Shown here piece after piece: positions 1 to 64,000 of a stretch of 64,000 bases of DNA. This stretch comes from Rhodococcus marinonascens NBRC 14363 (GTDB lineage Bacteria; Actinomycetota; Actinomycetes; Mycobacteriales; Mycobacteriaceae). Numbering within the stretch: position 1 is the stretch's first letter; every line of letters starts with the position of its first letter. The position numbers were made by a program, and so were the translations under genes. Location of the stretch: positions 124,001 through 188,000 of the forward strand of contig NZ_BCXB01000002.1 in the NCBI RefSeq assembly GCF_001894885.1, given 5' to 3'. The notes under the pieces were generated by a model that did not search any database, was not told where the DNA came from, and saw nothing but the letters and a program-made list of their open reading frames with translations.

Positions 1-159
1 GCGGAATGTCCGAGACCGAGCGCGAAGGACATCCACGACACCGTCGCCGGCGTATCGCCGCCTGACGGTCCAGTCCTGCTCACCGAGGCACCACACGCCC
101 CGCGGTCCCCTAGCCACCCGCATACCGGCCGACGCGGGGAGATGAGTGGCTACCCAGGA

Positions 160-203
160 CGAGACGAACCCCCGCACATTGATCCGTGCGGGGGTTCGTC
201 TCG
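160..203 (-). terminator. Intrinsic terminator-type hairpin after groEL1
   Basis: A perfect 18-bp inverted repeat (160-177 and 186-203) with an 8-nt loop lies 36 bp past the groEL1 stop codon, in the direction of groEL1 transcription. There is no clear U-run after the stem, which is common for high-GC actinobacterial terminators. Bases 1-159 before it show no recognisable gene. Confidence 0.75.
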
Positions 204-238
204 AACGCAATATGTTCGAGCGGTCTCGACAGCCGCGA

Positions 239-1879
<1,641 letters not shown>

Positions 1880-1897
1880 TTACGCGCGTGAACGCAC

Positions 1898-1932
1898 TCC
1901 GCCCCGGGATCCTGTAGGGACTCCGGGGCGGA
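1898..1932 (-). terminator. Intercistronic hairpin between groES and groEL1
   Basis: A 10-bp GC-only-rich stem (TCCGCCCCGG at 1898-1907 pairing with CCGGGGCGGA at 1923-1932) sits in the 94-nt groES-groEL1 gap. It may act as an attenuator or mRNA-processing and stability element; there is no U-run, so full termination is unlikely. Confidence 0.5.
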
Positions 1933-1943
1933 TCACGTATGTC

Positions 1944-2243
1944 TTACTTAGAGACGACAGCCAGCACGTCACGTGCCGACAGGATCAGGTACTCCTGACC
2001 GGCGTACTTGATCTCGGTTCCGCCGTACTTGGAGTAGATGACCGTGTCACCTTCCTTGACGTCGACCGGGATGCGCTTGCCCTGCTCGTTGACGCGGCCT
2101 TCGCCGACGGCGACGACGGTGCCCTCCTGGGGCTTCTCCTTGGCCGTGTCGGGGATGACCAGGCCGGAGGCGGTCGTCGTCTCTGCCTCATTGGCCTGGA
2201 CGAGGATCTTGTCCTCGAGCGGCTTGATGTTCACGCTCGCCAC
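1944..2243 (-). CDS. groES: 10 kDa co-chaperonin GroES
   Basis: Co-chaperonin of 99 aa that forms the heptameric lid of the GroEL cage. The sequence begins [16 protein letters not shown] and carries the mobile loop ([14 protein letters not shown], about residues 18-31) and the conserved [11 protein letters not shown] segment near the C-terminus. The reading frame is open further upstream, but a GTG at 2243 preceded by a GGAGGG ribosome-binding site fits the family length exactly; the longer version would run across the CIRCE operator. First gene of the groES-groEL1 operon, about 120 bp downstream of CIRCE. Confidence 0.97.
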
Positions 2244-2366
2244 GATGAGCCCTCCACTTTGGGGTATCTCGGTCCGAGGACTTCCTCGGACTCCTGTTTG
2301 AGTGTTCCGTTTACGGCACTTCACACAGCCCCGTCGTCGCGGGTGCCGGAGCTCGATCGGCGCCAC

Positions 2367-2393
2367 TTGGCACTCTATACGTGAGAGTGCCAA
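2367..2393. promoter_or_regulatory. CIRCE operator (HrcA binding site)
   Basis: Perfect 9-9-9 inverted repeat TTGGCACTC-TATACGTGA-GAGTGCCAA, differing from the consensus TTAGCACTC-N9-GAGTGCTAA by one symmetric base pair. It lies upstream of groES, where HrcA-repressed heat-shock promoters are found in actinobacteria. The hrcA gene itself is not in the window. Confidence 0.93.
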
Positions 2394-2413
2394 CCCTCAA
2401 GGTGGAGGGTAGC

Positions 2414-2476
2414 GAATCAAGTATTGCGGAATTGTGAACTCTAGGTGAAGCGGGTGTGAATCGAGTATTGCGGAAT
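2414..2476. repeat. Two 19-bp direct repeats upstream of the first phosphoesterase gene
   Basis: GAATCAAGTATTGCGGAAT (2414-2432) recurs at 2458-2476 with a single A-to-G change, 44 bp apart (about four helical turns), and TGTGAA occurs shortly after the first copy and just before the second. The copies end 28 bp before the GTG start at 2504, so they probably overlap the promoter. They are absent from the corresponding region of the second, paralogous gene. Confidence 0.6.
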
Positions 2477-2503
2477 CTCTAGCCTCTCGAGTATGGTTCC
2501 CGC

Positions 2504-4225
2504 GTGGCTGACATCACTCGACGTTCATTTCTGACTTTCGCTGGGCTCGGAGCGGTAGGGGCGGTGGGATTGGGAACGCGCCCTTGGGGTTTGCAATATG
2601 CGGGCGCGCAACCGCTACCCACCTCCGGCGCCGGCACTACCCTCGAAGCGGTGGCCCGCCCGGCCGGTAGCTCCGGATATCGCAAGCTCGAGGCGGGACC
2701 GGGCTGGGGGATGATCGTCCGCGACGAGCTCGCCGACGCCCAGACCGGTCGCGAGGACCGGCGCACCGCACTCACCTCCTTCGTACAAGTGACCGACGTC
2801 CACATCGTCGACGCCCAGTCCCCCGCTCGCGTCGAATACCTCCATCCCGTCGAAGGCTCCGCCCACCGTCCCCAGGAGACACTCACCACTCAGGGCCTCG
2901 CCGCCCTGGTCAGGCGGGTCAACACGCTCGCCGCCGGTCCGCACACCGGGCGCGGCTTCGACGCTGTCGTGTCCACCGGCGACAACACCGACAACAAGGA
3001 AACCGTCGAACTGAACTGGTTCCTCACCGCCATGAACGGCGGCACCATCGTCCCCAACACCGGTGATCTCACTACCTACGAAGGCGTGCAGAACTCCGGT
3101 GCCGACCTGTACTGGAACCCAGGCTCAGAAATCCGGGACATGTACAAGAGGGTTGGCTTCCCCGATCTACCGGGACTGCTCGACGCCGCGCTCACCACGT
3201 TCTCGAGCCCCGGCCTGAACACCCCGTGGTACTGCGTGTTCGGCAATCACGACGATTCGGTACAGGGCACCCTCCCGAACGGCATTTCGCTGCTCGAAGA
3301 CATGTATACGGGCTCAAAGAAGTTCGAGGTGCCCTCGGCGAAGGAGTCCAGTTCGCTGGGCTCTGCCTCCAGTTCCGGCAGCGCGGGAGACGTGTTCACC
3401 GCATTGTCCGCGTTCACCTCGAAGCCGCGGACGGTCACAGCCGATCTCTCCCGAAAGCCATTCACACCGGAAGAATTCATTGCCGAACACCTGAGACCGG
3501 AGAACACCGGCCCGGGACCGGTCGGCCACGGTTTCGCACCGGACGCCGGCCAAACCGGGATCGGCTACTACTCCTTCGAGATCGCCCCCGGCGTCATCGG
3601 AATCAGCATGGACTCCACCAACCGCGCCGGCTACGTCGACGGCTCGCTCGGCGAGGCACAGTTCAAGTGGATCGAGCAAACCCTGATTGCCGGGAGCAGT
3701 CGGTACTACGACACCGACGACTCACCGGTCTCGAATCCAGGCAATGACACGTGGTTCATCCTGTTCAGCCACCACACCAGTGGCAGCATGGACAACCTGA
3801 ACTCGGATCCGACAGACCCGTCCGAACGCCGGATACCCGGTGCCGAGGTGCTGGACCTGCTGCACCGGTTCCCGAACGTGCTCGCGTGGGTCAACGGCCA
3901 CACCCATGAGAACAAGATCACCCCATGGCAAGGAAGCACTCCGGATCGGTCGTTCTGGGAGATCAACACGGCATCGCACATCGACTTCCCCCAACTCGGG
4001 CGGATCATCGAGGTGGCCGACAACAACGACGGCACTGTTTCCCTCATCGCCACCCTGTTCGAGGCCGACAGTCCCTATTCCGTCGGCTACACCGACCTCT
4101 CACCCCTAGGACTGGCGTCGCTGTACCGGGAGTTCTCCTTCAACGACATTCACGCCACTCCAGAACTACGCACCGGAGACGAGGGCGACCGTAACGTCGA
4201 ACTGTTACTCCCTTCACGTGCCTGA
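2504..4225 (+). CDS. Tat-exported metallophosphoesterase, TIGR03767 (PPA1498) family, copy 1
   Basis: 573-aa secreted phosphoesterase. The N-terminus MADITRRSFLTFAGLGAVGA is a twin-arginine signal. Calcineurin-type metal ligands are visible in order: DVHIVDAQ (about residue 97), GDNTDN (about 160), FGNHDD (about 247), SHHTSG (about 425) and NGHTH (about 466). The natural substrate is unknown; family members are annotated as exported phosphodiesterases or phosphatases. The start is GTG at 2504, which places the Tat motif at the N-terminus. Gene 2 (4525-6249) is a tandem paralogue; the first ~110 bp of the two genes are nearly identical while the rest has diverged. The flanks have no functional partner genes. 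Confidence 0.9.
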   Translation: MADITRRSFLTFAGLGAVGAVGLGTRPWGLQYAGAQPLPTSGAGTTLEAVARPAGSSGYRKLEAGPGWGMIVRDELADAQTGREDRRTALTSFVQVTDVHIVDAQSPARVEYLHPVEGSAHRPQETLTTQGLAALVRRVNTLAAGPHTGRGFDAVVSTGDNTDNKETVELNWFLTAMNGGTIVPNTGDLTTYEGVQNSGADLYWNPGSEIRDMYKRVGFPDLPGLLDAALTTFSSPGLNTPWYCVFGNHDDSVQGTLPNGISLLEDMYTGSKKFEVPSAKESSSLGSASSSGSAGDVFTALSAFTSKPRTVTADLSRKPFTPEEFIAEHLRPENTGPGPVGHGFAPDAGQTGIGYYSFEIAPGVIGISMDSTNRAGYVDGSLGEAQFKWIEQTLIAGSSRYYDTDDSPVSNPGNDTWFILFSHHTSGSMDNLNSDPTDPSERRIPGAEVLDLLHRFPNVLAWVNGHTHENKITPWQGSTPDRSFWEINTASHIDFPQLGRIIEVADNNDGTVSLIATLFEADSPYSVGYTDLSPLGLASLYREFSFNDIHATPELRTGDEGDRNVELLLPSRA

Positions 4226-4449
4226 GCCCGCATTCACTGTGGGTGCGAAATTATGCGGCCCGGGTGTCGGGGTGTAACACGCTGTCGAACAAACAGTGAT
4301 CCACCCCGATCCTTCGGACCGTTCCCGGACTGCGCATGGAGGACTCGAGACGAAGTTTCGACAGTTGGGGACGCTCCGCACACTGCTGCCGCCAACAGCG
4401 GGTGCCTGACCGTGCGCCACGGCAGTCGACCGCGCTCACAGCCAGAGCG

Positions 4450-4467
4450 ATGTGATGGGCATCACAT
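4450..4467. promoter_or_regulatory. CRP/GlxR-type palindrome upstream of the second phosphoesterase
   Basis: The sequence ATGTGATGGGCATCACAT is a perfect palindrome containing TGTGA-N6-TCACA, the consensus for CRP/FNR-family regulators such as GlxR and Cmr/Crp. It ends 57 bp before the GTG start at 4525, a position compatible with activation or repression. The rest of the 299-bp gap (4226-4524) contains no gene. No equivalent site is seen before the first paralogue. Confidence 0.7.
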
Positions 4468-4524
4468 GTAGTAGGTATTACAGAAACCGTCGTCGATCGA
4501 TTAATCCTCACGTACGGTTCCCGC

Positions 4525-6249
4525 GTGGCTGATATCACTCGACGTTCATTTCTGACTTTCGCTGGGCTCGGAGCGGTAGGGGCGGTGGGATTGGGAACGC
4601 GCCCTTGGGGTTTGCAATACGCGGGCGCGACTCCGTTGCCCACCTCCGGCGCCGGCACCACTCTCCAAGCGGTCGCCCGCCCGCAAGGCAGCTCCGGATA
4701 CCGCAGACTCGAGGCGGGGCCGGGCTGGCAGACGATCGTCCGCGACGAACTCGCCGAGGCAGCGAGCGGCCGCGAAGACCGGCGCACCGCACTGGCCTCC
4801 TTCGTGCAACTGACCGACGTCCACATAGTCGACGCCCAGTCCCCCGTTCGCTTCGAATACGTCGAAGGGTTTGCGGGTTCCGCTTACCGCCCCCAGGAGA
4901 CACTCACCACCCAGGGCCTCGCCGCCCTCGTCAGGCAGGTCAACACGGTCGCCTCCGGTCCGTACACCGGGCGTGCATTCGACGCGGTCGTGACCACCGG
5001 CGACAACACCGACAACAAGGAAACCGTCGAACTGGACTGGTTCCTCACAGCCATGAACGGCGGCACCATCACCCCCAACACCGGTGATCCCGACACCTAC
5101 GAAGGTGTGCAGGACTCCGGTGCAGACCTGTACTGGAACCCCGGGTTGTCGATCCAGGACATATACAAGAAGGCCGGTTTCCCCGACCTGCCGGGACTGC
5201 TCGACGCCGCGATCACACCCTTCACCAGCCCCGGCCTGAACACCCCGTGGTACTGCGTGTTCGGCAATCACGACGATTCGGTGCAGGGCACCCTCCCGAA
5301 CGGCATCACACTGATCGAAGAGATGTACACGGGCTCACGAAAGTTCGAGTTGCCCCCGACGAAGGAGTCGATGTCGGTCGGCTCTGCCGCCAGTTCTGGC
5401 CGCGCAGGAGACGTTCTCACCGCATTGTCTGCGGTGACGACGCCGCGACGGACGGTCACGGCCGACCTCTCCCGGAAACCGTTCACACCGGAAGAATTCA
5501 TTGCCGAACACCTGAAACCGGAGAACACCGGCCCTGGACCGGTCGGCCACGGTTTCAACTCGGACGCCGGTGAGACTGGGATCGGCTACTACACATTCGA
5601 GATCGCCCCCGGCGTCATCGGAATCAGCATGGACTCCACCAACCGCGCCGGCACTACCGAGGGCTCGCTCGGCGAGGCACAGTTCCGGTGGATTGAGAAA
5701 ACCCTCAGGGACGGGAGCAGTCGCTACTACGACACGGACGGCTCACCGGTGGCGGGACAGGGCAGCGACACCTGGTTCATCCTGTTCAGCCACCACACCA
5801 GTTGGAGCATGGACGATCTCGAACCGGATCCGACACACCCGTCCGAACGCCGGATCCCGGGTGCCGAGTTGGTGGACCTGCTGCACCGGTTCCCGAATGT
5901 ACTCGCGTGGGTGAACGGCCACACCCATAGGAACAGGATCAAGCCCTGGGAAGGATCCAGCCCGGATCGGTCGTTCTGGGAGATCAACACGGCGTCGCAC
6001 ATCGACTTCCCCCAACTCGGGCGGATCATCGAGGTGGCCGACAACGCCGACGGCACCGTCTCACTCCTCGCCACTCTCTTCGAGGCCGACAGCCCCTATT
6101 CCGTCAATTACACCGACCTCTCACCCCTAGGGTTGGCGTCGCTGTACCGGGAATTCTCCTTCAACGACTCTCCGGATTCCAATAGCAATAGAGAGGGCAA
6201 GGCCCGGGACCAGAACGTCGAACTGTTGCTCGAGTCGGGCCGTTCCTGA
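4525..6249 (+). CDS. Tat-exported metallophosphoesterase, TIGR03767 (PPA1498) family, copy 2
   Basis: 574-aa paralogue of the upstream gene, with the same Tat signal (RRSFLTFAGLG) and the same metal-binding motifs: DVHIVDAQ, GDNTDN, FGNHDD, SHHTSW and NGHTH. The two proteins align over their full length without large gaps; differences cluster in the serine-rich middle segment and the C-terminal tail (here SNREGKARDQNVELL). The GTG start at 4525 corresponds exactly to that of copy 1. A CRP-type palindrome upstream suggests a different regulation from copy 1. Convergent with the channel gene that follows (37-bp gap). Substrate unknown. Confidence 0.9.
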   Translation: MADITRRSFLTFAGLGAVGAVGLGTRPWGLQYAGATPLPTSGAGTTLQAVARPQGSSGYRRLEAGPGWQTIVRDELAEAASGREDRRTALASFVQLTDVHIVDAQSPVRFEYVEGFAGSAYRPQETLTTQGLAALVRQVNTVASGPYTGRAFDAVVTTGDNTDNKETVELDWFLTAMNGGTITPNTGDPDTYEGVQDSGADLYWNPGLSIQDIYKKAGFPDLPGLLDAAITPFTSPGLNTPWYCVFGNHDDSVQGTLPNGITLIEEMYTGSRKFELPPTKESMSVGSAASSGRAGDVLTALSAVTTPRRTVTADLSRKPFTPEEFIAEHLKPENTGPGPVGHGFNSDAGETGIGYYTFEIAPGVIGISMDSTNRAGTTEGSLGEAQFRWIEKTLRDGSSRYYDTDGSPVAGQGSDTWFILFSHHTSWSMDDLEPDPTHPSERRIPGAELVDLLHRFPNVLAWVNGHTHRNRIKPWEGSSPDRSFWEINTASHIDFPQLGRIIEVADNADGTVSLLATLFEADSPYSVNYTDLSPLGLASLYREFSFNDSPDSNSNREGKARDQNVELLLESGRS

Positions 6250-6286
6250 TCCTGGACTCACTGTAAGCGTGCCCGCTCTGCGTGAG

Positions 6287-6823
6287 CTAACTCCGTCGTC
6301 GTCTTGACCAGCCGACGACGGCCACGACTAGTCGGATACCCACCCCGATGGCAATCATGTTGCCGATGATCTGCAGGCTCACGACGGCTCTGGCCGGATC
6401 GGTCGACGCGACGATGTCGCCGAACCCGACAGTCGAGAAGACCGTGAGCGAGAAGTACAGTGCCCCCATCCGAGTGAGGGGTTCGGAAAAATACTCGGGA
6501 AATCGCTCGGACATCAGCAGATAGGTGGCCGAGAAGCCGAGGAGATACACGGGCAGGATCACGGCAAGCGCTTCGACGCCCTGGAGTACCGGGGCTTCCG
6601 AGGTGATGATGCGCTGCAGCTGCCAGGCCGCCACGGCGAGAACGACAATTAGACCGCCGACCAGGAGACCTGGCACAGAAAGGTCGTCGATGGACGTCCA
6701 GGGCAGGACGAAGTAAGCCACTACGCAGATGGCCACCATGAACAGCGGGCGAATGACCGCGCGCCACAACAGTCGACGACGCTCACTGTGAGTGAGGTTA
6801 CGAGAATCACTCGCGCGTCCCAT
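6287..6823 (-). CDS. Small K+ channel-like membrane protein
   Basis: 178-aa integral membrane protein with about four hydrophobic segments and a pore loop containing STVGFGDIVA, a variant of the K+ selectivity filter TVGYGD. This resembles ion-channel family (Ion_trans_2) two-pore-helix modules; there is no RCK/TrkA-N domain, so gating by ligand is not evident. The frame is open to 6937, but the ATG at 6823 has a good ribosome-binding site (AAAGGAACC) and gives a protein beginning MGRASDSRNLTHSERRR, so that start was chosen. It stands alone, convergent with the phosphoesterase and divergent from the Hsp70-like gene. Confidence 0.8.
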   Translation of the reverse strand: MGRASDSRNLTHSERRRLLWRAVIRPLFMVAICVVAYFVLPWTSIDDLSVPGLLVGGLIVVLAVAAWQLQRIITSEAPVLQGVEALAVILPVYLLGFSATYLLMSERFPEYFSEPLTRMGALYFSLTVFSTVGFGDIVASTDPARAVVSLQIIGNMIAIGVGIRLVVAVVGWSRRRRS

Positions 6824-7027
6824 AAGGTTCCTTTGGACAACTATGCAGGTGAGTCGGGCTATCGAGCGCAATCCTCCGCCCCTGGTTCTGAAGCCGGGAG
6901 CAATGTCCGCGAATTTTCTGTAACGTTCGGGTAACATTCGCCGATGCAGCGGGTAGGAATTCTCGGCTGAGGTGGACGCTCCGACAGAGACAGCAGGTCA
7001 CGCGTCGAATATGCAAGGTGGTGTGCG

Positions 7028-8566
7028 ATGGGTTCGTCGTTGGGGATGTCTATCGGTGCAGCAGGCGTCGGTTCTGCCCTCGTCACCACCTCGTCGAACG
7101 GTGCGCAGAACGTCGAGTTTCGCTTCCTCTCTGCGGACCAATCGCGTTCCGATCTCAGCCATCTGGTCCGGTCATCGATCTCACTGATGACCACGCAGGT
7201 TCCCGTGGCCCCCGCCACCCCCGATGCGGTCGCTGTCGCCTATCGAACCCCCAAACAGGCCCGCGCGATTCGGAACGCCGTCAGCAGACAGCGGCACCGC
7301 GTGCATCTCGTACCCGAGGCCGTCGCGGCGCTCTCCTACTTGCGGCACACCGGCCAGGTCGCCCAACACGCCACCGTGGCCATTGCCGACTTCGGCGAGT
7401 CCGGACTGTCCGTTGTCGTGGTCGATCAGGTGACCGGCACTGTGCTACACGCCGACCGCACAAGCGATGTCAGTGGCCGCGGAATTGACGACCTCATCTA
7501 TGGCCACGTAATGGGCAGTCTCCCAACCCCGCATCCATTGCGCTACTTGGACAGGGCCCTGCTCTCGGCTCGATGCCGCGTCGCCAAGGAGCAACTGTCT
7601 TCGGAGCCGAGCGCGCATGTGGACGTCGATCTGCAGGGCGTTCGGCCGGTCGAGATCAGCCGTACCAGTTTCGACGAGATCGCCGCACCGACCGTCCATG
7701 CCGCCGTCGAGTTCATCCGTGCCACGATCGCCGACTCGGCGCGCCCTCCCGACGCCCTGGCCCTGGTCGGCGGTGTCGCGAACATTCCCACGATCAAAGC
7801 CACCGCTACCGATGCCCTCACCATCCAGGTCGTCACGGTGCCCGAACCCGACACCGCGACGGCAAGGGGCGCGGCGCTGCTCGCCGTCTCCTCGACCATC
7901 CACGAGTATCCAGCCACCGGATCGAACCGCCCAGTCTCAATCTCGAGAGTATCCGGCACCCTCGCCGGGGCTCTCGTGGTCGGCGCACTCGTTCTCAGCT
8001 TCGGTGTCCATGAACTCATACCCCCCGCCGCTCCCAATGTGTTCCCGGTGGGCACCGATATGTTCCAGGCCACCGAACGTCTCGCGACCACGACGAAAGT
8101 GCCCACCACTTCTCAGGTTTCGTCCTTCGACCCCCCGCCGACCTCGGAACACTCTCCGGGTGGGGTCGTTCAGCACACATCCAAGCCGGAGATTCGCGAT
8201 GCTCACGCGCGAGCATTCGATTCGACGACCCAGACCACCACCACGCGGTCGATTCCGATCAATCCGGCGCAACGCCCGGCGCCGCGCATCGAGTGGCCGG
8301 CCACTCCGCCCCTTTGGCCACAGGTTCCGGGAGAATCCCCCCTGCGGGAGCTGACAACCTCCGAGCCCGAACCGGCAGTTCCCACCGCATCCCCCGCCAC
8401 ACTTGAGGAACCGCTCCCGATGATTCCGGGATCCGGCACAACCTCGCCGGATCCCGGCGAGACGCAATCTGTCAGCGACGCCGACACAGTCCCCGGCGAC
8501 GCTCAACCCAGTGTGCGCATGACCCTCCCAATCACGGATGTGGCCACGGAGGCATCGGTCAGCTGA
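7028..8566 (+). CDS. Membrane-anchored Hsp70/actin-like ATPase-fold protein with Pro/Thr-rich exterior
   Basis: 512 aa. Residues 1-290 resemble the Hsp70 nucleotide-binding domain: [10 protein letters not shown] start (phosphate-1-like), [11 protein letters not shown] (about 95), [15 protein letters not shown] (phosphate-2-like, about 119), [10 protein letters not shown] (about 183) and [12 protein letters not shown] (adenosine motif, about 246). There is no Hsp70 substrate-binding domain; instead a membrane helix (about 308-327) leads to a roughly 180-residue Pro/Thr/Ser-rich tail expected outside the membrane. The first phosphate loop is degenerate (no acidic residue), so catalysis is doubtful. 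Proteins with this fold occur next to mycobacterial secretion genes, including the Rv3446c family also present in this window. Its 3' end overlaps tsaD by 8 bp, tail to tail. Confidence 0.75.
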
Positions 8567-9596
8567 ACACCTGGCTGGTCGCGACGGACAGACCGGGATC
8601 ACTCGCCGTGGTGAGCAGCGAGGGTTCGGCACCGCCCGCGATCAGGTGCGCGCCAAGCGACGCGATCATCACTCCGTTATCGGTGCACAGTCGCGGTTTA
8701 GGGATCCGCAGCGTCAGAGCGGCTTCCGCGCAGCGCTCCTCTGCAAGTGCGCGAATGCGCGAGTTCGCCGTGGCACCGCCACCGAGCACCAGTGTGTCCA
8801 CCCCGACGTCGCGCGCGGCGCGTACCGCTTTCATCGTCAGAACGTCGGCGACGGCTTCCTGGAAGCTCGCCGCGATGTCAGGCACAGACCAGGACTCGCC
8901 CGCCCGCTCCTTGGACTCCACGTAGCGTGCGACAGCCGTCTTCAGTCCAGAGAAGGAGAAATCGTGGCGCGCATCCCTCGGCCCGGTCATGCCTCGAGGG
9001 AAGGGGATGGCATTCCCGTCGCCCGACTGTGCCGCGGCATCAAGGGCAGGGCCACCGGGGAATCCAAGTCCGAGGAGCCGGGCCACCTTGTCGAAAGCCT
9101 CCCCGGCAGCATCGTCGACGGTAGTGCCGAGTTCGGCGATCGGCTCCGCGAGATCCTCGACGTGCAGCAGGTGGGTGTGTCCACCCGAGACGAGCAACGC
9201 CACACACGGCGGCATCGGTCCGTGTTCGAGAGTGTCGACTGCAACGTGGCCGCCAAGATGATTCACCGCGTAGAACGGCACGTTCCAGGCCGCCGCATAC
9301 GCTTTCGCGGCTGCGACACCTACGAGCAGGGCGCCGGCGAGACCGGGGCCAATGGTGACGGCAAGCGCGTCCGGCTTGGAGATCCCGGCGACTGCGAGAG
9401 CGCGCCGCATGGTCGGAACGATCGCCTCGAGGTGGGCGCGGGATGCGACCTCAGGTACGACCCCGCCGTAGCGGGCGTGCTGGTCGACGCTGGATGCCAC
9501 CTCGTCCGCGAGGAGTTCACACGTGCCGTCGCCGTTCCACCGAACGATCCCGACTCCGGTTTCGTCACAAGAGCTTTCGATACCCATGACGATCAT
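8559..9596 (-). CDS. tsaD: tRNA N6-adenosine threonylcarbamoyltransferase TsaD
   Basis: 345-aa catalytic subunit that transfers threonylcarbamoyl from TC-AMP to A37 of ANN-decoding tRNAs (t6A), acting with TsaB and TsaE, both encoded here. Seen: [14 protein letters not shown] at the N-terminus, the metal-binding VNHLGGHVA (about residue 111), [11 protein letters not shown] (about 135) and a C-terminal [12 protein letters not shown]. Length fits the family. The ATG at 9596 overlaps the rimI stop by 4 bp, implying translational coupling; an internal ATG three codons later is an alternative start. Confidence 0.96.
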
Positions 9597-10072
9597 TGCA
9601 CTTGCTCCTCACGCGATCCGGACCGCCGCATCGTGAACGCGTCGGCACCGCTCGGTTGGTAGTACTTCTTACGGGTTCCCACGATCTCGAATCCAACATG
9701 TCGGTACAGCGCGATTGCCGCATCGTTATCCGTTCGCACTTCGAGATACACCGGGCCGCCGTGAGCATCGGCCCTTCGGAGGAGTTCGTCCAGGAGAGCG
9801 CGGCCGACACCCCGGCGCCGGCATGCCGGATCCGTCCCGATCGTGTGTATCTCGGATTCGGGCTGCGAACTGTTGCCCAACAGTGCGATTCCAGCGTATC
9901 CAACGAGTTGACCCACGTCGTCCCGCGCCACCGTGTAGTGCGCGTGCGGGGCGACGAGTTCCGCCCGGAAAGCCTCAGCGCTCCACGGTCCGTCACCAGT
10001 GAAAAGAAGTACCTCTAGTTCCGCGCACCGCTCCGCGTCCGCTCCCGCCATTGGTTCGATGCGGAACGTCAT
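9593..10072 (-). CDS. rimI: Ribosomal protein S18 alanine N-acetyltransferase RimI
   Basis: 159-aa GNAT-fold acetyltransferase. The acetyl-CoA-binding motif is visible as [17 protein letters not shown] (about residue 82) and the C-terminal signature is [17 protein letters not shown]. In actinobacteria rimI lies within the tsaB-tsaD operon and the product modifies the N-terminal alanine of S18, possibly other proteins too. It overlaps tsaB and tsaD by 4 bp each (ATGA), consistent with one polycistronic mRNA. Confidence 0.92.
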
Positions 10073-10728
10073 TTCTTCCGGTCCGCCAACTCGACCGCAT
10101 CCGGGCGCCGAAGGTAGAGCGGTACGAGCGGATCAGGCGTCGCGCCACCAAGCAGTGCGTCCGCTGCCACCGAGACAAGACCTGCGGGCGAAGGTGTTTC
10201 GACGGGTTCCACCGGAAGATCGAACAAGTCGACATGCGAAGGAGAACCTGCCACCACCTCCGACGGCATGGGCTCGAGTTCGCGCGGCTTCACGACGGCG
10301 GGGCCCTCCACCCGCTGCCCTGCCGAGTACCGCGCCCAGTACACCTCGCGGCGGCGGGCATCGGTGACGACGAGCAGGTTTCGATCGCCGTCTACCTGCG
10401 CTGCGATGGCATCGAGGCTGCACACTCCGTGGACCGGAATACCCAGTGCGTCCGCGAATGCGGCGGCGGTGGCCATCCCCACCCGCAGACCGGTGAACGG
10501 TCCCGGCCCCGTACCGACCACGACCACGTCGAGATCCGCTGCCACGTGACCTGACGCGGTGAGGCACTCCAGGATGTGTGGAGTCAGCACTTCCGCGTGC
10601 GCGCGCGGGTTGACCGTCACGCGCACCGCGAGGGTATCCACCGCTCCCACGGTTGCAGAGTCGCCCGAGACGCGGACGACCCCGGCGGTCACGGCAGGCG
10701 TGGACGTGTCAATGGCGAGAACAAGCAC
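10069..10728 (-). CDS. tsaB: t6A biosynthesis protein TsaB
   Basis: About 219 aa; non-catalytic ASKHA-fold partner of TsaD in the t6A complex. Starts with the typical VLVLAIDTSTPAVTAGVV and contains HAEVLTPHI and VVGTGPGPFTGLRVGMATA (about residue 80). The frame stays open to 10842; GTG at 10728 matches the family N-terminus, while another GTG at 10749 has the better-placed GGGAG ribosome-binding site, so the start could be 7 codons longer. The 3' end overlaps rimI by 4 bp. Confidence 0.93.
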   Translation of the reverse strand: MLVLAIDTSTPAVTAGVVRVSGDSATVGAVDTLAVRVTVNPRAHAEVLTPHILECLTASGHVAADLDVVVVGTGPGPFTGLRVGMATAAAFADALGIPVHGVCSLDAIAAQVDGDRNLLVVTDARRREVYWARYSAGQRVEGPAVVKPRELEPMPSEVVAGSPSHVDLFDLPVEPVETPSPAGLVSVAADALLGGATPDPLVPLYLRRPDAVELADRKK

Positions 10729-10777
10729 GGTAATTGAGAGTACTCGCACGCCGGAATCGCTCCCGACACCTGACCCT

Positions 10778-11275
10778 TCAAGAAGTCCACTCCCAGTGCG
10801 CCGTCCGGACATCCATCTCCGGTTCACGGCGCAGGCGCACACGCAGGTGACGATCGGTCAACTGTTCGACGATGCCCTCTCCCCATTCGACGACCACCAC
10901 TGCGGACGCCAGGTCGGTATCGAGGTCGAGGGCGTCGAGTTCGTCCAGTGCGTGCGGTCCGCTTCCACCCAGTCGGTAGGCGTCCACATGCACCATACCG
11001 ACCGGCGTGCCCCCGTCTGTTCTTGTCCCCGGCCGATGTTCGCGCGCGATGACGAAGGTGGGGGATGTTACTCGGCCGCGCACCCCGAGTCCCGCTCCAA
11101 TACCCTTCGTCAGTGCGGTTTTCCCCGCACCGAGGGGTCCGTCGAGTACTACGAGATCACCCGCAACGAGTCCCCTCGCGAGGGTTCGCCCGAACTGTTC
11201 GGTATCCGCCGACGTGGGCAACACCACTGTCCCGCTCATGGCGAGCCCACCGTCCTCAGACGACATCGGACTCAC
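10778..11275 (-). CDS. tsaE: t6A biosynthesis ATPase TsaE
   Basis: 165-aa P-loop ATPase needed for turnover of the TsaBD complex. Walker A is [13 protein letters not shown] (about residue 46), followed by the [12 protein letters not shown] segment typical of TsaE and a [10 protein letters not shown] motif. A GTG at 11275 forms a GTGA overlap with the alr stop codon, the coupling used throughout this operon; an ATG three codons inside is an alternative. Confidence 0.94.
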
Positions 11276-12474
11276 GTCGGCGTTCCACCGACGTAGCTGC
11301 GCACGGTGCGTCCTCGCACCCCGGTCACCACCTCATAGTGGATGGTGTCGAGTTCGTCGGCCCACGCCTGCGCGGTAGGTTCGCCGAGATCCCCGTTGCC
11401 GAAGAACACCGCGGTATCGCCTTCGCTGACTCCGCCGCCATCGGGTCCTAGGTCTACGACCACCTGGTCCATGCAGACGCGGCCGATACCGGGACGGCGC
11501 GACGAGCCGAGTTGGACCTCGAATCGACCGCTGAGCGCACGGGGGAGTCCGTCGGCGTATCCGAACGGAAGCAACGCCACCGTCGTGTCGCGGGGTGCCA
11601 CCCACTGATGCCCGTAGGACACGCCTTCGCCTACCGAAACCTTCTTCACCAGGGCCACCCTCGATCTCAGGGTCATCGCCGGACGCAATCCGTACTGACC
11701 AGGAACGGGAGATAAGCCGTATATCGCAATTCCCGGGCGGACCATGTCGAATCGAAGGTCGGGCCGGGTCAGCGTGGCCGCAGAATTGGAGAGATGGACC
11801 ACTTCGGGGATCAGGCCCTGACGCTTGGCGTCCCCGACAGCACTCACCAAGCGTTCCTGCTGAGAGTCAATGGTGGCATGGTGCAGATCGTCGGCGTGGG
11901 CCAGATGCGAGAAGATACCGCGAAGCCGCACCGAACCCTCGGCCTGTGCACGCGCCAGATCGACCAGAACCTGCTCCAATTCGTCGGGTGCCACACCGTT
12001 GCGGTTCAGTCCCGTGTCCACCTTGATCGTGACGATCGCCGTGGTCCCGACTCTGTGCGCGCCCGCGACCACTGCGGCGACATGGCGCGGCGAGGACACC
12101 CCCAACTCGACCCCTGCCAAGATCGCGGGCGCGAAATCGGCGTCGACGGTGTGCATCCAGGCGAGGACGGGCGCGTCGATTCCCGCTCGTCGCAGTGCAA
12201 GTGCCTCCGACACCGTCGTCACCCCGAGTTCCGACGCTCCGGCGGCCAACGCTGCCTTCGCGACGGGCACGGCGCCATGGTTATAGCCGTCCGCCTTCAC
12301 GACGGCCATCAGAGCGGCGTCGCGGGCGCTTTCGCGCAGAATTCGGACGTTGTGGGCGATCGCAGCCAAATCCACCACCGCTTCCGCCTGCGGCGCAGGC
12401 TTCGCCCGGGCTCGGGCTACACGGCCTGTGTGGTGGCCGCGCTCACCCGACGACACTGTTTCAGCGAACCTCAT
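11272..12474 (-). CDS. alr: Alanine racemase
   Basis: 400-aa PLP enzyme converting L- to D-alanine for peptidoglycan. The PLP lysine lies in [14 protein letters not shown] (about residue 50); the family motifs [21 protein letters not shown] and [12 protein letters not shown] are present, as is the C-terminal catalytic-tyrosine region [17 protein letters not shown]. The open frame begins further upstream, inside nnr, but ATG at 12474 ([13 protein letters not shown]) follows a GAGAAG site and leaves a 17-bp gap to nnr, so it is preferred. Operon with tsaE downstream and nnr upstream. Confidence 0.95.
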
Positions 12475-12491
12475 GTGCTCGATCTTCTCAT

Positions 12492-13973
12492 TCACGATAG
12501 ATCCGACATTCTCTCGGGTGAAATCCCCGCACGCAGGACCCTGATCGATTCCCTGAGGTGCGCGAGCAGCGCCCCGGCCGAGATCGGAGCGGCCCCACGT
12601 CCTGCAGAGGGGCCCGCACACTCACCTCGGGCGGCCAGATTCGCAGCCAGTGAGTGTGCGCGCGCGCCCATCGCCGCTGCGCGGTTCGGGGCGATGCCCG
12701 CGGCCATCAGTGATCCCACGATCCCGGCGAGCACGTCCCCCGCACCTGCTGTGGCCGACCACGAACTACCGGCCTCGTTGACGAAGACGTGACCACCAGG
12801 TTCCGCGATCACCGTGGCCCTGCCCTTGAGTAGCACGTGAGCCTGCCAGTCGGCGGCGAGGGCACGTACCGCCGCCATCCGGTCCGGCCCTGGATCCGTC
12901 CCGGTCAGTCGGGCGAACTCGGCGGCATGGGGGGTCAGCAATGTCGGCGCGGTCCGGAAACGCACCAGGTCGGGATCCTCGGCGAGCAAGGTGAGACCGT
13001 CCGCGTCGACCAGCACCGGAACGTCCGACTCGAGCACCGTCCGCAGCGTGCGACGACCCGCGTCATCCGTGCCCATGCCCGGTCCCACCGCCCAGCACTG
13101 GACGCGCCCCGCTTTCGCGAGGTCGGGGGTCGCGATCACCTCCGGCGAATGCGCGAGCACCTCGCTCGTGCAAGGGCCGACGTAGCGGACCAGTCCGGAT
13201 GTGGCGGTGACCGCTGCGCCGGTGCACAGGACGCCCGCGCCGGGGTATCCCTCGCTCCCCGCCACCACCCCGACCACACCCTGCGAGTACTTGTCGTCCT
13301 CGGCTCCCGGAGTCGGCCACGCCGCGCCCACCTCGGCGGGTTCGAATGCGCTCGTCCCAGCCTCGCCGAGAGACAAGCCGATGGGCACCAACTCCACCCG
13401 GCCGCAGTGCGTCGCCCCGAGCACATGGACCGGTTTGAGCGCACCGAAAGCCACGGTGACCGCGGCATGCACGGCAGGACCTTCGACCGCCCCGGTATCC
13501 GGGTCCACTCCGCTCGGCAGGTCCACCGAAACAATCGGAACCTCGATCCGGCGGACCAGCGCAGCCGCGTCAGGACGCAACGGACCCTTTCCGGAGAGCC
13601 CCACGATCCCGTCGATCACGAGGTCCGGTGGCCCCAGTCCGTCTGTGTGAGCGGCAATCCGCCCCCCGGCGGCCATGAAGGCTGCCAACCCTTCCTTGTG
13701 GGCCTTCTCCGGTATCAGCAACACCGCGGAAACTGCGACCGAGCGCTTACGCAGCATCACCCCTGCCCAGAGTGCATCACCGCCATTGTCGCCGGACCCC
13801 ACCAGTAGCGTGACGACGCGACCCGCGACCCCACCCGTCCGCACCCGCAGTTCGGACGCCACCGTCGACGCGAGCCCGCGCGCTGCGCGCCGCATCAGTG
13901 CACCTTCGGGAAGAGACGCCATCAGCGGCGCCTCTGCGGATCGAACCTCGTCAGCGGTGTAGTAGCCCCTCAT
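12492..13973 (-). CDS. nnr: Bifunctional NAD(P)HX epimerase / ADP-dependent NAD(P)HX dehydratase
   Basis: 493-aa fusion that repairs hydrated NADH and NADPH. The N-terminal epimerase half (about 1-210) starts [18 protein letters not shown] and contains [14 protein letters not shown]; the C-terminal ribokinase-like dehydratase half (about 220-490) contains [26 protein letters not shown] and [19 protein letters not shown], the ADP-site motif. This fusion and its place between glmS and alr match the mycobacterial Rv3433c arrangement. First gene of the leftward nnr-alr-tsaE-tsaB-rimI-tsaD set. Confidence 0.94.
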
Positions 13974-14026
13974 GGGAACTCCTCATCGAAAAGGGTCGGT
14001 ACGGGGCTCAGACTACGCTCGACAGC

Positions 14027-14401
14027 ATGCTTGGACGTGGAAAGTCGTGGGTCGCCGGAATAGTTGTCGCCGCCGGTATTTCAACCGCGGGCGTCGTCGC
14101 CGGCTGTGGTTCGGGCAATCAGGAGGTCGCCGACTTGCCGGGCAGCCCGGTCGTCGAGGTCGCGAATATGGCCTACGCACCCGCAATGCTCACCATCAGG
14201 GCAGGGGAAACCGTCACCTGGAATTTCGACGACAGGGGTGTCACCCATGACGTGACGGGAATCGGCGCCGCGAAGAGTGTGCTGAGGAGTCAGTTGATGC
14301 GGACGGGCAGCTACACCCACGCATTCACAGAACCTGGAACCTACGAATACACATGTTCACTGCACCCCGACATGCGGGGCACGGTCGTCGTGACCCAATA
14401 G
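14027..14401 (+). CDS. Cupredoxin-domain lipoprotein (plastocyanin/azurin-like)
   Basis: 124 aa, predicted surface lipoprotein: a hydrophobic signal ends in the lipobox VVAGC (Cys27). The mature part is a single type-1 copper domain with candidate ligands H74 (GVTHDV), C110, H113 and M116 (YTCSLHPDM), the canonical His-Cys-His-Met set. Probably a periplasmic or cell-wall electron carrier or copper-binding protein. ATG at 14027 was chosen because it yields the signal peptide directly. Divergent from nnr (53 bp) and convergent with glmS. Confidence 0.85.
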   Translation: MLGRGKSWVAGIVVAAGISTAGVVAGCGSGNQEVADLPGSPVVEVANMAYAPAMLTIRAGETVTWNFDDRGVTHDVTGIGAAKSVLRSQLMRTGSYTHAFTEPGTYEYTCSLHPDMRGTVVVTQ

Positions 14402-14444
14402 GGTGCGGTCCGTGCCCGCCCCGTAGGTGCCGCCCCGGTAGGCG

Positions 14445-16307
14445 CTATTCGACGGTGACCGACTTCGCGAGGTTACGCGGCTTGTCGACGTCGTAGCCTC
14501 GGGTCTGCGCAACCTCGGCCGCGAAGACCTGCAACGGCACCGTCGACAGCAACGGTTGCAGCAGCGTCGGCGCCGCCGGGATCTCGATCAGGTGGTCGGC
14601 GAACGGGCGCACGGCCTCGTCTCCTTCCTCCGCGATCACGACGGTCCGCGCACCCCGGGCCTGAATCTCCCGGATGTTGCTGAGCAGCTTCGAGTGCAGC
14701 ACCGCCCGGCCCTTCGGCGACGGCATCACGATGATCACCGGCAGACCGTCTTCGATCAATGCGATCGGTCCGTGCTTGAGCTCACCGGCCGCGAACCCCT
14801 CGGCATGCATGTACGCCAGCTCCTTGAGCTTGAGCGCACCCTCCAGTGCCACGGGGTAGCCGACGTGACGGCCCAGGAACAACACCGTCGACGACGACGC
14901 CAACTCTCGCGCCAGGGCACGCACCGGTTCGACAGTCCCGAGGACCCGGCGGACCAGATCAGGCATCGCCTCGAGGTCTGCGTACTCGCGCGCGACCTCG
15001 TCTGGATACTTGGTACCGCGCGCTTGGGCGAGCGCCAGGCCGACCAGGTAGTTCGCTGTGACCTGGGCGAGGAAAGCCTTAGTTGACGCGACACCGATCT
15101 CCGGACCTGCTCGGGTGTAGAGGACGGCGTCGGCTTCGCGAGGGATCTGGGCACCATTCGTGTTGCATACCGCCAGGACCCGCGCCTTCTGATCCTTGGC
15201 ATGGCGCACGGCTTCGAGGGTGTCCGCCGTCTCACCGGACTGAGAGATCGCCACGACCAGCGTGGACCGGTCCAACACCGGGTCGCGGTACCGGAACTCG
15301 CTGGCCAGTTCCACCTCGACAGGCAGGCGCGTCCAGTGCTCGATCGCATACTTCGCGAGTAGACCCGAGTGGTAGGCGCTGCCACAGGCGACGACGAAGA
15401 CTTTATCGACGTCGCGCAGCTCCTGATCCGACAGTCGCTGCTCGTCGAGGACGATTTTCCCGTCCGCGAAGTGACCGAGCAGGGTGTCCGCGACAGCGGC
15501 CGGTTGTTCCTCGATCTCCTTGAGCATGAAGTAGTCGTGGCCGCCCTTCTCTGCGGCCGCAAGATCCCAGTCGATGCGGAACGGTCGGCCCTGCGCCTCC
15601 GAACCGTCGAAGTTCAGAATCGAGTACCCATCGGCTGTGATCACCACAACCTGATCTTGACCCAGTTCCACCGCGTCGCGGGTGTGCTCGATGAACGCCG
15701 CGACGTCGGAACCGAGGAACGTCTCTCCCTTGCCGACACCGATGACCAACGGCGTCGAGCGACGCGCCGCGACGATGGTATCCGGGTGGTCAGCGTGCGC
15801 GAAGACAAGAGTGAATGCACCCTCGAGCCTCCGCAGCACGCTCAGCGCGCTCGCGACGAAGTCACCAGCAGTCTCGCCCGCGGCGTACGCGCGGGCGACG
15901 AGGTGTACCGCGACCTCGGTGTCGGTGTCGCTGGCGAACTCGACTCCGTCGCGTTCGAGTTCTGCCCGCAGCGGGGCGAAATTCTCGATAATGCCGTTGT
16001 GCACCACGGCGACCGTGCCGTTCGCATCACGGTGCGGGTGCGCATTCCGGTCGGTGGGGCGACCGTGCGTCGCCCATCGCGTATGGCCGATCCCCGTACT
16101 ACCGGTGAAGGCCGGTGCGCCTATCTCGTCGAGTTCGGCCTCGAGATTCGCCAGCCGACCGGCCTTCCGCTCGACCGTCATCCCACGGTTCCCGTCGAGA
16201 ACGGCAATTCCGGCAGAATCGTATCCGCGGTATTCCATCCGCCGCAAAGCTTCCACCACAACAGTCAGAGCCTGACGGTGGCCGACGTATCCCACGATTC
16301 CGCACAT
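14445..16307 (-). CDS. glmS: Glutamine-fructose-6-phosphate aminotransferase (isomerizing)
   Basis: 620-aa enzyme making glucosamine-6-phosphate for peptidoglycan and mycothiol. The nucleophilic Cys2 is exposed in MCGIVGYVGHRQA; the N-terminal glutaminase half (1 to about 240) contains GIGHTRWATHG, and the C-terminal half has two SIS domains with SQSGETADT and the terminal DVDKPRNLAKSVTVE. The next step is GlmM, encoded 4.5 kb away. The promoter must lie in 16308-16428, shared with the divergent hydrolase-fold gene. Confidence 0.97.
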   Translation of the reverse strand: MCGIVGYVGHRQALTVVVEALRRMEYRGYDSAGIAVLDGNRGMTVERKAGRLANLEAELDEIGAPAFTGSTGIGHTRWATHGRPTDRNAHPHRDANGTVAVVHNGIIENFAPLRAELERDGVEFASDTDTEVAVHLVARAYAAGETAGDFVASALSVLRRLEGAFTLVFAHADHPDTIVAARRSTPLVIGVGKGETFLGSDVAAFIEHTRDAVELGQDQVVVITADGYSILNFDGSEAQGRPFRIDWDLAAAEKGGHDYFMLKEIEEQPAAVADTLLGHFADGKIVLDEQRLSDQELRDVDKVFVVACGSAYHSGLLAKYAIEHWTRLPVEVELASEFRYRDPVLDRSTLVVAISQSGETADTLEAVRHAKDQKARVLAVCNTNGAQIPREADAVLYTRAGPEIGVASTKAFLAQVTANYLVGLALAQARGTKYPDEVAREYADLEAMPDLVRRVLGTVEPVRALARELASSSTVLFLGRHVGYPVALEGALKLKELAYMHAEGFAAGELKHGPIALIEDGLPVIIVMPSPKGRAVLHSKLLSNIREIQARGARTVVIAEEGDEAVRPFADHLIEIPAAPTLLQPLLSTVPLQVFAAEVAQTRGYDVDKPRNLAKSVTVE

Positions 16308-16428
16308 GGTTGATCAGGGTACTGCGGCCGTGGGCCGCCGCGAAGTCGGAGTGCGGGCCGCACCGGATGTTCCAGTGGAGACCCCATCGGCTCTCTCGAC
16401 GACTCAGGGATCGGATAACGTTCTCCTC

Positions 16429-17265
16429 GTGGCGCCGAATCCGAAGACCCTGGCCCGTGAACTGTCCAAGCGGGGACCGCACCGCGTACTGAGGGGCGAC
16501 CTCGCCGTGGCGGGACAGCCGGGAGTCGTATACACGCCGGAATCAGGCTTCGACCTGCCCGCCGTCGCATTCGCCCACGGCTGGATGACCGGCGCCGACC
16601 ACTATCGGAAGACGCTCGAACACCTCGCTTCCTGGGGAATCGTCGTGGCTGCCCCCGACAGCGAACGCGGTCCTCTGCCCTCCCACCTGGGTCTCGCTAC
16701 AGACCTGAAAGCCACAATCGACATCTGCGTGGGTGTGCGCCTCGGTCCCGGTCAGATCAGCGTGCACCCCGGTCGGGTGGCTCTCGCGGGTCACGGAATG
16801 GGTGCGGGAGCGGCTGTCCTCGCCGCCGCCCGGCGGGACGTGTCTGCGGTCGCCGCACTCTTCCCGGCACCGACTGCCCCGAAGGCCGAGAACTATGCGT
16901 CCGAGATCACAGCTCCGGCGCTCATCGTCGCCGGCACCGACATCGACACCATGAACAGCAACGCCAAGTCCCTCGCCGCGGCGTGGGGCGGAGAGCAGAT
17001 CCTCCGCGCCGTCGATGACGCGTCGGATTCCGGTCTCATCGAAGGTCGCCGATTGCTCGGCGCACTCGGGGTCGGTGGCTCCGAGCGGAAGACCCAGCAG
17101 ACCACACGAGCCCTGTTGACCGGCTTCCTGCTCTATCGCCTTCTCGGAGACAAGAAGTACGAGATGTTCGCGGAGCAAGATGCCGAACTCCCCCACACGA
17201 CGCTCGTCGATCCGCACGAGGAGCGCGCGGGCGCCGATTTCGAAGGCCTGCGCTCCCACATCTGA
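16429..17265 (+). CDS. Alpha/beta-hydrolase-fold protein lacking the catalytic serine (Rv3438-like)
   Basis: 278 aa, related to chlorophyllase/PET-hydrolase-like dienelactone hydrolases: AFAHGWMTGADHYRKTLEHLASWG and VVAAPDSERG are diagnostic. The nucleophile elbow reads AGHGMGAGAAV, with Gly where GHSMG has the catalytic Ser, and the segment normally GASH-like reads DASDSG, so the His also seems lost; the acid Asp (GTDID) remains. The protein is therefore probably not a serine hydrolase. An ATG at 16306 would overlap glmS; GTG at 16429 gives 278 aa, close to the ~280 aa I recall for Rv3438, its positional counterpart. Divergent from glmS. Confidence 0.75.
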   Translation: MAPNPKTLARELSKRGPHRVLRGDLAVAGQPGVVYTPESGFDLPAVAFAHGWMTGADHYRKTLEHLASWGIVVAAPDSERGPLPSHLGLATDLKATIDICVGVRLGPGQISVHPGRVALAGHGMGAGAAVLAAARRDVSAVAALFPAPTAPKAENYASEITAPALIVAGTDIDTMNSNAKSLAAAWGGEQILRAVDDASDSGLIEGRRLLGALGVGGSERKTQQTTRALLTGFLLYRLLGDKKYEMFAEQDAELPHTTLVDPHEERAGADFEGLRSHI

Positions 17266-17359
17266 AGTAGGTCCGTCGTCGCAACCGGCTACCGCGATCC
17301 GATACCCTCGTTCGGCCCTGAGACAGAACTCAGGACTTCACCCACAAGAGCGGGACTTT

Positions 17360-17836
17360 ATGAGCAAGGCCCACAGCGCCATTCGAGCGCTGGCGGCGAC
17401 GGCGCTCGCTGCGGCGAGCGTTATCGGATTGACCGGTGTCGCGTCGGCACAGGAGGCGCAGCCGCCTGTCCTCCGCCCCGATGTATTCAAGCGGGGCGGC
17501 ATCTTGGGAGACGATGTCGTCCACTTCCTCAGTAGAGGATGCGGCGGCGTGGTCCATACGAGAATTCAGGACCACCCCGAAGAGCCGGGAATGGCGACCA
17601 TCACCCTCACCTCTCAGGGAAGAGCCGCCCCGGGCTGCGACGCCACCATGAAGGCGATCTGGGTCGACGGGGTTTTCCCATTCGAGCACGTACAGTATCT
17701 CCCGCTCGACGGCGGGGTCGGCCCGCAGGAGCCGGTCAGCTACCAAGTACCCATCGGGGCCGGAGTAAGTCTCATGTCAATCGGCTCTGCCTCACACATC
17801 GCCAAGGGCGTGTCCCACTACATCTACATCAGCTAG
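17360..17836 (+). CDS. Small secreted protein of unknown function
   Basis: 158 aa with a clear Sec signal peptide (about 1-30, ending GVASAQEA) and a mature part of about 128 residues. Two cysteines (RGCGG and APGCDA) could form one disulfide. No recognised domain; a short beta-rich secreted protein is the best description. ATG at 17360; the open frame continues upstream through the preceding gene but the signal peptide fixes the start. It follows the hydrolase-fold gene by 94 bp on the same strand. Confidence 0.7.
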   Translation: MSKAHSAIRALAATALAAASVIGLTGVASAQEAQPPVLRPDVFKRGGILGDDVVHFLSRGCGGVVHTRIQDHPEEPGMATITLTSQGRAAPGCDATMKAIWVDGVFPFEHVQYLPLDGGVGPQEPVSYQVPIGAGVSLMSIGSASHIAKGVSHYIYIS

Positions 17837-17986
17837 CCTGAATGCTCGCTCTCTTCGCGGCGATCACACCGCGGGCAGGGTAGGGCGGGGGTCGGGTCAG
17901 AACAGCCTGGCCCCGGAGATCGAACCGACATTGCCCAGACCCGCTGCCGTACCAGCGCATTCAACCTGATCGGGAAGTACCTCCGG

Positions 17987-18238
17987 CTACACCAGCCAGC
18001 TACGCGGACGGTAGAATTCGTCATCGTCTTCGACTGGTTCGCGCCTCGGTGCAGAAGACCTCGATACCGACTCTGCCTCGGGTCGGGGAACATGTCGGGG
18101 AACATTGGGTCCGGCACGACGGTGATCGGCCGCCACGTCGTCTCTCACCCGGCGTTCGGCGATCCGCTCCCGAAACACCTCCAGGTCGGCTCTCATCTGG
18201 GTACGGTGCGCGCGCAACTGTGCGGCACGATCACTCAC
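17987..18238 (-). CDS. 83-aa protein, third gene of the ESX-associated operon
   Basis: Small hydrophilic, Arg/Asp/Glu-rich protein: an N-terminal helix (SDRAAQLRAHRTQMRADLEV) is followed by a disordered segment ending DDDEFYRPRSWLV. No signal peptide, membrane helix or known domain. Its GTG start overlaps the stop of the 694-aa gene by 4 bp (GTGA), the main reason to accept it as real. It could be a dedicated chaperone or a co-secreted partner of that protein, but this is inference. Competing frames in the same stretch lack such coupling. Confidence 0.55.
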   Translation of the reverse strand: MSDRAAQLRAHRTQMRADLEVFRERIAERRVRDDVAADHRRAGPNVPRHVPRPEAESVSRSSAPRREPVEDDDEFYRPRSWLV

Positions 18239-20319
18239 AGGGGGCCGGCCTCAGCCAACTCGGCGCCGCTGTCGCCTGTTTCCGTGCCGAGCTCAGATTC
18301 GGGGATCGGCAACGATTCCCGTAACGGCTGAGGCTCCGAAGACGAGTCGGGAGCCGATTCGTGCTGTGTCACGATCAACGGTTGCGGCGCACCTGCGGGC
18401 GCTTCGTCCGGCGCGGGAAGCAGTACCTCCTCCTGCTGGGGTGCACAGACCGCGGGGCTGGCTTCGAGCACCGACTCTGCAGTCGACCCTTCGCCTTGGT
18501 CCCCTCCGATGCCGGGATCCTGCGAATCGGGCACCACGTCCGGTGTCGCCTCGGAAGGCACCTCGCTCGCACCGGTTTCCTCCACGATGCGAGGCAGTCC
18601 GTCCGGGCCGATCTCGACGCCGAACCTGGACGTTCCGCCCTGCCCGTCAGTCATCTCGAGGTGAATGCCCCGATCGTCCTCGTCGATCGAGAGCGTCCAC
18701 GACTTTCCGTCGATGATCAACTCGAGATTCTTCTCGCGAACTGCTCCGGCGAGGCCGTCGTGAACCTCTTCTTCGCGTGAATCACCAAGTTCGTCGCGGA
18801 GATCTTCGTCGTGCGTCCTAGCGAGCCCCGACACGGCGTCGTCGATCAGCGGGCGAATGATCGAACCGAGTTCGCCCAGACCTGCTGCCAGCCCCTGTCG
18901 CACATCGGCGGAATCACCCGAGACGGGTGCAGCTCCGACACCGGGGAACGCGCCCAACCCCGGGAGACCGCCCCAGCCGGGTACGCCACCCGGTGTGGGA
19001 GCGAGGCTCGGACCAGTCGGCGCGACCGGCCCCGGCACAACGGACGGGGACGCAGCAGGTGCGGTCGAGGCAGGGGCAGAACCCCCGCCGCCACCGGGCT
19101 GACCGGCCTGCGCGGCTGTAGTGCCCGCACACCCGGGATCCGGCGGCGCCGCGATCGGTCCCGGGTGGGGTGCTGGTGCGCTCTCAGCGTTGGGAACTCC
19201 GTTGCAGTCGACTATCGGTCCTTGATCAGCGATGCCCTCAGGCCGGATACCCTTCTGCGCCTCGATGGTTCGCGCCTCGGCGATCGCGCTGTCGTAGGCC
19301 GCGTCGACTGCTTCGGAACAGTCCTCGCACGCCGCCGCGAATTCCCGCTGCTTCTCCTCGTACACCCACCGGAAATTTGAGGCGAACCAATCCTTGACGA
19401 TTCCGGCCGCCCGCCGCACGACGTCGTCTCGGTCGAGTCGGCGAAGATTGCCACTGCCGCCGTCCTTGTACAGGCCGTTTATGTGGCGGTAGTCGTCGTC
19501 CGCGAGTTCCGGGAACCAGTACGACGCATCTTCCATACAATCTTTCGCACGGGAATTGTCGCCGTCCTTGCCATTGACATAGATGTCGGCGAGGACATCG
19601 ATTTGCGCGGCGCTGTACCCACCGACGGTGGATTGATGCAGTGACACCACCTTGAATGCCTTACTCGTCACCGCAGCACTCAGTGTCAGGTTGGCCTCGA
19701 ACAACACCTCGGCGAGACCGTCCAGCCGGGCGAGACCGGCCTCGGCCCTCGCGTTCTGCCGATCCGCCGTCTCCATCGCTGCCGTAGCGGCGATCCCGCT
19801 CCACCCCGAGCGCACCGTGGACAGACACTTCTCGTGTTCGCTCAGTTCGGAGCGCCCAGCGTCGAGACTGCGGCCGAGGATGTCGAGGTCGTGGCCGAGT
19901 GACTGCAGGCGCATCCCCCGCTCGGCGTCGAACCGGGCGTAGTAGTCGGTGAGCAACCTGCTCTCGTACCCCAGCTTTCTTGCCGCCGGAAGGAACAGTT
20001 CGAACAACTCGAGACCGCGCGCGCCCAGGTCGAGCATGTCATCGGGCTCATTCAGGGAATCCGGACGAATCCGCTCCTCCAACTCGAGGCGCGATGCGTT
20101 CGCTTTCTGCGCGTCGTCTCCGTCCCGAAGGAGTTTGGTGTAGCGCTGATCGGCGGCCGGCGTCTGGTCACGCTCACCGAGCCGGTACTCGTCCAGATAG
20201 GGCTGCCACGAAGCCTCATCGCCCTGACGTGCGGCCGCCCATGCCCGCAGGAGCTGCACCTTGTACTCGCGGCTCAGGTTCGGATCGTCGATCAACGCCC
20301 TCGGATCGGTACTCACCAT
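18235..20319 (-). CDS. 694-aa WXG-containing, Pro-rich ESX-associated protein (Rv3439c-like)
   Basis: Residues 1-360 are largely helical and include RSGWSGIAATA (W173-S-G175) between two long helices, as in WXG100 helical hairpins, plus CEDC and other cysteines. Residues 375-470 form a Pro/Gly/Ala linker; 475-585 form a compact acidic domain (NLELIIDGKSWTLSIDEDD); the rest is acidic and disordered. No signal peptide or transmembrane helix, so export, if any, would be by type VII. Position and composition correspond to the Ala/Pro-rich Rv3439c. ATG at 20319 overlaps the upstream 102-aa gene by 7 bp; GTG at 20316 is an alternative. Enzymatic activity not recognised. Confidence 0.75.
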   Translation of the reverse strand: MVSTDPRALIDDPNLSREYKVQLLRAWAAARQGDEASWQPYLDEYRLGERDQTPAADQRYTKLLRDGDDAQKANASRLELEERIRPDSLNEPDDMLDLGARGLELFELFLPAARKLGYESRLLTDYYARFDAERGMRLQSLGHDLDILGRSLDAGRSELSEHEKCLSTVRSGWSGIAATAAMETADRQNARAEAGLARLDGLAEVLFEANLTLSAAVTSKAFKVVSLHQSTVGGYSAAQIDVLADIYVNGKDGDNSRAKDCMEDASYWFPELADDDYRHINGLYKDGGSGNLRRLDRDDVVRRAAGIVKDWFASNFRWVYEEKQREFAAACEDCSEAVDAAYDSAIAEARTIEAQKGIRPEGIADQGPIVDCNGVPNAESAPAPHPGPIAAPPDPGCAGTTAAQAGQPGGGGGSAPASTAPAASPSVVPGPVAPTGPSLAPTPGGVPGWGGLPGLGAFPGVGAAPVSGDSADVRQGLAAGLGELGSIIRPLIDDAVSGLARTHDEDLRDELGDSREEEVHDGLAGAVREKNLELIIDGKSWTLSIDEDDRGIHLEMTDGQGGTSRFGVEIGPDGLPRIVEETGASEVPSEATPDVVPDSQDPGIGGDQGEGSTAESVLEASPAVCAPQQEEVLLPAPDEAPAGAPQPLIVTQHESAPDSSSEPQPLRESLPIPESELGTETGDSGAELAEAGPL

Positions 20320-20621
20320 CGCACCTCGCCGATGTTCGCGGAGAAGTTCGTGTCCGTTCCCGAGTACCGCGCCGCGGCTGCCTCGAGCGCGCGGCCGACC
20401 GACTCGGCGTCCGCGGCCCATTCCCCGAAGACAACTCCCACGACACCGAGTGCGTCGCGCAAAGCCTCGCCCTTAGCGGCATAGTCGCGACCCGCCTGCG
20501 CCCCGCAGAACTCGAGTCGATCGAGATCGATCGTCTGCTGTCTCAGAACCTCCGCGGACCGCACCATTCTCGCCCCGGCGTTAATCACCGCCGTGACATC
20601 CACCTCGAGTCCATCGCTCAT
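20313..20621 (-). CDS. 102-aa ESX-substrate-like protein (EspC/Rv3440c type)
   Basis: Size and architecture match small EspC-like ESX proteins: two predicted helices (about 8-38 and 42-85) followed by RYSGTD, a YxxxD type VII secretion signal (Y86-D90), and a short tail. There is no WXG between the helices, so it would be the signal-bearing half of a pair whose WXG half could be the next gene. First gene of the operon 102 aa - 694 aa - 83 aa, all overlapping. Located just 3' of glmM, as Rv3440c is. Confidence 0.75.
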   Translation of the reverse strand: MSDGLEVDVTAVINAGARMVRSAEVLRQQTIDLDRLEFCGAQAGRDYAAKGEALRDALGVVGVVFGEWAADAESVGRALEAAAARYSGTDTNFSANIGEVRW

Positions 20622-20705
20622 TGCCCCACCCTCCCTCGGCGACCTACTGCATTAGACGCGACAGCGCATCGATCGGTTCCCCTGTCCGACCGGCGCCCCG
20701 TGATC

Positions 20706-20780
20706 GATTACACCGCGACCGACTACACCGCGACCGACTACACCGTGACTGATTACACGGAGACTGATTACACGGAGGCG
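20706..20780. repeat. Five tandem 15-bp repeats spanning the glmM stop codon
   Basis: Five units at 20706-20720, 20721-20735, 20736-20750, 20751-20765 and 20766-20780, consensus GATTACACCGCGACC with few changes. Read on the glmM strand every unit carries an in-frame stop (TAA, TAA, TAG, TAG, TAA counted outward), and the first is the actual glmM stop. Confidence 0.9.
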
Positions 20781-22099
20781 ACGGTGCCTGCCAGTTCGTC
20801 GGCAAGTTTTCGAGCAATGTCGAAGTCCGAGGCCTCGACCATCACGCGTACGAGTTGTTCAGTGCCCGACGGGCGCAGCAGTACCCGGCCGTTCTCTCCG
20901 AGGCTTCGTTCGGCCGCAGCTACCGCCTGCAGCACGGCCGAAGACCCGGCGACGGCCCGCTTGTCAGCGACCTTCACGTTCACCAGGACCTGCGGAAGCG
21001 TCTTCATCGCAGACGCGAGTTCCGCGATCGGCTGTCCGGTCTGCGCCATCCGCCCCATCAGTAGCAGTCCCGTCAGGACCCCGTCGCCGGTCGTGCCGAA
21101 CGCGGGGAGCACGACGTGGCCCGACTGCTCCCCGCCCAGGCTGAAGCCACCGGATCGGAGTCCTTCGAGGACGTAACGGTCACCGACGGCGGTCGTAACG
21201 AGTGAGATCCCGGCCTCGCGCATTGCGATGTGCAGGCCGAGGTTGCTCATGACGGTCGCGACGAGAGTGTTGTCGACCAATTCCCCCGCGTCACGCATGC
21301 CCAGCGCGAGCACCGTCATGATCGCGTCTCCGTCGATCAGCGAGCCGCTCGCATCAACCGCGAGGCATCGATCGGCGTCTCCGTCGTGCGCGAGTCCGAG
21401 ATCGGCGGCGTGATCGAGAACTGCCTTCTGTAAGCCCTCGATGTGCGTGGACCCGCAGCTATCGTTGATGTTGAGTCCGTCGGGTTCGGCATTGATCGCG
21501 ACCACGGTGGCGCCGGCAGCCCGGTAGGCGGCGGGAGCCACACCGGACGCGGCACCGTGCGCGCAGTCCACAACCACGGTCAGGCCCGCGAGGCTGCACT
21601 CGAGTGCTGTGGCCAAGTGCCGCAGATACCTGTCGGCAGCGTCCGGCACGGTGTGAACGCGTCCGATGCCGACACCGGTCGGTGCTCGTCGGGTCAAAGT
21701 TCCGGCGGCAACCGCCTCGATCCGGTCTTCCACTTCGTCGTCGAGTTTGTGTCCCCCCTCCGCGAAGATCTTGATGCCGTTGTCCGGCATCGGATTGTGC
21801 GAGGCGGAGATCATGACACCGAGGGCCGACTCCAACTCAGCGGTCAGGAAGGCCACGGCAGGCGTCGGCAGCACCCCGACGTTCAGAACGTCCACCCCAG
21901 CAGATGTCAACCCTGCGATGACGGCTGCCTCGAGCATCTCGCCGCTGGCCCGGGGATCCCGCCCGACCACAGCTGTCCGGCGGGCCGACCCCGGCGCCAA
22001 GACTGTCGCGGCGGCGACGGACAGCTGCAATGCCAGCTCGGCGGTCAGCTCGGTATTCGCCAGACCGCGAACCCCATCCGTCCCGAACAACCGACCCAT
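20768..22099 (-). CDS. glmM: Phosphoglucosamine mutase
   Basis: 443-aa enzyme interconverting glucosamine-6-P and glucosamine-1-P, between GlmS and GlmU. The catalytic phosphoserine is S100 in [14 protein letters not shown]; the metal loop DGDADRC (about 240), the sugar-binding GGEQSGHV (about 325) and the phosphate site [12 protein letters not shown] (about 412) are intact. The frame is open 6 codons upstream, but [12 protein letters not shown] is the universal N-terminus. The stop lies in a tandem repeat. About 140 bp separate it from rpsI, with a terminator in between. Confidence 0.97.
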
Positions 22100-22146
22100 A
22101 GACCAGACCCCTCGCATCTTGGAAATCCACTACATCTCGGATAACG

Positions 22147-22189
22147 CCCGAGAGCAGGCGTCCGGTAACCATGGACGCCTGCTCTCGGG
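22147..22189 (-). terminator. Terminator-type hairpin after rpsI
   Basis: Perfect 17-bp inverted repeat (22147-22163 with 22173-22189, loop of 9 nt) in the rpsI-glmM gap, downstream of the rplM-rpsI operon. No pronounced U-run. Confidence 0.75.
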
Positions 22190-22236
22190 AAGAACAGGTG
22201 CCGAGGCCGACCTCGCGGGCCGACCTCGGCGGCACA

Positions 22237-22764
22237 TCAGCGCTTTGAGTACTGAGATGCCTTGCGGGCCTTCTTCAGACCGTACTTCTTGCGCTCAACG
22301 GCGCGGGCGTCACGCGTGAGGAATCCGGCGGCCTTGAGGGCGGGGCGGTCCTCCGGCGTGACCTCGATGAGCGCGCGGGCGATGGCCAGGCGCAGGGCGC
22401 CGGCCTGTCCGGACGGTCCGCCACCGTGCAGCAGTGCGACGATGTCGAAGGACTCTGCCCGCTCGACCGTGACCAGCGGAGCCTTGATCAGCTGCTGGTG
22501 CACCTTGTTCGGGAAGTAGTCCTCGATCGTGCGGCCGTTGAGCTTGAAGTCTCCCGAACCGGGGGTCATACGGACGCGGACGACCGCTTCCTTACGGCGA
22601 CCGACGGTCTGGATGGCCCGATCGATCACGATCGGGGCTTGCGAAGCAGTCGCGACCTCGATGTCCTCTGCGACCTCAACGGACACGTACTCGTCCGCCG
22701 CGACCTCGACAGCCTCGGTGATCTCTTCGGGGTTGGACACGTTCTGCTCCTCCGGCGCCGTCAC
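22237..22764 (-). CDS. rpsI: 30S ribosomal protein S9
   Basis: 175 aa. The conserved S9 core starts at about residue 48 ([15 protein letters not shown]) and ends with [17 protein letters not shown], the basic tail reaching the decoding region. The first ~45 residues form the acidic, Val/Glu/Ala-rich extension usual in actinobacterial S9. GTG at 22764 overlaps the rplM stop by 4 bp, so the two are translationally coupled. Confidence 0.97.
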
Positions 22765-23204
22765 TGGGCCACCTGCTTGATCTCGAATGGCGCCGGCTGC
22801 TGCGCGGCGTGGGGGTGGTTCGGGCCCGCGTAGACCTTCAGCTTGCTGCTCATGGCGCGGCCCAGCTTGGTCTTGGGGAGCATGCCGACGATGGCCTTCT
22901 CCACGAGGCGGTCGGGGTTCTTGTCGAGAACCTCACCGACTGAGCGGGACTTCAGACCACCGGGGAATCCGGAGTGGTGGTACAGGAACTTGCCGTCGCG
23001 CTTGTTGCCGCTGATGGCAACCTTGTCTGCGTTGATGATGACGACGAAGTCGCCACCGTCGATGTGCGGTGCATAGGTGGGCTTGTGCTTGCCGCGCAGC
23101 AAGTTGGCTGCCTGGACGGCAAGGCGGCCGAGCACCACGTCAGTGGCGTCGATGACGTGCCACGTGTGGGTCACATCTCCGGCCTTCGGGGTGTACGTAG
23201 ACAC
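22761..23204 (-). CDS. rplM: 50S ribosomal protein L13
   Basis: 147 aa, early-assembly large-subunit protein. Begins [20 protein letters not shown] and contains [20 protein letters not shown] and [12 protein letters not shown], all L13 hallmarks; length is typical. Promoter expected in the 168-bp gap to rocD (23205-23372), which contains no gene. rplM-rpsI is a two-gene operon. Confidence 0.97.
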
Positions 23205-23372
23205 AGAACTTCCTCGTCTTGTTCAATCCGCTGCTGGCCATTGCGTATCGTCGAAGCGATTCTCGGCGGCCAGTTGAGACCCGAGAACCGCCAGCCACTG
23301 CGACACGAGGACACAGCAACGCACGGCACGCCAACCGAGAACGATACCGGTTGCGCGCCCCTGGGGTCAAAA

Positions 23373-24599
23373 TCACCCGGCAAGCGCGGCGGCCAGTTGT
23401 TCTACCGCCCATGTCAGCTCGTCACGTTCGATCACCAACGGCGGCGCGATGCGGATCGTCCCCTCGTGAGCGTCCTTCGCGAGAACCCTTCGCGCGAGAA
23501 GTCGTTCACAGATCACCCGTGCGGAAGGCATGCCGTCAGCCAGCTGCACACCCGCCCACAATCCGCGTCCCCGCACCTCCGACACATGGGCGGGAGGCAG
23601 TTGCGACAACATGCTGTGAAGGTAGTCACCCAGTTCGCGGCTTCGCTGCTGATACTCGCCGGTCTCTAGCAGATCGACAACCGCGCTTCCCACCACGCAA
23701 GCGAGCGGATTGCCTCCGAACGTGCTCCCGTGCTGTCCCGGGCCGATCACCGACATCACCGGCCAGTCGGCCACGACTGCGGAAATCGGCACCAAACCAC
23801 CACCGAGAGCCTTCCCCAGAATGTAGATGTCGGGCGTCACGTCCTCGTGATCGCACGCGAATGTGTCGCCCGTTCGCCCGAGACCACTCTGGATCTCGTC
23901 GGCGATCATCAGGATCCCGCGGCGGGTGCAAATATCGCGCACTGCCGCCAGATAGCCCGGCGACGGCACCAGGACACCCGCCTCACCCTGGATCGGTTCG
24001 AGGAGCACCGCCACGGTGTCGCACGTGATCGCGGACTCGAGCGCGTCCGCGTCGCCGTATTGCACGGAACCGAATCCGGGGGGGTACGGCCCGAATCCCG
24101 TGTACGCGTCCGGATCGGACGAGAACCCCACGATCGCGATGGTGCGACCGTGGAAATTCCCGGTACACGTGATCACCTCGGCCCGCCCCGGCGGCACGCC
24201 CTTGACGTCGTACCCCCACTTACGGGCCAGCTTCAGCGCGGTCTCGACTGCCTCCGCGCCGGTGTTCATGGGCAGAACGGTTTCCTTGCGGCACAGCCTG
24301 CTCAGGTCCTCGCAGAAAGAAGCAAAACGATCGTGCTGAAACGCTCGGCTCGTCAGAGTGAGCCGACCCAGTTGCTCGCGCGCCACCCGCACCAGGGTGG
24401 GATGGGAGTGACCGAAATTGAGTGCCGAGTATCCAGCAAGCACGTCCAGGTAGTCGACGCCGTCGATTCCCTTCACCCATGAGCCGGCGCCCGACTCGAT
24501 CACAACCGGCAACGGAGAGTAGTTGTGCGCGCTGTGGGCATCAGCCCTGCTCAGCTGCGCCCACGTGGCATCCGACACGGAAACGACACCGTCCTGCAT
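23373..24599 (-). CDS. rocD: Ornithine aminotransferase (ornithine-oxo-acid transaminase)
   Basis: 408-aa class III PLP transaminase converting ornithine and 2-oxoglutarate to glutamate semialdehyde and glutamate. Seen: HNYSPLPVVIESGAGSWV, the PLP-lysine segment YILGKALGGGLVPISAV, LIADEIQSGLGRTG, and HGSTFGGNPLACV near the cofactor phosphate. It follows the DDAH-like gene by 6 bp, so the pair probably forms a short pathway feeding arginine-type substrates through ornithine to glutamate and proline. The pair is inserted between rplM and ESX-4, where M. tuberculosis has none. Confidence 0.92.
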   Translation of the reverse strand: MQDGVVSVSDATWAQLSRADAHSAHNYSPLPVVIESGAGSWVKGIDGVDYLDVLAGYSALNFGHSHPTLVRVAREQLGRLTLTSRAFQHDRFASFCEDLSRLCRKETVLPMNTGAEAVETALKLARKWGYDVKGVPPGRAEVITCTGNFHGRTIAIVGFSSDPDAYTGFGPYPPGFGSVQYGDADALESAITCDTVAVLLEPIQGEAGVLVPSPGYLAAVRDICTRRGILMIADEIQSGLGRTGDTFACDHEDVTPDIYILGKALGGGLVPISAVVADWPVMSVIGPGQHGSTFGGNPLACVVGSAVVDLLETGEYQQRSRELGDYLHSMLSQLPPAHVSEVRGRGLWAGVQLADGMPSARVICERLLARRVLAKDAHEGTIRIAPPLVIERDELTWAVEQLAAALAG

Positions 24600-24605
24600 T
24601 GATTC

Positions 24606-25520
24606 TCACCCCTGATTTCCGGCGTCGCGGAGTTTGCGGAAGCCGCGAAGTTCCAAAGTGCAGCACTTGATTCCGCCCCCCGATTTGAGGAACTCCGAAT
24701 AGTCCACCGGCACGGGTTCGTACCCGCGGTCGGACAACTGTTCTGCGAGACGCGCGGCCTGCACCGGCAGGACCACATTGGCGCCGTCGCTCACCAGGTT
24801 GAGCCCGAGCCAGTCGGTGTCCGACTCGGCGGCAACTACCGCATCCGGGAACATGCGCTCGAGCAGTGCGCGGCTCTCGGGGGAAAACGCCGCGGGAAGA
24901 TAGGCGATGGTGGCGTCGTCGAGCACACCCACCGCGGTATTGAGGTGGTAGAAGCGAGGATTGACCAGGTTCAACGTGATCACCCGGCGATTCAGATGCG
25001 CCGACGCCTCGGCGTGCGACCGCGGGTCGGACCGGAACCCGGTCCCGGCGAGGATCACGTCACCGACGACGAGAAAGTCGCCCTCGCCCTCGTTCACGTA
25101 TCGCGGCACTGCCGGCCTGGTCAGCCCGTTCTGCTGAAACCATCGGAACACGTGGCCGGCCTCGGCCCGCCGTTCGGGGGATCGGTAGCGAGCACCGAGA
25201 GCCACGCCGTCGACGACAAGCCCGCTATCGGTGACGAATACCATGTCTGGGAGCCCCGGGGCCGGGTCGATCGTCAGAACTTCGTGCCCGAGTCGCCGGT
25301 AGGTGTCCGCGAGCTCGCACCACTGCGACATGGCCCGATCACGATCCACCGGTTCGCCCGGCCGCATCCAGTCGTTGATGGCGTAGACGACGTCGAAATA
25401 TGTCGGCGGGCACATCAGGTAGCTGCGCATGCGAGCCTGCCGAACCGCGCGGGCGGCATCGCCCTGCACCTCCGCAGTCCCCTCGTACGGGTGTTCGGAC
25501 TCGATAGCAGTGGGCGCCAT
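24606..25520 (-). CDS. Guanidino-group-modifying enzyme of the DDAH / arginine deiminase superfamily
   Basis: 304 aa. Superfamily features: YLMCPPTYFDVVYAINDWM near the N-terminus, GLPDMVFVTDSG, an EGEGDFL guanidino-binding loop, the catalytic His in NPRFYHLNTAVGVL, and a C-terminal catalytic Cys in GGGIKCCTLELRG (Cys286/287). It could hydrolyse dimethylarginine or arginine to citrulline, or arginine directly to ornithine like ArgZ/AgrE; pairing with rocD favours an ornithine-yielding reaction, but the sequence alone does not decide. ATG at 25520 has a GGGGAG site at proper distance, better than GTG at 25526. First gene of the operon. Confidence 0.8.
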   Translation of the reverse strand: MAPTAIESEHPYEGTAEVQGDAARAVRQARMRSYLMCPPTYFDVVYAINDWMRPGEPVDRDRAMSQWCELADTYRRLGHEVLTIDPAPGLPDMVFVTDSGLVVDGVALGARYRSPERRAEAGHVFRWFQQNGLTRPAVPRYVNEGEGDFLVVGDVILAGTGFRSDPRSHAEASAHLNRRVITLNLVNPRFYHLNTAVGVLDDATIAYLPAAFSPESRALLERMFPDAVVAAESDTDWLGLNLVSDGANVVLPVQAARLAEQLSDRGYEPVPVDYSEFLKSGGGIKCCTLELRGFRKLRDAGNQG

Positions 25521-25604
25521 CTCCACTCCCCTCGATCGGTGTCGGTGTCGGTGAAATCAGTATCCACCATCGAAAGGGCTCGAGATGCGCCCAATGACGC
25601 ACAA

Positions 25605-25638
25605 AAGTGCCCCGGCAGCCTGCACCGCCGGGGCACTT
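25605..25638 (-). terminator. Intrinsic terminator after esxT
   Basis: 12-bp perfect stem AAGTGCCCCGGC / GCCGGGGCACTT with a 10-nt loop, 17 bp past the esxT stop. On the leftward strand the right arm ends in CTTTTG, giving a short U-run. This marks the end of the eccC-to-esxT operon. Confidence 0.85.
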
Positions 25639-25654
25639 CGGGTGAGCGAGAGAA

Positions 25655-25939
25655 TCAGAGCCAAGCAGCCGCGTTCCGGTCTTCCGCACTCTGCATGTCG
25701 ATGGCGCCGTCCTGGACGACCTTCGAGATCGTCTGCAGAACCTGGAGCAGGTCGTTGTGTGCGCTGTTCCACCGCGCCTGGGAGGCCTGGTAGTTCTCCT
25801 GAGCGCCACTCTCCCACTGCGCGACGAGTCCCTGCACGTAGCTCTGGAGCTCCTCGTGGGTTTCGCGCAGCTTGCCTTCGTTCGACTTGATGTCGCTCGC
25901 GAGGGCCTGCAGCTCGGCAAATCCATACTTCAAAGACAT
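25655..25939 (-). CDS. esxT: ESX-4 WXG100-family substrate EsxT
   Basis: 94-aa Esx protein forming a helical-hairpin dimer with EsxU for export by ESX-4. The turn reads QWESGAQENYQ: W42 is at the expected place, but the WXG glycine is Ser44, so the motif is relaxed. No C-terminal YxxxD/E signal is present; EsxU carries one. Identity as esxT rests on position (last gene of the operon, after esxU) and length. 48 bp downstream of esxU and followed by a good terminator. Confidence 0.88.
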   Translation of the reverse strand: MSLKYGFAELQALASDIKSNEGKLRETHEELQSYVQGLVAQWESGAQENYQASQARWNSAHNDLLQVLQTISKVVQDGAIDMQSAEDRNAAAWL

Positions 25940-25987
25940 TCCGTGCTCCTCTTACGTTTCGTAGGTGATCGCGAACTCGAAGAGTCC

Positions 25988-26305
25988 CTAGATGTCGAGT
26001 GAACCCGAATTTCCGGCCGAATGGATTGCATCCTGGTTCGCCTGTTCAGCGGCGTCGTAACCCTTGCCGTTCTCACGGATCTTCACCGCGATGTCGGCCA
26101 GCGACTCCTGCTGCCTGCGCGAGGCATCGGCGTAGCGGACCATCAGTGCCTGGAAAGCATTCTGCGCTCCACCGGCCCACGCCGACGAGGACTCCTCGCA
26201 ACGACCCTTGAGTCCGTTGATGGTGGACTGCAACTGCGCGTTCACCGTCTCGACATGGTTGGCCGCAGCCTCCATCTGCCCGACATCGGTAACAACTCCC
26301 GCCAT
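25988..26305 (-). CDS. esxU: ESX-4 WXG100-family substrate EsxU
   Basis: 105-aa Esx protein with a canonical WXG turn (SSAWAGGAQNAF, W43-A-G45) and the secretion signal YDAAE (Y83 to E87) after the second helix. It is the probable signal-bearing half of the EsxT-EsxU dimer recognised by EccC. The frame opens at 26359, but ATG at 26305 (MAGVVTDVGQMEAAA) gives the family length. The 135-bp gap upstream could hold its own promoter. Confidence 0.9.
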   Translation of the reverse strand: MAGVVTDVGQMEAAANHVETVNAQLQSTINGLKGRCEESSSAWAGGAQNAFQALMVRYADASRRQQESLADIAVKIRENGKGYDAAEQANQDAIHSAGNSGSLDI

Positions 26306-26440
26306 TGTGACTCCTTCTGTTTCTAGGTGTGGCGGCCCCCGCTGGACTGCCCGATCCACCCCTACACAAGATTGGACGCATCAACAGCCCAATCGGTTCC
26401 ACCGAAGTGGAAGATATTCTAACGGCGAGAATCTCTACGA

Positions 26441-27930
26441 TCACTCTGCGATGACCAGTGACCGCACGACCTCCTCGCATTCGCTGGAAATCGAGTCCCA
26501 ATCCCCGGACAGGAACTGACAGCCGACGCTCACCTGCAAACCATCGTCGACGAGCACATGCCATGCCACCGACGAACTTTCGTCGGGAAACTCACTGTAC
26601 GAGATGCCGAGTCGGTCACCGAAAACGACGTCACGCTCCACTTCCCCGAACAGGCCGGGGAGGCCGCGCTCAGCAATTTCCGCCGATAGCCCCGTCGCCA
26701 CTTCGTCGTAGCCGGCACCATCCCGAACCACATTCTGCGCGATGATAATTCGTTTGTCGGATCCGCCGCCAGGGACCAACTCCACCCGATTGCTCGTTGA
26801 CGTCGGTGCAGATGCCTCCCGCTGCGACCACCCGTCCGGCAGCGTCACGCGAACACCGTCCAGGCCGAGGTCCGCTGTCCCTGCGGTCGGAGCGGTGCTC
26901 GCGGTCGCGATCGGTGTCCGTGCTGCATCTCCGTCCAGGGCGCGTACGGATTCACTCGTGCGATCTGACTCCCTGAAAGCAAACGCCAGAATCGTCGCGA
27001 GGACGACTGCCACCAATGCGGCCACCGCCGCAAGAGTCGGCCATGAGCGCGTTCGACGACCGCGTTCGGATTGCTGCAATGCCGGTCCGAGCCAGTTCGA
27101 TTGCGGTACAACCATGTTCGGCACCACTTCGAGTCCCTCACGCGCGCCTGATTCGAGTGCGCGGGCGATCTCGTCGCCGGCGATGCAATGAACCTGGACA
27201 TTCGAGGCAAACGCGGCGAGCGCGGCGTCACGCATCGATTCCCAATTGGACGTGTCGAGGGTGCCAGTCACGAGGATTCCGTCGACGGGCCGATCACCGC
27301 AGGCCCGCTTCCCGAGTTCCACGATCGCCTCGGCCTGCCCCTCCGACGCCTCGTCGGCGCAGAGCATCGAATCGTGCTCGCACGCGATGACCCGGTAACC
27401 ACCGACCTCACCGACCACGTAACTGGCAGTTGCGCCCACGGTCCGGCATTCGAGCACTACCCATCGGCTGCCAGGGGCCGAGACGCCGACGGGGACCGAG
27501 ACGCCGACGGGGACCGAGACGCCGCTTGGGACCGAGACACTGTCGGCAGCCGCGACGGCGACGGGCACCAGAATGGTGCCGGACGCGACCCTCGCGCCTG
27601 CATCGGCGAGAATGTTCCGCCGCGCGGAATCCCATTCCGTCGGATGAGACAGCACCGCAGTCCCGATCGGCAGCGACTCCCCGGCGGCATCGATCCCGAA
27701 GCGTAGGACGGCGACCAGCGCATCCGACACCGCAACGACACCGCCGTCGACATCGACGTACTCGTCGTCGACGAAGCAGACGGGCGTCATCTCGTGATCG
27801 GCCTCGGCTGCCACGAACGCGGATACCGATTCGTCGCTCCCGGCGCGAACCTTGGGGAACGTCGCCGACGTTGTACGCCGGCCACAGGACCACATGCAGC
27901 ATTCCGTGAGGTGAATCGAGACCATAGCCG

Positions 27931-27934
<4 letters not shown>
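26441..27934 (-). CDS. Type VII secretion-associated protein, Rv3446c family (TIGR03931)
   Basis: About 497 aa. The N-terminal ~300 residues are a degenerate Hsp70/actin-like fold, then one membrane helix (AAVAALVAVVLATILAFAF) and an extracytoplasmic domain of ~170 aa (VRVTLPDGWSQREA... WHVLVDDGLQVSVGCQ). Always found between eccC4 and esxU; function unknown. The GTG at 27934 overlaps the eccC stop by 4 bp; ATG at 27925 is an alternative. A block of three imperfect VPVGVS-type peptide repeats (27480-27533) lies in the middle of the N-terminal domain. Confidence 0.85.
27480..27533. repeat. Three tandem 18-bp repeats inside the Rv3446c-family gene
   Basis: Unit GAGACGCCGACGGGGACC at 27480-27497, 27498-27515 and (less exact) 27516-27533. 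In the leftward frame it encodes repeated V-P-V-G-V-S hexapeptides, keeping the frame. Confidence 0.85.
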
Positions 27935-31953
<4,019 letters not shown>

Positions 31954-32253
31954 TAGCCCAGTCCCCCCATAGCTCCAACGAACCCCGATCCCGCGACAGA
32001 TCCGATCCCGGAAACCCCGGGCACCCCCTGCCCTCGGGCCGCGACGTTCGAGGCTAGCTCATGGCGGACCGTCCACAGATTAGAGGTCCATCGGTCGCGC
32101 GTGAGCCCCTCCGTCCGCCCACATGCTGGTGACCACGACCGTCGTGACGTAGGGTTCCCGTGATCAAATCGGACGACGATCTGTGACCGATCGTCGATCA
32201 TGTCGCCGCGGCGCAGCGGGGTTGTCGCGCCAAAGAAGTTGGGGGAAATACCA
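31954..32253. other. Divergent eccC-eccD intergenic region
   Basis: 300 bp without a credible gene between the oppositely directed eccC and eccD, so it must hold both promoters. An inverted repeat GACGATC-N7-GATCGTC (32175-32195) lies about 60 bp before the eccD start and could be an operator. No clear -10/-35 pair was identified. Confidence 0.6.
32175..32195. promoter_or_regulatory. Dyad upstream of eccD (possible operator)
   Basis: Perfect inverted repeat GACGATC-TGTGACC-GATCGTC in the eccC-eccD divergent region. A regulator is not known; called only from symmetry and position. Confidence 0.35.
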
Positions 32254-33726
32254 GTGTCCATCGCCCACGACGAATCGCGAGGGACGACGTCGTCCGTCCG
32301 TCAGAGCGCCGCCACCGAGTTGTGCCGGATCACCGTGCTGTCGACACATTCGCAGGTCGACATGGCCGTGCCATTCGGCGTGCCCCTCGCCATCCTCATT
32401 CCCGGGATCGTGGACACCATCCGCAGCCATCGCGGCACCAACGACTTCGACGACTCGCTCGAGCAGTACGAACCCAGCGAGTGGGTGCTCGCGAAGATCG
32501 CCCAGTCTCCGCTGTCGAGCACTCTGACATTGCACGAGCACGGAATTCGCGACGGCGACCTGCTGATCTTGGAGAGTGCGCAGGCCAGCGCCCCGCCACC
32601 CCTGTTCGACGACATCATGTACAACGTCGCGATCGCCGACGCCGAGAGCGACCGCGAGTGGACGCGAGGTGCCGCGCGGGTCGTGGGCTCCGCCGCTGCC
32701 GTATTAGGCATCGTCGTCGGCTCGTACGCACTCCTGTGGTCCGAGTCCGGAACGACGGGGTTCCTCGGGGCGGGTTGCGCTCTCTTGATGGGAATACTGT
32801 TCCTGATCGCCGGGTCGGTCACCGGTCGCGTCTATCAAGACGCAGCAGGCTCCGTCGTCCTCAGCGGGTGCGCTGTTCCGCTCGCGTTTGCCGCGGGCAT
32901 GCTCTTCGTGCCCGGTGATCTCGGCGCCCCGCACGCCCTGCTTGGACTCGTTCTGGCAGGCACCACCGCAGTCCTCGCACTGAGGCTGGGCGGTGTCGGA
33001 CTGAGACTGTTCACCGGGTTGTCGGCGATTTCCCTGTTCGGCTCTCTCGCCGCGCTCGTAGCGATGCTGACAGCCAATTCGGTGGCCTCGGTCGGAGCGG
33101 GGGTTGTTGCGGCCTCGTTGATCGGCCTGGCCCTCTCTGCCCGAATGTCGATCCTGCTGGCGAAGCTTCCGCTGCCGCCTGTCCCGGCGCCGGGTACCTC
33201 GGTCGATCCCTCCGAGGTCGATCCGGACGACGACGTGACGATGCCCTCGTTCGATTCTCTGGCACAACGCGCGGCGCGTGCCCGCAAGTACCTCACCGGT
33301 CTGGTCGGCGCGATGACTATCCTCGTCGTGGCCGGTGCCCTGATGGCTGTTCATCCCGGTGCGCACGCCGGGATCTCCTGGTCGGGTGCGTCACTTGCCG
33401 TCGCGGCGGCTGCAACCCTGATGTTCCGAGGACGGACCTACAGCAGCGCCGAGCAGGCTGTCCCGCTGATCGCAGGCGGGGTAGCGATCCTGGTCCTGTT
33501 ACTCACCGCCGCGGCCGTTGCCGTGCCCGACATCGCCATCGCCTTGTTCGCAGCCGCAATTGCGTTCGCCGTCGGTGCGTTGGTACTCGGAATCCTGGCC
33601 CCTAGTCAGGAGTTCTCACCCGTCATGCGGCGTATCGCCGAACTGATCGACCTGGCATTGATCGCGTCGATCGTTCCCCTGGTGTGCTGGGTGACCGGCC
33701 TCTACTCGCTGATGCGCGGACTGTGA
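32254..33726 (+). CDS. eccD4: ESX-4 membrane channel protein EccD
   Basis: 490 aa. An N-terminal ubiquitin-like (YukD) domain (about 1-110, including VLSTHSQVDMAVPFGVPLA) is followed by about eleven hydrophobic helices from residue ~135 on, the architecture of EccD, which lines the ESX membrane vestibule. ATG at 32200 is possible, but GTG at 32254 has a strong GGGGGAA site 7 nt before it. The stop overlaps the mycP start by 4 bp (GTGA). Confidence 0.93.
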   Translation: MSIAHDESRGTTSSVRQSAATELCRITVLSTHSQVDMAVPFGVPLAILIPGIVDTIRSHRGTNDFDDSLEQYEPSEWVLAKIAQSPLSSTLTLHEHGIRDGDLLILESAQASAPPPLFDDIMYNVAIADAESDREWTRGAARVVGSAAAVLGIVVGSYALLWSESGTTGFLGAGCALLMGILFLIAGSVTGRVYQDAAGSVVLSGCAVPLAFAAGMLFVPGDLGAPHALLGLVLAGTTAVLALRLGGVGLRLFTGLSAISLFGSLAALVAMLTANSVASVGAGVVAASLIGLALSARMSILLAKLPLPPVPAPGTSVDPSEVDPDDDVTMPSFDSLAQRAARARKYLTGLVGAMTILVVAGALMAVHPGAHAGISWSGASLAVAAAATLMFRGRTYSSAEQAVPLIAGGVAILVLLLTAAAVAVPDIAIALFAAAIAFAVGALVLGILAPSQEFSPVMRRIAELIDLALIASIVPLVCWVTGLYSLMRGL

Positions 33727-35114
33727 GGCGCCGGCCCACCCACCTCGTCCTGGTCACCGCGGTAGTGTCCATCACCGCGATCATGGGTCAGGGCGGGGCT
33801 TCCGCTGTGGTTCCCGCTCCCGTCGACGCCGGACTCGTTCCGCCGCCTGACAACACGCCGGTCGAACAGCGCCGACAGTGCAATGGCGCAGTGAACGTAC
33901 CGGACGGCCCGGACGTCCAGGTCGCCCAACGCGACCTCGACTTCGAGTCGGTCTGGCCCATCACCCGCGGGCAAGGTCAGATGGTCGCGGTAATCGATAC
34001 CGGAGTCTCGCGACATCCGCGCCTTCCCGATCTCATCGACGGTGGCGACCTCGTGGCGAACGAGACGGGGACGACCGATTGCGACGCCCACGGTACCCTC
34101 GTCGCCGGCCTGATCGGCGCCAAACAGGCTCCAGGTTCAGGATTCTCGGGTGGCGCACCGGATTCCCAGATCCTCTCCATCCGCCAAACGAGCAGTGCAT
34201 ACAGTGCGGTAGGCCAGGTCGATGAGGTCGACGATGCGGGAAACTCGGTCGGTGGGTACGGAAACGTCAAAACGATGGCCGCAGCGATCCGGCTAGCCGC
34301 CGACCGGGGCGCAACCGTCATCAATATCTCCGAGGTCGCCTGTAAAACGGCCGCTGAGGGAATCGGTAGCGGCGACCGGTATCTGGGGTCGGCCGTGAAG
34401 TACGCGGTCACGGAGATGGACGCCGTAGTTGTGGCCGCTGCTGGCAACTTCGGTTCCGGCGAGTGCAAAATCCAGAATCCCCCAGTCGACCCGCTCCGGC
34501 CGGAAGCCGACCTGTGGGACTCGGTCGGCACCATTGCGAGCCCCGCCTGGTACGACGACTACGTCCTCACGGTCGGATCCGTCGATATGAATGGATCACC
34601 GAGCGATTTCAGCCTGGCCGGTCCGTGGGTCGACGTCGCTGCGCCCGGAAGCGGTATCACCTCGCTGCATCCAACGACCGGCGCCCTGACGAACACGGTA
34701 TACAGCGCACAGGGCAATGCGAGCGCCGTGGAAGGGACGAGTTTTGCGGCGCCCTTCGTGTCGGCGACGGCCGCGCTGGTCCGGTCGCGATTCCCGCTGT
34801 TGTCTGCGCAGCAGGTCATGGCCCGGATCGAAGCCACGGCGCACGCCCCGGCAGAAGGCTGGAATCCGTCGGTCGGTCACGGCATCATCGATCCGCTCGC
34901 AGCGGTCACCGCCGATATTCCGCTCGAGGGAGTTGCTCTCCAGCAGCCTCGTTCGGTTGAGATCGATGCCCTTCCTCCTGCCACCCTCCCGGATCAACGA
35001 CCTCGTGACGTCGCCTTGGTGGCTGCCGGAACCCTCGGCACTCTCCTTTTGCTCGGCGTCCTGGCGTCGTTCCCTATCCGTCGGCGTTTCCAGTCCGCAA
35101 CCGAGAGAGGCTGA
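33723..35114 (+). CDS. mycP4: Mycosin MycP (ESX-4 membrane-anchored subtilisin-like protease)
   Basis: 463 aa. Signal peptide/propeptide (1 to about 60), subtilase domain with the triad D92 (VAVIDTGV), H123 (CDAHGTLVAG) and S340 (EGTSFAAPF), oxyanion Asn242 (AAAGNFG), and a C-terminal membrane helix (about 435-455) ending in RRRF. Cysteines near RRQCNG, TDCDAH, VACKTA and GECKI can form the disulfides known in mycosins. Caps and stabilises the ESX pore on the periplasmic side. GTG at 33723 couples to eccD. Confidence 0.95.
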   Translation: MRRRPTHLVLVTAVVSITAIMGQGGASAVVPAPVDAGLVPPPDNTPVEQRRQCNGAVNVPDGPDVQVAQRDLDFESVWPITRGQGQMVAVIDTGVSRHPRLPDLIDGGDLVANETGTTDCDAHGTLVAGLIGAKQAPGSGFSGGAPDSQILSIRQTSSAYSAVGQVDEVDDAGNSVGGYGNVKTMAAAIRLAADRGATVINISEVACKTAAEGIGSGDRYLGSAVKYAVTEMDAVVVAAAGNFGSGECKIQNPPVDPLRPEADLWDSVGTIASPAWYDDYVLTVGSVDMNGSPSDFSLAGPWVDVAAPGSGITSLHPTTGALTNTVYSAQGNASAVEGTSFAAPFVSATAALVRSRFPLLSAQQVMARIEATAHAPAEGWNPSVGHGIIDPLAAVTADIPLEGVALQQPRSVEIDALPPATLPDQRPRDVALVAAGTLGTLLLLGVLASFPIRRRFQSATERG

Positions 35115-35137
35115 ACGGCACTGCCCTTCGGTACGGC

Positions 35138-35169
35138 TCGGGCCGGCACGGATATCCGTGCAGGCCCGA
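35138..35169. terminator. Bidirectional terminator between mycP and eccB
   Basis: A near-perfect stem TCGGGCC-GGCACGG / CCGTGC-A-GGCCCGA with an ATAT loop lies between the convergent mycP and eccB genes, followed by AACTTCTCTTC on the mycP side. It can serve both strands. Confidence 0.75.
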
Positions 35170-35184
35170 ACTTCTCTTCGCTGT

Positions 35185-35238
35185 CTCAGTTGGAACCGGA
35201 CGCTCAGTTGGACCCGAATACTCAGTTGGACCCGGACG
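35185..35238. repeat. Three tandem 18-bp repeats spanning the eccB stop codon
   Basis: Units at 35185-35202, 35203-35220 and 35221-35238, consensus CTCAGTTGGACCCGGACG. On the eccB strand each unit encodes a xxGSN-stop pattern, so the eccB stop TGA is followed by two more in-frame TGA codons 18 and 36 nt on. Confidence 0.9.
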
Positions 35239-36700
35239 CCACCGGTGCGGGGTTGAGATCGGGAGTCACCCCGTCGTGCGCAACCAGCGCCGACGACTTC
35301 CCCAGCGACGGTCCCGGAGCCAGGAGTCCGAGAATCTGCCACGGTGCGAGAGGTTGCGTGCCCACTAAACCCAATGCCTTGGCGGAGTCTTCATCGGGGA
35401 TGCCGAACCTGACTCCCGTGTCCGCGACGAAGAAGGTGCTGTCGCGTCGCGTGCTCGTGGGCTCGATCCCCGTGGATTGGACGAATCCACTGGCACCCGG
35501 CCGAACATAGACGGAGTCCGCTTTGTCACCGGCGCCGTCCGCCTGCGCCAGCCTGACCGGGCGGGCGTCGTCCGGGATCGGGAGCGTGCGCCCCGCGAAG
35601 AGTGTCAGCGCTGCCGCGGGACCACTCGAGTCCGTGTCGTCCGCGGCACGGAGCGGCTTCCAGGTCACGCAACTCACTGGACTTCCCGAAGCGTCGACGA
35701 TCTCCGGAGCCGACTCCGGAAAATGTTTCACCGCGATCTGTTCCACCGAAGGAATCCGCTTGATGGCATCGGGCGTCACGCTGGACATCTCGGTGTCACC
35801 GTGGGAGTTCGAGAGGAAGATCAGGTTCGCGACCGCCGAACTGATCTTCTGGATTCCATCCGGCAGTACAACGTAGTGCGCGGTCTCGGAAGGGAGCCGA
35901 GACTGGAAGACCGAGCCCACGACCTTGTCCTGCAGCGCGTATCGCGGCTGATCGTCGGCCCCGGGGATGATCGGGGTCGTGAGTGGCAGCACCTCGGGAA
36001 CGGCGTTGACAAACCCTGCACTGACCGGCCGGGGCAGGGCCCCTTCGAGACCCAGCGCACGGGTGACCGCCGGATCGTCCAGATCGATCTTCGCGCGCTT
36101 GCCGTCGTACATCAAGTACGACGCATCGCGTGTCGAGACAAGTAACCCTTGATTCTCTGCCAGGGCCGCGCCGTCCTCGATGCCTTCCGTGTCACCGATG
36201 ATGATCGATGTCGTGACGGAACGATTTCCGTCGGCGGCGATCGAGTCGCACACGGTCCACGGGGTCTTCGCCCCGGGGTCTCCCGCCGGCAATGCCGACG
36301 GTGCGCCGGGGATCCCGACGAGCGCTCCGCGAGGTCGCGTATCGATCTCGGATTCCTTGACGGTCACCGGGTTCTCGGACTTTCCGATGATCAGCCTGGC
36401 GGACGCGAGGTTGAGCACGGGTCGAAGCATGTCTCCCATCACAACGAACATTGCGCCCGAATCCTTGCCGACGACTATCGACGCGTTGCCGATCTTGTCC
36501 TGCGGGCGGAACAGGGCCAGCGCCGCACACGCGGCGAGTCCGAGCGAGGCGATCACGACTCCCACGACGAGTGCACGCGACTGTGACCGCATGGGGTCGT
36601 GGAGCATTCGAACGTCGCGACGCACCAACGCGTGCTCCATCCGCCTGATCAGAAAGCGATACCCGTTGACCTGCCACCGAGTGGTGGGTGTTGAAGCCAT
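35222..36700 (-). CDS. eccB4: ESX-4 membrane protein EccB
   Basis: 492 aa. A short cytoplasmic N-terminus (STPTTRWQVNGYRFLIRRMEHALVR, typical of EccB) precedes one membrane helix (about 43-65, RALVVGVVIASLGLAACAALAL) and a long periplasmic domain with repeat modules and two conserved cysteines (TPWTVCD and SPVSCVTW) expected to pair. Anchors the periplasmic ring of the secretion pore. Transcribed opposite to eccD-mycP and eccE. The stop is embedded in a tandem repeat. Confidence 0.95.
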   Translation of the reverse strand: MASTPTTRWQVNGYRFLIRRMEHALVRRDVRMLHDPMRSQSRALVVGVVIASLGLAACAALALFRPQDKIGNASIVVGKDSGAMFVVMGDMLRPVLNLASARLIIGKSENPVTVKESEIDTRPRGALVGIPGAPSALPAGDPGAKTPWTVCDSIAADGNRSVTTSIIIGDTEGIEDGAALAENQGLLVSTRDASYLMYDGKRAKIDLDDPAVTRALGLEGALPRPVSAGFVNAVPEVLPLTTPIIPGADDQPRYALQDKVVGSVFQSRLPSETAHYVVLPDGIQKISSAVANLIFLSNSHGDTEMSSVTPDAIKRIPSVEQIAVKHFPESAPEIVDASGSPVSCVTWKPLRAADDTDSSGPAAALTLFAGRTLPIPDDARPVRLAQADGAGDKADSVYVRPGASGFVQSTGIEPTSTRRDSTFFVADTGVRFGIPDEDSAKALGLVGTQPLAPWQILGLLAPGPSLGKSSALVAHDGVTPDLNPAPVASGSN

Positions 36701-36809
36701 TGTTCCTCCCCCGTGCTGCGCTGCGCTCGAGGTGACACAGTACAGTTTTGTCGAAAGTCTTCACGGCAGACGGTAGCGGTCTGCTTGGTCAGGTATTCGG
36801 GGAGGGACC

Positions 36810-38462
36810 GTGGACCGTTCGCGCGTCAGAGGTCGGGCTTTGTCACATCGGTTTTCGGCAAGCACTGTGATCGTTGCGCAATTGCTGGGCATTGCGGGAG
36901 GCACCCTGGCCTCATTGTTCGGGCTGGTGTGGTGGGGCGCGCTCGCCGTAGCCGCCGTACTCGTTCTCGTCGCGCTCGTCCAGGTAGGGGGCCGGTCGAG
37001 CGTCCACTGGCTCCGGACCTCCTGGCGCTACTTCGCCAAGCCCGAGCAGGCGCTGTCCCGAACCGTCAGCTTCCAGGCACCGACGGGTCTGTCCGTCGGA
37101 CTCCGCTGGGAGGGCGGAAGCGTTGTCGCCGTCGTCGAGGTCCTTCCACCCGCGGGGAGCCTGACCCAGATCACCCGCGACGGATTTCAGATGACGCACG
37201 CACTTCCCACCGACGCGCTCGCCGCGTGCCTCGAACAGCACGACATCTCGTTGAGCGGAATCGATATAGTCAGCCACGGATATCGCGCAGCTTCGGGTAC
37301 ACCCGCTACCGACGTCTATGACAGGCTCGTCGGCCCGCTCCCGGCGACGGCTACCCGGATGGTGTGGCTCGCCCTGCGATTCGACGCCGCAGAGAGCATC
37401 CAGGCTGTGGCCAGGCGCGGTGGCGGCGAAGAAGGCGCCTCCCGCGCCATCACCATCGCCGCGAGTCGCGTTGTTCGCGCCCTCTCCGAATCCGGCTGCC
37501 GAGCGCGCATCCTCACCGCACCGGAAGTCGACTCCACCGCCTCGCAGATCAGTCGAGGCGTCGACCCGAGGACCTTCACCGAGACGTGGAACCACGCGCC
37601 ACTTCCCGGGGTGTGCAACACCGGCTACGGCGTCGATCCCCAACACCTGACGAGAGATTTGCTCGCCAAGCTGTGGGTTCCCTCCAGCCTCGGTACGACC
37701 GTGACGATCCGACTCCGCCCCAGCGGAATCGACGGCCAGGTCAAAATCGGCGCTGCCTGCCGGGTGACGACCCGGACCATGCCAGAACCGCTCACGATTC
37801 CCGGACTCATCTCGATGCGGGGTCGCCACCGGGATGGCCTGCTGTCGAACCTTCCCTTCGCGGTGTCCGGTTTGGACGACGTGATGCCGCTGACCGACGT
37901 TCCAGTCGACGACCTCCGCGCACTGCAGTTGCCGCCCGCCGGCTGTGGCCAGCTCATCGGTTCCGATGACAACGGTCACGGAATCACCGCTCGCATCGCG
38001 GGTTCCGGTGTCAGTTTGGTCTATGTCGCGGGCGAGTTGTACCTTGCTCAGCAACTGATGTTCCGAGCCATCGCCACGGGGGCCCGGGTACTCATTCACA
38101 CCGATCGCCCCGAGGCGTGGTCGTCGTTGATCGACTCGATCGCGACTCCGGACCGCCTCCGGATCGCTGGGCGCAGCCCACAGTCCGACAACAGATTCAA
38201 CACCGTGGTGTTCGACGGCGTCGATGCACTGCCCCCACGAGCGGGCGTCACCGCGATATACCTCTACGGGGAGCCAAGCCAGTGGCCGGGCGCCGAACCC
38301 GACCTGTCCATTGTTCAGCCGGACGCACTCGGCGACCGGATCCTCCTGTCGACTGGTGGGACCAGCATCGAACTGATGCTCGTCACGATATCCTCCGAGA
38401 CCGCGTTCATCGGCCGACCTCGAGTTGTAGACGAGTACCAACCGGCCTACCAGTACCACTAA
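36810..38462 (+). CDS. eccE4: ESX membrane protein EccE
   Basis: 550 aa. Two membrane helices at the N-terminus (about 18-60, STVIVAQLLGIAGGTLASLF and GALAVAAVLVLVALVQ) precede the EccE core domain (about 90-330), after which a variable cytoplasmic part follows. GTG start with a GGGGAGGGACC site. M. tuberculosis ESX-4 lacks eccE, whereas extended ESX-4 loci (M. abscessus, nocardiae, rhodococci) have it. Divergent from eccB (109-bp promoter gap); its stop overlaps the FMN-reductase stop tail to tail. Confidence 0.85.
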   Translation: MDRSRVRGRALSHRFSASTVIVAQLLGIAGGTLASLFGLVWWGALAVAAVLVLVALVQVGGRSSVHWLRTSWRYFAKPEQALSRTVSFQAPTGLSVGLRWEGGSVVAVVEVLPPAGSLTQITRDGFQMTHALPTDALAACLEQHDISLSGIDIVSHGYRAASGTPATDVYDRLVGPLPATATRMVWLALRFDAAESIQAVARRGGGEEGASRAITIAASRVVRALSESGCRARILTAPEVDSTASQISRGVDPRTFTETWNHAPLPGVCNTGYGVDPQHLTRDLLAKLWVPSSLGTTVTIRLRPSGIDGQVKIGAACRVTTRTMPEPLTIPGLISMRGRHRDGLLSNLPFAVSGLDDVMPLTDVPVDDLRALQLPPAGCGQLIGSDDNGHGITARIAGSGVSLVYVAGELYLAQQLMFRAIATGARVLIHTDRPEAWSSLIDSIATPDRLRIAGRSPQSDNRFNTVVFDGVDALPPRAGVTAIYLYGEPSQWPGAEPDLSIVQPDALGDRILLSTGGTSIELMLVTISSETAFIGRPRVVDEYQPAYQYH

Positions 38463-39025
38463 CCGGGATATGGGTCTTTCGCGCGCTGAACGCGGACCGA
38501 CTCAGCCCACCACACCAGTTGGGCCATCATGCGATCGGCAGAATCAATCGCGGCACCGTCCGTCGTCTCCCCTTCGACATCGAATCTCTTACGCACCTGA
38601 TGGAAGCTCACGCTCTGCCGCACCGACACCATGTGCAGTTCGGCAACCACCTGGCGTAACTGTTCGGTAGCCCTGAGCCCACCCGACAAACCTCCGTATG
38701 ACACGAATCCGATCGGCTTCGAGCGCCATTCGTGCTTGACGCTGTCGAACGCGGTCTTCAGCGCCGCCGGATATCCGTGGTTGTACTCGGAAGTGACCGC
38801 AACGAACGCGTCGGCACGTTCGATCCGCTCCCGGAAACCCTCAGTGATGGGCGAACCGGCGAAATCCTGCGGGAGTGGAGTCTCGGCGAGATCGATTACC
38901 CCCACGTCGAGTCCCGGATAGCCCCGAGCCCGTTCGACGAACCAGTCGGCGACGACGGGGGCGATGCGACCGACCCTCGTGGATCCGATGATGATCTCGA
39001 CCCGAACGGGTGCGATTGCGGTCAT
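38459..39025 (-). CDS. NADPH-dependent FMN reductase-family flavoprotein
   Basis: 188-aa flavodoxin-fold reductase: EIIIGSTRVGRIAPVVADWF binds the FMN phosphate and TSEYNHGYPAALKTAFD with SYGGLSGGLRA are family signatures. Likely an NAD(P)H:quinone or azo/FMN reductase; substrate not predictable. The frame stays open to 39433, but ATG at 39025 follows an AGGAGG site at ideal distance and matches the family start; the upstream extension belongs to a different, remnant-like sequence. Convergent with eccE. Confidence 0.9.
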   Translation of the reverse strand: MTAIAPVRVEIIIGSTRVGRIAPVVADWFVERARGYPGLDVGVIDLAETPLPQDFAGSPITEGFRERIERADAFVAVTSEYNHGYPAALKTAFDSVKHEWRSKPIGFVSYGGLSGGLRATEQLRQVVAELHMVSVRQSVSFHQVRKRFDVEGETTDGAAIDSADRMMAQLVWWAESVRVQRAKDPYPG

Positions 39026-39180
39026 GTACAGCCTCCTTCTCCCCCAGGCCATCGTAGGTCCTCGCCACACCGTCACGGCGATGGTGATCAGCGACGAAGG
39101 TCCACTGATACGGTCCAGGTATTCGGTATATTCAGTGCGCCAATGACTTCCAATTTGGTCGGCTTCTCTAGGTCTGGTCG

Positions 39181-39370
39181 GTCCGATGCCGGCATTGGCG
39201 TCGGGGGTGACACTGGTTAGCGCGGTGAAGTCGCGGACCACTTGCCGCCAGGTGTCGATATCGGGGTAGCTCTCGTGGCGGATTTCGCGGTAGGCCCACT
39301 CCGGGTCCGTCGAACAGTTCAACGTTGTGGCCGGTGCCGGTTGCTCACGAGCCGGGTGCGCCCTGAACCA
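39181..39370 (-). pseudogene. Coding-like fragment on the minus strand, origin unknown
   Basis: Reading leftward, about 60 codons including PEWAYREIRHESYPDIDTW use almost only G/C-ending codons, as genuine genes here do. The signal stops abruptly near 39185, where codon use becomes random, and no ribosome-binding site or family match is recognised. Best explained as a remnant of a lost gene. It lies in the 621-bp stretch 39026-39646 between the FMN reductase and truA, which otherwise has no intact gene. Confidence 0.35.
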
Positions 39371-39385
39371 TCGCTGAACGGTTAA

Positions 39386-39508
39386 TGCGCGTACATCGGT
39401 TACCGGGGCTGGGTCACCGACCCGGAGAAGCATGGCTGGCCGGTTCCTGACAAGGTACGCTACAGCCCCGAGCTGACTCGCGAGGGGCAGCGGAGGGGAC
39501 GCTTGAGA
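39386..39508 (+). pseudogene. Coding-like fragment on the plus strand, origin unknown
   Basis: About 41 codons after a TAA read GWVTDPEKHGWPVPDK and KVRYSPELTREGQRRG with high GC3, then the frame runs on with unbiased codons to 39748 inside the truA 3' end. Too short to be a normal gene; it could be a relic of an inserted element, next to a second fragment on the other strand. Confidence 0.3.
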
Positions 39509-39646
39509 TCTACTGTTCCAGCACTCGAGATGTTGATGTCACTTACGCTCAGGAAACTCGCGCTCTGGTGTGGTTGTCGCGTCGAATGGGATCTTCCGCA
39601 CCCAGTGCCGTACCCGACTTACCTTGCGCAGCAGCACGGACTTCCC

Positions 39647-40540
39647 TCAGTCGCCGCAACAACCGCCTGGCAACGTCCGAACATCTCGGGTGATCTGATT
39701 GCGTGCCGCCAGGTCCGCATCTGCGGGATAGTCGACGCGTACGAGTGACAAACCGTGAGCCGGCGCCACCAGGATCGAACTCGACCGCGACTTCTCGCGA
39801 AGCAGACCCTCGATCCACTCGACATCGCGGCGTCCCTCTCCCATCGCCAGGACGGCGCCCACGAGACTGCGCACCATCGACCAGCAGAACGCGTCGGCAC
39901 TGACGAAAGCCGTGAACACGTCACCGTCGCGCTCCCAATCGAAACGCTGCAGGTGGCGAACTGTCGTCGCGCCCTCCCGTCGTTTGCAGAACGCGGCGAA
40001 ATCATGCAGGCCCAACAGTGCCGCGGACGCCGTGCGCATCAGTTCGAGGTCGAGGACCTTCGGGAAAGACACGATGTCCCGGGCCCTGAGTGGATCCGCG
40101 CCGTAAACCGCCGAGGTCAACCGGTACTCGTAGTGCCTGCGCATTGCGGAGAATCGTGCATCGAAATGTTCGGGCGCGAATGAAATTCGCGTGATCCGCA
40201 CGTCCTTGGGGAGGAACCGCGCGAGCCTCCGAACCAGTCGGGACGGATCGGCCGGCAGGGCGTCGGTCGGGACGTCGACGTGCGCCACCTGACCGCTGGC
40301 GTGAACCCCCGCATCGGTCCGCCCCGCGACCGTGAGCCGCAGTGGGGTACGGAAGACGGCTCCGAGTTTCTCCTCGAGTTCCCCGCACACCGTGCGCAAG
40401 CCAGCCTGACGGGCCCACCCGGAGAAATTTGTTCCGTCGTAGGCGATGTCCAGCCGCAAGCGCCTGGTCTCATACGAAACGGGCCCGCCGTCCCTCCGTG
40501 GGACGACGGGCTCGTTCGATTCAGCTGCTGCCGAAACCAA
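39647..40540 (-). CDS. truA: tRNA pseudouridine synthase A
   Basis: 297 aa; modifies uridines 38-40 of tRNA anticodon stems. The catalytic Asp is D76 in [32 protein letters not shown] marks the N-terminal subdomain. No ATG or GTG is available before the conserved domain, so TTG at 40540, just after the rplQ stop, is the likely start; AAGGA overlapping the rplQ end would serve as ribosome-binding site. Last gene of the alpha operon, as in mycobacteria. Confidence 0.94.
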
Positions 40541-40545
40541 GTGGA

Positions 40546-41103
40546 CTAGTCCTTCTTGGCCTCGTCGGCTTCGGAAGCGTCGGCCGCGGTGGCAGACTCG
40601 TCCTCGATGGCCTCGACGACGGCGTCAGCGTTCTCGACCTCGGCTTCGGACGCCTCTGCCTCGACGGCCTCCACAACGTTCTCCTCGGTGGAGGAATCCT
40701 GCGAAGCCTTCACGCGACGTGCGCGGTCGGCCTCGGAGGTGACGGTCTTCTCCTTGACGAGTTCGATGACCGCCATCGGAGCGTTGTCACCCTTGCGGGG
40801 GATCGTCTTGATGATGCGGGTGTAGCCGCCGTCGCGATCGGCGTAGAACGGGCCGATCTCCGCGAACAGGGTGTGTACGACATCCTTGTTGCGGATGACC
40901 TTGAGAACCTCGCGACGATGAGCCAAGGTTCCGGCCTTGGCGTGCGTGACGAGCTTCTCGGCGTACGGGCGCAGGGCCTTGGCCTTGGACTCCGTGGTGG
41001 TGATACGACCGTGCTCGAAGAGCGCGGTTGCCAGATTGGCGAAGATCGCCTTCTGGTGCGAAGCCGACCCGCCGAAGCGGTAACCCTTCTTGGGCTTGGG
41101 CAT
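40546..41103 (-). CDS. rplQ: 50S ribosomal protein L17
   Basis: 185 aa. The conserved L17 domain occupies residues 1 to about 120 ([37 protein letters not shown]). The remaining ~65 residues are an acidic Ala/Glu/Asp tail, a known actinobacterial extension of unknown role. Between rpoA (27 bp) and truA. Confidence 0.96.
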
Positions 41104-41130
41104 GATGATCTCCTAGTAAAGGACCGTGAG

Positions 41131-42192
41131 CTAGAGCTGTTCGGTCTCGGCGTAGTCCTCGGTGCCCTCGGCATCACCGAGGGAACCGGTGTCCGTGTCG
41201 CTCCACGTTCCGGTGACGGCGTCGTAGCCGGCAACAGTGCTGGGATCGAAGGACGCGGGGCTGTCCTTGAGTGCCAGGCCGAGCGAATGCAGCTTGACCT
41301 TCACCTCGTCGATGGACTTCTGTCCAAAGTTGCGGATGTCGAGCAGATCGGACTCGGTACGGCCGACAAGCTCACCGACGGTGTGAACACCTTCGCGCTT
41401 GAGGCAGTTGTAGGAACGGACCGTCAGGTCCAGGTCCTCGATAGGCAATCCGAACGAAGCGATGTGATCGGCCTCGGCGGGCGAGGGCCCGATCTCGATG
41501 CCTTCTGCTTCGACGTTCAGCTCACGGGCGAGGCCGAAGAGCTCAACCAGGGTCTTGCCCGCAGAAGCAAGCGCGTCCCGAGCGGTGATGGAGTTCTTGG
41601 TTTCCACATCGAGCACGAGCCGATCGAAGTCGGTGCGCTGCTCGACGCGGGTGGCTTCCACCTTGTAGGTGACCTTGAGCACCGGCGAGTAGATCGAGTC
41701 CACCGGAATCCGGCCAATCTCGGCGCCGGAGGCCTTGTTCTGTACGGCGGGGACGTAGCCGCGACCGCGCTCGACGACGAGCTCGATCTCCAGTTTTCCC
41801 TTGTCGTTCAGGGTGGCGATGTGCAAATCCGGATTGTTCAAGGTGACGCCGGCAGGGGGCACGATGTCGCCTGCGGTCACAGCGCCGGGGCCCTGCTTGC
41901 GGACGTACATGGTGACCGGCTCGTCCTCTTCGGAGCTCACGACGAGACCCTTGAGGTTCAGGATGATGTCGGTGACATCTTCCTTCACACCGGGAACTGT
42001 GGTGAACTCGTGCAGAACGCCGTCGATGCGGATGCTGGTGACAGCAGCGCCGGGGATCGACGAGAGCAGCGTGCGCCGCAGCGAGTTGCCGAGGGTATAC
42101 CCGAAGCCTGGCTCGAGGGGCTCGATGACGAACTTCGAGCGGTTGTCAGCGATGACCTCTTCGGTCAGCGTGGGTCGCTGAGAAATGAGCAT
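41131..42192 (-). CDS. rpoA: DNA-directed RNA polymerase alpha subunit
   Basis: 353 aa. The N-terminal dimerisation domain (about 1-230) contains [21 protein letters not shown], which contacts beta; the C-terminal domain (about 255-315) with [20 protein letters not shown] and [11 protein letters not shown] binds UP elements and activators. The C-terminal ~35 residues are an acidic tail. 114 bp after rpsD, with a strong hairpin in the gap. Confidence 0.98.
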
Positions 42193-42257
42193 TTGATTCC
42201 TCCTGTACGGGCGTCCACTATTTGACGCCCACGATGGGAAAGGCCTACGCCCCGCAT

Positions 42258-42289
42258 GTGGTCGAGGAGTTCGGAAACTCCTCGACCAC
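42258..42289 (-). terminator. Intercistronic hairpin between rpsD and rpoA
   Basis: Perfect 14-bp stem (42258-42271 with 42276-42289) and CGGA tetraloop, very stable. It lies in the rpsD-rpoA gap in the middle of the alpha operon, so partial termination or RNA processing is more likely than a complete stop unless rpoA has its own promoter. Confidence 0.6.
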
Positions 42290-42306
42290 GCACAGGCAGG
42301 CGGTGC

Positions 42307-42912
42307 CTACTTCGAGTAGTACTCGACGATCAACTGTTCCTGCAGCGGAACCGTGATTTGCGCACGCTCCGGAAGCTGGTGAACCAGAATCCGGAGACGT
42401 CCACCGACAACCTGCAGCCAACCCGGGATCGGGCGATCGCCCTGGGTCTCACGTGCGACCTGGAAGGGAAGCGTGGACAGCGACTTTTCCTTGACATCGA
42501 TGATGTCGTACTGGGAGACGCGGTAGCTGGGGATGTCGACCTTCTTGTTGTTCACAAGGAGGTGGCCATGGGTGACCAGCTGACGAGCCTGGCGGCGGGT
42601 GCGAGCCAGTCCGGCGCGGTACACGACGTTGTCGAGACGCGACTCCAGGATGCGGAGCAGGTTCTCACCGGTTTTGCCGGGGCGCTTGTTCGCCTCCTTG
42701 TAGTACAGGCGGAACTGCTTCTCCATGACGCCGTAGGTGAAGCGAGCCTTCTGCTTCTCCTGCAGCTGGAGCAGGTACTCGCTCTCCTTGATCCGCGCGC
42801 GACCGTGCTGGCCCGGCGGGTAGGGACGACGCTCGAACGCCTGGTCGCCTCCAACGAGGTCGACGCGCAGACGACGCGACTTGCGGGTGATGGGTCCGGT
42901 ATAACGTGCCAT
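42307..42912 (-). CDS. rpsD: 30S ribosomal protein S4
   Basis: 201-aa primary 16S rRNA-binding protein. MARYTGPITRKSRRLRVDLV start, LRILESRLDNVVYRAGLA and the S4 RNA-binding domain ARTRRQARQLVTHGHLLVN (about 94-155) are intact. No N-terminal zinc cysteines (C-minus form). In many bacteria S4 represses this operon. Confidence 0.98.
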   Translation of the reverse strand: MARYTGPITRKSRRLRVDLVGGDQAFERRPYPPGQHGRARIKESEYLLQLQEKQKARFTYGVMEKQFRLYYKEANKRPGKTGENLLRILESRLDNVVYRAGLARTRRQARQLVTHGHLLVNNKKVDIPSYRVSQYDIIDVKEKSLSTLPFQVARETQGDRPIPGWLQVVGGRLRILVHQLPERAQITVPLQEQLIVEYYSK

Positions 42913-42934
42913 TTTCTTCTACCTATCCTTCCCG

Positions 42935-43348
42935 CTAGACCCGACGCCGCTTGGGCGGACGGCAGCCATTGTGCGGCTGGGGGGTGACATCGGAGATGGT
43001 GCCGACCTCGAGGCCTGCAGCCTGAAGCGAGCGGATCGCGGTCTCACGGCCGGAGCCGGGACCCTTGACGAAGACATCGACCTTCTTGACACCGTGCTCC
43101 TGCGCCTTGCGGGCTGCGTTCTCGGCAGCGAGCTGAGCGGCGAACGGGGTGGATTTACGCGACCCCTTGAAGCCAACATGCCCCGAGGAGGCCCAGGAAA
43201 TCACGTTTCCGGCGGGATCCGTGATGGACACGATGGTGTTGTTGAACGTGCTCTTGATGTGAGCGGCACCGTGCGGGACATTCTTCTTGTCCCTGCGACG
43301 CGCCTTCTGGGCCTTCTTGGGACCGGTGCTCCGTGACTTGGGGGGCAT
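42935..43348 (-). CDS. rpsK: 30S ribosomal protein S11
   Basis: 137 aa; contains [22 protein letters not shown] and the highly conserved C-terminal [18 protein letters not shown] that contacts the platform. The ATG at 43348 shares one base with the rpsM stop (overlap), so translation is coupled. Confidence 0.98.
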
Positions 43349-43722
43349 TACTTCGCCTTCTTCTTGCCGGCAATGGTGCGCTTCGGACCCTTGCGGGTGC
43401 GGGCGTTGGTCTTGGTGCGCTGACCACGCACGGGCAGACCACGACGGTGGCGCAGGCCCTGGTAGCAGCCGATTTCAATCTTGCGTCGGATGTCCGCCTG
43501 GACCTCGCGACGAAGGTCACCCTCGACCTTGAGCGACTCCTCGATGTACTCGCGGAGCTTCGCCAGATCCTCGTCCGAGAGATCCTTGCTCCGCAGATCC
43601 GGGCTCACGCCGGTGGCGTCCAGGATCTCGTGGGAGCGAGTACGGCCGATGCCGTAGATGTATGTCAGTGCGATCTCCATCCGCTTTTCACGGGGAAGAT
43701 CGACACCTGCGAGACGTGCCAT
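43348..43722 (-). CDS. rpsM: 30S ribosomal protein S13
   Basis: 124 aa, head protein contacting P-site t[22 protein letters not shown], the helix-hairpin-helix [13 protein letters not shown] and the basic tail [20 protein letters not shown] are typical. Preceded by a 222-bp gap to rpmJ that contains a GC-rich hairpin. Confidence 0.98.
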
Positions 43723-43830
43723 AGTGGCATTTCCTATCGGTGTGCGGAGGTCTGCTCCCAGTCCATCCCCTGTGCCTCTTCAAACGCCGGCGGTCTCGCG
43801 ACCGACATTGCTTCAACTAACTCAGTGGGG

Positions 43831-43850
43831 CCCCGGCCTCCGTGCCGGGG
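43831..43850 (-). terminator. Hairpin between rpmJ and rpsM
   Basis: 7-bp all-GC stem CCCCGGC / GCCGGGG with a 6-nt loop in the unusually long (222-bp) rpmJ-rpsM gap. May attenuate or process the infA-rpmJ-rpsM transcript. Confidence 0.4.
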
Positions 43851-43944
43851 GTGAACCAGTACCTGCTCGAAAGCCGTGAGTGCTGGCTGGTGCTGGGAGG
43901 TCATCTTTTGCTTGTTGCCAAGCAGATCCTCGAAAAGCGGAGAT

Positions 43945-44058
43945 CTAGCCCTGACGCTGCTTGTGACGCAGGTTCTCGCAGATCACCATGACCCGGCCAT
44001 TACGGCGGATCACCTTGCACTTTTCGCAGATCTTCTTGACGCTCGGCTGAACCTTCAC
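43945..44058 (-). CDS. rpmJ: 50S ribosomal protein L36
   Basis: 37 aa, found by direct translation: starts GTG ([18 protein letters not shown]) and ends [10 protein letters not shown]. The zinc ribbon C-x2-C...C...H is complete (C-plus form), so it depends on zinc; zinc-starved actinobacteria usually carry a C-minus paralogue elsewhere. Lies 87 nt downstream of infA, the usual infA-rpmJ-rpsM order. Confidence 0.96.
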
Positions 44059-44145
44059 GTCTTCTGATCTCCTGTTTTGTGGCAGCCCACTACGCAGTTC
44101 CGCAGCGGACGTACTTCTCCCCGACCTGGTCGGACGGGGAAACTC

Positions 44146-44367
44146 CTATTTGTACCGGTAAACGATGCGGCCACGCGACAAGTCGTAGGGCGAAAGCTCC
44201 ACGACAACGCGATCTTCCGGGAGGATGCGAATGTAGTGCTGACGCATCTTTCCGCTGATGTGGGCGAGGACCTTGTGGCCGTTCTCGAGCTCAATGCGGA
44301 ACATCGCATTGGGCAGCGGCTCGACTACTCGTCCCTCGACCTCGATGGCCCCGTCTTTCTTAGCCAT
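44146..44367 (-). CDS. infA: Translation initiation factor IF-1
   Basis: 73-aa S1/OB-fold factor that blocks the A site during initiation. [40 protein letters not shown] and the C-terminal RGRIVYRYK are invariant features. GGGAGG ribosome-binding site. First gene of the alpha operon; the promoter is expected in the 606-bp gap to the right. Confidence 0.98.
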
Positions 44368-44973
44368 ATCCTCCCGCGATCCATGTGGTTTGGCGTGCTT
44401 ATTGCATCTGTTTCCGTTACCGTGGCGCCCGATGGGTTCTTAACCGACCCAAACATGACGAATCCGGATCGGATCCGACACTAGGCACGCAGACAACCGG
44501 CGCGCATAGCGCACCGCTGGTCGATGTTACGGGAATTTGCTCACCAGGCCAAATGCGACTCGCACCGGGCTCTACCACCTCGGTGAGGATGGCCTGGATT
44601 CATCGCGGCGACACTACGGTTCACCACGTGAGCCGTTCGCGCCTGCGGCGCGCAGTCCTCCTGCAGATTCGACAATGCTCAGCCGAGAGCCTGCTTGTCG
44701 GAGCCAGACCGCAAAGTCTCCGGAGAAGCAAGGCAACCTCACACAGCCGATCGGGTTTCGAATGCCAACAAGAAAATCATCGAGGCCTCTTCCCTGAGCG
44801 GCGCATCCACTATCGGAGCCGACGCAGGACCGACAACCTTTCGCTCACTTATCGAAACGACCTCCGTCTGGTACCCTGATGTGTTGTCTACCACAGTGTC
44901 TCAGCAAGATTCCGAGGGGTATGACGAGCGGTTCCACCGGAAACATCCAGTTATCACCACTCAAGAGGTATCC
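44368..44973. other. Intergenic region between infA and a secreted-protein gene
   Basis: 606 bp between divergent genes. No convincing coding sequence: frames that are open have no high-GC3 bias. It should contain the infA operon promoter (left end) and the promoter of the secreted-protein gene (right end), but I could not assign -10/-35 boxes with confidence. Confidence 0.5.
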
Positions 44974-45915
44974 ATGCAGTTTCACAAGACTGCGGGCGCG
45001 GGAGTTCTGGCGCTCGCCCTGGCAGTAGGTTTCGCCAATAACGCATCTGCTGAGGAGATTGCGCCGGACCAGGCCGTGTCCGCCGCAGATGCCGCTGTCG
45101 CCGCACAAGGAGCTCCACCCTCAAGCGCGCCGCAGGGTTTGACCGTCGATCTTCCTTCAGCTGGCAAACCTGTGGCTGCGGCTCGAGCAGCAGATGGTTC
45201 GACCGTCACTCTCGAATCGTCGACTCCGTCGACAGGTGTCAGTCCTGTCGGAGGGAAGAGTGTCAAAACACTCTCCGTTCCCAGCTCGTCGGTTGTCACG
45301 GAGTCCGTTTCTGACGGTTTCCGGAAGCTGGTGGTCATCGGCTCTGCCAACTCCCCCACCCATTTCGATTTCGATCTCGGTCTGCCGCAAGAAATAGTGG
45401 CGCGACCAGTTTCCGACGGGTCGATCCTGCTCCAACAGCCAGGCGACAACGGGTTGGCGGCCACAGTTGGGAAGATCGAGGTTCCGTGGGCGAAAGACGC
45501 CAAAGGTGCTGACGTTTCCACCCGCCTGGAGATGAACGGTGAGGTACTCACGCAAGTCGTAGACCATCACGGTGCCGCATACCCGGTGACAGCTGATCCG
45601 ATGCTCGATTTCGGTTCGGGTGTGGATCTGAACCTCACCGGCGAACAGATCAGGGAATTCGAGTTCGGCGCCGGTGCGGCGATCTCAGCATTGGCACTGG
45701 CCGGTTGCGGGCTCGCCACGCTGCCCACCGGAGTTGCCGGCGCTGTGGTCAAAGTGGCCTGCGCCGCAAGCGCGACTCCGAACGCCATCGACTACCTGAC
45801 TTCACTTATGGATGGGTCCGCGGCTGAGGAGTACGACGCAGACACTTGCTATCAGACGAGCATCCTCCCGCCGACTGGTGAAGTCGTACCCGTTGCAGCG
45901 AGCAACTGCGAATAG
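44974..45915 (+). CDS. Secreted protein of unknown function
   Basis: 313 aa. The start (MQFHKTAGAGVLALALAVGFA, ATG with AAGAGG site) is a Sec signal peptide ending near NASAEE. The mature part is Ser/Thr/Val-rich; GAAYPVTADPMLDFG resembles a motif seen in diverse actinobacterial secreted proteins (YPVTADP). A small hydrophobic segment near the C-terminus (AAISALALAGCGLATL) and a Cys pair (DTCYQT, ASNCE) follow. It is the only rightward gene within the ribosomal block, between infA and map, so probably a lineage-specific insertion. Confidence 0.75.
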   Translation: MQFHKTAGAGVLALALAVGFANNASAEEIAPDQAVSAADAAVAAQGAPPSSAPQGLTVDLPSAGKPVAAARAADGSTVTLESSTPSTGVSPVGGKSVKTLSVPSSSVVTESVSDGFRKLVVIGSANSPTHFDFDLGLPQEIVARPVSDGSILLQQPGDNGLAATVGKIEVPWAKDAKGADVSTRLEMNGEVLTQVVDHHGAAYPVTADPMLDFGSGVDLNLTGEQIREFEFGAGAAISALALAGCGLATLPTGVAGAVVKVACAASATPNAIDYLTSLMDGSAAEEYDADTCYQTSILPPTGEVVPVAASNCE

Positions 45916-46052
45916 CTGAAATTCAGATGTCCTTGACAGATCGCACGCGAGTTCGTATCAACGGCGATCCGGTGTAGGCTGTCAATCGTGACGCCGAGAG
46001 TCGCCCTGTCTGTCTGATCCAGGAACGCTCTTGTGGGCTGCGGTCTCGCCGC

Positions 46053-46850
46053 CTACTCAGGCCGCAGAGTGAGAATACGAGGGCCGTCTTCGGTAACCGC
46101 GACCGTATGTTCCCAATGCGCAGCGCGCGAGCCATCGGTGGTGACGACGGTCCAATCATCCTCGAGAACAACGGTGTCGGTAGTGCCGAGCGTCAGCATG
46201 GGCTCGATCGCCAGAACCGAACCGACCACGAGTTTCGGACCCTTACCCGGGGTTCCCTCGTTGGCGAGGAAGGGTTCCATGTGCATTTCCCGGCCGATAC
46301 CGTGCCCGCCATAGCCGTCAACGATGCCGTACTTCCGGTCATGCGCACCCTCCGCTGCACGGGTGCCGAGTTCGATCGCGTGCGAGATATCGGTGAGGCG
46401 GCTACCGGGCAGCATCGCAGCGATACCCGCCTCCATCGAGAGTCGGGTCGCTTCGCTCAATTGCTGATCCGCCTCGATGATGTCGCCCACACCGAAAGTC
46501 CACGCGGAGTCACCGTGCCAGCCGTCGAGGATGGCACCGCAGTCGATAGAGACGAGGTCTCCCTCGGCGAGAATGTCTTCTGCCGAGGGAATTCCGTGCA
46601 CCACTCGATCGTTCACGGACGAGCAGATCGACCCGGTGAACCCGTGGTAGCCCTTGAAAGACGGCACCGCGCTTGCACCACGGATGACCGACTCGGCCAC
46701 CTCGTCGAGTTCGAGCGTGCTCACACCGGGCTTCGCCGCAGCGCGGACCGCCACCAGAGCCGCACCTACGATGGCGCCGGCCGCCGCCATCGCGTCGAGT
46801 TCGCCGGAGGTCCGGAACGGAACGACCTTGCGCCTACGCCCAAAGCCCAT
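46053..46850 (-). CDS. map: Methionine aminopeptidase, type I
   Basis: 265 aa; removes the initiator methionine. Metal ligands lie in [21 protein letters not shown] (two Asp), [10 protein letters not shown] (His) and the two Glu near [10 protein letters not shown] and [12 protein letters not shown]. No N-terminal SH3 extension, so type Ia. Overlaps adk by one base (TAATG), implying a secY-adk-map operon. Confidence 0.95.
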
Positions 46851-47395
46851 TACTTGCCCAGCGCTGCCAGTGCGCGAGCGTTGACCTCGCCGACCTCACC
46901 CAGGGCGTCGACGGTGAGCAGCTCTTTCTTGTAGTAGTCGAGCAGCGGAGCCGTCTCCTCTCGATACACCCGGAGACGGTTGCGGATGACGTCTTCCCTG
47001 TCGTCTGTGCGGCCACGGGCCAGCATCCGCTCGACCACGATGTCCTCGTCCACAGTGAAGGACAGCACGCCGTCGAGCTTGGTGTTCAGTTCCGCCAGGA
47101 TCGCGTCGAGTGCCCGAGCCTGGTTGATCGTCCGCGGAAAGCCGTCGAGGAGGAAACCGTTGGCCGAGTCCGGCTCGGCAACTCGGGCCTTCACCATGCT
47201 GTTGGTGATCTCGCTGGGTACCAGATCCCCGGCGTCCAGATACTTCTTCGCTTCGAGCCCTAGAGGAGTTGCCTGGCCGATGTTCGCCCGGAACAGATCG
47301 CCCGTCGAGATGTGGGGAACGCCGAGCTTCTCGGAGAGAATCGCGGCCTGGGTGCCCTTGCCGGCGCCTGGAGGACCGAGGAGGACAAGTCTCAC
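46850..47395 (-). CDS. adk: Adenylate kinase
   Basis: 181-aa short-form kinase (ATP + AMP = 2 ADP). P-loop [11 protein letters not shown] at residue 7, AMP site [10 protein letters not shown], and [14 protein letters not shown]. The zinc/LID insertion of long adenylate kinases is absent, as usual in actinobacteria. GTG start overlapping the secY stop by 4 bp. Confidence 0.97.
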
Positions 47396-48705
47396 TTGAG
47401 AAACCCTTCGTAGTTACGTTGCATCAATTGACTTTCGATCTGCTTGACCGTGTCCAGGGCGACACTGACGAGAATCAACACAGCCGCACCGCCGAAGATA
47501 CTGGTCGCCGTCTGACCCCCCGATAGGAAGATTTGGGGCAGGACCGCGATGGAACCGAGGTAGATCGAGCCGGGCACAGTGATGCGGTTGAGCACGTAGG
47601 TCAGATAGTCCGCGGTCGGGCGACCCGGGCGGATACCGGGAATGAAGCCGCCGAACTTCTTCATCTCGTCGGCGCGCTCTTCCGGGTTGAACGTGATCGC
47701 AACGTAGAAGAACACGAAGAACACGATCAGTCCGAAGTAAATGGCCATGTAGACCGGGTTGTTCGGATTCACCAGGTACTCGTTGATGAACCGTTGCCAC
47801 CAGCTCGGGTCCAGCGAAGTCGTAGCTCCGGTGAGCTGCGCGATGAGGTTCGGCAGATACAGCAGCGAGGACGCGAAAATGACGGGGATGATGCCGGCCT
47901 GGTTTACCTTCAGCGGCAGGTATGTCGACGAACCGCCGTACATCTTGCGACCGACCATACGCTTGGCGTACTGCACCGGGATCCGCCGCTGGCCCTGCTC
48001 GACGAAGACGACACCCGCAATGATGGCGAGCGCGCCGGCGCAGACGATCGCGAAAACCAGCCCGCCGCGGCTGTCGAGGATGGACTTCCCCTCGGACGGC
48101 AGGCGAGACGCGATACCGGCGAAGATCAGCAGCGACATTCCGTTGCCGACGCCGCGTTCGGTGATGAGTTCACCGAACCACATGACGAGGGCGGCACCGG
48201 CGGTCATGACGAGCACGATGATCACCAGGCCAAAGATGCTGTCGTCCGCGAGGATCGCCTCCTGGCAGCCCTGCAGCAGTTGGCCGCGCGACGCGAGCGC
48301 CACAATACCGGTGGCCTGGAGGATCGCCAGCGCAACCGCGAGATAACGCGTGTACTGCGTCATCTTGGCCTGGCCGGACTGGCCTTCCTTCCGAAGTTCC
48401 TCGAACTTCGGAATGACGACCGTCAACAGTTGAACGATGATGCTGGCCGTGATGTACGGCATGATGCCGATTGCGAACACCGACAGTTGGAGCAGCGCAC
48501 CGCCGGAGAACAGGTTGATCAGCGAGTAGATACCCGCCGTATCGCCGCCGGACAGCTGATCGATACACGCACGCACGTTGCCGTAGTTGACGCCCGGAGA
48601 GGGCAGCATGGCGCCGACACGATAGAGCGCAACGAGGCCTAGCGCAATTAGGATCTTCCGCCTCAGGTCCGGGGTCCTGAGGGCCGAGACGAAGGCGGAA
48701 AGCAA
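47392..48705 (-). CDS. secY: Preprotein translocase subunit SecY
   Basis: 437-aa channel protein with ten membrane helices. [19 protein letters not shown] aligns with the usual SecY N-terminus; TTG at 48705, preceded by AGGAGG 4 nt away, is therefore preferred over the ATG at 48741, which would add 12 residues. The plug region [25 protein letters not shown] and loop [16 protein letters not shown] are present. A strong terminator separates it from rplO, so secY-adk-map likely has its own promoter in 48706-48838. Confidence 0.96.
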
Positions 48706-48838
48706 AGATCCTCCTGGCACGACGGTGGGGAGACGAGCCATTGAAGACTTGTCCGTGGATGAATTCTAGAACTCTAACAGTGGCGACTACACACACAAGT
48801 CGGGAGACCTGAGGCAGCGCCGAGCTGCGCAGCCTGCA

Positions 48839-48875
48839 ATGGCCGCAGTACAGCACGAGGCTGCACTGCGGCCAT
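48839..48875 (-). terminator. Terminator-type hairpin between rplO and secY
   Basis: Stem ATGGCCGCAGT-A-CAGC / GCTG-C-ACTGCGGCCAT (15 bp with one mismatch) and a 5-nt loop, 20 bp past the rplO stop. It likely ends the spc operon before secY. Confidence 0.75.
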
Positions 48876-48895
48876 CTACTGGCAGCGGTGATTGC

Positions 48896-49336
48896 TCACA
48901 GCTCGGTGGCGATACCACCGGCAGCAACGATCTTTTCCTTGGCGGAGCCCGTGAACTTGTTCACAGTCACCTGGACCGCAACAGTCAGTTCGCCGTCGCC
49001 GAGAACCTTGACAAGCTGGTTCTTGCGAACGGCACCCTTGGCAACAAGATCCTCGACCGTGATCTGTCCACCCTCGGGGAACAAGCGGGCGATGTCACCT
49101 ACGTTGACGACCTGGTACTCGGTGCGGAACGGGTTGGTGAACCCCTTGAGCTTGGGCAGACGCATGTGCAGCGGCATCTGTCCACCCTCGAAGCCGGCCG
49201 GCACGTTCTTGCGGGCCTTGGTGCCCTTTGTGCCGCGACCCGCGGTCTTACCCTTGGAACCTTCACCACGGCCGACACGAGTCTTCTCGGTCTTGGCTCC
49301 CGGCGCGGGGCGCAGGTGATGCAGTTTGATGGTCAT
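48896..49336 (-). CDS. rplO: 50S ribosomal protein L15
   Basis: 146 aa. [20 protein letters not shown], the glycine-rich [21 protein letters not shown] and [18 protein letters not shown] are standard L15 segments. Last gene of the spc operon; 2 bp after rpmD. Confidence 0.97.
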
Positions 49337-49338
49337 GG

Positions 49339-49518
49339 TTAGACCTCCTCAACTGTGACGAGGTGGCGCACCACGTTGATCAGACCACGGTTCTGCGAAT
49401 TGTCCTCACGGACAACCGTCTGACGGATGCCCTTCAAGCCGAGGGTGCGCAGAGAATTCCGCTGGTTCTGCTTGGTACCGATGGTGCTCTTGATCTGAGT
49501 GACCTTGAGTTCGGCCAT
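49339..49518 (-). CDS. rpmD: 50S ribosomal protein L30
   Basis: 59 aa, found by direct translation: [20 protein letters not shown] at the start, [17 protein letters not shown] in the middle and [10 protein letters not shown] at the end. Short bacterial L30 of normal length. Its ATG shares one base with the rpsE stop (TAATG). Confidence 0.96.
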
Positions 49519-50174
49519 TACTTCACGCTCCCAGCCTGTGCGCGCGCACGCAGCATGCCTGCGGGAGCAACGTCCTCGAGCGCGAGGCCGCGACGAGCCG
49601 CGACCTCCTCTGGGCGCTGCAGGCCCTTGAGCGCAGCGACGGTCGCATGCACGACGTTGATGGCGTTGTCGCTACCGAGCGACTTCGACAGAATGTCGTT
49701 GATGCCGGCGCACTCCAACACAGCGCGCACCGCGCCACCGGCGATTACACCGGTACCGGGGCTTGCCGGGCGCAGCATGACAACGCCGGCCGCGGCCTCA
49801 CCCTGAATCGGGTGCGTGATGGTGCTACCGATCATCGGAACTCGGAAAAAGCTCTTGCGAGCCTCCTCGACGCCCTTCTGGATCGCCGCAGGAACTTCCT
49901 TGGCCTTGCCGTAGCCGACGCCGACCAATCCGTTGCCGTCCCCTACTATCACCAGTGCGGTGAAGCTGAAGCGACGACCACCCTTGACGACCTTTGACAC
50001 ACGGTTGATCGTGACGACACGTTCGATGTGGTTCGACTTCTCGGCCGACTGTCCGCCGCGACGATCGTCGCGACCGCCACCACGACGGTCGCCGCCGCCA
50101 CGGTTGTCCCCGGTGTTGGGGCCATTCTGTCCGGCGGGTCCGCTTCCGCCGTCACGCCTTTGACGTCCCGGCAT
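49518..50174 (-). CDS. rpsE: 30S ribosomal protein S5
   Basis: 218 aa. The S5 core begins at about residue 50 ([21 protein letters not shown]) and includes [19 protein letters not shown]. The first ~45 residues are a Gly/Arg/Asp-rich disordered extension typical of actinobacteria. Follows rplR after 55 bp. Confidence 0.97.
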
Positions 50175-50229
50175 CAGGCTGTCCTTCCGTTCACGCAGGC
50201 CGAGCCTGCCATGTACTCAGTGATGGTCA

Positions 50230-50637
50230 TCAGAACTTCAACCCGCCTTCGCGAGCCGCGTCCGCCAGGGCCGCGATGCGACCGTGGTAGCCGTGTCCGC
50301 CGTGGTCGAAGACTATGCTCTCGACGCCGGCAGCCTTCGCACGCTCGGCGATCAATTGACCGACCTTCGCGCTGAGGGCCTTCTTGTCGCCGTCCGCAGC
50401 CCGCACGTCGGCTTCTGTGGTCGACGCCGCAGCCAAGGTGTGGCCTGCGACGTCGTCCACCAGCTGGACGTGGATGTGACGCGAAGACCGGTTGACGACC
50501 AAGCGGGGACGCTCGGGCGTACCGGAAACCTTCTTGCGGAGACGGAAGTGACGACGCACCTTCGACAGGCGACGCTTGGTGGACGCATCCTTGCCCAGCG
50601 GAACTCGCTTGGCTTTCTGGTTTGCAGTCTGGCTCAT
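50230..50637 (-). CDS. rplR: 50S ribosomal protein L18
   Basis: 135-aa 5S rRNA-binding protein. [31 protein letters not shown] and the C-terminal [20 protein letters not shown] are diagnostic. The frame is open far upstream into rplF, but ATG at 50637, one base after rplF, is the real start. Confidence 0.97.
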
Positions 50638-50638
50638 A

Positions 50639-51178
50639 TCACTTACCCGTCTTTCCGACCTTGCGGCGGATCTGCTCACCCTCGTAACGCACGCCCTTGC
50701 CCTTGTACGGGTCGGGACGACGGAGACGACGGATGTTGGCCGAGATCTGCCCGACCTTCTGCTTGTCGATGCCCGACACCGAGAACTTGGTGGGCGACTC
50801 GACCGCGAAGGTGATGCCCTCCGGGGCCTCGATCGGAACCGAGTGGCTGTAGCCGAGCGAGAACTCGAGGTCTTTGCCCTTGAGAGCGACGCGATAACCG
50901 ACGCCGTGAATCTCCATCTTGGTGGTGTAGCCGTCGGTGACACCGGTGACGAGGTTCTGCACGAGCGTGCGAGACAGACCGTGCAACGCGCGGCTGCGAC
51001 GTTCGTCGTCGGGACGGGTCACGCTGAGCGCGCCGTCCTCGTTCTTCGCAACCGCAATCGGCTCGGCGATCGAAAGGGCGAGCGTGCCCTTGGGTCCCTT
51101 GACCGTGACATCCTGGCCGTCGATCGAGACGTCGACGCCACCGGGGACAGGGACGGGAATCTTTCCAATACGCGACAT
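50639..51178 (-). CDS. rplF: 50S ribosomal protein L6
   Basis: 179 aa with the two repeated L6 domains. [20 protein letters not shown] at the start and [25 protein letters not shown] at the end are near invariant. 14 bp after rpsH. Confidence 0.98.
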
Positions 51179-51192
51179 TGTGGTGGCCTCCC

Positions 51193-51591
51193 TTACCAGA
51201 CGTAGGCGAGGACTTCCCCGCCCACTCCTTGATTGGCCGCCTGGCGATCGGTGAGCAGGCCGGTTGACGTGGAAATGATCGCCACGCCGAGGCCGCCCAG
51301 AACCTTGGGCAGGTTGGTGGACTTCGCGTACACACGCAGACCGGGCTTTGAGACACGACGCACGCCGGCAAGGCTGCGCTCACGGCTCGGTCCGTACTTC
51401 AGATCGACGATGAGGGTCTTGCCCACCTCGGCGTCTTCGGTGCGGTAGGCGGCGATGTAACCCTCACGCTTGAGGATCTCAGCGATGTTCGCCTTGATCT
51501 TCGAATGGGGCAACTTCACCTCATCGTGGTACGCCGTGTTGGCGTTGCGCAGACGGGTCAAGAAGTCTGCGATGGGGTCAGTCATGGTCAT
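51193..51591 (-). CDS. rpsH: 30S ribosomal protein S8
   Basis: 132 aa, 16S rRNA central-domain binder. [20 protein letters not shown] fixes the start at 51591 (the frame is open 8 codons more); [20 protein letters not shown] is the C-terminal signature. 153 bp downstream of the S14 gene. Confidence 0.97.
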
Positions 51592-51744
51592 GAGGTTGAC
51601 CTCTACCTTTCTCACAACGGTTCCCTCTGCCGTTTCGGGCGCAGGCCTATCGCGAAGTAGGTCTTACGTTTCCCGGCCCGAGGTTACGAACCGGAAGTCT
51701 GTGGTGGGCGACGTCGTCACCGGAGGGGCGGCGACGTCACCGGG

Positions 51745-51930
51745 TCACCAGGAGCTCTTGTGCACGCCGGGCAGCTCGCCGGCGTGAGCCATCTCGCGAA
51801 CGCAGATCCGGCACAGGCCGAACTTGCGGAACACCGAGTGTGGACGGCCGCAGCGCTGGCAGCGAGTGTAGGCACGCACCGCGAACTTGGGCTTCTTGTT
51901 GGCCTTGTTGACCAATGCCTTCTTAGCCAT
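51745..51930 (-). CDS. rpsZ: 30S ribosomal protein S14, type Z (zinc-binding)
   Basis: 61-aa short S14 with a zinc ribbon C-x2-C...C-x2-C ([11 protein letters not shown] and [11 protein letters not shown]). ATG at 51930 ([20 protein letters not shown]). A zinc-free long S14 is often encoded elsewhere for zinc starvation. Between rplE (4 bp) and rpsH. Confidence 0.97.
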
Positions 51931-51934
51931 TAGC

Positions 51935-52501
51935 TCAGTTCTCCTTGAACGGGAAGCCGAGCTGCTTGAGCAGGGCACGGCCTTCTTCGTTGTTGGTCGC
52001 GGTGGTCACCACGGTGATGTCCATGCCGCGCGGGCGGTCGATCTTGTCCACGTCGATCTCGTGGAACATCGACTGCTCGTTCAGGCCGAACGTGTAGTTG
52101 CCGTTACCGTCGAACTGGTTGCCCGACAGACCACGGAAGTCCCTGATGCGGGGAAGAGCGACGGACACGAGACGGTCCAGGAACTCCCACATGCGGTCGC
52201 CACGCAGCGTGACGCGGGCACCGATGGGCATCCCCTCACGCAGCTTGAACTGCGCGATGGACTTGCGCGCCTTGCGGATCTCGGGCTTCTGACCGGTGAT
52301 CAGAGCGAGGTCGTTGACGGCACCATTGATCAGCTTGGCGTCGCGGGCAGCGTCACCGACGCCCATGTTGACGACAACCTTGACGACGCCGGGGATCTGC
52401 ATCACGTTGGCGTAGTCGAACTCGGTGTTCAGTGCAGCCTTGACCTCTTCGCGGTAGCGGGTCTTCAGGCGCGGCTGGATCTTGTTCTCGGTGGAGGTCA
52501 T
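51935..52501 (-). CDS. rplE: 50S ribosomal protein L5
   Basis: 188-aa 5S rRNA-binding protein contacting P-site t[43 protein letters not shown] and the C-terminal [20 protein letters not shown] are typical. ATG at 52501 fits the family length; 1 bp after rplX. Confidence 0.97.
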
Positions 52502-52502
52502 G

Positions 52503-52820
52503 TCAGATGTCCTTCCCGTTCTTCCGGGAAACCCGAACGCGCTTGCCGGACTCTTCATCGGTCCGGTAGCCCACGCGAGTGGGATTGCCGTCCGAGTCGA
52601 CGACTGCGACGTTGGATACGTGGATCGGGGCTTCCTGCGTCACGATGCCGCCGGAGGAAGCTCCGCGCTCGTTCGCGGAGACCGCGGTGTGCTTCTTGAT
52701 ACGGTTCACGCCTTCGACGAGGATCTTGCTGGTCGCGGGGTAGGCCTGAATGACCTTGCCCTTCGCGCCCTTGTCCTTGCCGGCGATGACCAACACGGTG
52801 TCACCCTTGTGCACCTTCAT
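52503..52820 (-). CDS. rplX: 50S ribosomal protein L24
   Basis: 105-aa assembly-initiator protein with a KOW motif ([20 protein letters not shown] at the N-terminus). ATG at 52820 overlaps the rplN stop by one base (TGATG). Confidence 0.97.
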
Positions 52821-53188
52821 CACAGCACCTCCGGGGCGAGCGAGACGATCTTCATGAACCTCTTGTCGCGCAACTCACGGCCGACGGGGCCGAAGATGCG
52901 AGTGCCACGGGGATCGTTGTCCGGCTTGATGAGGACGGCGGCGTTCTCGTCGAACTTGATGTACGACCCGTCTGGACGGCGACGTTCCTTGGTGGTGCGG
53001 ACGATGACGGCCTTGACGACCTCGCCCTTCTTGATGTTTCCACCCGGGATGGCGTCCTTGACGGTGGCGACGATGATGTCACCGATCCCGGCGTAGCGGC
53101 GAGACGAACCACCGAGAACGCGGATACAGAGAATCTCCTTGGCACCCGTGTTGTCGGCGACGCGCAGCCGCGACTCCTGCTGAATCAC
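52820..53188 (-). CDS. rplN: 50S ribosomal protein L14
   Basis: 122 aa, the usual length. [20 protein letters not shown] and [20 protein letters not shown] are invariant. A 234-bp gap with a duplicated 24-bp element lies upstream, so rplN probably starts a separate transcript (spc operon) from the S10 operon. Confidence 0.98.
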
Positions 53189-53300
53189 TTACTTCTCCTT
53201 GACCTGGCTGTTTCCGACTCGAGCGATTGCCAAGCAATCACTCCGTCATGCACGGCAGATTTCCGACCCGACGTGCGCGGTCTGCATCCCTACCCTCGAT

Positions 53301-53355
53301 GGGCCACCCTGGCGGGCGGCACAAAGCGTGAGGGCCACCCTGGCGGGCGGCACAA
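53301..53355. repeat. Duplicated 24-bp GC-rich element between rpsQ and rplN
   Basis: The identical 24-mer, starting GGGCCACCCTGGCGG and ending GGCGGCACAA, occurs at 53301-53324 and 53332-53355 (period 31 bp, three helical turns). It lies 113-167 bp upstream of rplN, within the presumed spc promoter region. Confidence 0.85.
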
Positions 53356-53422
53356 TGGTGGGGTCACCACGCGTCTACCGCAAGGCAACCCCACCATCAT
53401 ACTGGACACATTGTTCGGTTTC

Positions 53423-53704
53423 TTACTTGGCCTTCTCGAGAACTTCGACGAGACGCCAGTGCTTCGTGGCGGACAGCGGACGGGTCTCCATCAGCTGTAC
53501 ACGGTCACCGATGCCGGCGACGCCGTTCTCGTCGTGCGCGTTGACCTTGCTGGTGCGCCGGATGATCTTGCCGTAGAGCGGGTGCCTGACCCGGTCCTCG
53601 AGCTCGACCACGATCGTCTTCTCCATCTTGTCGGAGACGACATACCCGACGCGGACCTTCCGGCTGTTGCGCTCTTCAGTGCTCACTGCTTTTTCCTCAC
53701 TCAT
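53423..53704 (-). CDS. rpsQ: 30S ribosomal protein S17
   Basis: 93-aa OB-fold 16S rRNA-binding protein. [19 protein letters not shown] and [20 protein letters not shown] are conserved; the first ~15 residues are a lineage-specific acidic lead. Start overlaps the rpmC stop by 4 bp (ATGA). Last gene of the S10 operon. Confidence 0.97.
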
Positions 53705-53936
53705 GCCGCGTCACCTGCGTCCGGACCGACGGCCAGCCCGAGCTCGCGCTCACGCAGAACGGTGTAAACACGCGCGATCTCGTGACGAACGGTGCGAAGT
53801 CGGCGGTTGTTGTCCATCTGGCCGGTGGCCATCTGGAAACGAAGGTTGAACAGCTCTTCCTTCGACTCACGAAGCCGGGTGACCAGCTCTTCTTCGGTGA
53901 GCTCGCGGAGCTCTGCGGCTGGGGTTCCAGTAGCCA

Positions 53937-53937
<1 letters not shown>
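53701..53937 (-). CDS. rpmC: 50S ribosomal protein L29
   Basis: 78 aa, helical hairpin at the exit tunnel: [20 protein letters not shown] and [22 protein letters not shown] at 53937 shares one base with the rplP stop; the longer open frame runs into rplP. Confidence 0.97.
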
Positions 53938-54353
<416 letters not shown>

Positions 54354-54356
54354 GCG

Positions 54357-55581
<1,225 letters not shown>

Positions 55582-55585
<4 letters not shown>

Positions 55586-55863
55586 CGCCTCTTCGCCTTC
55601 CGATCGTCCTTGATGTGACCCTTGAACGTGCGGGTCGGTGCAAACTCTCCGAGCTTGTGTCCGACCATCGAGTCGGAAACGAAGACGGGGACGTGCTTGC
55701 GGCCGTCGTGAACCGCAAACGTGTGGCCGATGAAGTCCGGGATGATCGTGGAACGACGGGACCAGGTCTTGATGACCTGCTTGGTTCCCTTCTCGTTCTG
55801 CACATCCACCTTCGCAAGGAGGTGGTCATCGACGAACGGGCCCTTCTTGAGGCTGCGTGGCAT
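55582..55863 (-). CDS. rpsS: 30S ribosomal protein S19
   Basis: 93 aa. [20 protein letters not shown] and [20 protein letters not shown] are near invariant; [12 protein letters not shown] is the C-terminal signature. 13 bp after rplB. Confidence 0.98.
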
Positions 55864-55876
55864 CCTTCACTCCCTC

Positions 55877-56713
55877 CTAGCGCTTGTTCTTGCCGGTACG
55901 GCGACGACGGACAATGAGCTTGTCACTCGCCTTGTTCTTGCGGGTGCGGCCCTCGGGCTTACCCCACGGGCTGACCGGGTGGCGACCACCGGAGGTCTTA
56001 CCCTCACCACCACCGTGCGGGTGGTCGACCGGGTTCATCACGACGCCACGGACGGTCGGGCGCCTGCCCTTCCAACGCATGCGGCCGGCCTTGCCCCAGT
56101 TGATGTTCGACTGCTCGGCGTTGCCGACCTCACCGATCGAGGCTCGGCAGCGAACGTCGACACGACGAATCTCGCCGGACGGCATACGCAGCGTGGCGTA
56201 GGGGCCTTCCTTACCGAGCAACTGAATGCTGGATCCAGCCGAGCGGGCCATCTTCGCGCCGCCACCCGGTCGGAGTTCCACCGCGTGGATGGTGGTACCC
56301 GTCGGAATGTTGCGCAGGGGCAGGTTGTTGCCGGGCTTGATATCGGCTCCAGCACCGGACTCGACCGGTGCACCCTGGACCAGACCCTTGGGGGCGATGA
56401 TGTAGCGCTTCTCACCGTCTGCGTAGTGCAGCAGTGCGATGCGCGCAGTGCGGTTGGGGTCGTACTCGATGTGAGCGACCTTGGCCGGCACACCGTCCTT
56501 GTCGTTGCGACGGAAATCGATCAGCCGGTAGGCACGCTTGTGTCCGCCACCCTTGTGCCGGGTGGTGATACGACCGTGCGCGTTACGTCCACCGCGACCG
56601 TGGAGCGGGCGAACCAGCGACTTCTCAGGGGTCGACCGAGTGATCTCGGCGAAGTCCGAGACACTCGAGCCACGACGGCCCGGGGTAGTCGGCTTGTACT
56701 TACGGATTGCCAT
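55877..56713 (-). CDS. rplB: 50S ribosomal protein L2
   Basis: 278 aa, peptidyl-transferase-proximal protein. [20 protein letters not shown] start; [20 protein letters not shown] contains the functionally important His. Standard length. Confidence 0.98.
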
Positions 56714-56752
56714 GAGTCTTCTCGTCCTCTATGTCTCGTCAAGTCCCGGCGC

Positions 56753-57058
56753 TTACGCGACCGGTCCTCCGAAGATCTCGATGGGCTTGCTGCCGGCCGA
56801 GAGGGTCACGAGCGCGCGCTTGGTGTCCTTACGCTTGCCGTAGCCGAATCGGGTCCGCTTGCGCTTGCCCTGACGGTTGGCGGTGTTGACGCTGGTCACG
56901 GTTACGCCGAAAATCTTCTCGACGGCAATCTTGATCTGCGTTTTATTCGAGTCCGGGTGCACCAGGAAGGTGTAGGTGCCTTCCTCGATCAGTCCGTAGG
57001 ACTTCTCGGAGATGACCGGAGCGAGCAGGATGTCGCGGGGATCGGCGATGGTGCTCAC
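56753..57058 (-). CDS. rplW: 50S ribosomal protein L23
   Basis: 101 aa, exit-site docking protein for trigger factor and [23 protein letters not shown] and [20 protein letters not shown] are typical. GTG start overlapping the rplD stop by 4 bp. Confidence 0.98.
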
Positions 57059-57777
57059 TTGCCCTCCTCCTTGTTCTCGTCCTGAGCTGATTTGTCGCTG
57101 CGCAGGCTCTGCTCCTGGGCTGCCTCGGCGGGTCCGTGGATGAACGCGCCCAGCGCTTCGACGCTGAACACGACGTCATCGCTGTTGAGCACGTCGTAGG
57201 TGTTGAGCTGGTCGGGTGCAATGGGATGCACGCCGTCCAGGTTCTGCACGCTCTTCCAGGCGGCGATGTCCTCACGCCCGACGACGAGCAGGACCTTCTT
57301 GCGGTCCGAGATCTCACCGAGGAAGGTGCGTGCAGACTTCGTGGACGGAGTCTGACCGGCAACCAGTTCGGTGATCACGTGGATGCGCTCGTTGCGGGCC
57401 CGGTCAGAGAGGGCTCCGCGCAGGGCGGCTGCCTTCATCTTCTTGGGGGTTCGCTGGCTGTAGTCGCGCGGCTGCGGGCCGTGGACGATGCCACCGCCGG
57501 CGAACTGCGGTGCACGGGTCGAGCCCTGACGAGCACGGCCAGTGCCCTTCTGGCGGTACGGCTTCTTGCCACCGCCGCGAACCTCGCCGCGGGTCTTGGT
57601 GGAATGGGTTCCCTGACGTGCAGCAGCGAGCTGCGCAACGACAACCTGGTGGAGAAGCGCGATATTGGCAGGCGCGTCGAAGATCTCCGCGGGGAGGTCG
57701 ACGGTGCCGTTGGTCTTGCCGCCGCCGACCTTGACGTCCAACGTCAGCTTGGTCGTCGATGTCTCGGTGCTGGTCAT
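57055..57777 (-). CDS. rplD: 50S ribosomal protein L4
   Basis: 240 aa. The tunnel loop [20 protein letters not shown] and [20 protein letters not shown] identify L4. A charged tail ([14 protein letters not shown]) extends the C-terminus. ATG overlaps the rplC stop by 4 bp. In some bacteria L4 autoregulates this operon. Confidence 0.98.
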
Positions 57778-58430
57778 GCTCGTGCACCACCCTTCACTGC
57801 GCTCTTGACGATCACAAGGCCACCCTTGCGGCCGGGGATCGCACCCTTGATCAGCAGCAGGCCGTTCTCGGCGTCCACCTTGTGGACGGAGAGGTTCTGC
57901 GTCGTGATGCGGTCGCTACCCATGCGGCCGGACATGCGCATGCCCTTGAACACGCGGCCCGGAGTGGCGCAACCACCGATGGAACCGGGGCGACGGTGAA
58001 CAGCCTGTGCACCGTGCGAGGCACCCTGGCCGGCGAAGCCGTGGCGCTTCATGGTTCCGGCGAAGCCCTTACCCTTGCTGGTTCCGGTGACGTCGACGTA
58101 AGCGCCGTCTGCGAAGACCTCGGCGGTAAGTTCCTGGCCGACCTCGTACTCCGAGGTGTCGGCGACGCGGAGCTCCACAACGTGGCGGCGCGGGGTGACG
58201 CCGGCCTTGGCGAACTGGCCCGACGTCGGCTTGTTCACCTTGCGCGGGTCGATGGCGCCGAACGCGAGCTGCACGGCGCTGTAGCCGTCACGCTCTTCGG
58301 TACGGATCTGGGTCACGACGTTCGGTCCGGCCTTCACGACGGTGACCGGAACGACCCGGTTGTTCTCGTCGAAGACCTGGGTCATGCCGAGCTTGGTGCC
58401 CAGGATTCCCTTGATCTTGGTATCAGTCAT
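57774..58430 (-). CDS. rplC: 50S ribosomal protein L3
   Basis: 218 aa. [20 protein letters not shown] fixes the start at 58430; [20 protein letters not shown] and [20 protein letters not shown] are invariant. 20 bp after rpsJ. Confidence 0.98.
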
Positions 58431-58450
58431 TGTTTTTGTCTCCGCCGCGC

Positions 58451-58756
58451 TCACTGAATGTTGACGTCGACGCTGGCCGGAAGGTCGATACGCATGAGCG
58501 CGTCAACCGTCTTGGGCGTCGGGTCGAGGATGTCGATAAGCCGCTTGTGAGTACGCATCTCGAAGTGCTCGCGCGAGTCCTTGTACTTGTGCGGCGAGCG
58601 GATGACGCAGTACACGTTCTTTTCGGTCGGCAACGGCACGGGTCCAACGACGCGGGCCCCGGTACGGGTCACCGTCTCGACGATCTTGCGCGCTGACGCG
58701 TCAATCGCCTCATGGTCGTAGGCCTTGAGCCTGATGCGGATCTTCTGTCCCGCCAC
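58451..58756 (-). CDS. rpsJ: 30S ribosomal protein S10
   Basis: 101 aa, first gene of the S10 operon and also the NusG-binding NusE. Starts GTG ([20 protein letters not shown]) with an AAGGAC site; [20 protein letters not shown] is diagnostic. The frame stays open to 58897 but the upstream part is not conserved S10. Followed upstream by an 875-bp region without a gene. Confidence 0.98.
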
Positions 58757-58997
58757 GCTTAGTGTCCTTTTCTTGCCGCGTTTCGTAGTACCACCCGAGT
58801 CGGGCCGAACTACCTCGTTTGCACAGTCCGTTACCTGGGCCGCAACTGTCCGAACGCTAGGCGACCGGGACGCACCCGATCCGCTGCCGCTGTTCATCTG
58901 TCATGGTTCTCCGGTACACGCGGTCGGGCGTGTCGCCCTCCCGCTAACCTTCCGACCCAAAACTTCTCAGCTACTTGGGCCGGAATGCGCACCGGAC

Positions 58998-59015
58998 GCA
59001 CTCGAATTCGAGTGC
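58998..59015. promoter_or_regulatory. 18-bp perfect palindrome upstream of rpsJ
   Basis: GCACTCGAATTCGAGTGC is fully self-complementary, 242 bp upstream of the rpsJ start. It may be an operator for the S10 promoter or simply an inverted repeat; the cognate factor is unknown. Confidence 0.35.
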
Positions 59016-59200
59016 CAGTAAGATACTGCTTCCGTCTTGCATGCGCCGCGAGCAGGTCGGTTCGATCCACATCGCGGCTTCTCACCTCATCTGTTTCTGG
59101 GACGCAAACAATCGCGTCCCAGACAAGGCAACCCGACCAGTATGCCGTACCGATCCGGAGACCACAAACCAAGGCCCGGTTCGCCGCGAAATTGCCCTAG

Positions 59201-59246
59201 TAGTCGACAACCACATGGCGACGTAGTCGACAACGACATGGCGGCG
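59201..59246. repeat. Two tandem 23-bp repeats
   Basis: A 23-bp unit beginning TAGTCGACAAC and containing ACATGGCG occurs at 59201-59223 and 59224-59246 with two mismatches, in the gene-free region between rpsJ and the ABC exporter. Confidence 0.8.
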
Positions 59247-59631
59247 TGGGTCACACACCGATAGGTGCACCGGACTGTGGGCCGAGCGAACCTGCGAAGG
59301 TCGGCCAAGACCGCTGGAACGGTCCCGTCGGTACCCCCGAACGACTCCCCACAGGCTCCAGATCGATGCCCGGATTCATCGTGCGGTTCAGGCGGACCCG
59401 AATTACCCTGTGACACTTCTGCGGAACCGGACCGTCCTGGCGCCTCGCGGACTCCGAGACCGGCCGGATTCATTCCTTCGTGGTCGCCGCGGACGCCGTG
59501 GTGCAGGCATCCTGCGTTTGTTATCCCCCGGTCTCGCGGGTTTCGGACGTAGTATCTCATCCCGCGCATCAGGGGTGAGGGTGTCCCTCAGTCGGCCTTG
59601 ACCACACTCCTCGCATGCCATACTCGAGGAC

Positions 59632-60600
59632 ATGCCTGTAACTGACACCGCCGTTCTCGTCGAGGGGATCGAGAAGTCCTTCGGTGACGTAGCAGCGCTG
59701 AGGGGCGTGAGCTTCGAGGTACCGCGCGGCACTGTCCTGGGCATTCTAGGCCCAAACGGCGCGGGGAAGACCACCACCGTCAATGTTCTGTCAACTCTGC
59801 TCCGACCCGATGCAGGTCGCGCCTATGTTGCCGGCCACGATGTGGTCGAAGATCCGGCGAGCGTCCGTCGCAGCATCATGATGACGGGTCAGTACGCAGC
59901 CCTCGATGAGTCGTTGACCGGACGAGAGAACATGGTGTTGTTCGGCCGACTGATGGGCCTGTCGAAAAGGTCCGCGAAATCGCGGGCCCAGGAATTGTTG
60001 ACACAGTTCGATCTGTTGAACGCCAGCGACCGCAGAGTGTCCGGTTATTCCGGCGGCATGCGGAGGCGCGTCGACATTGCTTGCGGACTGGTGATCCGCC
60101 CCCAGGTCGTGTTCCTCGACGAGCCGACCACGGGCCTCGACCCCCGCAGTCGCCAGGGCGTGTGGACGCTCGTGTCCGCGTTGAAGGAGCAGGGCATCAC
60201 GGTCCTGCTCACGACGCAGTACCTCGAGGAGGCCGACCTCCTCAGCGACAACATCGTAGTGATCGACAAGGGCACCGTGATCGCCGACGGCACGGCCGAC
60301 GAACTGAAAGCCCGCACCGGCGGCAGTTATTGCGAGGTCGTCCCGGTCAGCCTCGACGACCTCCCGCGCATCCGGGAGATCCTCACGAGCTTGTGCCCAT
60401 CGGGACGCGTCATCGAGGAAGGTACCGACAGAGTGTCGATTCCTGCAGAATTCGGCGCCCAAACCCTCACCGAGGTGCTGCGCCGCCTCGACATCGCCGG
60501 GATCACCCTCGCAGACATCGCCCTGCGGCGTCCTTCGCTCGACGACGTGTTCCTCTCACTGACCGGTCAAGTCAGCGTCGACGAGAGCGTGCTCTCGTGA
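59632..60600 (+). CDS. ABC transporter ATP-binding protein, DrrA (daunorubicin-resistance) type
   Basis: 322 aa. Walker A GPNGAGKTTTV (about residue 42), signature YSGGMRRRVDIA (about 139), Walker B VVFLDEPTTGLDP (about 159) and H-loop LTTQYLEEADLL, followed by the DrrA-type C-terminal extension (about 230-322, ending LDDVFLSLTGQ). Powers export of a lipid or drug-like substrate with the two permeases downstream; the stop overlaps the next start by 4 bp (GTGA). Confidence 0.93.
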   Translation: MPVTDTAVLVEGIEKSFGDVAALRGVSFEVPRGTVLGILGPNGAGKTTTVNVLSTLLRPDAGRAYVAGHDVVEDPASVRRSIMMTGQYAALDESLTGRENMVLFGRLMGLSKRSAKSRAQELLTQFDLLNASDRRVSGYSGGMRRRVDIACGLVIRPQVVFLDEPTTGLDPRSRQGVWTLVSALKEQGITVLLTTQYLEEADLLSDNIVVIDKGTVIADGTADELKARTGGSYCEVVPVSLDDLPRIREILTSLCPSGRVIEEGTDRVSIPAEFGAQTLTEVLRRLDIAGITLADIALRRPSLDDVFLSLTGQVSVDESVLS

Positions 60601-61412
60601 CAGCACCCACACTGGTCGAATTCAATCGCGCATCTGAAGGAAGACATCGGCGACCTCAACCGATGCGCAGCCAACAGTGGATCGCCCTGTCCAAGCGGAA
60701 CCTGCACACGATGTGGGAGACGGGTCAATTCTTCATTGCGGTACTCGCCCCACTGGTCTTCACCGTCGGCTTCTATCTCCCATTGCGCCTGGTCATGCAG
60801 TTTCAGGGCATCAACTACGCTCAGTTCGTCATGCCGATCATCGTCCTACAGGCCATGGCATTCACCGCGATCTCAGCGGCCCACCGCGCGGCCACCGAGG
60901 CATCCAACGGCATGAACGCCCGGTTCCAGACGATGCCGGTCGGGGCCGCGGTCCCGCTGACCGCACGAATGACCGCGTGCTTGGTGCACTCGTCGATCTC
61001 ACTCATCGCAGCGATCGGCTTCGGATATGTGATCGGCTTCCGTTTCGACGGCGGATTCGGGATGACCGCCGCGTTCTGCGCGCTGGCGATGCTGATCGGA
61101 TTCACCCTTACGACCGGTGCCGACGCCCTCGGCACACTGACCAGGAGCCCTGAGGTCACGAGCCAGGCGCTGACACTCCCGCAGTTGATCCTCGGCATGT
61201 TCTCCACCGGATTCGTTCCGGCATCGCAGTTTCCCGAATGGGCACAGGGCTTCGTGCGAAATCAGCCGATCTCGCAGTTCGCCACGTCCATGCGCGCCAT
61301 GACGGACGGCACGATCACCCTCCACCTACTGACACCCACTTTGTTGTGGTGCGGCGGACTGGCACTGATCTTCGTTCCGTTGTCGATCTGGTCGAATGTG
61401 AGGCGCGGATGA
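60597..61412 (+). CDS. ABC-2 type permease of the DrrABC-like exporter (first)
   Basis: 271 aa with about six membrane helices; WIALSKRNLHTMWETGQFFIA leads into the first one, and MFSTGFVPASQFPEWAQGF plus NQPISQFATSMRAM are ABC-2/DrrB-family signatures. GTG at 60597 overlaps the ATPase stop; the frame is open further upstream but only in shadow of that gene. Probably a heterodimer with the next permease. Confidence 0.9.
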   Translation: MTAPTLVEFNRASEGRHRRPQPMRSQQWIALSKRNLHTMWETGQFFIAVLAPLVFTVGFYLPLRLVMQFQGINYAQFVMPIIVLQAMAFTAISAAHRAATEASNGMNARFQTMPVGAAVPLTARMTACLVHSSISLIAAIGFGYVIGFRFDGGFGMTAAFCALAMLIGFTLTTGADALGTLTRSPEVTSQALTLPQLILGMFSTGFVPASQFPEWAQGFVRNQPISQFATSMRAMTDGTITLHLLTPTLLWCGGLALIFVPLSIWSNVRRG

Positions 61413-62257
61413 CCACCGAATATCGATCCGACACACCGACGAGTGTGACATTTCCCGAGGTGGTCGAACCGCACCCGGAAAATTCCCTCGCCGCCCTCTA
61501 CTCACACAGCTTGCTACAGACCAGACGACTGCTGCTGCGCTGGATCCGGGATCCATTCACCATGATTCAAGCGATCGTGTACCCATCGTTGATGTTGGTG
61601 ATGTTCTGGGCCGTGCTCGGAATCTCCATCACCAGCGCGACCGGGGTCAACAGCATATTCGGGACCGTTCCGATGATCACGCTCGTCGGCGCGATGTTCG
61701 GGTCCATCGCGGGTGGATTGTCTTTGAAGAAGGAATGGAAGGACGGACTCCTGAGCCGGTTCTGGGTTCTGCCGGTCCACCGAGCATCAGGTCTCCTCAG
61801 CCGCCTGATGGCCGAGTCCGTGCGGATTGCGCTCACTACAGTGCTCATCATCACCGTCGGTTTCGCGCTCGGGTTCCGGTTCGACCAGGGCATCCTCGCC
61901 GGCGTCGCCCTGATGCTAATTCCTCTGCTGTTCGGGGTCAGTTTTGCGACGATGGTGACCGCACTCGCCGTCAATTCCGCCAAGGCCCCCCTCGTCGAAC
62001 TCCTCTCGATACTGTCCACCCTTCTGTTGTTCTTCAACTCTGGGTTCGTCCCGACCGGGGCCTACCCCACATGGCTGCAGCCGTTCGTGGAGAATCAGCC
62101 GATGTCCTGTGCCATCGACGCGATGAAGGGCCTGTCGATGGGCGGGCCCGTCGCGGAACCCCTACTCAAGACCTTCGCATGGTCAGCCGCCGGATTCTTG
62201 ATCTTCGCCTATCCGGCAATTCGCGGGTATCGCCGAGCCGCCGGTACCCCGGCGTAG
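61409..62257 (+). CDS. ABC-2 type permease of the DrrABC-like exporter (second)
   Basis: 282 aa, about six helices. RRLLLRWIRDPFTMIQAIVY before helix 1 and FFNSGFVPTGAYPTWLQPFV near the end are typical of DrrB/DrrC; KKEWKDGLLSRFWVLPVHRA is the cytoplasmic coupling segment. ATG at 61409 overlaps the previous stop by 4 bp. Substrate unknown; the adjacent double-TetR regulator may control the operon. Confidence 0.9.
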   Translation: MTTEYRSDTPTSVTFPEVVEPHPENSLAALYSHSLLQTRRLLLRWIRDPFTMIQAIVYPSLMLVMFWAVLGISITSATGVNSIFGTVPMITLVGAMFGSIAGGLSLKKEWKDGLLSRFWVLPVHRASGLLSRLMAESVRIALTTVLIITVGFALGFRFDQGILAGVALMLIPLLFGVSFATMVTALAVNSAKAPLVELLSILSTLLLFFNSGFVPTGAYPTWLQPFVENQPMSCAIDAMKGLSMGGPVAEPLLKTFAWSAAGFLIFAYPAIRGYRRAAGTPA

Positions 62258-62751
62258 CAGCTGGCCCTCACCGTCGCAGTCTTGTGAACAAACGGGTTCA
62301 GCACGCGAACCAGCTGTGGAAGTTCCGGGGGGCGCTTCGCCAGCATCGCGGAGACTCCCACGATGAAGTCCAGCGCCCGCACCAATTCGGTCTGCCCGAC
62401 GCTGAGAACGTCGACCGCTACCTCAGTCGATTTCGGCCGCCCGTCAGGTTCACCGCACCCCAGCCACTGCCCTCATGTTCCAGCTACCTCCGATAGTTCG
62501 AGAGCTGATCTTCGAGGGACGCGACACGAATGTGACTCCGACGTAGCGAATTTCGATTTACTTAATTCGGTTTGTTTCAGCGGTGTCAATACCTCACGGC
62601 TGACATTTCGCAGTTCACGCCGCCCTACCGGCCTCTTCCGAAACCTCTGGATGTGCGCCGAGAACATGTTCAGGACGGACCGGATCCCATGGCTCGGTTA
62701 AGATGGGCGGCAAATGAATCGGCAGGCGACAGCCGACCACCGGAGGTGACC
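62258..62751. other. Intergenic region before the double-TetR regulator
   Basis: 494 bp without an intact gene. Reading leftward, 62284-62425 shows high-GC3 codons (VGQTELVRALDFIVG, LAKRPPELPQLVRVLNPF) without a start or full domain, possibly a gene remnant. The stretch 62540-62585 is relatively AT-rich and is a likely promoter zone for the regulator. Confidence 0.45.
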
Positions 62752-63975
62752 ATGGCCCTGACCGGCGCGGCGGCTGAGAGACCGATCCGTCGTCGTCCGA
62801 AGAATCGCAAGGCGCAGATTGCGCGCGTCGCGGCCGAAGCCTTCAGCGAACGTGGCTATCACGCCGTCGGTGTCGACGAGATCGCCGCAACCATAGGGAT
62901 TTCGGGTCCCGCCCTCTACAGGCACTACCCCAGCAAGTACGCGCTGCTGGTGCATGCGGCCAACACCGCGGCGGACGCGCTGCAGGCTTCCGCCGATGGT
63001 GCGCTGACGGGCGTGACGGGCAACGCCCCTCAGGATCGACTCGATCATCTGATCGCCGCACTCGTCGCGAACTCCATCGAGAACCGCAAGGTCGCCGGAC
63101 TCTACCGGTGGGAGAGCCGGTACCTCGAGGCCAAGGATCGCACGCGCATCCGCGACATCTTCGCACACGTAACCCAGTCTGTGGCCGCTCCGTTGCGTGA
63201 ACTCCGCCCGGAGCTCCCTACCGTCGATGCGACGACGCTGAGTGCTTCGGCGCTGAGCGTGATGGGCAGCATCAGCGCCCATCACACGACCCTCTCGATG
63301 CGTCGACTCGACACCCTACTGAAAGCGGCGTCCGAATCGATCCTGCGCACGATCCTTCCTCCTGCGGTCCCAAACGACCCCGAGAACGCCGCAGTCGGAG
63401 CACCCGACGCGCACAGATTCGCAGTGACGTCCAAACGAGAGTTGCTGATCAACGCGGCCGAGAAGATCTTCGACCGGCGCGGGTACCACGACTCGAGCAT
63501 CGAAGAAATCGGTGCTGCCGCCTGCATCAACGCCTCCAGCGTGTATCGATATTTCCCCAGTAAGGCAGACCTTCTGGCGGCAGTGTTCTACCGCGCAGGC
63601 GACCGACTGGCAGTCGCGACCGCGGCCGCACTTGCCGCTACCGGACCCGAGCATGCTCTCCGCACCCTTGCGGAGTCCTATCTCGAACTGTCGTTCCGGA
63701 ACCCGGAAGTGCTGACGGTCTATTTCGCCGAGATCGGAAACCTCGCGAAGAACGAACGCGCCAATCTGCGGCACGTCCAGCGTCGGCATATCGAGGAGTG
63801 GGTGAACCTCCTGACCGCGGTACGGCCTGAACTTTCGGCACCGGAAGCACGGTTCCTCGTTCATGCGGCGATGGGTCTGGTCTTGGACATCGGTCGCCTG
63901 ATGCGCTTCGACACCCGCGCGGAGTCTCGCGCCCGCCTCCACACCCTGATGATGGCGGTGCTGCTGGGTAACTGA
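62752..63975 (+). CDS. Transcriptional regulator with two fused TetR units
   Basis: 407 aa containing two complete TetR modules. The first helix-turn-helix is VDEIAATIGISGPALYRHYP (about 40-60), preceded by AQIARVAAEAFSERGYH; the second is IEEIGAAACINASSVYRYFP (about 250-270), preceded by RELLINAAEKIFDRRGYH. Each is followed by a helical ligand/dimerisation region of about 130 residues. ATG at 62752 has an ideal GGAGGTGA site; the upstream open frame is not conserved. The protein may bind DNA as an intramolecular pseudo-dimer. It probably regulates the adjacent exporter or a lipid pathway. Confidence 0.88.
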   Translation: MALTGAAAERPIRRRPKNRKAQIARVAAEAFSERGYHAVGVDEIAATIGISGPALYRHYPSKYALLVHAANTAADALQASADGALTGVTGNAPQDRLDHLIAALVANSIENRKVAGLYRWESRYLEAKDRTRIRDIFAHVTQSVAAPLRELRPELPTVDATTLSASALSVMGSISAHHTTLSMRRLDTLLKAASESILRTILPPAVPNDPENAAVGAPDAHRFAVTSKRELLINAAEKIFDRRGYHDSSIEEIGAAACINASSVYRYFPSKADLLAAVFYRAGDRLAVATAAALAATGPEHALRTLAESYLELSFRNPEVLTVYFAEIGNLAKNERANLRHVQRRHIEEWVNLLTAVRPELSAPEARFLVHAAMGLVLDIGRLMRFDTRAESRARLHTLMMAVLLGN

Positions 63976-64000
63976 CCTCGGCCGGCGACACCGAGTCCCA

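What the first reader, a model, noticed from the sequence alone, without database searches (positions are those of the whole stretch)
17987..20621. ESX-like / WXG-Pro-rich / small-protein operon next to glmM: candidate ESX-4 effector module
Three leftward genes overlap by 4-7 bp. The first (102 aa) has EspC-like helices and a YxxxD signal (YSGTD). The second (694 aa) carries W173-S-G175 within a helical region, a Pro/Gly linker and a distinct C-terminal acidic domain. The third (83 aa) could be a chaperone or partner. There is no Sec/Tat signal, yet the layout is that of a type VII pair (signal protein plus WXG partner) with a large cargo. The locus sits 5 kb from a complete ESX-4 and corresponds in position to Rv3440c-Rv3439c. 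That the pair is an ESX-4 substrate is inference.
Basis: partly seen in the sequence, partly recalled or inferred. Interest (0 to 1): 0.72.

Follow-up and report, generated by a model that had tools for sequence, protein, structure and literature searches.

The report
ESX-4-linked secreted protein pair operon
Three small overlapping genes next to a cell-wall gene look like a matched pair of proteins, plus a helper, that a bacterial export machine called ESX-4 carries out of the cell; related bacteria that lost ESX-4 have lost the large protein of the pair too.

Summary
The three overlapping leftward ORFs are real and belong to an old, fast-diverging operon (P1-P2-P3), found between glmM and glmS in Rhodococcus and many relatives. 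P1 (102 aa) is an EspC-like helical hairpin ending in YxxxD. P2 (693/694 aa) has a WXG100/PPE-like helical bundle with W173-S-G175 in the hairpin turn, then a Pro/Gly linker, a small beta domain and an acidic tail ending in LAEAGPL. P3 (83 aa) ends in YRPRSWLV and matches no family.

Three results favour ESX-4. The genome's only EccB is this ESX-4's. P1-P2 copies sit inside ESX-4-like loci in four other genomes. Three genomes without EccB (two Rhodococcus, one of genus g10) have no intact P2, while the 36 same-genus genomes with EccB and a retrievable locus have a P2 match without stops; the two Rhodococcus losses look independent.

Best explanation: an EspC/EspA-like substrate pair of ESX-4. 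Export and pairing are inferred; no complex could be modelled. A bolder reading, feedback on SigM/ESX-4 through Rip1, is not excluded.

The parts
20313..20621 (-). P1: 102-aa EspC-like helical hairpin protein
20352..20366 (-). YSGTD motif (residues 86-90) of P1
   Evidence: motif in 17 of 23 rows
18235..20319 (-). P2: 694-aa protein (693 aa from GTG at 20316)
19645..19908 (-). WXG100-like helical hairpin of P2 (residues 138-225)
19795..19803 (-). W173-S-G175 in the hairpin turn
18895..19224 (-). Pro/Gly/Ala-rich, low-confidence linker (residues 366-475)
18580..18729 (-). small predicted five-stranded domain (residues 531-580)
18238..18267 (-). conserved C-terminal tail GAELAEAGPL of P2
17987..18238 (-). 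P3: 83-aa protein, GTG start overlapping P2 by 4 bp
17990..18019 (-). C-terminal tail EFYRPRSWLV of P3
20768..22117 (-). glmM, upstream neighbour
14445..16307 (-). glmS, downstream landmark
25655..25939 (-). WXG100 gene a of the ESX-4 locus (one of the esxT/esxU pair; called 'esxU' in my scripts)
25988..26359 (-). WXG100 gene b of the ESX-4 locus (called 'esxT' in my scripts)
27931..31953 (-). eccC4
32200..33726 (+). eccD4
33684..35114 (+). mycP4 (subtilase)
35222..36700 (-). eccB4, the only EccB found in this genome
36810..38462 (+). eccE4

Best explanation
P1 and P2 are a co-translated EspC/EspA-like substrate pair of the ESX-4 type VII secretion system. Proposed mechanism: the helical hairpin of P1 (YxxxD at its C-terminal end) packs against the WXG hairpin of P2; together they form the two-part signal read by the EccC4 ATPase; ESX-4 moves the pair out of the cytoplasm; the Pro/Gly linker and acidic C-terminal part of P2 then act in or beyond the envelope. 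P3 most likely binds P2 before export. Shown here: ORFs, conservation, predicted hairpins, WXG homology, ESX-4 linkage and loss together with ESX-4. Inferred: heterodimer, recognition, export, site of action and the role of P3.
Against: No secretion or binding data for this pair. P1 fails the PF10824 cut-off (17 against 23.5 bits). Foldseek has no match at E up to 0.001 for either model, and its best rows for P2 are unrelated; the PPE41 match is tied with BAR domains, and helical bundles score well in general. The P1 profile against PDB sequences ranks designed coiled coils first, Esx proteins only at E 0.3-1.3. 92 of 289 genomes with EccB have no P2 match. In G105 and G013, without EccB, a P1-like ORF persists. 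G231 (75% complete) and G241 (83% complete, E 5.6e-4) have a P2 match but no EccB found. The embedding ESX loci were called ESX-4 by gene order and similarity to this one, not by comparison with other ESX types.
Confidence: 0.78

Rival explanations
1. P1-P2 is an ESX-4 accessory that stays in the cytoplasm or at the inner membrane (adaptor or chaperone for the WXG100 pair) and is not itself exported.
For: Would give the same linkage and loss together. No export was measured.
Against: YxxxD/E at the C-terminal end of a hairpin (17 of 23; 18 of 18) and a WxG partner with a long disordered cargo are marks of the substrates listed in PMC6107294 (passages seen).
Confidence: 0.13
2. A T7SS-delivered antibacterial toxin (P2) with P3 as its immunity protein.
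For: Large cargo with variable C-terminus followed by a small gene; in G222 P3 survives beside a P2 remnant.
Against: No toxin domain in Pfam or NCBIfam for P2, nor in Pfam for 10 longer relatives; the C-terminal part is mostly disordered with a 50-residue beta domain; the tail is conserved, not polymorphic; no P3 was found in the four g29 loci inspected.
Confidence: 0.05
3. A glmM/glmS-associated cell-wall protein operon with no ESX role; the helical hairpins are incidental.
For: Lies between glmM and glmS in 19 of 20 fetched loci; the 20th is cut at a contig end.
Against: Copies inside ESX loci away from glmM; loss with ESX-4 while glmM and glmS stay; WXG100 homology.
Confidence: 0.04

Closest known systems
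EspC/EspA/EspD and EspF/EspE/EspH of ESX-1
   Same: A roughly 100-aa YxxxD/E protein paired with a larger WxG protein with variable C-terminus, and a third associated gene; motif assignments and EspH-EspE binding from PMC6107294 (passages seen)
   Different: Linked to ESX-4; in this operon the third protein has no YbaB match; distinct conserved C-terminal tails; P1 is below the PF10824 cut-off
Rv3440c-Rv3439c of M. tuberculosis
   Same: Same position after glmM (locus tags recalled); four g29 loci carry P1-P2 there. Rv3439c is 'Ppr2', which bound the Rip1 PDZ domain in a yeast two-hybrid screen (PMC6963305, passage seen)
   Different: P2 profile similarity in g29 is weak (E 3e-7 to 2e-18 within single loci); tail there is CEIAADELPQAG-like; no P3 found in the four loci
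ESX-4 WXG100 pair EsxT/EsxU
   Same: Small helical T7SS substrates linked to ESX-4 (PMC9401124: listing, start of abstract, passages; PMC11791044: abstract, outline, passages)
   Different: P2 is a large protein with cargo; P1 is EspC-like rather than a clear WXG100
PE25-PPE41 / EspB
   Different: No PE or PPE Pfam match; EspG-type chaperone binding not tested; EspB resemblance is recalled only

Membership tests
T7SS substrate pair (YxxxD + WxG) | Helix-turn-helix with WxG in the turn (partner protein) | tested here: met
   (prediction and profile)
T7SS substrate pair (YxxxD + WxG) | YxxxD/E at the C-terminal end of a helical hairpin | tested here: met
T7SS substrate pair (YxxxD + WxG) | Physical heterodimer | not testable with these tools
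   no complex prediction offered
T7SS substrate pair (YxxxD + WxG) | Secretion dependent on an ESX system | not testable with these tools
   genetic linkage and loss together only
EspC family PF10824 | Score over the curated cut-off | tested here: not met
   17 against 23.5 bits for P1
EspC family PF10824 | Full-length alignment to the profile | tested here: met
   residues 1-98 on 1-99 of 100, E 0.008
EspACD / EspEFH triad | Third protein a YbaB-like chaperone | tested here: not met
   no YbaB match in 17 P3 rows at E up to 0.1; sequence profiles only, no fold predicted
PPE family | PPE-type helical bundle | tested here: inconclusive
Orthologue of Rv3440c-Rv3439c | Direct sequence orthology | not tested
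   M. tuberculosis sequences not fetched; synteny in unnamed g29 genomes only

The most novel reading that the evidence does not exclude
P2 is a secretion-coupled feedback regulator of ESX-4. Three published facts close a loop: SigM induces esx-4 genes (PMC8593097, passage), the Rip1 protease cleaves the anti-SigM factor RsmA (PMC10202637, passage), and the position-matched Rv3439c bound the Rip1 PDZ domain in yeast two-hybrid (PMC6963305, passage). If the PDZ domain faces outside, as that review of site-2 proteases states for DegS and E. coli RseP, a protein without a Sec signal can reach it only if exported; ESX-4 export of P2 would supply that route and let secretion status control SigM. 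P2's conserved C-terminal tail would be the candidate contact in Rhodococcus.
Probability: 0.1. Interest if true: 0.85.

Novelty: new variant of a known kind. Interest (0 to 1): 0.6.

Why it matters
ESX-4 is widespread and often regarded as the ancestral type VII system (recalled), yet few of its substrates are known. A widely conserved EspC/EspA-like pair tied to ESX-4 by location and by loss with it would suggest that the EspC/EspA way of export is not particular to ESX-1. It would also give a single-T7SS model (Rhodococcus) in which to test it, and a route by which the Rip1-binding protein Rv3439c could get outside.

Tried and rejected
Shine-Dalgarno explanation of the P2 tail (the tail DNA might be kept as ribosome site of P3): rejected, because the codons vary synonymously and the tail persists where no overlapping P3 was found, as in L040, L048 and L053. 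Charge pairing of basic P3 with acidic P2: rejected, P3 pI runs from 4.6 to 11.1 in 17 rows. P3 tail as a general tag of EspC loci in this genome: a first pattern was one base short; the corrected one found only P3. LAEAGPL-stop as a wider tag: 13 of 28 genus genomes, one site each, all at the P2 locus by coordinates (in G222 at the remnant); reversed control 0. C-terminal PDZ ligand as a family-wide role: weakened, the g29 tails end in G plus a polar or charged residue. BAR-domain matches of P2: taken as generic long-helix matches. Sequence search of P1 and P2 alone against PDB: no match; the A1 profile's best rows are designed coiled coils.

Biases: the ORF picker preferred a 4-bp overlap (22 of 24 for P1/P2; two of these picks, L047 and L054, are doubtful) and a W-L tail for P3, and three P3 candidates without it (L050, L051, L055) were left out of A3, so 17 of 17 W-L tails is not independent; rows found otherwise (L143, L145; L040) carry the same tail. 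L047 and L054 were left out of A2 (P2 tail 19 of 22 rows, 19 of 24 with them). L047 was left out of A1, and for L054 another ORF replaced the picker's choice. L036 is the same contig as L003 by length and was not used in the alignments. Of the genomes matched, I fetched 20 of 32 loci and 12 of the order-level matches. L074, L075, L133 and L146 were fetched but not analysed.

Literature: Rv3439c in 5 and Rv3440c in 1 open-access papers; in the three of these six that I looked into (one passage each) no T7SS link; pair-style terms gave 0 papers. A locus-tag search led to MAB_3747c in PMC11768086 (passages), raised with sigM, esxT and esxU and tied to one of two type VII-linked annotations; that paper's text and table map the accessions differently, and identity of MAB_3747c with P1 or P2 is my inference. 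The Clark 2018 SigM/ESX-4 paper was not held. PMC6917791 (passages) added nothing.

Full report
OBSERVATION. The window lies in a 4.9-Mb genome of genus g1. On the minus strand, P1 (20313-20621), P2 (18235-20319) and P3 (17987-18238) overlap as stated. P2 has an ATG start giving a 7-bp overlap and a GTG three bases on giving 4 bp; 4 bp is the rule elsewhere, though my picker favoured it. Pfam names glmM, glmS, rpsI, rplM, EccB, EccD, EccE, an FtsK/SpoIIIE ATPase (EccC4), a subtilase (MycP4) and two WXG100 genes around it. P1, P2 and P3 have no NCBIfam match. In Pfam P1 has a full-length but sub-threshold match to EspC, PF10824 (17 against 23.5 bits), and P2 and P3 have none.

FAMILY. Relatives of P2 were found in 32 of 101 family genomes with the single sequence, in 200 of 301 with the 22-row profile A2, and in 66 of 298 order genomes at E up to 1e-6. 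In 20 fetched loci (of the 32 genomes matched) P2 lies between glmM and glmS in 19, in a few with other genes between; the 20th runs off its contig before glmM. In 12 order-level loci that I fetched (families f14 and f2), 8 have P1-P2 beside glmM, three of them with a second P2, 2 have it in an ESX locus and 2 elsewhere. The bodies diverge fast (19-33% identity of P1 to the window outside its close group), while certain points are fixed.

FIXED POINTS. P1: YxxxD/E in 17 of 23 rows (shuffle expectation 1.8), D or E at its last position in 22 of 23. P2: W in 21 of 22, G in 17 of 22. In loci not used for the alignments, 18 of 18 P1 have YxxxD/E near the end and 19 of 19 P2 have W-x-G in register; these loci were chosen by the A2 profile and aligned with it, so the P2 count is not wholly independent. 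P2 ends in [LIV]x[EG]xG[PA][LM] in 19 of 22 rows, with synonymous codon changes that argue for selection on the protein. P3 ends in a W-L tail in the 17 rows kept, a biased count (see Tried and rejected).

LINK TO ESX-4, 1: ONE MACHINE. The own genome has one EccB (0 of 14 controls) but four other EspC-family proteins over the PF10824 cut-off (over it in 1 of 14 controls), some followed closely by another gene. If any is exported by a type VII system, that would be this ESX-4. The assembly is 100% complete by estimate but in 156 contigs.

LINK 2: EMBEDDING. In G154 (L139) and G109 (L140), genus g23, a second P1-P2 pair lies between mycP4 and eccB4 of a locus with the gene order of ESX-4 (eccC 63-64% identical). 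Two further extra copies in G022 (L141, L142) are not near ESX genes in the pieces fetched, so 2 of 4 extra copies examined. In G328 and G301, family f2 (L170, L175), P1-P2 directly follows an eccC (52% identical) and two WXG100-like genes. I call these loci ESX-4; I did not compare them with other ESX types.

LINK 3: LOSS TOGETHER. EccB was found in 289 of 301 genomes. Of the 12 without it, 5 are at least 90% complete: G222, G245, G105, G013, G034. In G222 (L120) ESX-4 is gone except a piece of eccE4 and the end of one WXG100 gene; P1 is gone, and P2 is reduced to a frameshifted remnant of its C-terminal part beside P3 (it still scored, E 5.8e-29 with four stops). In G245 (L121) only the end of eccE4 beside part of the WXG100 gene remains; P1, P2 and P3 are gone, and an ORF that looks like a TnpB-type transposase gene (my reading, not searched) lies there. 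In both, the two neighbours after the WXG100 genes, rplM, rpsI, glmM and glmS are kept. In G105 (L122, genus g10) no EccB is found, P2 is gone and a P1-like ORF stays. In the same two genera, genomes with EccB and a retrievable locus have a P2 match without stops in 24 of 24 and 12 of 12 (in G193, 79% complete, the open frame is only 187 aa). G091 and G290 have EccB and no P2 but also no glmM at the threshold used, and G272 has none of the three; they were set aside as not informative. Fisher p = 1.1e-4 for 36 of 36 against 0 of 3, ignoring relatedness. On a four-gene tree of 16 genomes G222 groups with G023 and G195, which keep both systems (split support 0.98), and apart from G245 (0.997), so the two Rhodococcus losses look independent. 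Against: G013 keeps a P1-like ORF without EccB and, with G034, comes from genera where P2 is mostly absent; G231 (75% complete) and G241 (83% complete, E 5.6e-4) have a P2 match without EccB. Also, 92 of 289 genomes with EccB have no P2 match. Part of this is sensitivity: G029 and G239 (g29) are not among the matches, yet P1 and P2 are there on inspection.

MECHANISM. Best reading: P1 and P2 pair as EspC with EspA or EspF with EspE, the YxxxD and WxG hairpins forming the signal for EccC4, and ESX-4 exports the pair. In ESX-1, YxxxD/E is carried by EsxB, PE35, EspC, EspF, EspJ, EspB, and WxG by EsxA, PPE68, EspA, EspE, EspK, EspB; EspH binds EspE, and EspH/EspD are proposed as YbaB-like chaperones (PMC6107294, passages). 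P3 holds the position of such a helper but shows no YbaB match, so the chaperone role is a guess. P1-P2 is therefore said to work like EspC/EspA, not filed as a member of EspACD.

BOLD READING. Rv3439c, the protein at this place in M. tuberculosis (locus tag recalled), is Ppr2, a two-hybrid partner of the Rip1 PDZ domain; [quoted passage not shown] Rip1 cleaves RsmA, the anti-SigM factor (PMC10202637, passages; PMC10449499, passage), and SigM induces esxU/esxT (PMC8593097, passage). An exported P2 could therefore report secretion to SigM. No step of this was tested here; the g29 tail does not end like a PDZ ligand, and Rip1 was not looked for in this genome.

VERDICT. It extends a known kind (EspC/EspA-like pairs) to ESX-4 in many genera of the order, with its own tails and third gene.

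Noticed in passing
window 20705-20773: A 15-bp tandem repeat (4.6 copies, 88% match) starts at the end of glmM and fills about half of the gap before P1.
   Followed up: no
L071 9760-11248 (own genome C2): Another EspC-family gene over the PF10824 cut-off is followed by a 409-aa ORF whose end resembles NlpC/P60 cell-wall hydrolases (by eye only): a further candidate ESX-4 cargo.
   Followed up: no
L173, L176 (family f14): P1-P2 pairs are duplicated in tandem between glmM and glmS, with 800-1070 aa P2 proteins and a different C-terminal end.
   Followed up: partly
L120 7525-9336 and L121 16771-17400: Related ORFs of mobile-element look lie in the ESX-4 deletion of G222 and in the P1-P2-P3 deletion of G245 (by eye); possibly one kind of element drove both losses.
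   Followed up: no
window 26441-27949: 502-aa protein between eccC4 and the WXG100 genes has no Pfam match and diverges fast (46-59% identity in close Rhodococcus, about 30% elsewhere), at the same place in the loci where it was found.
   Followed up: no
window 17180-17836: Plus-strand ORF facing the operon; a start within it would have a signal-peptide-like N-terminus (by eye); no Pfam match, only a short piece matched in close relatives.
   Followed up: no
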